Assembly (NCBI GenBank): GCA_030587405.1
Contig: JAUQZD010000023.1
Location: forward strand, 1-26,998
Reading direction: 5' to 3'
From: Candidatus Freyrarchaeum guaymasense
GTDB taxonomy: Archaea; Asgardarchaeota; Jordarchaeia; Jordarchaeales; Freyrarchaeaceae
DNA: 26,998 bases
Of this stretch, positions 1 to 26,998 are shown one piece after another; positions within the stretch are counted from its first letter, which is position 1; every line of letters begins with the position of its first letter. The notes under the pieces were generated by a model that did not search any database, was not told the DNA's origin, and saw only the letters and a program-made list of their open reading frames with translations. The position numbers and the translations under genes are program-made.

Positions 1-431
1 AACGGCTTCCCCGTAGCAGGATCTACGGCGCCACGCTGCTCGGTGCAGTTTCCACACCCCAGGCAGGTGTAAACGCTCTCAACTAGGGAGGGAGAGTACT
101 CGAGCACTCCTTCCAGTATTCCGCGGGCAACCAGTATTCTCCCCCGGGCGAAGTGGTGTTCAAAGCCTCCTGTAACCTCGCGGACCGGGCAAACCAAACG
201 AACGTCCTCGGTGTACTTGCCTCTGCATATGCCGCACCTCGCACACCTATAAATCGCCGCCTCTGTTTTAATGCCGAAGACCCCTCCGTCGCCGATGAAT
301 AAACCTGTAATGTCCGGGCCCCCCAGCTTCACACACGAAAGCCCTTTTTGATGGACGTTCGTCCCTGGTCCTCCACCTGTCTGAACGATGTCCCCTGTTG
401 GCAGGACAACCTTTAATCCTAACGCCGCACT
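1..431 (-). pseudogene. Fragment of FAD-linked oxidase joined to a 4Fe-4S (CCG-type) domain, running off the left edge
   Basis: The minus strand has an open frame reading first the end of a GlcD-type FAD-binding domain (ALGLKVVLPTGDIV, then PDITGLFIGDGGVFGI and TEAAIY) and then cysteine-rich iron-sulfur segments (CARCGIC followed by CPV, then CLGCGNC). These proteins oxidise glycolate, lactate or similar hydroxy acids and pass electrons to Fe-S clusters. The N-terminal part of the FAD domain is absent: recognisable homology stops near position 431, and no plausible start lies upstream in frame. In the second cluster the expected fourth cysteine (CTEQC) reads CTEQR. The reading continues beyond the window, so it may be a 5'-truncated pseudogene or a shortened gene. 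The two neighbouring remnants of related proteins favour decay. Confidence 0.6.
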
Positions 432-530
432 AATTTGCAAGTGGAGCCTTACAGGGCTGTTAGGAAGCTGGGAGTTGAAATGAGGGTGCTCGACGTAACA
501 GAGCTGGTGGCTGAGGCCGTGAAGCCGTAA
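432..530 (+). pseudogene. C-terminal remnant of a CCG-domain (HdrB/GlcF-like) Fe-S oxidoreductase
   Basis: The plus strand encodes about 32 residues ending EMRVLDVTELVAEAVKP and a TAA. This is the typical last helix/strand of the cysteine-rich (CCG) domain of HdrB-like and GlcF-like oxidoreductases. A TAA lies just upstream in the same frame (420-422), and nothing of the catalytic cysteine motifs precedes it. It abuts the minus-strand FAD/Fe-S fragment, so a rearrangement or inversion breakpoint lies near 425-440. The assignment rests on a short match by eye. Confidence 0.45.
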
Positions 531-680
531 GGGACGTTGCCCTTAAATTCCGCTGAAACCGGGAGGAGGTTCGCAAATTTTAAAGGGTTTAAGGTGTTTA
601 CTTGAACATGTTGGCATTGAAGGACTTAAAACGCTCTCTTCACACCTTGTTTCGGCGTAGTTGTTGCCCCCAAAACTACT

Positions 681-688
681 TTTATATG
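681..688 (+). promoter_or_regulatory. TATA-box promoter of the GATase-like gene
   Basis: TTTATATG sits about 26 nt upstream of the GTG at 710. That spacing fits a leaderless archaeal transcript beginning at or near 710. Confidence 0.5.
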
Positions 689-709
689 TAGAAGTGTTTA
701 GAGTTAAGA

Positions 710-1531
710 GTGGATGAGGGTCTAACTGGGGAATGCTGGCTAAGAAGGTTGATTGCCATGTCGAGTTCCGTAAGGGTATTAATGGACGAGTTCCATAATG
801 AGCAAACTAGGCTTAGAATCTATAACGAGCTGAAGAATAGGATGGTTACGGAGTGGGGTATAGAGCTGTATATAAACGCTTCAAGCCCGATCACGCAAAC
901 GCTTCTGGAGCAGTATTCAGCGCTGGTGATAATTGGCCCCAGAAAAGGAGCGAGGGGGACGGAGTTTAAGCTGGACGAGCTCTTTGCCGTCGTGAAGTTT
1001 GCTGAGGAAGGAGGGATCGTCCTGTTCACTCCGAGCCCTAACAGCAGGGAGTACAAGGAGAACTTTGTTAACAAGCTTGGCATAGACTACATGGGGGCTA
1101 GCTCTAAGCTTGCAACCGACTTCTCTCCGCACCCGTTCGTTAAGGGTGTTAGTAAGCTGCAGGCTCCATGGTTCAGGACGACTATGACCACGCTTGAGTG
1201 GACGCCGATCGTCAGGGTGCCTTTAGGTGTTAGGTCTTTCCCGGTGGTAGCACTCAGGGAGTATGGTGAAGGTGCTTTCATCTACGTCTCAAGTGTGATG
1301 CTGTTCTCACAGAACTTCCTCAGAAAGTTTGACAATGCCAGACTTGTCGAAAACATTTTCACATGGATAAGGGATTCCGGGAAGAAGATGTACGTGGAGG
1401 AGGAAAGGGTCCCGACGGAAAAAGTTACCGTTCCTCCACCATCGGAAGCCAAGAAGTTCTGTCCACACTGCGGCTCAGAGGTTCCACCATACGCCATATA
1501 CTGCCCCAACTGCGGGGCAAGCCTCGAATAA
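710..1531 (+). CDS. GATase-like (class I glutamine amidotransferase fold) protein with C-terminal zinc ribbon
   Basis: This 273-residue protein has an N-terminal alpha/beta region resembling the DUF4350/IFT52-like glutamine-amidotransferase-type fold (VRVLMDEFHNEQ, ALVIIGPRKG, EEGGIVLFTPSP, GEGAFIYVSS). It ends with a zinc ribbon, CPHCGSEVPPYAIYCPNCG, at residues about 253-271. In this family the fold often serves as a binding module and no catalytic Cys is evident. No signal peptide or membrane segment is seen, so it is probably cytoplasmic. The start is ambiguous: GTG 710 fits the TATA spacing for a leaderless mRNA, while ATG 758 has AGAAGG about 8 nt upstream and begins at the conserved part. 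Function is unknown. The fold assignment is moderate and the zinc ribbon is clear. Confidence 0.7.
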   Translation: MDEGLTGECWLRRLIAMSSSVRVLMDEFHNEQTRLRIYNELKNRMVTEWGIELYINASSPITQTLLEQYSALVIIGPRKGARGTEFKLDELFAVVKFAEEGGIVLFTPSPNSREYKENFVNKLGIDYMGASSKLATDFSPHPFVKGVSKLQAPWFRTTMTTLEWTPIVRVPLGVRSFPVVALREYGEGAFIYVSSVMLFSQNFLRKFDNARLVENIFTWIRDSGKKMYVEEERVPTEKVTVPPPSEAKKFCPHCGSEVPPYAIYCPNCGASLE

Positions 1532-1533
1532 AA

Positions 1534-1726
1534 TGGATCTCAAAATGGATCTCAGGTTGAATCACGGTTTCACTTGAACTTTTAATCCAGTCCTTTTCAC
1601 AGGCGGATTAAGGAGGAAGTCTTTAAGTTTATAATCGCTCTTTCCGGCTTAGCTACTGCTTGCAGCGGCAAAACCAAGCACTTTCTTATTTTTGGAGAAG
1701 CTGTTATCTGATGTGGGTTCGTCTAA
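1534..1726. other. Non-coding stretch before the Fe-S remnant
   Basis: No convincing gene, RNA or repeat is visible here. It probably holds the eroded 5' part of the Fe-S oxidoreductase remnant that follows. Confidence 0.3.
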
Positions 1727-1933
1727 GACGGAAGCCCGGCTGCCGCCTTTACGGATATAGCAAGAAAGATAGCTCGCGACGGGGTTGACGAAGCAAAGGC
1801 TACCGGCGCGCAAGCCATAGTGACAGCGTGCCCACCATGCGTAACAGTCTTAAGACCTCCCACAAGGAGAGCTAAAATGGAAATATACGAGTTACCAGTA
1901 CTTGCAGCGAAGTCCATGGGACTAAAAATCTAA
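1727..1933 (+). pseudogene. C-terminal fragment of a CCG-domain Fe-S oxidoreductase (HdrB/GlcF-like)
   Basis: The frame reads FTDIARKIARDGVDEAKATG, then AQAIVTACPPCV, then EIYELPVLAAKSMGLKI and TAA. This is the classic end of the second CCG domain (ACPxC with a preceding EAxxTGA helix). The frame is closed by TAA at 1724-1726, so roughly the first 80 per cent of a normal protein is missing, and the segment after CPPCV is unusual (VLRPPTRR). There is no promoter or ribosome binding site for it. It is read as a 5'-truncated pseudogene and is the third remnant of this protein class within 2 kb. Confidence 0.6.
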
Positions 1934-2140
1934 CTTTTCCTTGCCTAACAAGGCCCTCCCGCTTAAACTACCCACAAGACGTAGCTATCCTTTCTGATAA
2001 GGTAACAGCTTCGATATTCACCGGAACAAAGGAAAACATTTCCCTACGTTCCCGTTGCCAGTTTTAACCCCCCATTTCGTGAGTGTTTACGGTTGCTTAA
2101 CCGGCAATTTAAGGAGCCGCACGTTGGAAGCCCGTTAACC

Positions 2141-2149
2141 TTTAAATAT
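2141..2149 (+). promoter_or_regulatory. TATA box upstream of the 161-residue hypothetical gene
   Basis: TTTAAATAT lies about 80 nt before the chosen start. It would place transcription initiation near 2170, inside the inverted repeat at 2159-2188. Confidence 0.45.
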
Positions 2150-2158
2150 CCAGTTAAA

Positions 2159-2188
2159 GATAAAGGAATGCTTGAAAGCTCCTTTATC
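2159..2188. promoter_or_regulatory. Perfect 9-bp inverted repeat at the predicted transcription start (operator or 5'-UTR hairpin)
   Basis: Arms GATAAAGGA (2159-2167) and TCCTTTATC (2180-2188) are perfectly complementary around a 12-nt centre that itself contains GCTT/AAGC. The position just downstream of the TATA box suits either a repressor site or a leader hairpin. Confidence 0.45.
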
Positions 2189-2228
2189 ACGGGGCGTTTC
2201 ACTCTGAACGTGAGAAGAGGTGTTGCTG

Positions 2229-2714
2229 GTGAAGCTAGACTTAAAGAAAAAATTGAGTGGTATAATCCAAATTGACCCTAAAACTTGGATGTGGAAGATT
2301 CAAGTCGACCTTCAGAAGCTTGAAGCTTACTCTAAGACCTCGGACCCTAGGTTCCTGGGTGGGGACCTGGCCTCCCTCAGCGAAATATACACCGTTTCCG
2401 AGATAAACACGGTCTTTAGCGATCATGTGGGGGTCGCGTCGGTCTTCGACGACATAGCTTCCTTCCCGCACGGTCAAATATTAGAGAAAAAGGTGACCTT
2501 GATAGTTGCCCATCCCTTAATTCTCAAAGGCAACTTTTCAATCAAATATTTAGAGGAGCGCTCCGTCGGGAAAATCAAATATGCCAAGGCTAAACTTGAC
2601 ATATACGATAAAGACCAGGACAGGGAGGTAGGCGTAGTCTACGCCATGTTTAACGATAAAGGCGACTTTGTAGGCTTCACAACCCCACCAGAATCCTTGC
2701 TATTAAACGTTTAA
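2229..2714 (+). CDS. Hypothetical protein, about 161 residues
   Basis: I do not recognise this protein. It is soluble, begins with a basic amphipathic stretch (KLDLKKKLSG) and looks alpha/beta throughout, with no cysteine pairs and no membrane segment. The GTG at 2229 is chosen because GAAGAGG lies about 8 nt upstream; a longer form from GTG 2220 is possible. Base composition and codon use look like a real gene. It meets the minus-strand gene tail to tail with a 4-nt overlap of the stop regions (2711-2714). The TATA box and inverted repeat upstream suggest it is independently regulated. Confidence 0.6.
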   Translation: MKLDLKKKLSGIIQIDPKTWMWKIQVDLQKLEAYSKTSDPRFLGGDLASLSEIYTVSEINTVFSDHVGVASVFDDIASFPHGQILEKKVTLIVAHPLILKGNFSIKYLEERSVGKIKYAKAKLDIYDKDQDREVGVVYAMFNDKGDFVGFTTPPESLLLNV

Positions 2715-3259
2715 CCCTCTTTCTCCTTCTTTTCGTTTTCTCCTAACAGCTTTTTAAACTCCTCCACCACCGTCGTGAAGCCTGCTTCCTCATCGACCAG
2801 CCTCCACTCTTCCTCCTCCCTCTTTTCCTCCTCCCTCTTTTTCTCCTCCACCCTTGAAGCTGGCTTCTCAGCGGTACCTGTAGCTTCCGTCACCGTCCTT
2901 TTTCCTACTGTAGGGTGTGTCTGCGTGTATGCTTCCTCTCCCCCAGCCTCGCTTGGAGCAGACGCCGTCGCAACTCTTTCCCTTATTTCTTCCACTAGCG
3001 CGGATGATACCATAACAGGCTTCGCCTCCTCCATCAACTCCTTTACACTTTTCTCAATGGAAGCTATCCTAATATCGAACCCGTCAACCCTCCTCTCCAA
3101 CCCGACGATCATTTTCTCAACCGTTTCAAGCCGCTTCTCCACTTCCGCCATGTAACTTGACAGAATACGCGAAATACTCTCTATGCCATCCTTAATCACG
3201 GTTAAGTCGACTTTCTCGGCTTCCCCCTCTCTCTTGGCGTTCCTACCTAAAATAGGCAT
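2711..3259 (-). CDS. Hypothetical coiled-coil protein, about 182 residues
   Basis: The N-terminal half carries heptad-like helices (ISRILSSYMAEVEKRLETVE, KMIVGLERRVDGFDIRIASI), predicted to form a coiled coil at residues about 25-85. A low-complexity linker (residues about 100-135) follows, then a highly charged Glu/Lys/Arg stretch (EEKKREEEKREEEEW) and a short conserved-looking tail, FTTVVEEFKKLLG. This is an oligomerising scaffold or adaptor architecture with no catalytic domain, and I cannot assign a family. ATG 3259 is preferred over GTG 3268. A strong minus-strand TATA box lies at 3311-3320. It is divergent from the MBL-fold gene and convergent with the preceding hypothetical gene. Confidence 0.65.
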   Translation of the reverse strand: MPILGRNAKREGEAEKVDLTVIKDGIESISRILSSYMAEVEKRLETVEKMIVGLERRVDGFDIRIASIEKSVKELMEEAKPVMVSSALVEEIRERVATASAPSEAGGEEAYTQTHPTVGKRTVTEATGTAEKPASRVEEKKREEEKREEEEWRLVDEEAGFTTVVEEFKKLLGENEKKEKEG

Positions 3260-3310
3260 CTTCCCCACTTCTCAAAACTCGAACAACCATTAACAAACCT
3301 CAAGAACTAC

Positions 3311-3320
3311 CTTATATATT
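3311..3320 (-). promoter_or_regulatory. TATA box of the coiled-coil protein gene
   Basis: On the minus strand this reads AATATATAAG, roughly 55 nt upstream of the start, leaving a leader of about 30 nt. Confidence 0.5.
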
Positions 3321-3406
3321 TTTTACTTATTTACTTAAACTTCATCATTCAACTCCAATAATAACTAAAATTACCTTAATAACGTTTAACGCCAAGGAGC
3401 AAAATG

Positions 3407-3416
3407 CTTTTTAAGT
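3407..3416 (+). promoter_or_regulatory. TATA box of the MBL-fold hydrolase gene
   Basis: CTTTTTAAGT on the plus strand predicts transcription from about 3438-3444. This argues against the upstream TTG at 3429 as the start. Confidence 0.4.
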
Positions 3417-3443
3417 ATTTTTAGGTGGTTGATAGCGTCTCAG

Positions 3444-4139
3444 GTGGAGAGAGGATGGTGCCTCTTGAAGGTGACGGAAGACGTGTACTATTATCCCGGT
3501 AAACTTTTCGACTCGAACATCTTCGTCGTCCTAGACCCGGCTAAGGGGAGGTTGATGGTGATAGATACTGGAACTGGAATGTTCTACGATGACTTCAAGA
3601 GGAGGCTCATTAAAGACGGTCTCAACCCCGAGGACATCTCAAAGGTCGTCTTGACGCATGTGCACGTGGACCATAGCGGCGGCCTCGCTCGTATTGCAGA
3701 CGAGTTCTCACCTGAAGTTCTCGTGTTCCATATGGAAGCAGACAGCGTGGAGGAGGGTGGGGATGGCCTCCTCCTGGCTGAAATGTTCAATTTCCCGTTC
3801 ACGCCGACGAAGGTTCACGTCCGCCTCAAAGAAGGCGACACAATACGCTTCGGCAGACTGCTCCTAGAGGTGCTAAACACGCCGGGTCACACCATAGGGT
3901 CGATATGCCTGTACGACCGCGAGAGGAAAATACTGTTCTCGGGCGACACAGTTTTCACCCATGGCTCCTTCGGCAGAGTGGACTTCCCCACGGGGAGCCC
4001 GCAGCAGCTACTGGAATCCTTGGAGCGCCTGAGCAAACTTGACGTCGAATACCTCCTTCCGGGACACCTAGACATTGCAAGGGGGAACGGGTCGGAACAC
4101 ATAAAACTCTCATTAAAGTACGCTAAAGCACTCCTCTGA
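3444..4139 (+). CDS. Metallo-beta-lactamase-fold hydrolase (glyoxalase II-like)
   Basis: This is a single-domain MBL-fold hydrolase of about 231 residues with the full set of metal ligands: HVHVDH (residues about 72-77), the His of PGHTIG, the Asp of SGDTVF and the His of PGHLDIA. This pattern is typical of the glyoxalase II / MBL-hydrolase group, which binds two metal ions and hydrolyses thioesters, phosphodiesters or lactones. The substrate is not deducible. There is no signal peptide, so it is cytoplasmic. The start is uncertain: GTG 3444 fits the promoter geometry, while TTG 3429, TTG 3465 and GTG 3471 are alternatives. The stop is TGA, which shows that TGA also serves as a normal terminator here. 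Confidence 0.85.
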   Translation: MERGWCLLKVTEDVYYYPGKLFDSNIFVVLDPAKGRLMVIDTGTGMFYDDFKRRLIKDGLNPEDISKVVLTHVHVDHSGGLARIADEFSPEVLVFHMEADSVEEGGDGLLLAEMFNFPFTPTKVHVRLKEGDTIRFGRLLLEVLNTPGHTIGSICLYDRERKILFSGDTVFTHGSFGRVDFPTGSPQQLLESLERLSKLDVEYLLPGHLDIARGNGSEHIKLSLKYAKALL

Positions 4140-4170
4140 CCGGGAGGCTGAAAGGAGAGAAGCCTTAACC

Positions 4171-4800
4171 CTAAATTTCCTCTTCCTCCCACTCTAACTC
4201 TTCACCCTCCTCTTCCTCTCTCTCTAAAAGTATAGGCTCCTCCTTCACCATCTGGGGAGTGTACTTCCCCTTGATAACGTACCTGTAAAATATAACTTCG
4301 CCGGCGGTGAGGCTCTTCCTCGTTATCTTAACTATGTCCCCTGGCTTAGCCCCTATAGCCTTGACCGCCGGGTCCGTATCCTTTATCTTTGGGAGTTGAT
4401 ACTCCTTCACGTGGAACGTTTCGAGCAGCCACCTCCTCTCCTCCTCACCCACGATCTCGTGCTTGGGGACTAGCTCATGGTCGAATATGTTGAAGTGTGG
4501 GTAGTCTACTAGCAGCTCGATGCCGCTTTCCTCCGCCAACGCCTCAGCGTTTGGGGTGCTCCTCTTCCCCCCCATGAGAAGCCCCTTATCCGCATTAAAA
4601 CTGCTCATGTTCTCTTTAAGCTCTCGAACGATCGCTGTTCCAACAACCCTAGTGGACGGGACGATCTTGACGACGATCCTCTGCCCTACTCCATCCTTCT
4701 CAACGTCAACCACAAACACCGAGTCCTTAGGCGTCTCTTTCAAATCAACGATTTTATATCCTCTAAGGGTGAGAATAGTCTCGATCTTACTAGCCTCCAC
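4171..4800 (-). CDS. rpoH: RNA polymerase subunit RpoH/Rpb5 with eukaryote-like N-terminal jaw-type domain
   Basis: Residues about 100-180 are an unmistakable RpoH/Rpb5 assembly domain (DHELVPKH, QLPKIKDTDP, GAKPGDIVKITRKS, TAGEVIFYRYV). Most archaeal RpoH proteins consist of that domain alone (about 80 residues). Here about 100 residues precede it (ILTLRGYKIVDLKE, GQRIVVKIVPS, NADKGLLMGGKRSTPNAEAL). They resemble the restriction-endonuclease-like fold that forms the jaw domain of eukaryotic Rpb5, and the expected Glu/Gln of the nuclease motif before the Lys is replaced by Val. Total length, 209 residues, is close to eukaryotic Rpb5 plus an acidic tail (residues about 187-209). GTG 4800 is chosen because AAGGGGGGT sits just upstream. 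The minus-strand TATA is at 4854-4863. The gene stands alone, not beside rpoB. Confidence 0.85.
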   Translation of the reverse strand: MEASKIETILTLRGYKIVDLKETPKDSVFVVDVEKDGVGQRIVVKIVPSTRVVGTAIVRELKENMSSFNADKGLLMGGKRSTPNAEALAEESGIELLVDYPHFNIFDHELVPKHEIVGEEERRWLLETFHVKEYQLPKIKDTDPAVKAIGAKPGDIVKITRKSLTAGEVIFYRYVIKGKYTPQMVKEEPILLEREEEEGEELEWEEEEI

Positions 4801-4853
4801 AAGCAACCCCCCTTGCCAACGTGAAAGCACGCCAACAAAAGCAGAAAGCCGCT

Positions 4854-4863
4854 GTTTAAAAAG
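4854..4863 (-). promoter_or_regulatory. TATA box of the Rpb5-like gene
   Basis: On the minus strand this reads CCTTTTTAAA. It gives a leader of roughly 25-30 nt that carries the strong ribosome binding site before GTG 4800, which supports the shorter start. Confidence 0.45.
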
Positions 4864-5035
4864 GCGATCACAAAAACCCTTAATAACCTTTTCTCTCAAA
4901 ATCCTCATCCCTCACTCCAAACATCTGGAGCACGCTTAAAAAAGCCACTTTCCGCTTTTGCCGTGCCTTCCACCCTTAAGCAACACACACGAACCAAAAT
5001 TGTTATGTGTTGAAAAATGAAAATTTAAGATCAAA

Positions 5036-6928
5036 GTGTGGAAGCAAGAAAAGGGAGGATTCCACCTTTTGAGGCATTTAAACAAGAAGTTAGTCGTACT
5101 GGTTTTAGTGGTGGTCCTCGCGTCAACCTCGATAACGTTGACGGCCATCTTCCATGCACCCTCAACTGCGCCTGTGATCGTGCTGCCCACCCCGTCCACG
5201 AAAAACCCATCCGACACCACGCTGTCAAAGATAGATTCAAGGATTAAATCTATGATGGCTAAAGGAGATTTAAATAGCGAGGCAGAAATGTTCGTCCTCT
5301 TCCGCGGCGTCTCCTCGTCCTCCGGGGCGGAACTCCTCAAGTCGCTTGGAAACGTAACCATCCTCAGAACATACACCATAGTAAGCGGCGCCCTTGTCAA
5401 GGCGCCACTGGGAATGGCAACCAACATAGCATCCCAAAGCTACGTGAAATCGGTAACCTACAATTATAAGGTTAGAGTTCACAGCATAGCTGTGCCGGCC
5501 GCCTCGGGTTTTGCCACAGCACAGTACTCAGCCAACCTGGACCAGATAGGTGCAACCAGACTCCATAATCTAGGCATAAACGGCACGGGGGTCAAGGTTG
5601 CAGTGCTCGACACGGGGATAAACACCCATAAAGCCCTGCCCGAAGACAGGATAATATACTCCTACAGCTTCGTCTCAGGCGAGGACGCTAAAGACTACAA
5701 TGGCCACGGAACGCACGTTGCAGGGATCATAGGGGGCTACGGGCCAAGCTATACAGGCGTGGCGCCAGGGGTCCTGCTCCTTAACATAAAAGTTCTCGAC
5801 AAGAACGGTGAAGGAGACCTCTCAGACTTGGTGAGCGGAATACAGCGGGCAGTAGCGCAGGGAGCCAACGTGATTTCCATATCAGCCGGGGCGGAAATAG
5901 ATGATCCAAACGACCCGGTGTGTCAAGCAGCCAACAACGCCATGCTTAACGGCGTCGTCGTGGTGGCTGCAGCAGGAAACGAGGGGCCTGACGGTGGAAC
6001 AGTTAACGCTCCCGGGGAGGCAGCCCTGGCGATATGCGTTGGCGCGGTGGACTCCAACAATGACGTTGCAAGCTTCTCTAGCCGTGGCCCGACAGCCGAC
6101 TATAGGGTTGGCGTGGACCTTGTAGCCCCCGGCGTGGACATAGTCTCCCTAGATTACAGTGACAGCAACGGGTATGTTTCGATGAGTGGAACCAGCCAGG
6201 CGACACCCCACGTATCGGGAGTTGCAGCCTTGCTCTTAAGCTACAACTCTAGCCTGACGCCGGTGACCATCAAGGCAGCCCTAATGTCCACCGCTGTAGA
6301 CCTGGGCGAGAGCCCTTACGCCCAGGGAAACGGGCTGGTTAACGCTTCAGCAGCATATGACCTGCTCGCCAGCGGCAAGGTCCCCGTAGCCATATCGCCG
6401 AAGAGCCTGGAGCTTACAAGCTTCAACTCGCAGCTGTCCATGGTCGTCAACTTCACCCTGATAGGTGGCTTATCCAGAACCAGCTACCTCAGCAGCGTTA
6501 GGGTTGAAGTTGATGGGGGCATATCAAGCATCACAACGCTCTCCACGTCTGGGCCGTTCGACCTGAACAACACGCAGAAGTTCGTGTCGGTAACGTTGTA
6601 CATCCCCTCATCCTACATGACTCCCTACTTCTCGGGCTCGATAAAGCTGGTTAACAGCGACGGCGACGTACTTGCCTCAGCAACCATCCAAGGTGTAGGT
6701 TCAACATTATACCTGCTGCTCTTCATGCTGAGCCAGGAGGCGGAATCCTTCTACGTGACCCTCGCCATCATTGTAGGAGCCGTGCTGATCGGCGGAATAG
6801 TAGCCATAGCAGTCGCTGCCGTGATATACGTCAGGAGGAGGAAGCCTCCAGAGGAAGGACTGGCACCAGCGCCAGAGCCAGCAGTGCCTCCACCGTTCGA
6901 AGGGGGCCCCTTCCGGTGGCCCTACTAA
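5036..6928 (+). CDS. Membrane-anchored subtilisin-like serine protease (S8 family)
   Basis: This 630-residue secreted protease has a signal peptide at residues about 17-38 (LVVLVLVVVLAS), then an inhibitor-I9-like propeptide (FVLFRGVSSSSGAELLKSLG). The S8 catalytic domain follows, with Asp192 (VLDTG), His224 (HGTHVAG), oxyanion Asn315 (AAGNEG) and Ser387 (GTSQATPHVSG). A beta-rich C-terminal region of about 130 residues leads to one transmembrane helix (about 577-600), an RRRK stop-transfer signal and a proline-rich cytoplasmic tail. It should face the cell exterior, anchored at the C terminus, and degrade peptides or process surface proteins. The start is GTG 5036 or TTG 5069, the latter with GGGAGG 10 nt upstream. 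The following HD gene begins about 70 nt after the stop. Confidence 0.92.
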   Translation: MWKQEKGGFHLLRHLNKKLVVLVLVVVLASTSITLTAIFHAPSTAPVIVLPTPSTKNPSDTTLSKIDSRIKSMMAKGDLNSEAEMFVLFRGVSSSSGAELLKSLGNVTILRTYTIVSGALVKAPLGMATNIASQSYVKSVTYNYKVRVHSIAVPAASGFATAQYSANLDQIGATRLHNLGINGTGVKVAVLDTGINTHKALPEDRIIYSYSFVSGEDAKDYNGHGTHVAGIIGGYGPSYTGVAPGVLLLNIKVLDKNGEGDLSDLVSGIQRAVAQGANVISISAGAEIDDPNDPVCQAANNAMLNGVVVVAAAGNEGPDGGTVNAPGEAALAICVGAVDSNNDVASFSSRGPTADYRVGVDLVAPGVDIVSLDYSDSNGYVSMSGTSQATPHVSGVAALLLSYNSSLTPVTIKAALMSTAVDLGESPYAQGNGLVNASAAYDLLASGKVPVAISPKSLELTSFNSQLSMVVNFTLIGGLSRTSYLSSVRVEVDGGISSITTLSTSGPFDLNNTQKFVSVTLYIPSSYMTPYFSGSIKLVNSDGDVLASATIQGVGSTLYLLLFMLSQEAESFYVTLAIIVGAVLIGGIVAIAVAAVIYVRRRKPPEEGLAPAPEPAVPPPFEGGPFRWPY

Positions 6929-6999
6929 CACCCTTCTTTTTCCCCTCTCGGATAAGCGTTCGGTTGGTGGTGTCGTTGCTTAACCGCTCTAGGAGAAGC

Positions 7000-7500
7000 A
7001 TGGAATCCTTCTGGAGTGCTGTGAAGGACATCTTCGACCATAACGTTCTAGACCATTTATCTTCCTACCCCGCTCACTCACCCACAGAGCACGCTAAATT
7101 AGAAGGCTCCGGCCGCTTTGCCCACTCGGTTAGGGTCGGATACTTAAGCTTCGTCCTATCCAAGCTTTTCAGGTGTGACCCCGTGGTCTGTGCGAGGGCA
7201 GGGCTGTTGCACGATGTAGGCTACGACGTCGGAGAAGCAAAAAACCCTCTAAAGCAAGTTGTCCTCCATGCAGGGAGGGGAGCCGCACTAGCTAGAAAGA
7301 TGGGTGAAAGCGCCGGCGTCGTGTCAGCGATAGAATCCCACATGTTCCCTATAGGCAGCCCGCCGAGAACCATCGAAGCGGTGGTCGTATGGCTTGCCGA
7401 CAAGCTGGACGCCGCCCTAGACCTGATCGGCATGTCCCCCATACTGGAAAGCTTCGCATCTAAAATACTGGAGGCCATGATGGTTGGAAGACGTCCCTGA
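7000..7500 (+). CDS. HD-domain phosphohydrolase
   Basis: Residue positions count from ATG 7000, which follows AGGAG at 6991-6995; an upstream GTG cannot be excluded. The protein has the HD superfamily pattern: His42 (RFAHSVRVG), His71-Asp72 (GLLHDVGYD), His90 (VLHAGRG), His114 (ESHMFP) and Asp134 (LADKLDA). This matches the YqeK/HDIG-type metal-dependent phosphohydrolases that cleave nucleotides or phosphodiesters. The 166-residue length is a bare catalytic domain. Its 3' end overlaps the following nucleotidyltransferase gene by 17 nt, so the two are co-translated and probably act on related nucleotide substrates. Confidence 0.85.
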   Translation: MESFWSAVKDIFDHNVLDHLSSYPAHSPTEHAKLEGSGRFAHSVRVGYLSFVLSKLFRCDPVVCARAGLLHDVGYDVGEAKNPLKQVVLHAGRGAALARKMGESAGVVSAIESHMFPIGSPPRTIEAVVVWLADKLDAALDLIGMSPILESFASKILEAMMVGRRP

Positions 7501-8293
7501 ACCCTACCTCATAAGGCGGCACGTATCCTCGACTCTTTCACTCCTCTCCAGGGTTGTAGGGGTGGAGAAAGTCTCCTTGATCCTCGTCTTCGGCAGCATG
7601 CTGGATGGCTGCTTAACGTCGGTCAGCGACGTTGACACACTCATCGTTTTGAGAAACGTGAAGCCCGCGGACGTGAGGAGGGCGGCTCAAGCCCTGAAAT
7701 CCCTCGAACCTTCCCGGAAGGGAGGAACCATCCTCGACGCCATCCTGAGAAGCGTTGAGGGCAGAACAGGCATGTTCCAGTCCTTTTTCGTCTGCAGTGA
7801 GGAATCATTCCTGTCGGGTGACTTCGCATCCATCTTCTCCCTAAGCAAAGCAATGTCCCTCCTCCTCGCCCCCTCCAAGCTTGTCCTTGGAAGCGTCCTA
7901 GACGGGGCTAAGGTGGTTTACGGCTCCCTCCCCCTCCCCTTCCCCCCACATCCCAGGCCAACACCCATCCAGCTGATTAAAAGCCTCTTAATGAACCTCC
8001 TCCTCTCCCTTTCAGCCCTCCTTATATCCCCCCTAACCGGGGAAGCCGCCAAGTACGCGCTGGAAGCCGGGAAGTGGAGCATCATGGCATCCTACTACTA
8101 CAACTACTCGAGAAGGATCTCCATTAAGAAACTTCCGGAAGCCCTTAAAGGGAGACTACGCAGCTACGCTCAAAAACTATTGAGGAGAAGAGAAAAATAC
8201 TACAATGACCCCGTCATCCTAGCATTAACACCGATATTCTCCATCATGGTCCACGTCCTCGCCCTTAAGAGGGGCCTCTTAAAATCACACTAA
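7484..8293 (+). CDS. Nucleotidyltransferase-fold protein (MNT/pol-beta superfamily) with helical C-terminal domain
   Basis: The N terminus carries the pol-beta-type signature: Gly37-Ser38 (LVFGSMLDG), then Asp49 and Asp51 (SDVDTLIVL), the two metal-binding aspartates. The remaining 200 residues are helical and include hydrophobic stretches (LLMNLLLSLSALLIS) and a basic segment (KLLRRREKYY). Such proteins transfer nucleotides to small molecules, RNA or protein. The acceptor here is unknown. TTG 7484 is chosen because GGAGG lies 9 nt upstream inside the HD gene, giving translational coupling. This HD plus nucleotidyltransferase pairing could form an add/remove nucleotide cycle, but that is inference. 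Confidence 0.75.
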   Translation: MEDVPEPYLIRRHVSSTLSLLSRVVGVEKVSLILVFGSMLDGCLTSVSDVDTLIVLRNVKPADVRRAAQALKSLEPSRKGGTILDAILRSVEGRTGMFQSFFVCSEESFLSGDFASIFSLSKAMSLLLAPSKLVLGSVLDGAKVVYGSLPLPFPPHPRPTPIQLIKSLLMNLLLSLSALLISPLTGEAAKYALEAGKWSIMASYYYNYSRRISIKKLPEALKGRLRSYAQKLLRRREKYYNDPVILALTPIFSIMVHVLALKRGLLKSH

Positions 8294-8447
8294 TCCCCTC
8301 CAGAAACCGCCAGGAACCCGTTTAACCCCTCCAGCTCCGCTGAGGCTTCCCACCCTCCCACCGACCCCCTCGGAGCAGCGTTACCATGCGGGTTTGACCG
8401 TGGAGGCGGGCCGTGCCATGCTAGCCACTTTCAGCCCCTTCATCCGT

Positions 8448-9008
8448 TTAGGTTCCGTAGACCTCTAGTATTAGGTCCTTCCTGTCCTTCCTGCTGAGGA
8501 GGAACTTGCACCTGGGATACTTCCCCGTCGCCGCACACTCTACTTCGACGCCATTCCACTCCTCACCTGTCGCCTGTGATAGGAGTCCCGCACCGTAACC
8601 GCTAAGGTACATGCACACGGGCTCTTCCGACCCTTTAAGGTTCTCTGCTATGGGGGAGTTCTCTACGTAAAACGTTACTTCCCCCTCCTCTACTTTCTCC
8701 ACGCTCATCTTCCCCCATCCCATTATAGTGTAGAAGGGTGAAACATCCTTCATCATCTCTTTAACGTCTCTGGGTGTCCCCATTATCTCCTCCAGGATGG
8801 TGAAGTCCTTCCTCCCGCACTCCTTCCCTGCCTCGTAGATCGCCTCTAAAAGTGCTTCCCCAGCTATCCTCCTTATCCACTTGTGTATGAACGCTATCAT
8901 TTCAGGCCTGGTAAGCCAGACACGCACGCTCTTAAAATAGAGGCTTCCAGAATCCAGGTTTAACCTGATCATTTCCTTAAGTGCTTTTTCATTCAGCCCC
9001 ATCATCAC
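8448..9008 (-). CDS. V4R-domain (vinyl-reductase-like, Bet3-related) protein
   Basis: The C-terminal half matches the V4R small-molecule-binding domain, with the pattern PVCMYLSGYGAGLL followed by VEVECAATGKYPRCKFLL and its conserved Cys, Gly and Cys positions. The N-terminal half is helical. V4R domains share a fold with the Bet3 subunits of eukaryotic TRAPP and act as ligand-sensing or protein-binding modules. At 186 residues it has no DNA-binding domain. Three consecutive ATG codons start the gene (9008, 9005, 9002) after GAGGGG. It begins 5 nt after the stop of the longin-roadblock gene, so the pair is one operon and the products probably interact. Confidence 0.8.
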   Translation of the reverse strand: MMMGLNEKALKEMIRLNLDSGSLYFKSVRVWLTRPEMIAFIHKWIRRIAGEALLEAIYEAGKECGRKDFTILEEIMGTPRDVKEMMKDVSPFYTIMGWGKMSVEKVEEGEVTFYVENSPIAENLKGSEEPVCMYLSGYGAGLLSQATGEEWNGVEVECAATGKYPRCKFLLSRKDRKDLILEVYGT

Positions 9009-9013
9009 CCCTC

Positions 9014-9796
9014 TCAGAGAATTTTTTCAAGCTCCTTAGACGTGTTCTCCATCTCTAAGAATATGTAGCCCAGGTTTGCGTCAGACGTTGCTACGACCAT
9101 GAGGACGGCTCTCCCCCCGACGTCGGCTAAAACCATGACTCCCCTCTCCCCTTCTATGAAAATGTTCCTTGGCCTTCCAAGCTTCATCTCCTTCAAGCCT
9201 TCAGCCCCCATCCTCAGTATTGAAGGAGGTATCGCCGCGACAACCTTCTCGTCGAATCCTGGCGGGAGCGTTGACGCTATCAGAAACCCCCTGTTACTCA
9301 CGAGGGCCGCCGCCTTTATCCCGGGAATATCCCTCAGCTCACCCAGCTTATCACCTATCTTCCTAAACTTTTCCGCCATATCAACTCCTCCCTTCTTCTC
9401 GAACTCCGACAACATTTCAAGTATCTTTATCTTTAAGGGTTCAAACACCGAGGCATCACCATTCCAAGCCTTAAGCCTCTCCCTGACGTCCCCCTCCAAT
9501 TTCGAACCGACCTCGTCGAGGAACCTGCCGGCCTCCCCCTCCCCTCCTCCGGATATCCTAACAGCAAAAATAATATCTCCAACGTGTTCGTAGATTATTG
9601 TCTTACCCTCAAAGTCTATTTTTCTAACTTTCGCCTCCTCCACCTCCTCCCCGAACTTTGAGACAGCACTTAGAAAGCCGGAGATGAGGTTTGGATCAAC
9701 CACCTGCTCCCCTCCCCCGGCTGGAACATGAACCAAGCACACCCCATCCCTGTGGAAGATGCGAACGTCAAGGATCTTGACAGGCAACCAGCTCAC
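9014..9796 (-). CDS. Longin-like plus roadblock/LC7 domain protein
   Basis: This 260-residue protein has two regulatory folds. Residues about 6-85 look like a longin-type domain (ILDVRIFHRDGVCLVHV, then KTIIYEHVGDIIFAVRI). After a helical linker, residues about 150-255 form a roadblock/LC7 domain (IPGIKAAALVSNRGFLIAS, PRNIFIEGERGVMVLADVG, RAVLMVVATSDANLGYIFLE). Roadblock and longin proteins are platforms or regulators of small GTPases (MglB in bacteria; Ragulator and TRAPP in eukaryotes). No GTPase gene lies nearby. The start is GTG 9796 or a TTG a few codons later. The minus-strand TATA is near 9832-9845. It is the first gene of an operon with the V4R gene. Confidence 0.75.
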   Translation of the reverse strand: MSWLPVKILDVRIFHRDGVCLVHVPAGGGEQVVDPNLISGFLSAVSKFGEEVEEAKVRKIDFEGKTIIYEHVGDIIFAVRISGGGEGEAGRFLDEVGSKLEGDVRERLKAWNGDASVFEPLKIKILEMLSEFEKKGGVDMAEKFRKIGDKLGELRDIPGIKAAALVSNRGFLIASTLPPGFDEKVVAAIPPSILRMGAEGLKEMKLGRPRNIFIEGERGVMVLADVGGRAVLMVVATSDANLGYIFLEMENTSKELEKIL

Positions 9797-9927
9797 CGTT
9801 CCCCTTTACAGTTGAGTAATCTCCAATTTAACATTTTAAATTTTGTGAGTAATAACCTTTCACCACTTAACGCCAGCCACTCACGGCCAACTCGAAAGAA
9901 CATAATTAGCAAGACGCTACATTAACA

Positions 9928-10282
9928 GGAAAGCTTGGAGGCATTCACGCTCAATGATCGACGAATGAGATGGTGGCTGTATGGGCTGCTGCGGGAGCAA
10001 CGTACTGTGGTTTAAGGGCGCTTGTCGCCGCCAAGTCGCCGCCAAGTCGCCGCCAAGCATCACCTCCGCGTGGATGGTTGACCCGTTGATAAACTTTTCC
10101 CACTGGCAAATAGGTAGAGGCGGCTTGATCGTCGTGATAGCGGACGCCCCTCAACCCCGAGCGAATATTGAACATAGGACTGGACGCCGACGAGATCACG
10201 CGCAGGCCAAAAAGCTGGAAACCCCGAACAAAAGGTCGAGAGGGGCTTACTCTCCGCCTACTCAAGGCACGTGAGCTCAGCG
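9928..10282 (+). pseudogene. Broken indolepyruvate:ferredoxin oxidoreductase alpha-subunit-like (iorA) fragment
   Basis: One frame reads LGGIHAQ, a TGA where the family has Trp, then STNEMVAVWAAAGATYCGLR and ALVAAK. After a tandem repeat the homology resumes in another frame as MVDPLINFSHWQIGRGGLI and VVIADAP, and a further shift gives KARELSE. This order matches the N-terminal thiamine-diphosphate half of IorA-type 2-oxoacid oxidoreductases (WSxNExxA, DPL, GGLVIVVADDP, AFELSE). A nonsense codon and two or more frameshifts within 350 nt, and the absence of the rest of the gene, make it a pseudogene. The TGA is at a Trp, not a Cys, position, so it is not a selenocysteine case. Confidence 0.6.
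10025..10057. repeat. Three perfect tandem copies of an 11-bp unit (TCGCCGCCAAG)
   Basis: Copies occupy 10025-10035, 10036-10046 and 10047-10057. The unit length is not a multiple of three, so the expansion itself shifts the frame of the iorA-like remnant. It is probably a slippage-generated duplication in non-functional DNA. Confidence 0.9.
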
Positions 10283-10395
10283 AGTAAGGGTGCAATAAGA
10301 GAAGCCTGAAGCAGAGAAGCTTGAAAACGCTGCATCCACACTCCATCTAGCAGTTTCCCCTTCCTTTGGAGGCGGGCAGACGTAGGGGCTGAAGC

Positions 10396-11730
10396 TCACC
10401 TGGCTGTGATGCTGGCTTGAAGGTTGCAGGAGCGGCGCTGAGCCCATTTAAGCACTTCTCCGACAACCCTGACGGCTCTCTCCACATCCCAGAAGTAAGG
10501 TATATTAAGCTTAACTAACCCCTTCCGCAGCTTCTCGGAAACCCCCTCCTCGACTTGGAAAAGGACGGCTACGAGCAACTTGTTCCCTCCGGCAGCCTCC
10601 CGGAAGGCCTCCTCCACGTCAAATGATATTTCCTCCATGAGCTCTAGAATCAAGAAGACCAGGTCGACTCCGCCGTCGTTGACGAGTGCGTTGACGGCAA
10701 CTCTATGCTTCTCCCCCACTTCGACCCCGTCTAGCCTAGATGGAGGCCAATAGTCCACAGGGTTGATGCTCGGGCTGAACGGGCTTAAAACCTTCTCCCT
10801 AATCACCTTCTCGGTTTCCTCCGAGAGACGGGCTAGTGCCAATCCGTTCTCCTCAAAGCACGCTGTTGCAAGGGAGATCGCCCCGGAGGAGGGGCCGATA
10901 ACGGCCGCCCTGTTCCCTCTTGGAACACCGCTCAGCAGCACCCTCGCAGCATCAAACATTTCACCATACTCTGAAACGCATATGGCGCCGGAATCCCTCA
11001 GCTTCTCAGCCTCACCCCTACAGTAAGCAACCACAGGCTTAACGCTGGCAGCCTCTCTAACCCCCTCCAGAACCTCCCCCGTCAACCTGCAGAAGTAACA
11101 GAGTATCACCCTTGTCTCCCCGTCCATGGCAAGATACTCCAGGACGTCCTTCTCCCCAACATCGCAAGCATTCCCAACGTGGACTAGCTTGCTGAACCCT
11201 AACCCCTCCGGCTGCCACCACCCTAAGCTACAGGTCAGCCCCCCACTATGCCCCACGTAGCTCGCAGCGCCAGCCTCAAACCGCCTAACAGGGGTGAGCA
11301 TCGGGGCGAAGCGCCTGGAGAAGTTCACGAGCCCTATACTGTTCGGCCCAACCACCCGAACCCTCCACCTCCTCGCCCCCCTCAGGATGGCCTCCTCCCG
11401 CCTCGCCCCCTCCTCCCCCCTCTCCGAGAATCCGGAAGACGCCATAATAACGCTTCTAACCCCGAACTCGGCTAGCTCGGCGAAGGCGTCAACGGCAGCG
11501 TCGGGAGGGAGGACAACCACCCCGAGCTCCGGAACCTCGCCCAGCGCGTCAACTCTGGGCACAGCTGGAACACCAAAGACCCTCTCAGCCCTCGAATTAA
11601 CAACGTACAACCTCCCCTCAAACCCTAACGTGACAATGTTCTTAACAATCTGGTAGCCGAACTTCCCCGGGGTGGAGGAGCCACCCACAACCACGACACT
11701 TCTAGGGTTAAAAAACGAGTCAAGAGACAT
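10396..11730 (-). CDS. CoA-binding acyl-CoA synthetase (NDP-forming)-like alpha subunit lacking the phospho-His segment
   Basis: The order matches the alpha part of ADP-forming acetyl/acyl-CoA synthetases: a CoA-binding Rossmann domain (MSLDSFFNPRSVVVVGGSS, VVNSRAERVFGVPA, RVRVVGPNSIGLVNF), then a succinyl-CoA-ligase-like domain (ASYVGHSGGLTCSLG, SKLVHVGNACDVGEKDVLEY). The family normally has an active-site loop of the SHTGALAG type, carrying the histidine that is phosphorylated. Here the sequence jumps from KPVVAYCRGEAEKL straight to RDSGAICVSEYGEMFDAARV, so about 20 residues including that His are missing. Standard catalysis is therefore doubtful; it may bind acyl-CoA or CoA in a regulatory role. 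The ATG directly follows the stop of the radical SAM gene. Confidence 0.8.
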   Translation of the reverse strand: MSLDSFFNPRSVVVVGGSSTPGKFGYQIVKNIVTLGFEGRLYVVNSRAERVFGVPAVPRVDALGEVPELGVVVLPPDAAVDAFAELAEFGVRSVIMASSGFSERGEEGARREEAILRGARRWRVRVVGPNSIGLVNFSRRFAPMLTPVRRFEAGAASYVGHSGGLTCSLGWWQPEGLGFSKLVHVGNACDVGEKDVLEYLAMDGETRVILCYFCRLTGEVLEGVREAASVKPVVAYCRGEAEKLRDSGAICVSEYGEMFDAARVLLSGVPRGNRAAVIGPSSGAISLATACFEENGLALARLSEETEKVIREKVLSPFSPSINPVDYWPPSRLDGVEVGEKHRVAVNALVNDGGVDLVFLILELMEEISFDVEEAFREAAGGNKLLVAVLFQVEEGVSEKLRKGLVKLNIPYFWDVERAVRVVGEVLKWAQRRSCNLQASITAR

Positions 11731-12816
11731 TTAAACCCCCCAGATCATCGCCTCCCTAAGCGCCGAGCACGAAGAGCACCTGACGCAGCCAGCCTTATTA
11801 ACCAACGGGTTAACCCCGAAGTCGAGGAGGATCCTCCTCAAGCTCCCATACAGCCTGAACATCCGCTCCGGGGATGGAGGCTTCAACCCCTCCATGTCCG
11901 TGCCCCGAATCGGAATCAAGGGGACGAGGAACGGCACAACCCCCATGCGGGCAGCCTCCTCCGCCCCCCACAAGATGCTCCCATCCCCCTCCCCTAACCC
12001 GGCGATGACGTAGGTGCTAACCTGCCCCTCACCGAAAGCGTCCACCGCCTCGCGCCAAGCCTTAAAGTACTCCTCTTGGGGAACCTCAGCCTTACCCGGG
12101 CAAACCCTCCTCCTAACCTCCTCGTCAAACGTCTCAATGTGGACCCCCACAGTGTCAACCCCTGCGTCGGCGAGCATCCCAAACACTCCCTCACCCCTAG
12201 GAGGCTCAAGCTGAACGTGGACGGGAACGTCATAGCTCTCCTTTAACGCCTTGGCAGCCTCCATCAGAAGGCTGGCCCCCCTGTCAGGGGACGCCGGGGT
12301 GCCGGTGGTTATCGTAACATGCCTGCAAACCCCCTCCTCAAGCGCGGCGCCGACAACCTCCACCAGCTCCCTCGCCGTCTTACGGGCAACGGTCAAGCCG
12401 CCCCTAAGGGAAAGCTCTATCCCGCAAAACTTACACCGCAGCCCGGAAGCCCACCTCACACAGGTCTGAAGCAGAGTCGTGGCAACACAGTCCCTCCCGT
12501 GGAGGAGGGCTATCTTCCACATCGGAACCCTAGTCGAAGTGACACGATGGTAAAACCTCGGAACAGGGACAGGTTCAACCTCAACCACCCTCCTGTCCCC
12601 CTCAAACACGAACCACCTATCCTCCACCCTCCTCAGGGAAAGCCTCGACGTCCTAGCAAAGGACGGCCAAACAGGAGCGTTCACAACTGCTCCGCCATCC
12701 AGAACCAGGTGCCTCCCGCCAGCTGGCCCAGCCCCAGTCCTTCTACCCCCGTTAAGCCCGTCCTCAACCCTCAAGCCACGGCACAAAATCTCAACCTTAA
12801 GGCGCGTAATGTTCAC
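11731..12816 (-). CDS. Radical SAM protein, MSMEG_0568-like family
   Basis: This is a 361-residue radical SAM enzyme with an unusual CX8CX2C cluster motif (residues Cys119, Cys128, Cys131; CVRWASGLRCKFC), preceded by WKIALLHGRDCVATTLLQT. Other core motifs are TITTGTPASPDRGASLL, PVHVQLEPP, VDTVGVHIE and GQVSTYVIAGLGEGD. These resemble the MSMEG_0568 family, which in bacteria sits in a nitrilase-type gene cluster of unknown product. A second cysteine group near the C terminus (CVRCSSC) may bind another metal or cluster. GTG 12816 is chosen from AAGGTGGT just upstream and the TATA box at 12863-12873; the in-frame upstream extension is not family-like. The stop abuts the ATG of the acyl-CoA-synthetase-like gene. 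Confidence 0.8.
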   Translation of the reverse strand: MNITRLKVEILCRGLRVEDGLNGGRRTGAGPAGGRHLVLDGGAVVNAPVWPSFARTSRLSLRRVEDRWFVFEGDRRVVEVEPVPVPRFYHRVTSTRVPMWKIALLHGRDCVATTLLQTCVRWASGLRCKFCGIELSLRGGLTVARKTARELVEVVGAALEEGVCRHVTITTGTPASPDRGASLLMEAAKALKESYDVPVHVQLEPPRGEGVFGMLADAGVDTVGVHIETFDEEVRRRVCPGKAEVPQEEYFKAWREAVDAFGEGQVSTYVIAGLGEGDGSILWGAEEAARMGVVPFLVPLIPIRGTDMEGLKPPSPERMFRLYGSLRRILLDFGVNPLVNKAGCVRCSSCSALREAMIWGV

Positions 12817-12862
12817 CGGCACCACCTTGCTGACGAAAATTTCGGCAACAACAAAGGAAACA

Positions 12863-12873
12863 ACATATATAAC
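12863..12873 (-). promoter_or_regulatory. TATA box of the radical SAM / acyl-CoA-synthetase-like operon
   Basis: On the minus strand this reads GTTATATATGT, about 50 nt upstream of GTG 12816, leaving a leader of about 22 nt. Confidence 0.5.
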
Positions 12874-12958
12874 TCTTACCTTCACCCTCCCGAACAGAAA
12901 GATCACAACCGTTAAAAGGAAAAAATCAAAACTTGTCCTAAAGCCTGGGGATGAAGAA

Positions 12959-13621
12959 TTGAGCCGGGCAGGCCAAGCGCTAACGATGATAAGGCAAACA
13001 GTTAACCGGACAGTAGCCTTCCAAACAGCCGCCTTCCTCATAGCCACCATATGCTTCTACGCCGCCAACATCGCAGTCCTCCTATCCCCCTCAACCCCCC
13101 TACACACCACGCAGCCACACCCAGCCACACTCCTCCTCAACCCCCACATAAAAACAACACCCATAGGCTCATACTTAATCCTAAACGGCAACTTCTGGAT
13201 ACCCATAACAGCCAACCCGGCAATCCCCGACACCCTATTCATCATCGGAACACTAACCCTCACCTCAGCCCTCGCGCTAGACCTCCACCCAACCACAGCA
13301 CCAAACTGGTATGGAATCCTAAAGGCAAAGCACCCCGTCGAAAAAGTGCATCAAGCCCTAACCAAAACAATGGCGAACAAACGCTTCCTCATAACAACAT
13401 CCACCATCCAAACAGCATCCGCAACCCTAACCATAACCGCATTCTACCACTACGCCGTGGGATACCTAGTTAACGGCGGCCTCCAATGGGAAATCCCCCT
13501 CACACCAACCATCCACATCAACGTGATAATACCGGCAGCACTAGCCGCAGCCCTCATCCTAACAAACAAAATAGCAATCTACAAGAAAATAGGAAAGCAC
13601 CTCACCACCCAACAAAAATGA
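12959..13621 (+). CDS. Hypothetical multi-spanning membrane protein
   Basis: I do not recognise this family. From ATG 12986 (or TTG 12959, with GGGGA upstream) the protein has about four hydrophobic segments: TAAFLIATICFYAANIAVLL, TLFIIGTLTLTSALAL, ATLTITAFYHYAVGYLV and INVIIPAALAAALILT. Charged connecting loops include a cytoplasm-like segment NKRFLITT, and the C terminus is basic. There are no catalytic motifs. The coding strand is extremely rich in A and C (ACC, AAC, CTC and ATA codons dominate), unlike most genes in the window. It is divergent from the radical SAM gene. Confidence 0.6.
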   Translation: MSRAGQALTMIRQTVNRTVAFQTAAFLIATICFYAANIAVLLSPSTPLHTTQPHPATLLLNPHIKTTPIGSYLILNGNFWIPITANPAIPDTLFIIGTLTLTSALALDLHPTTAPNWYGILKAKHPVEKVHQALTKTMANKRFLITTSTIQTASATLTITAFYHYAVGYLVNGGLQWEIPLTPTIHINVIIPAALAAALILTNKIAIYKKIGKHLTTQQK

Positions 13622-13820
13622 AACCAAACCACACCTAAAAACGCAACCCACCTCCACTCCGCCTCCACCCCCAACACCACCTAAAAACCGACCAAAAACA
13701 CCAGGACAAACTCCTCCCGTCAAGAACACCGCATCCACCCCAACGATCCATCCCCTAAACAGCTTAAATGGAAGGATAAATGAACCCCGAATGAACATGA
13801 ACGAAGAACACACGGGAAAG

Positions 13821-13830
13821 GCTTAAAAAC
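13821..13830 (+). promoter_or_regulatory. TATA box of the EF-2 gene
   Basis: GCTTAAAAAC lies about 65 nt before the chosen TTG start. It predicts a leader of about 40 nt ending in the GAGGTGG ribosome binding site. The stretch 13622-13820 is A/C-rich and holds no gene I can support. Confidence 0.5.
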
Positions 13831-13893
13831 CCCCCTAGGGAAGTTAGGGTTAAAGGCGTAACATAGCATTCAATCATCACCGAGGTGGACGGC

Positions 13894-16098
13894 TTGTCAG
13901 CAAGAATCAAAAAAATAGAAGAAATCACCAAGATGATGGCTAAAAAAGAGCAAATACGGAACTTCGGCATAATAGCACACATCGACCACGGCAAAACAAC
14001 CCTCTCAGACTCCCTCCTCGCCGAGGCAGGCCTCCTCTCCCCGACCATAGCCGGGCAAGCCCGAGCCCTAGATTATCTTGAAGAAGAGCAGAAGAGAGGG
14101 ATCACCATCAAGTCAGCAAACATATCCCTACTCCACGAGCTAAACGGAACACCGTTCCTGGCAAACCTTATAGATACGCCTGGACACGTGGACTTCACGG
14201 GCCATGTGACTAGGGCTTTACGTGTCATTGATGGTGCGGTGGTGGTTGTGGATGCTGTTGAGGAGGTTATGGTTCAGACTGAGACTGTGACTAGGCAGGC
14301 TTTGGCTGAGCGGGTTAAGCCTGTTCTTTTCATTAATAAGGTTGATCGTTTGATTCGTGAGTTGAAGCTTGATGATCGTGCTGTTCAGGAGAAGTTTAAC
14401 AGGATTATTCGTGACTTTAATGGTTTGATTAGTTTGTATGGTGAGAAGGAGTTTGCGGGGAAGTGGAGGGTTAATCCTGCTAATGGTAGTGTTGCTTTTG
14501 GGTCTGCGCTTCATGGGTGGGGTTTCACTATTCCGCAGATGCAGGAGCTTGGGTTGAAGTTTGGTGACATTGTGGCGTACTATAGGGAGGAGAACGTTGA
14601 GGAGCTTAGGAAGCTTCTTCCGGTGCACGCCGCCGTCCTGGACATGGTGGTTAAGCATTTGCCTAATCCTCTTGAGGCGCAGCCTTACAGGATTCCCAAA
14701 ATATGGCATGGGGATCTTAACGGTGAGGTCGGGAAGGCTATGTTGGAGTGCGACGAGGATGGGCCTACGGTTATTTGCTTGAATAATGTGGTTGTTGATC
14801 CTCATGCTGGTATTGTTTCGACGGGGCGCGTGTTCTCCGGGACGATCAATGAGGGTGACCGTGTCTACCTTTTGACTGCTAGGAAGGGTTATAGGGTTCA
14901 GCAGACTAGTATTTACATGGGGGCTAGGCGGGCTATTGTGAAGTCTATTCCTGCTGGGAACATTGCGGCTATGCTTGGGTTGGAGCTTGCTAGGGCTGGT
15001 GAGACGGTTGTGGCTGAGGAGTTTAAGGATTCTGTGGCTCCTTTTGAGAAGATTAAGTATGTTTCGGAGCCGGTGGTTACCGTCGCGGTTGAGCCTAAGC
15101 ATCCTAGGGATCTGCCTAAGCTTGTTGACTTGATGCAGAAGCTTTCCATTCAGGATCCGAACCTTGTTGCGACGATTAATCAGGAGACTGGGGAGTACCT
15201 TTTGTCGGGTATGGGTGAGCTTCACCTTGAAATTTCTCTTAAGGAGATCCAGTCTCAGATAGAGGTGACTGTTTCGCCTCCAATAGTTGTTTACAGGGAG
15301 ACTGTGACGTCCACTTCTCCTCCAATACTGGGTAAGAGCCCTAATAAGCATAACCGTATCTGGATCGTTGTTGAGCCTCTTAACGAGGAGACGATCAACC
15401 TCATTGCTGAGGGGGAGATCTCGGAGTATCAGGATAGGAACGAGAGGGCGCGCATCCTCAGGGAGAAGGCTGGCTGGGACTCTCAGGACGCTAGGAACCT
15501 ATGGGCGATAGACGAGCACTTTAACGTTGTCGTGGACAGGACGAGGGGTATCCAGTACCTGCGTGAGGTCAGAGACACCATAATCTCCGGGGCTAAGTGG
15601 GCTTGCGAGGCTGGCCCCCTCGCCGAGGAGCCGATGCGGGGTGTAAAGGTCAACGTGGTGGACTGCCAGCTCCACGAGGACCCGGTTCACAGGGGCCCCG
15701 CGCAGATCATGCCCATGACTAGGCGTGCAACTTGGGGTGCGTTCCTGAGCGCCAAGCCAACACTTCTAGAGCCTATATATAAGATTCAGGTGAGTGTTCC
15801 ACCCGACTACATCGGCGTCATTTCAAGCGTTCTCTCCCAGCGTAGAGGCCAGGTTCTGAGCGTGGACCAGAAGGGCCCCCTAGCCTTCATAACAGGCGAG
15901 ATCCCGGTCAGGGAGAGCTTCGGGCTGGCGAACGAGCTCCGGTCGAAGACCTCGGGCAGGGCTTTCTGGCAAACCCAGTTCTCCCGGTGGGCCGAGGTGC
16001 CCAAGTCCCTTCTCGACGAGGTGATAGCGGAGGTGCGGAGACGGAAGGGGCTGAAGCCCGAGCCACCGAAACCCGAAGAGTACATAGACACCCTCTAG
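13894..16098 (+). CDS. fusA: Translation elongation factor 2 (aEF-2)
   Basis: This GTPase drives ribosomal translocation. The G motifs are clear (AHIDHGKTT, DTPGHVDF, NKVD), as is the archaeal/eukaryal EF-2 switch sequence RGITIKSANISL. Domain IV carries HEDPVHRGPAQ, whose His599 is the diphthamide site; Pro replaces the more usual Ala in this loop. At 734 residues it is full length and ends with a typical RKGLKPEPPKPEEYIDTL tail. TTG 13894 is chosen because GAGGTGG precedes it by 5 nt and the protein then starts like other archaeal EF-2s; GTG 13885 is possible. Third-codon base use changes abruptly near 14210, from A/C-rich to G/T-rich, and drifts back after about 15350, although the protein is intact. 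The diphthamide gene dph6 lies 0.9 kb downstream. Confidence 0.97.
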   Translation: MSARIKKIEEITKMMAKKEQIRNFGIIAHIDHGKTTLSDSLLAEAGLLSPTIAGQARALDYLEEEQKRGITIKSANISLLHELNGTPFLANLIDTPGHVDFTGHVTRALRVIDGAVVVVDAVEEVMVQTETVTRQALAERVKPVLFINKVDRLIRELKLDDRAVQEKFNRIIRDFNGLISLYGEKEFAGKWRVNPANGSVAFGSALHGWGFTIPQMQELGLKFGDIVAYYREENVEELRKLLPVHAAVLDMVVKHLPNPLEAQPYRIPKIWHGDLNGEVGKAMLECDEDGPTVICLNNVVVDPHAGIVSTGRVFSGTINEGDRVYLLTARKGYRVQQTSIYMGARRAIVKSIPAGNIAAMLGLELARAGETVVAEEFKDSVAPFEKIKYVSEPVVTVAVEPKHPRDLPKLVDLMQKLSIQDPNLVATINQETGEYLLSGMGELHLEISLKEIQSQIEVTVSPPIVVYRETVTSTSPPILGKSPNKHNRIWIVVEPLNEETINLIAEGEISEYQDRNERARILREKAGWDSQDARNLWAIDEHFNVVVDRTRGIQYLREVRDTIISGAKWACEAGPLAEEPMRGVKVNVVDCQLHEDPVHRGPAQIMPMTRRATWGAFLSAKPTLLEPIYKIQVSVPPDYIGVISSVLSQRRGQVLSVDQKGPLAFITGEIPVRESFGLANELRSKTSGRAFWQTQFSRWAEVPKSLLDEVIAEVRRRKGLKPEPPKPEEYIDTL

Positions 16099-16171
16099 CA
16101 GGAAAGCTTTAAGGGGTTGAACCCGATCAATATTTCCGTCCACCATTCCTCTAGGTATTGGAGATGTTAGG

Positions 16172-16486
16172 ATGGAGAGGGAAGGCGGTGGGTCAGGCAG
16201 GGTTCCCGAATGGGCTGAGGCTAGGGGGAAGCTGGAGCGTCCCCCCCTCGAGGAGAGGCTGAGCGACGACGAGGTCTTCGTGCTTGAGATCCTATCTAGG
16301 CAGCGTAAGCTGCTAGACCAGATCCTGTCGGAGTTCAACGCTCCGCGAAAGGCTGTGGGGAAGGAGCCCGTGCAAAGGGAAGCCCTCGCATCCCTTCTGG
16401 AGGGGTTGAGGGAGAAGGGCTTCATCAACAAAATAGAAGTCTGGGAGATCACGAGGAAGGGCGAAAGATACCTCAGGGAGATGTAG
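16172..16486 (+). CDS. Small winged-helix-like hypothetical protein
   Basis: This 104-residue protein has a charged, probably disordered N terminus (about 25 residues). The helical C-terminal part has a winged-helix look: VFVLEILSRQRKLLDQILSE, then REALASLLEGLREKGFI and the wing-like IEVWEITRKGERYLREM. The EITRKGERYL ending is common in archaeal MarR/PadR-like regulators. DNA binding is therefore plausible but unproven. ATG 16172 follows a weak purine-rich site. A TATA-like GCTTTAAG is near 16106. The gene stands alone between EF-2 and tRNA-Gln. Confidence 0.65.
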   Translation: MEREGGGSGRVPEWAEARGKLERPPLEERLSDDEVFVLEILSRQRKLLDQILSEFNAPRKAVGKEPVQREALASLLEGLREKGFINKIEVWEITRKGERYLREM

Positions 16487-16684
16487 CTTCCGTATCCTTC
16501 CATTTAGCCTTGGAAACCTCCACGTTTAAGCAATAGGAATCGCCCATTCAGGCATTTCACCAGCTGAACCCGCATATCAGACAGGTAAAAGAAGAGCCCT
16601 CACCATGCCTGCTTTCAACAGCCTTGACTCCTTCCCATAATAAATTTATCTCCCGAAGAGTTGCCAAAACCCTCGACTCGAAAA
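16487..16684. other. Intergenic stretch without a supported gene
   Basis: No conserved gene is visible here. A short minus-strand frame ends FTCLICGFSW but lacks a start and any family resemblance. Confidence 0.4.
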
Positions 16685-16694
16685 CTATATAAAA
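16685..16694 (+). promoter_or_regulatory. TATA box of tRNA-Gln
   Basis: CTATATAAAA is 25-34 nt upstream of the mature tRNA 5' end. This is ideal spacing for transcription starting just before the tRNA. Confidence 0.7.
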
Positions 16695-16718
16695 TTTCGT
16701 GTCTAAACTTGAGGCTGA

Positions 16719-16843
16719 AGCCCGGTGGTGTAGCCTCCTAGCACGGTTGTGGCTAGGTGGCATAGTGGCCAAGCGCTCCAAGGGGCTACGCATCCGGGGC
16801 TCTGGACCCTGGGACCCAGGTTCGAATCCTGGCCGGGCTACCA
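16719..16843 (+). tRNA. tRNA-Gln (CTG anticodon) interrupted in the D arm, probably by two introns
   Basis: The acceptor AGCCCGG pairs with CCGGGCT, followed by A73 and an encoded CCA. The T arm is CCAGG-TTCGAAT-CCTGG, the anticodon stem CGGGG/CCCTG and the loop CTCTGGA, giving anticodon CTG. The D arm is split. Joining 16719-16733 (ending GTGTAG), 16766-16774 (TGGCCAAGC) and 16792-16843 (starting ATCCGGGG) gives a 76-nt molecule with the usual archaeal tRNA-Gln D arm, GTGTAG-TGGCCAAGCAT. This implies introns of 32 nt (16734-16765) and 17 nt (16775-16791) around a 9-nt exon. Intron 1 folds as CCTAGC/GCTAGG. Direct repeats (TAG; GC) leave each junction uncertain by 2-3 nt. A single 49-nt intron is a less likely alternative. 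Confidence 0.85.
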
Positions 16844-16956
16844 TTATAAATCTACTTTCTCTTGATTACCCATTTTTTCATAAAGTTTTTCTCTATAAGA
16901 GGCTCACGTACACATACATTTGAAGGGGGTTCTTCCGTTTATTCAATTTAAGCTTT

Positions 16957-17634
16957 TCACCCATGAAACTTTGGCTTTAAAGAAAATTCGATGTTACTTA
17001 TGAACAAAAGAGATTTCTTCTCTTCTTTACTGAACTTAGAGATTTCAATTTTTTCTTTGAAAGTTGGTGCATCAACTACCATAGTGTGATATTCCCCATT
17101 TTCTCCACAAAGGTCTATTCCATACTCATCACTCAGCGCTTTCAAACTTTTAAGGCAATCTATGTCAAGCTCACGACCAAGCCATTCTTCATCAAACCAA
17201 GGCCGTCTCACACACGTGAAAATTGCCCTGAATCCACCCAAAACCACCTCTTCTAAGATTCTGTGGCGACCCAGACCCCATAATGGCCTTATCACATCAA
17301 TACCGACTTCTTCACAAACACCTCCAATCCAATCCCCATGAACATTATCTATAATTGATATGTCACCCGTTACTATGCCTTCGATTCTCTCTGTTTTCAC
17401 CAACCTGGAGATGGCCTCCATGTATCCTTTTCGGTAGGGCTCTTGAACCTTGACCTTGAGGTGTGGGATCCCCAAAGCCCTGGACTGAAGTGACATGAGC
17501 GGGACGGGATGGCAAAGAAACGACTCGTTCCCAATAAACGTAACGATGTAAGCGACATCATAACCTTGAGTTATCACTTTATGACACGCCAAGCAAGATT
17601 CTTTACCTCCACTCCATAAAACAGCAACCCTCAT
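16957..17634 (-). CDS. dph6: Diphthine--ammonia ligase (Dph6), PP-loop ATPase
   Basis: The N terminus RVAVLWSGGKESCLA is the PP-loop of Dph6, which adenylates diphthine on EF-2 and uses ammonia to make diphthamide. Further family motifs are GDISIIDNVHGDWIGGVCEE, RPLWGL and GENGEYHTMV. At 225 residues it is a full-length archaeal enzyme. ATG 17634 is preferred over the TTG one codon earlier. A strong TATA element (ATATAA on the minus strand, about 17653-17667) lies very close upstream, so the mRNA is nearly leaderless. The substrate EF-2 is encoded nearby with an intact target His. Base composition is clearly AT-richer than the flanking genes, as in the adjacent flavodoxin gene. Confidence 0.92.
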   Translation of the reverse strand: MRVAVLWSGGKESCLACHKVITQGYDVAYIVTFIGNESFLCHPVPLMSLQSRALGIPHLKVKVQEPYRKGYMEAISRLVKTERIEGIVTGDISIIDNVHGDWIGGVCEEVGIDVIRPLWGLGRHRILEEVVLGGFRAIFTCVRRPWFDEEWLGRELDIDCLKSLKALSDEYGIDLCGENGEYHTMVVDAPTFKEKIEISKFSKEEKKSLLFISNIEFSLKPKFHG

Positions 17635-17710
17635 CAATCCCAGCTTTATAACGTTATTATATAAAAAATATTAATAAAATCGCTATAAAGAAAGGTTTGC
17701 AATCACGCCA

Positions 17711-18187
17711 TTATTTTTTTAATTGAATTTTTAATGTTTTAGTGAATTCTTTAACTTTTTTGAGGTATTCGCCTGATTTGACTTCTTTCTCTTTAACATT
17801 AAGTGTGGCTATTGGCTGTTTCGAGAGTTCCTCCATTTGCCTGAAAATTTTGCCGCTGATTATGCCGTATGTGCTGAAGAAAGCTATTTTCTTGATTTTG
17901 TGGCCGTTTAGGGCCATGTAGGTTCTTATTGGTGACGATAGGCTTCCCACCCAGACTGGAGAGCCAACCACTACCATGTCGTACTCTTCCGGGTTCCTGC
18001 CAGTGGGATAGATGTCTGTGAGCTTTCTGAATATAGCCTCATACCCGGACCTCAGAAAACCAGTGGCTCCCATCCTATTTTTCTTGTCTTTTATTTCCTC
18101 AATATCAGCGTTCAGGTCTTCAGCAATCGCTTCAGCCACCAACCTAGTATTTCCCGTCCTAGAGTAAAAGACGACTAAAGTTTTCAT
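17711..18187 (-). CDS. Flavodoxin-family protein
   Basis: This 158-residue single-domain protein begins KTLVVFYSRTGNTRLVAEAI, which contains the FMN phosphate-binding loop (SRTGNT). YDMVVVGSPVWVGSLSSPIR and IAFFSTYG follow, contributing the isoalloxazine-contacting loops of the flavodoxin fold. It is an FMN electron carrier or small NAD(P)H/ferredoxin-linked reductase; the partner is unknown. ATG 18187 has GGGGGA upstream. A minus-strand TATA lies at about 18225-18237. It has the same low-GC character as dph6, but each gene has its own promoter. Gene product localisation is cytoplasmic. Confidence 0.88.
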   Translation of the reverse strand: MKTLVVFYSRTGNTRLVAEAIAEDLNADIEEIKDKKNRMGATGFLRSGYEAIFRKLTDIYPTGRNPEEYDMVVVGSPVWVGSLSSPIRTYMALNGHKIKKIAFFSTYGIISGKIFRQMEELSKQPIATLNVKEKEVKSGEYLKKVKEFTKTLKIQLKK

Positions 18188-18476
18188 AACACTATTTCCC
18201 CCGATCTTACCAATCCGCTACCTCAAATTTAAATATTAACTTTAAGAAATTCTTATGAAAACGGGAATTTTAAACCGATGTTTGAACGTAAACCGGGCTA
18301 CCAGTCCTATTCCTCATTTTCCGGTGTTTTCGGTGTTGTCGGCCTTGCCCCTCAAGCGTCTTCCTCCCTGTTTCTGGGTTACTGTGCCTCTTGGGCTTCC
18401 TTCTCGTTTAGAAAGCTATTTTAAGGGGGGACTATCCTTTCCTTTCACGGCTTCTTCGAGTTTAGGGGGCTACCCG

Positions 18477-19247
18477 TTGAGGGTTAGGGTTCTCGGTACG
18501 AGTTCCGGATGGCCTTACCCGAGGATTGGCTGCAGGTGTCCCATCTGCTCTTCCCGGGATCCTAGGGATAAACGGTTGAGGCCGAGCATCCTTGTTGAGG
18601 GTGTTTTGGTGGATGCTGGCCCGGACATATACCACCAGTTTATGAGGTTTAACGTGGAGGAGGTTGAAGCCATCGTTTTGACCCATGCACACCCCGACCA
18701 CGTGCTCGGCCTCAACGATCTAACCCCTAGGAAGGTTGCCTCGATGGGGAAGGCCACGCTTTACGCTTCGGAGGAGACCTGGAACGTGGTGTGCTCCAGC
18801 CGGATCCTGTCTAACCTCGGATTCAAATGGATGCTCTTTCCCTCCTCCTCCTTCGAGGTTGGCTCTCTCACCTTTACGCCTATTAGGGTCGTCCACGCGG
18901 AGGGAGTCGAAACCTTCGCCTTCAAGATAGAGGATGGCTCCTCCTCTCTCCTCTACGCCCCGGACTTCCTAGAGATACCGCCGGGAGGACGTGAGGTGTG
19001 CGTGGGAGTGGACGTCGCGTTCCTCGACGGTTCAACCCTCAGAACCCCTCCCTCCCCCCTAAGGGAGCGGTTCGGCCATCTGGGCATATATGACGCCGTG
19101 AGGGTTGCCCGGGAGTTGGGGGTGGGACGCGTCTTCTTCACCCACATAGGGCACTCGACAGCCCCCCATGCCGTGCTGGAGGAAATGCTGAGGAAGGAGG
19201 GCTCACTTTTCCACGTCGCATACGACGGCCTAGAGCTTAAAATTTAA
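18477..19247 (+). CDS. PhnP/PqqB-like MBL-fold phosphodiesterase
   Basis: The protein starts LRVRVLGTSSGWPYPRIGC, and the CRCPICS cysteine cluster is the structural zinc site typical of the PhnP group. THAHPDH, the metal-binding HxHxDH motif, follows, with further ligands in YAPDFLEIP and FFTHIGHST. PhnP-type enzymes hydrolyse cyclic phosphodiesters such as phosphoribosyl 1,2-cyclic phosphate; PqqB is the other close relative. No phosphonate or PQQ genes are nearby, so the substrate is open. TTG 18477 is chosen: GGGGGC lies 6 nt upstream, a TATA element (CTATTTTAAG) at 18416-18425, and the upstream in-frame sequence is not protein-like. The product is 256 residues. Confidence 0.85.
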   Translation: MRVRVLGTSSGWPYPRIGCRCPICSSRDPRDKRLRPSILVEGVLVDAGPDIYHQFMRFNVEEVEAIVLTHAHPDHVLGLNDLTPRKVASMGKATLYASEETWNVVCSSRILSNLGFKWMLFPSSSFEVGSLTFTPIRVVHAEGVETFAFKIEDGSSSLLYAPDFLEIPPGGREVCVGVDVAFLDGSTLRTPPSPLRERFGHLGIYDAVRVARELGVGRVFFTHIGHSTAPHAVLEEMLRKEGSLFHVAYDGLELKI

Positions 19248-19272
19248 AGGATGCGTTGAACCGGCTTCCCGT

Positions 19273-20313
19273 CTAGACGATGCGGGGGGGCTTGGAGAAG
19301 TCTGCTCCCGGCGTGTAACCGTACCTCGAAGTGAACATTCTACCTACATGGTAGAACATGAAGGAGAGCGGTATGCTCTTAGGGCATACCTCGTCGCACT
19401 TGCCGCAGCCGACGCACGAATCAGCCATGTGAAGCATCCTAGTGGCTATGAAGAGTGAAGGCGTGTACTCCCTCCTCCTGGAGAGGAGGATGCAGTCCTT
19501 GCAGAAGCACAGGGGGCACGCCCTTATGCATGACCCACACTTAACGCACAGGTTGAGCTGGCTGTTAAACCAGGATAGTCTCTCCTCTTCGGGGGCGGAA
19601 AGCCACCTCTCTCTCTCCTCAACCAGCCACCTCCCCCCTTCCTCATCCAGCCTTCTAATAGCTTCCTCCCTTTCAAGCACGTCTTCGAGGGCTGGCTCCC
19701 CAGCCACCAGCCCCCTACTCCTTAAGTGCATGACGAGGGCGGCTCCCTTCTCCGTTCTCGCCTCCACGATTGGAACCCCCGACTTTGTGAGGAAGCTGAA
19801 CACCACGTCAGCGTAGGGTGGACTGTGAACCTCGCACCTCCTGCAAGCGTCTCTGAGCTCCTCCCTGCTGGGAGGATCGCTGAGGGTGCGTCCAAGCTCC
19901 TCCGGAGGGTGGGCTTCCTCCCTCCTCATGCCCGGACAGTCAAACCCTATAACGTATACGTCGTCTAAGTTTACCTTCCTCCTCTTAGCCAGCTCAACTA
20001 TCGCCCTCGCCTCGCAGGGCTTCACGAGCACGGCAAGCCTCTCCCCCGCCCTTTCCACGAGGGTTTTTGGCGCCGAGCCCAGCTTCTTGTAGCCGTAAAG
20101 TATGATCTGGGCTACAGGGGCCGATGCAGCCTCCTCAAGGCTGGATGAAACGGCAAGTGACGGCTTGCATTCCCCCTCAGCCAGCCGCCCGGTCACCACG
20201 CCGTCAACCCTTCCCTCCTCTAGAAGGTGCCTGAGAGCGTAGCGTATAATCTTGACAGGCTCCTCCCTACCGGTGGCATGGAGCACCACTTCGCCTCTCA
20301 ATCCTTCACCCAT
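19273..20313 (-). CDS. FrhB/FdhB-like flavo-iron-sulfur subunit (F420-type hydrogenase/dehydrogenase beta family)
   Basis: This 346-residue protein has the flavin-binding FrhB/FdhB-like body (LVKPCEARAIVELAKRRKV, VYVIGFDCPGM) and two C-terminal cluster regions. The first is Cys256, Cys259, Cys262 and Cys266 followed by Cys269, Cys271 and Cys274; the second is Cys300, Cys303, Cys306 and Cys310 (CVGCGKCDEVCP). Family members move electrons between F420, NAD(P)H or a dehydrogenase and ferredoxin-type clusters. It is the third gene after hdrA and mvhD, so it probably feeds or drains the HdrA-MvhD unit. The true electron donor cannot be named: no hydrogenase large subunit or FdhA is in the window. 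ATG 20313 follows GAGAGAGG. Confidence 0.85.
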   Translation of the reverse strand: MGEGLRGEVVLHATGREEPVKIIRYALRHLLEEGRVDGVVTGRLAEGECKPSLAVSSSLEEAASAPVAQIILYGYKKLGSAPKTLVERAGERLAVLVKPCEARAIVELAKRRKVNLDDVYVIGFDCPGMRREEAHPPEELGRTLSDPPSREELRDACRRCEVHSPPYADVVFSFLTKSGVPIVEARTEKGAALVMHLRSRGLVAGEPALEDVLEREEAIRRLDEEGGRWLVEERERWLSAPEEERLSWFNSQLNLCVKCGSCIRACPLCFCKDCILLSRRREYTPSLFIATRMLHMADSCVGCGKCDEVCPKSIPLSFMFYHVGRMFTSRYGYTPGADFSKPPRIV

Positions 20314-20394
20314 CCGCTTCCTCTCTCGGGCGGCTTCCGGAGGGCTTCCTCGGGTCCCCCACGCTTCCTGGGGGGGTCGCCTGGGGTCCCCCTT
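20314..20394 (-). other. GC-rich intergenic hairpin region between mvhD and the FrhB-like gene
   Basis: This 81-nt gap is very rich in runs of G and C and can form hairpins such as CCCCCA/TGGGGG around a 7-nt loop. It is where a 3'-UTR selenocysteine insertion element of mvhD would be expected. I could not fit the archaeal SECIS core (GAA bulge, 3 bp, loop, 3 bp, A), so no assignment is made. Confidence 0.35.
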
Positions 20395-20878
20395 TTAAGG
20401 GTTTCCTACCTCAGGCTCATTCGCTTCCCTCTTTAACGGGTTTGGCCCCAGCATCCTCACCTTCTCGCTCATCTCCCTTGCAGCGTCGGCGAAGTACTTG
20501 CCTTCAGCCGAGGAGCAATAGAACATTTTGACCCTCTCCGCACCGACGCCCATGAACTCCAGCATGTCCCGGACCATCTCAACCTGCCTCGAAGCCAGCA
20601 CGTTGCCGTTTTCGAACTCGCACTCCCCGATGTTTCACCCGACGACCATGACCCCGTCGGCTCCCTTCCATAGGGCTCTAGCGATGAGGTCCGCTGAAAC
20701 CCTACCCGTGCATGGAACCCTCACCGGTCTAAGGGTTGCAGGGTACTGAGCCCTGATCGTCCCAGCCATGTCGGCAGCCCCGTACCCTCACTTCTGGAGG
20801 CGTGAAGCGCCTTTTCCAGCAGAGGAACGCGGCTATCTTGACGCCTTTAACCCTTCCAGCGTCTTCCCGTCCCGTCAT
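20395..20878 (-). CDS. mvhD: MvhD/VhuD-like iron-sulfur subunit with two in-frame TGA (probable selenocysteine) codons and a frame change
   Basis: MvhD passes electrons from a hydrogenase or dehydrogenase to HdrA through a [2Fe-2S] cluster. From ATG 20878, 11 nt after hdrA, the protein starts GVKIAAFLCW in one frame. The rest lies in a second frame: QK-TGA-GYGAADMAGT, RVPCTGRVSADLIARAL, DGVMVVG-TGA-NIGECEFENGN and ending near LGPNPL. TGA at 20790-20788 replaces the second Cys of the CxxC-[GS]Y motif. TGA at 20637-20635 replaces the Cys of the GCHxGxC motif. VhuD of methanogens is a known selenoprotein. Joining the frames needs +1 near the AAAA run at 20815-20812; it also leaves about seven extra residues before the first TGA. 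The cause could be an assembly error, a mutation or programmed frameshifting. Confidence 0.75.
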
Positions 20879-20889
20879 GGTTACGCCTC

Positions 20890-22803
20890 CTAGACGAAGA
20901 GGTTGTCGATGTACGCTTCAAGCTGCCGCTCCCTGTAGCGTCTAAGGTGTATCACCTTTGAGGGGCATACCGCCGCGCACTTCCCGCACCCCCTACAGGC
21001 CAGCTCGTTGACGACTGCAACCCCCTCCTCGACGCTCACAGCGTTGTAGGAGCAAACCATTTCGCACATTCCGCAGCCACTGCACCTTTCAGACTCGACG
21101 ACGGCGGTGCCCAGCTCGAACTCGACCTCGCCCGCAGATATCAGGCCTATGACGGATGCGGCCGCCGCTTTACCCTGAGCCACGCTGACGTCTATCGCCT
21201 TCGGTCCCTGAGCGTCTCCGCAGACAAATATTCCACGCTTCTTCGTGTCCGTTGGGGCAAGCCTGGAATGGTACTCCCTTAGGAACCCGTCAGGGCTGCG
21301 TTCAAGCTTGAGCATGTCGGAGATCTCTTTGAGGCCGCTTGACGGGACAACCCCTGTTGACAGGACGACTAGGTCAGCCTCCAGCTCCAAGACCCTCCCG
21401 GAGAGCGTGTCCTCAACCGTCAAGGTGAGGTTTCCCGTTTCAGGGTCTTCAATCACGTCCCCAACCCGTCCCCTCAGAAAGACTACGTCGTGCTCTCTTG
21501 CCTGCATGAAGAACTCCTCGTAGTCCTTACCTGAAGCCCTAATGTCAGTGTAGCACACTATGACCTCGACGTCCCCCAAGTGCTGCTTTAAAAGCATGGC
21601 GTTCTTCAACGCAACCATGCAGCACACGTTTGAGCAGTACTGGTTCTCCTTCAGGCTCCTGAACCCGACGCACTGGATCATAACCACCCTCTTAGGCTTC
21701 CTCCCGTCCGAGGGCCTAACAACCTCCCCTGCGGTTGGCCCGTTAGGTGAGAGCAGCCTTTCAAGCTGGAACTGGGTTATGACGTTAGCGTACCTTCCGT
21801 AGCCGTACTCTCCAACCCTGGGCTCGTAGGCGGCCCCCCCGCAAGCCACGACTATCGCTCCCACCGAAAGGTCGACTACCTCTTCCTCCTGGTTAAAGTC
21901 TATGGCGTCCCGCACGCACGCCTTCTCGCAGAGGCCACACATGATGCACCTGTCCATGTCTATCATGAACGTTGGCGGCACAGCCTGAGGGAAAAACTGG
22001 TAGATCGCCTTCCTCGACCCGAGGCCAAGGTCGAACTCGCTCGGCGCGAAGACCGGGCAGACGTCGGCGCAAGCACCGCATCCCGTGCACGCCTCCTCCC
22101 TCACATACCTCGGCTTCCTCCTCACTCTCACCCTGAAGTCTCCGATGCCCCCCTCCACCGACTCCACTTCGCTGTACGTTAGAAGCTCTATCTCCGGCTT
22201 CCTGGAAACCTCAAGCATCAAGGGGCCGAGGATTCATATGGCGCAGTCGTTGGTTGGGAAGGTCCTGTCCAGCATGGCCATCCTTCCACCTATTGATGGA
22301 GCCTTCTCCACGAGGTACACTTTAAACCCGCTCTCGGCTATTTCAAGGGCAGCCTGCATCCCGCTTATTCCGCCGCCTATCACTAGGGCGCTGGGCTTCA
22401 CCGGTAGGAGGATGCGTGGCACCTCCTCAAGCTCCCTCGCCTTAGCAACCGCAGCCCTAATAAGGTCCTTAGCTATCTCCAGGGCTTCCTCCGGCTCGGA
22501 CACGTGGACGAACGAGTCGTGTTCCCTGATGTTTACGAACTCGAGCATGCTTGGGCTGAGCCCTGCATCGTAAATCACCTTCCTAAACACTGTTTCATGC
22601 GTCTTTGGGGTGCACGCCGCCACGACGACCCTTTCAAGGCCGTGCTCCACTATCTTCGACTTTATTAGTTCTGCCCCGGCGTCGGTGCAGAGCGAGATGT
22701 ACGTTTCAGCGCAAACCACGTCTCTCAGTGTTGCCGCGTAGTCTCTGAGCCTCTCCACGTCTATGACTCCCGCTATGTTCTTGCCGCAGCAGCATACGAA
22801 CAC
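20890..22803 (-). CDS. hdrA: Heterodisulfide reductase subunit A (HdrA) with in-frame TGA, probable selenoprotein
   Basis: HdrA is the FAD-containing core of electron-bifurcating complexes. Read through TGA, this is 637 residues, the normal size. It starts FVCCCGKNIAG and has an FAD site (VIGGGISGMQAALEIAESGF, SIGGRMAMLD). Four ferredoxin-type sites follow: CTGCGACADVCP, CIMCGLCEKACV, CSGCGMCEMVCS and CRGCGKCAAVCP. The TGA at 22236-22234 (residue 190) lies within FPTNDCAI-TGA-ILGP, where the family has a conserved cluster-binding Cys that is selenocysteine in some methanogen HdrA proteins. No frameshift or other lesion is seen on either side. The start is GTG 22803; an ATT four codons upstream would restore the common PRIG N terminus. 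No hdrB or hdrC is adjacent. Confidence 0.9.
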
Positions 22804-22871
22804 TCCAATGCGAGGAATACTTTAAACCCCCTTCTCCTCCGTCAACACCTCCATTCAACAGCTTCCTCCTT

Positions 22872-22889
22872 AACAGGGAATACCCTGTT
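22872..22889. promoter_or_regulatory. Perfect palindromic operator at the hdrA promoter
   Basis: AACAGGG-AATA-CCCTGTT has perfect 7-bp arms. It directly abuts the minus-strand TATA box at 22889-22898 on its downstream side, so a bound regulator would block transcription initiation of the hdrA operon. The regulator is not identified. Confidence 0.6.
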
Positions 22890-22898
22890 TATTTAAGC
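22889..22898 (-). promoter_or_regulatory. TATA box of the hdrA-mvhD-frhB operon
   Basis: On the minus strand this reads GCTTAAATAA. It predicts a leader of about 60 nt with purine-rich sites (GGAGGTG, GGAGGAG) before the hdrA start. Confidence 0.5.
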
Positions 22899-23000
22899 TT
22901 TGTTAAACCGTGCAGGCTGAAGCATTTGATGTTTGAAAATTTTCATTCTCAACTTCGTAAAATGCCGATAGCCACGTGCACCATGCACCCCTCCGGAAAC

Positions 23001-23010
23001 GCTTAAAACG
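23001..23010 (+). promoter_or_regulatory. TATA box of panB
   Basis: GCTTAAAACG lies about 45 nt upstream of the TTG start at 23054. This supports the short form of the protein. Confidence 0.45.
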
Positions 23011-23053
23011 TGAAGCCGCCATTTTCCCTCTAGAAAACGGTGGAGGCTTAAAG

Positions 23054-23896
23054 TTGGGTAAGGTGACGATTATAGACGTCCGCCTCATGAAGGAGGAAGG
23101 TAGAAAGATAACCATGCTAACCGCGTACGACTACCCGACGGCGGTGATACTGGACGAGGCCGGCGTGGACATAATCTTGGTCGGCGACTCCCTCGGAAAC
23201 GTGATCCTAGGCTACGCGAACACGATCCCGGTGACCATGGACGACATGGTTAGGCACTGCGCCGCGGTCAGCAGGGGGGTTAAACGTGCGCTCGTGGTCG
23301 GGGACATGCCCTTCATGTCCTACGCAACCATAGACCTAGCTGTAAAGAACGCTGGACGCATGGTCCAGGAGGGCGGCGCAGAGGCGGTTAAGCTGGAAGG
23401 AGGAAGAGAGGTGTCCCAGATAGTGAAGGTGCTAGTTGACAACGGCATCCCCGTCATGGGGCACATAGGCTTAACCCCCCAGTCAATCCACAAGTTCGGC
23501 GGGTACAAGGTTCAGGGGAGGACTGCCGAAGCAGCCAAGAAGCTCGTCGAGGACGCGGAGACCCTCGAGAAGGCGGGGGTCTTCTCCATAGTCCTCGAGT
23601 GCATCCCGTGGCAAGTTGCAAAGATGATAACTGAGGAGGTGTCGGTTCCAACCATAGGGATAGGCGCCGGGGCACACTGCGACGGGCAAGTCCTCGTGAC
23701 ACACGACCTGCTAGGATTCTTCGAGGGATTCCAGCCTAGGTTCGTGAAGAAGTATGCTAACATAAGACAGTACATAAAGGAAGCGGTCGGAAAATACCTT
23801 GAAGAGGTCAGGAGCGGTGAGTATCCTACGCTGGAGCACTCCTACGAGCTCCCCGAGGAAGAGGAGCGAAAACTGAAGGAGGAAGCGGGGAGGTAA
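23054..23896 (+). CDS. panB: 3-methyl-2-oxobutanoate hydroxymethyltransferase (PanB)
   Basis: PanB transfers a hydroxymethyl group from methylene-tetrahydro(methano)pterin to 2-oxoisovalerate, making ketopantoate for CoA synthesis. The family signature is complete: ITMLTAYDYPTAVILDEAG, DIILVGDSLGNVILGY, VGDMPFMSY, EAVKLEGG, VMGHIGLTPQSIHKFGGY and VPTIGIGAGAHCDGQVLV. The 280-residue length is normal, with a charged C-terminal tail (ELPEEEERKLKEEAG). TTG 23054 is chosen from GGAGG 7 nt upstream and the TATA box at 23001-23010; the longer upstream reading is not conserved. It stands alone, divergent from hdrA, without other pantothenate genes. Confidence 0.95.
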   Translation: MGKVTIIDVRLMKEEGRKITMLTAYDYPTAVILDEAGVDIILVGDSLGNVILGYANTIPVTMDDMVRHCAAVSRGVKRALVVGDMPFMSYATIDLAVKNAGRMVQEGGAEAVKLEGGREVSQIVKVLVDNGIPVMGHIGLTPQSIHKFGGYKVQGRTAEAAKKLVEDAETLEKAGVFSIVLECIPWQVAKMITEEVSVPTIGIGAGAHCDGQVLVTHDLLGFFEGFQPRFVKKYANIRQYIKEAVGKYLEEVRSGEYPTLEHSYELPEEEERKLKEEAGR

Positions 23897-24070
23897 CCCC
23901 CAGCCGGAAGCCGGGCTTTAACGTCCTTCCCTTCACCCGGAGGGGCGGCCCACCCGAGCACGCCCTCTAGGTGGCGGGTAATAGGCCGTTCGAGACGAGA
24001 AAGTTTCCCGGTCACGCTTAAGCAACCGGTCAAGGATGACGCTCAGCCCCCTCTCGCTTCCTAAACAAAA

Positions 24071-24080
24071 AGTATATAAT
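24071..24080 (+). promoter_or_regulatory. TATA box of the ATPase subunit I gene
   Basis: AGTATATAAT predicts initiation near 24100, giving about 50 nt of leader before ATG 24149. The preceding 170 nt after panB hold no supported gene. A small hairpin (AGCCGG/CCGGGCT) just after panB at about 23904-23920 may be its terminator. Confidence 0.5.
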
Positions 24081-24148
24081 GCTTACTCGATCGATTGGTG
24101 GGTGACCCCATCATAACGGCCTCTCACCCACTTGTTGAGGGAACCAGG

Positions 24149-26545
24149 ATGGTTTGGCCGCGTCCTGCCAGGCAAGGAATTCTAAAGGTCATCTGCCACC
24201 GGGACTATGAGCGCAGCCTGATCAGGTGCATTCACGAGTTCGGAGAGGTCGAGTTGATAGACATAGAGGAGAAGGGTAGCGCAGCCCCCCCGCCGACCGA
24301 GGAGGAGAAGGCCGCCATCCAGCTTCTAGGGGACATCCAAAGGTACGTGGACTACTTGGAGCTAGAACAGTATGTGCCGTACATTGCGAGGCTGCCCGAC
24401 AGCAAAAAAATGGCCGTGGACGACGAGAAGCTCTCAGACGTGATCTCGATGGCTGAGAAAACCTTGGAGGCGGCGGCGCCACAGATAGACAAGCTCAGGG
24501 AGGAGCTTATGAACGCGACCCAGGAACTCGAGCAACAGCGCGGCCTCCTGAAAATCGCGGAAACGGTGAAGCCCCTTGGGATAGAGATCACCCAGCTAGG
24601 CGAGGGAAGGTACGTCTACGCCACGACCGGAACCATATCCACCGGTAAGGTGGATATGGTAAGGTGGAGGGTGGCTGAGGTAACAGAGGGAGAATACGTT
24701 TTCCACCACGCCGAGATAGGCGAAAACAGGTCTGCCCTCCTAGTCGCGGTCATGAGGGAGAACAAGGAAGTGGTTCAGCGCCTCCTAACGGCGTTCGGCT
24801 TTGAAGAGTTTAAGATCCCATCCGACCTCAAGGGCTCAACCGAGGCGGTGATAGAGAAGACGAGGAGGAAGGTCGCCGCGCTGGAGGAGAAGCTCAGGAA
24901 GCTTGAGGAGAGGAAGCGGAAGATCATCATGCAGCACGGCTACAACCTCCTCGCGTGCAGGGAGCTCCTCGCCATAGAAAGGGAGCGCATGGAGGTGAAA
25001 GGCTACCTCAGGAGGACGGAGACCACGGTTGAGCTCTGGGGGTGGGTGCCGGTAAAATCCGCGAAAAGGCTGATCCAAGCAATAGATAAGGCGACGGATA
25101 AGACAGCCATAGCGGAGGTCGTAGAGCCGGCAATACCGGAGGAGGAACGGCCAACAAAGCTTGAAAATCCAAGGATAGCAGAGCCATACGAAGCCCTCGT
25201 GAAAAGCTTCGGGATACCACGCTACGACGAAATAGACCCTACAAAGTTCATGATACTGACCTTCCCGATAATATTCGGCATGATGTTCGGCGACGTGATG
25301 CACGGGGCAATGCTCGCCCTAATAGGCCTCGCCCTAGTCGCCTGGCGCACAAGAAACCCCGTTGTCGGTGAACTCATAGGCTACGGCCTCAAGGCGGGAA
25401 GCCTCCTCTTCTGGTGTGGCCTAGCATCGATATTTTTCGGCTTCCTCTACGGGTCCTTCTTAGGCTCACACCACATTGTGAACCCCTTATGGTTTAACCC
25501 CTTCACCCACGAGGGGAACTTCAGGCTCCTAAGGCTATCCATAGTGGTAGCGGTGATAGAGATAAACTTTGGCTTCTTCCTCAGCATAGTCAACCTCTAC
25601 CATGAGAGGAAGCTTAAGGAAGCATTCTTCATGCCAATATGCCTGATGTGGACCCACCTGGGGGCGGCAACCATAGTGTTCAGCGACCAGTACGGAGTAG
25701 ACTTCACCAAGTGGTTCTCGACGATCCCCCCGCAGCTCTTCGACCCATCCACCACCCAGCTCTACAGCCGGCTAACGGAGCTCCTCCACGCCCACGCTGA
25801 AACACAGACAGCAGCCTTAGCCAACATGTTGGAAGCCACCCGCATAAGCCAGGAGCTTATAACAAGGCTTTCAACCCCCTTCTACATGACGCTAAGACCC
25901 TTAAAGGTCTTCGAACCCCTAGCACCAAACCTCTTCGACAGCAGCCTCTGGCACACGATAGAGCTCCTCGAAGTCCTCCACCTCCTGCCAGAACCCATGA
26001 TGGAAAACGTGCACTTAGTTCAGCAACTGTTCCTCTGGACTTCCAGATCCCACTTTGAAATACACCTTCCACCAATAACGATAATGGTGGTCCTCTGCGT
26101 ACTCCTACCAATAATGATGGCCTTCATTGGAACCATATCCATTTCACACGACAAGTCGGAAGGATTCTCCGAAATCTTCGACCAAGCACTAGCCCTCCTA
26201 TCCCACACGGTAAGCTTCGCACGAATCCTCGCCCTAGCAGCAGTGCACCACATCTTCTCAGACCTAGGCCTCCAAATACCACCATACACGCCAGCCCTAA
26301 CGACAACGATCACAACCACACAAGTCCTCGTGTACACCATACCACAGGTCGTCACCGAGTCCCTGATAGGAGCAGCACTAATGTCACTATTCATACTATC
26401 CTTTGAAGGATTACTATCGTTCCTACACACCCTCCGTCTCCACTGGGTGGAGTGGTTCTTAAAGTTTTATAACGGGACTGGGCGTGAGTTTAGCCCCTTC
26501 GCGGCTACCCGCCAGGTGACAGTGCTGCGGAAGCCTCCAATCTAA
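24149..26545 (+). CDS. atpI: A-type (V/A-type) ATP synthase subunit I (membrane stator subunit a)
   Basis: Subunit I forms the ion half-channel and peripheral stator anchor of the archaeal ATP synthase. The N-terminal cytoplasmic half (about 350 residues) contains coiled-coil helices (LDKLREELMNATQELEQQRG-like and KVAALEEKLRKLEERKRK). The membrane half begins at FMILTFPIIFGMMFGDVMHG and ends with the hallmark FEGLLSFLHTLRLHWVEWF and the C-terminal FSPF region. At 798 residues it is longer than the usual 640-700. About 120 extra, mostly helical residues lie between membrane segments, around DFTKWFSTIPPQLFDPS to RSHFEIHLPP. ATG 24149 follows GAGGG; a TTG at 24095 is possible. No other atp gene is in the window. 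Confidence 0.93.
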   Translation: MVWPRPARQGILKVICHRDYERSLIRCIHEFGEVELIDIEEKGSAAPPPTEEEKAAIQLLGDIQRYVDYLELEQYVPYIARLPDSKKMAVDDEKLSDVISMAEKTLEAAAPQIDKLREELMNATQELEQQRGLLKIAETVKPLGIEITQLGEGRYVYATTGTISTGKVDMVRWRVAEVTEGEYVFHHAEIGENRSALLVAVMRENKEVVQRLLTAFGFEEFKIPSDLKGSTEAVIEKTRRKVAALEEKLRKLEERKRKIIMQHGYNLLACRELLAIERERMEVKGYLRRTETTVELWGWVPVKSAKRLIQAIDKATDKTAIAEVVEPAIPEEERPTKLENPRIAEPYEALVKSFGIPRYDEIDPTKFMILTFPIIFGMMFGDVMHGAMLALIGLALVAWRTRNPVVGELIGYGLKAGSLLFWCGLASIFFGFLYGSFLGSHHIVNPLWFNPFTHEGNFRLLRLSIVVAVIEINFGFFLSIVNLYHERKLKEAFFMPICLMWTHLGAATIVFSDQYGVDFTKWFSTIPPQLFDPSTTQLYSRLTELLHAHAETQTAALANMLEATRISQELITRLSTPFYMTLRPLKVFEPLAPNLFDSSLWHTIELLEVLHLLPEPMMENVHLVQQLFLWTSRSHFEIHLPPITIMVVLCVLLPIMMAFIGTISISHDKSEGFSEIFDQALALLSHTVSFARILALAAVHHIFSDLGLQIPPYTPALTTTITTTQVLVYTIPQVVTESLIGAALMSLFILSFEGLLSFLHTLRLHWVEWFLKFYNGTGREFSPFAATRQVTVLRKPPI

Positions 26546-26667
26546 CCCTTTTAACCCTTTTTATTTGTTCTTGGTGGATGTGACTGCTCCACCTAAAGTT
26601 AGGGTTTATGCTTTCCCAAGCCATTTAGGGCTCCGGAGCTGCTTCGGCGCGTTTACCGTTGTGGGAT
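26546..26667. terminator. T-rich terminator of atpI and inter-element spacer
   Basis: Pyrimidine runs (CCTTTTAACCCTTTTTATTT at about 26548-26567) follow the atpI stop and suit archaeal termination. A perfect palindrome GCTCCGGAGC lies near 26630-26639, between atpI and the end of the tnpB remnant, and may belong to the end of the insertion element. Confidence 0.4.
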
Positions 26668-26998
26668 TCATAGATTTTCATCCCTTCCCCTCACCACTAT
26701 GGTTAGCGGTTCATTGAGGGCTTTCGGGGGCAACGGTGAAGCACCCCACATCGGGAGTCTACTCGCTATGTTCCAAGCGGCTGTCAGCTGTCTATCCGCT
26801 TGGAAGCCGCATCTCCTGCATTTGAACACGTGCCCATTCGGCTACTTAATTCGCCACATGTCGGGCACGCGGGAAGTATTCTTAGCTTTAACGAACCCCG
26901 GCTTAAATCCACGCTCCATAGACTTGTACGAGATGTAGAACTGTATCTTTCTGAGGGGCATGCTGCGCAGTCCTCTGTTCATCCTTTTACCGTATCTC
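26668..26998 (-). pseudogene. tnpB: C-terminal part of an IS200/IS605-family TnpB (OrfB), frameshifted and truncated by the window edge
   Basis: The minus strand reads RSMPLRKIQFYISYKSM, KAKNTSR, then after disruption PNGHVFKCRRCGFQADR and QLTAAWNIASRL, ending ALNEPLTIVVRGRDENL and TGA. This is the zinc-ribbon and RuvC-III end of TnpB, the RNA-guided nuclease of IS605-type elements. The first half of the zinc ribbon, CPTCGEL, is found in another frame between NTSR and PNGHV, and the main frame has a TAG there, so two compensating frameshifts break the gene. The last RuvC Asp (in ADRQL) is kept. The gene continues past position 26998. No tnpA is visible. Confidence 0.8.

Follow-up and report, generated by a model that had tools for sequence, protein, structure and literature searches.

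A predicted bulge-helix-bulge intron adjoining a probable selenocysteine codon in the mvhD gene of an Asgard archaeon

The window analysed in this study, a stretch of DNA of 26,998 nucleotides, carries on its minus strand an hdrA gene, followed by mvhD and by a gene for a FrhB/FdhB-like protein. The hdrA frame contains a TGA codon, which a sequence-only reading of this DNA had proposed to specify selenocysteine (Sec). The hdrA gene, its TGA codon and the gene after mvhD lie as follows:

20890..22818, minus strand: hdrA coding region, start at ATT (22818-22816) or GTG (22803-22801), stop at TAG (20892-20890)
22234..22236, minus strand: probable Sec codon TGA of HdrA (DCAI-U-ILGP), residue 195 counted from ATT or 190 from GTG
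19273..20313, minus strand: FrhB/FdhB-like protein with a ferredoxin domain, the gene after mvhD on the same strand

As claimed in that reading, positions 22236-22234 of the minus strand read TGA, in the context RTFPTNDCAI-TGA-ILGPLMLEVS, and HdrA sequence runs on both sides in a single open frame. Relatives fetched with the read-through protein provided 60 loci, whose comparison at this position had been suggested as a check. TGA occupies the same codon in 42 of them (L001-L039, L041, L045 and L047) and, because it is shared so widely, is not a chance event. One locus (L046) has TGT at the aligned codon and two of the 42 (L025 and L038) each encode a second HdrA copy with TGT; the motif of the Sec site was not matched in 17 of the 60. 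Among the eight genomes of the class Jordarchaeia used below (G001-G008, of which G001-G004 are the four closest to the window), G004, fetched separately from the 60 loci, has the HdrA TGA too, and a second HdrA TGA is present in G003 and G004 at an N-terminal CH-U-G. TGA is also the terminal codon of other genes in the window (4137-4139 and 7498-7500), again as claimed. Concerning the start of hdrA, the stretch from the nearest upstream in-frame stop to the RIG motif holds no ATG, GTG or TTG in the window, G001 and G002, an ATG/GTG in G003 and a TTG in G004; an ATT lies two or three codons ahead of RIG in all five. An intron at the HdrA 5' end, further to the one described below, was considered and no case for it was made.

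The closest HdrA relatives, from Candidatus Jordarchaeum and a Jordarchaeia MAG, are 76-78% identical to the window protein. Thirteen of the 18 window proteins compared match within 434-457 kb of contig C1 of G004, in conserved order (identity of 81-85% for EF-2 and 72% for the V-ATPase subunit I homologue); V4R had no match in G004, and four more of the 18 matched weakly elsewhere. Because of this synteny and of the closeness to Ca. Jordarchaeum, the sequence places the organism among the Asgard archaea, of or near the class Jordarchaeia. The same evidence rules out a TACK origin, the case in which the sequence-only reading would have found a Sec system notable; in an Asgard archaeon such a system is expected.

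Sec and splicing machinery was sought in the eight class genomes, that is, in relatives and not in the window's own genome. SepSecS scored over the cut-off in six of the eight (1 of 14 control genomes matched) and EFSec/SelB in five (14 of 14 controls matched, 2 of them over the cut-off). PSTK-like genes were full-length in seven of the eight, all under the curated cut-off (9 of 14 controls matched), and the SelD family, sought in G004, was matched there after joining across an insert. The search for this machinery had been put forward as a check on the Sec proposal: in the relatives it gave SepSecS and EFSec matches over the cut-off, and no genome of the eight exceeded the cut-off of the tRNA-Sec model RF01852, which is uninformative here as it matched all 14 controls. 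Locus L099 of G008 contains GGACTTCAAATCC, which we take to be a Sec-type anticodon arm; a search of G004 for the string GGACTTCAAATCC did not find it. With TGA at a cysteine site in 42 of 60 loci and Sec genes in the closest genomes, the best reading of the HdrA TGA is that it very probably encodes selenocysteine, in support of the initial claim. Sec machinery together with Sec-HdrA, Sec-MvhD and Sec-Prx has been reported for Jordarchaeia (PMC9723677, the portion available), and Asgard selenoproteins are treated in PMC11227280. As Sec-HdrA of Jordarchaeia is already in print, the HdrA part of the locus is ordinary.

A SECIS search had also been suggested. It pointed to one hairpin 3' of mvhD:

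20353..20380, minus strand: candidate SECIS hairpin, GACCCCC...GCGTGGGGG, conserved in 5 of 5 loci

The eSECIS-like type I element of Asgard archaea is described with a GA_[G/A]A core, an upper stem of 7-15 bp with at most 2 mismatches and an apical loop of 8-20 nt (PMC11227280, the portion available). The window hairpin has AC where [G/A]A should follow the stem, and we count 7 nt in its loop. The hairpin, although kept in all five loci, resembles the type I element without strictly having its core in the window, and is a candidate only.

The more surprising feature of the locus, absent from the sequence-only reading, lies in mvhD. Downstream of hdrA the mvhD frame is apparently broken after IAAFLC, and we divide the gene as follows:

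20814..20878, minus strand: mvhD exon 1, ATG at 20878-20876
20792..20813, minus strand: predicted bulge-helix-bulge (BHB) intron of 22 nt, within the Lys codon directly before the Sec TGA
20395..20791, minus strand: mvhD exon 2, stop TAA at 20397-20395
20788..20790, minus strand: putative MvhD Sec codon 1, LCWK-U-GYGAADMAG, in frame only once the 22 nt are removed
20635..20637, minus strand: putative MvhD Sec codon 2, VVG-U-NIGEC

Removal of 20792-20813 gives a coding sequence of 462 nt for a 153-residue MvhD with Sec at residues 23 and 74, whereas the unspliced frame comprises 49 residues and then meets TAG at 20731-20729. The joined protein matches the Pfam FlpD profile over positions 1-123 of 123 with 149 bits, and its first TGA sits where Lokiarchaeota have TGA: C[W/L/M]K-U-GYG[A/G][A/G]DMAG is uninterrupted in 24 of 24 Lokiarchaeota/Lokiarchaeia loci, these being the loci in which a script detected a Sec-type mvhD.

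The break is no random error, because G001, G002 and G003 break at the same place. The extra nucleotides at the junction number 22 in the window and in G001-G003 and 21 in G004, so that the length of the insert is free of the reading frame. No insert is present in the Sec-type orthologues of G005-G008 (L069-L072). G001-G004 moreover possess a Sec-type mvhD paralogue without the insert (L078, L077, L079 and L093), in which TGY TGG AAG TGA GGC TAY GGY equals the predicted joined TGC TGG AAG TGA GGG TAC GGG save for third letters. We also scanned 227 Asgard genomes with one spelling of the Sec-type junction allowing a gap, a search that misses other spellings. The pattern occurred at 27 places in 25 genomes and, by our reading, contained an insert only in G001-G004, the rest being uninterrupted or chance matches. 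The Cys-type junction pattern occurred at 8 places in 7 genomes; six were read as uninterrupted and two, both in G008, as inserts. These two belong to Cys-type mvhD paralogues, each with a 31-nt BHB insert in the Asn codon of CN|WC.

The insert and its flanks were folded for the window and G001-G003, and G004 was placed by alignment. The predicted fold has these parts:

20786..20825, minus strand: whole mvhD BHB fold, relaxed BHB
20825-20822 with 20789-20786, minus strand: outer helix, CCUC/GAGG
20819-20816 with 20797-20794, minus strand: central 4-bp helix, CUGG with CCAG, CUGG or CCGG over the five sequences
20815-20813, minus strand: 5' bulge of 3 nt, AAA
20812-20808 with 20802-20798, minus strand: inner stem, 4-6 bp across sequences
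20793-20790, minus strand: 3' bulge side, AA(A/G)U facing UG in a 2x4 internal loop

As modelled, the BHB is relaxed: its 5' bulge has 3 nt, but its 3' side is a 2x4 internal loop. U20798 of the window has two possible partners, A20815 and A20812; the minimum-energy fold takes A20815, and this register (central helix of 5 bp, inner stem of 4 bp) is equivalent to the 4-bp one. The ends of the insert are the cut points of the BHB, between the 2nd and 3rd bulge nucleotides, and its removal restores exactly a conserved protein that has intron-less homologues. By the rule of Yokobori et al. (PMC2738675, in part), cleavage follows the second bulge residue and precedes the third, which leads to the same border that restores MvhD. 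Over the five sequences, 64 of 64 pair cells hold standard pairs, compared with 45-60% for slid versions of the fold. One pair changes from G-C to A-U and three others show wobble changes that preserve pairing; covariation is weak at n=5, being reached by 90 of 500 shuffles. When the letters of the insert were shuffled 200000 times, the window gave a BHB with the right ends 43 times, and the five mvhD cases gave one 43-237 times.

We asked whether other genes of the relatives are interrupted in a like manner. All 12 Asgard genomes in which the cbf5 junction was read have an insert there. In the eight class genomes it measures 29-35 nt and splits the Asp codon of GHAGTLD between its letters 1 and 2. 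Four genomes outside the class (G009, G160, G166 and G176), selected because their cbf5 match started late or contained a stop, all have inserts of 30-41 nt at the same point in the Asp codon of GH[A/G]GTLD; the view that the insert is confined to the class is therefore wrong. A cbf5 match was obtained in 213 of the 227 Asgard genomes; among the matches listed, most start at query residue 2-5 and therefore run through the junction. Five more genomes outside the class (G016, G037, G074, G076 and G165) gave two split cbf5 matches, with a best E of 1e-49 or weaker. The crenarchaeal cbf5 intron has been assigned to the catalytic Asp codon, between the same letters (PMC2738675, in part). By their letters, the class genomes have a central helix of CACU with AGUG or GGUG, 3-nt bulges AGA and AAA and an outer helix GGGA/UCCC or near variants. 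Central helices outside the class are CACU/AGUG, CUCU/AGAG and CUUU/GAAG, and over the 12 genomes, with CACU/(A,G)GUG, CUCU/AGAG and CUUU/GAAG, both sides of the helix change. Unconstrained folding gave a clear BHB in G006-G008, nearly one in G005 and part of one in G002; the minimum-energy fold did not show it in G001, G003 and G004. Outside the class it appeared in G160 and G176, not in G009 and G166. Within the GHVD Asp codon of EF-2, 29 nt are inserted in G001, G003 and G004, and none in G002 or the window; the EF-2 match is uninterrupted in G006-G008, and G005 has no match at the cut-off. The unconstrained EF-2 fold shows the central helix and a bulge in G001 and is incomplete in G003 and G004.

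G004 (2.1 Mb, 4 contigs) was then scanned for BHB folds that join two coding stretches. At the lowest threshold the scan returned 74 hits with real pairing, and three alphabets of fake pairing gave 91, 76 and 61; at score 16 the figures were 21 against 14, 14 and 13. Motif scanning alone is thus not discriminating, most hits being gene junctions by our reading, and it was dropped as a detector of BHB introns in G004. The mvhD inserts of the window and G004 were not among its hits, as they do not pass its coding or frame filters (the G004 insert is in frame and has no stop). Run on the window, the same scan gave one hit, near the window end on the minus strand. We selected by hand 8 candidates from G004, namely the 7 coherent-looking ones of 41 hits at score ≥14, and rpl44e; the 41 include cbf5 and EF-2 as well. 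In 6 of the 8 one protein family clearly spans the junction; these six and a seventh, an Fe-S protein, gave the following matches (bits):

selD, G004: TIGR00476, 178, cut-off 125, spans the junction
pcm, G004: TIGR00080, 216, cut-off 159, spans the junction
leuD-type small subunit, G004: TIGR02087, 212, cut-off 109, spans the junction
leuC-type large subunit, fragment, G004: PF00330, 104, cut-off 29, spans the junction
glcD-like FAD enzyme, G004: PF01565, 95, cut-off 26 (NCBIfam under the cut-off for the fragment), spans the junction
rpl44e, G004: PRK05767, 110, cut-off 87, spans the junction
Fe-S protein, G004: Fer4_8, 35, cut-off 27, match begins 4 residues before the junction

The Fe-S case is weak, as its family match begins just 4 residues ahead of the junction, and candidate C1-1035712 was dropped, no family spanning its junction. 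The choice of the real hits was not blind, since joins made with fake pairing did not go through the family search. The further G004 genes are hand-picked and put forward on homology across the junction. With these, nine genes appear interrupted in G004 (mvhD, cbf5, EF-2, selD, pcm, leuC, leuD, rpl44e and the glcD-like gene), with a weaker tenth. The predicted mvhD BHB intron looks like one member of a broader group of Asgard pre-mRNA introns.

All 8 class genomes have the EndA family of tRNA-splicing endonucleases (PF01974) over the cut-off, and 6 of them carry two genes. The second of the G004 copies appears, by eye, to be without the catalytic His, as expected for a heteromeric enzyme. A hetero-oligomeric endonuclease has been linked to relaxed BHB motifs and pre-mRNA introns (PMC2738675, in part). 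The window itself contains a tRNA-like gene with extra sequence:

16719..16840, plus strand: tRNA-like gene, probably Gln with a CUG anticodon; the D-arm region holds additional sequence, probably one or two introns (isotype and borders by our reading)

ARAGORN returned zero tRNAs on the window and Rfam one tRNA gene.

Taking these data together, we hold with high confidence that the locus encodes an Asgard HdrA-MvhD selenoprotein pair with three Sec codons, of which hdrA has one and mvhD the other two, and that a 22-nt BHB intron interrupts the mvhD message and is spliced out. The insert and its flanks in the mvhD transcript would fold like an intron-containing pre-tRNA; a two-subunit tRNA-splicing endonuclease would cut each bulge behind its second nucleotide, the exons would be joined by a ligase, expected to be RtcB, and only then would the frame reach the UGA, to be read as Sec. 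The insert, its conservation and fold, the exact restoration of a conserved protein, intron-less orthologues and paralogues, like inserts in cbf5 and other genes of the relatives and their endonuclease genes are direct results; we infer that the message is in fact cut and joined in the cell, that Sec is incorporated, and which RNA element is the SECIS.

The repeats at the ends of the insert could be read in another way. Identical CTGGAAA repeats flank the hairpin in G001, AA(A/G) Lys codons bound the insert in all five mvhD cases and the G004 leuD insert has CTGGAA at either end, as if the ribosome left the message at a Lys codon, skipped the hairpin and landed on a matching Lys codon without any RNA splicing. 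We find such programmed bypassing unlikely: the second CTGG varies (CTGG, CCGG or CCAG) and always pairs with the first, whereas a landing site would favour identity, and a like insert occurs in the cbf5 gene of the relatives, whose splicing is documented in Crenarchaeota (PMC2738675, in part). It is also conceivable that the insert, which stands directly ahead of a Sec codon and in G004 is a stop-free 21 nt that could encode 7 residues, is never removed and acts as a coding-region SECIS or regulatory element, translated in frame or with a frameshift. But the 22 nt of the window and G001-G003 are untranslatable in frame, the unspliced frame stopping as described above; the insert is lacking in the 24 Lokiarchaeota loci that have the same Sec codon, and like inserts occur in cbf5, EF-2 and rpl44e, which are not selenoprotein genes. 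We regard this reading as extremely improbable.

Two further explanations would remove the phenomenon itself. The mvhD frame is broken in the window, as would be the case for a sequencing or assembly error or a decayed pseudogene; yet insert, position and fold are common to the window and all four closest genomes, the exon codons are conserved and the split Lys codon shows a synonymous change (AAG versus AAA), and we give this explanation practically no credence. The TGA codons, for their part, might not specify Sec and might instead be read through as another amino acid, belong to a changed code, or terminate and so split HdrA and MvhD. The unproven candidate SECIS and a tRNA-Sec that RF01852 does not secure speak for this. 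It is nonetheless very unlikely, given that TGA occurs at sites where homologues have Cys, that HdrA and MvhD are known Sec proteins of Asgard archaea, that genes in the same window end on TGA and that SepSecS, EFSec and PSTK-like genes are present in the relatives.

The preferred reading, a spliced mvhD message with recoded UGA codons, combines features known separately. Proteins, homologous TGA sites and the gene order hdrA to mvhD/frhD are like those of the Asgard Sec-HdrA and Sec-MvhD/VhuD/FrhD already described (PMC9723677 and PMC11227280, the portions available). In contrast to the Sec-MvhD of PMC9723677, whose main text contains neither 'intron' nor 'splicing', the mvhD gene of the window has a BHB insert. 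The crenarchaeal cbf5 intron, which has been linked to a hetero-oligomeric endonuclease, resembles it in interrupting a coding region with a BHB or relaxed BHB that is cut after the 2nd and before the 3rd bulge residue, and the Asgard cbf5 inserts lie at the same site; here, however, the host group is another, several more genes are concerned and the mvhD intron adjoins a recoded Sec codon (PMC2738675, in part). That source, as far as available, describes putative introns in other archaeal protein-coding genes as predicted and none as confirmed. In Freyarchaeia and Atabeyarchaeia, of the same supergroup, introns are present in 92-95% of tRNA genes, many at unusual positions; these are introns of tRNA, and cbf5 and endonuclease do not occur in the available main text (PMC11291895). 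For HVO_1309 of Haloferax volcanii the endonuclease acts on an mRNA, as we propose here, but the BHB is in the 5' untranslated region and not in the coding frame; that report of 2020, in its available part, names the crenarchaeal cbf5 intron as the only reported archaeal mRNA BHB intron besides its own 5'-UTR case (PMC7714728). In the titles, abstract beginnings and passages of the open literature that were read, we found no report of introns in Asgard protein-coding genes.

On balance we favour, with moderate confidence, a broader proposal: that Jordarchaeia, and perhaps some neighbours, splice the pre-mRNA of many genes, with dozens of BHB mini-introns of 21-41 nt gained and lost among close relatives in translation factors, ribosomal proteins, metabolic enzymes, SelD and selenoproteins. 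As the mvhD intron lies against the Sec codon, unspliced messages could not reach the recoded UGA in frame, and the intron may be a checkpoint that couples splicing to Sec decoding; the combination of splicing and UGA recoding within one coding sequence of 462 nt is unusual. The EF-2 insert, present in G001, G003 and G004 and missing from G002, the window and G006-G008, makes intron gain and loss testable. If the proposal is true, genes of this kind, core genes among them, come out truncated or split from automatic annotation. Coding-gene introns, excised by the tRNA-splicing endonuclease, would then be widespread in an archaeal group for the first time, and nine such genes in the four contigs of G004 would alter the view that archaeal messages are essentially free of introns, in the supergroup in which eukaryotes are believed to have their origin.

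In the hdrA genes of the window, G001 and G002, the stretch running from the last in-frame stop to the RIG motif contains no ATG, GTG or TTG; in the corresponding stretch, G003 has an ATG/GTG and G004 a TTG. An ATT lies 2–3 codons upstream of RIG in all five hdrA genes compared (the window, the fetched loci L001, L002 and L003, and G004), and AUU is a possible start codon of hdrA. Window features:

22801-22818, minus strand: candidate hdrA start region
16719-16840, plus strand: tRNA-like gene whose D-arm region is longer by ~45-50 bases
4171-4908, minus strand: fused Rpb5/RpoH domain (RNA polymerase subunit) and Mrr-like restriction endonuclease domain

The hdrA genes of L003 and G004 carry an additional TGA at an N-terminal CH-U-G motif, and in both a single HdrA could possibly contain two selenocysteine (Sec) residues.

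The tRNA-like gene, which ARAGORN did not detect in the window, is probably a tRNA-Gln with a CUG anticodon, its additional D-arm bases probably representing one or two unusually positioned introns. Apparent extra sequence is also present in the D-arm of a tRNA of G008, located ~4 kb from the SepSecS gene:

L099, G008:C38:24422-24540: tRNA with anticodon arm GGACTTCAAATCC, which we take to be Sec-type

As to interrupted coding genes, cbf5 may also be interrupted in G016, G037, G074, G076 and G165, since in each the cbf5 match is split in two, with weaker E-values. The leuD insert (G004:C2 near 145889) and the G001 mvhD insert (L063) have CTGG-AA|...CTGG-AA|A ends in common, and the inserts of the two G008 mvhD paralogues (L251 and L252) are similar to each other. 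These likenesses hint that introns may have been copied from gene to gene.
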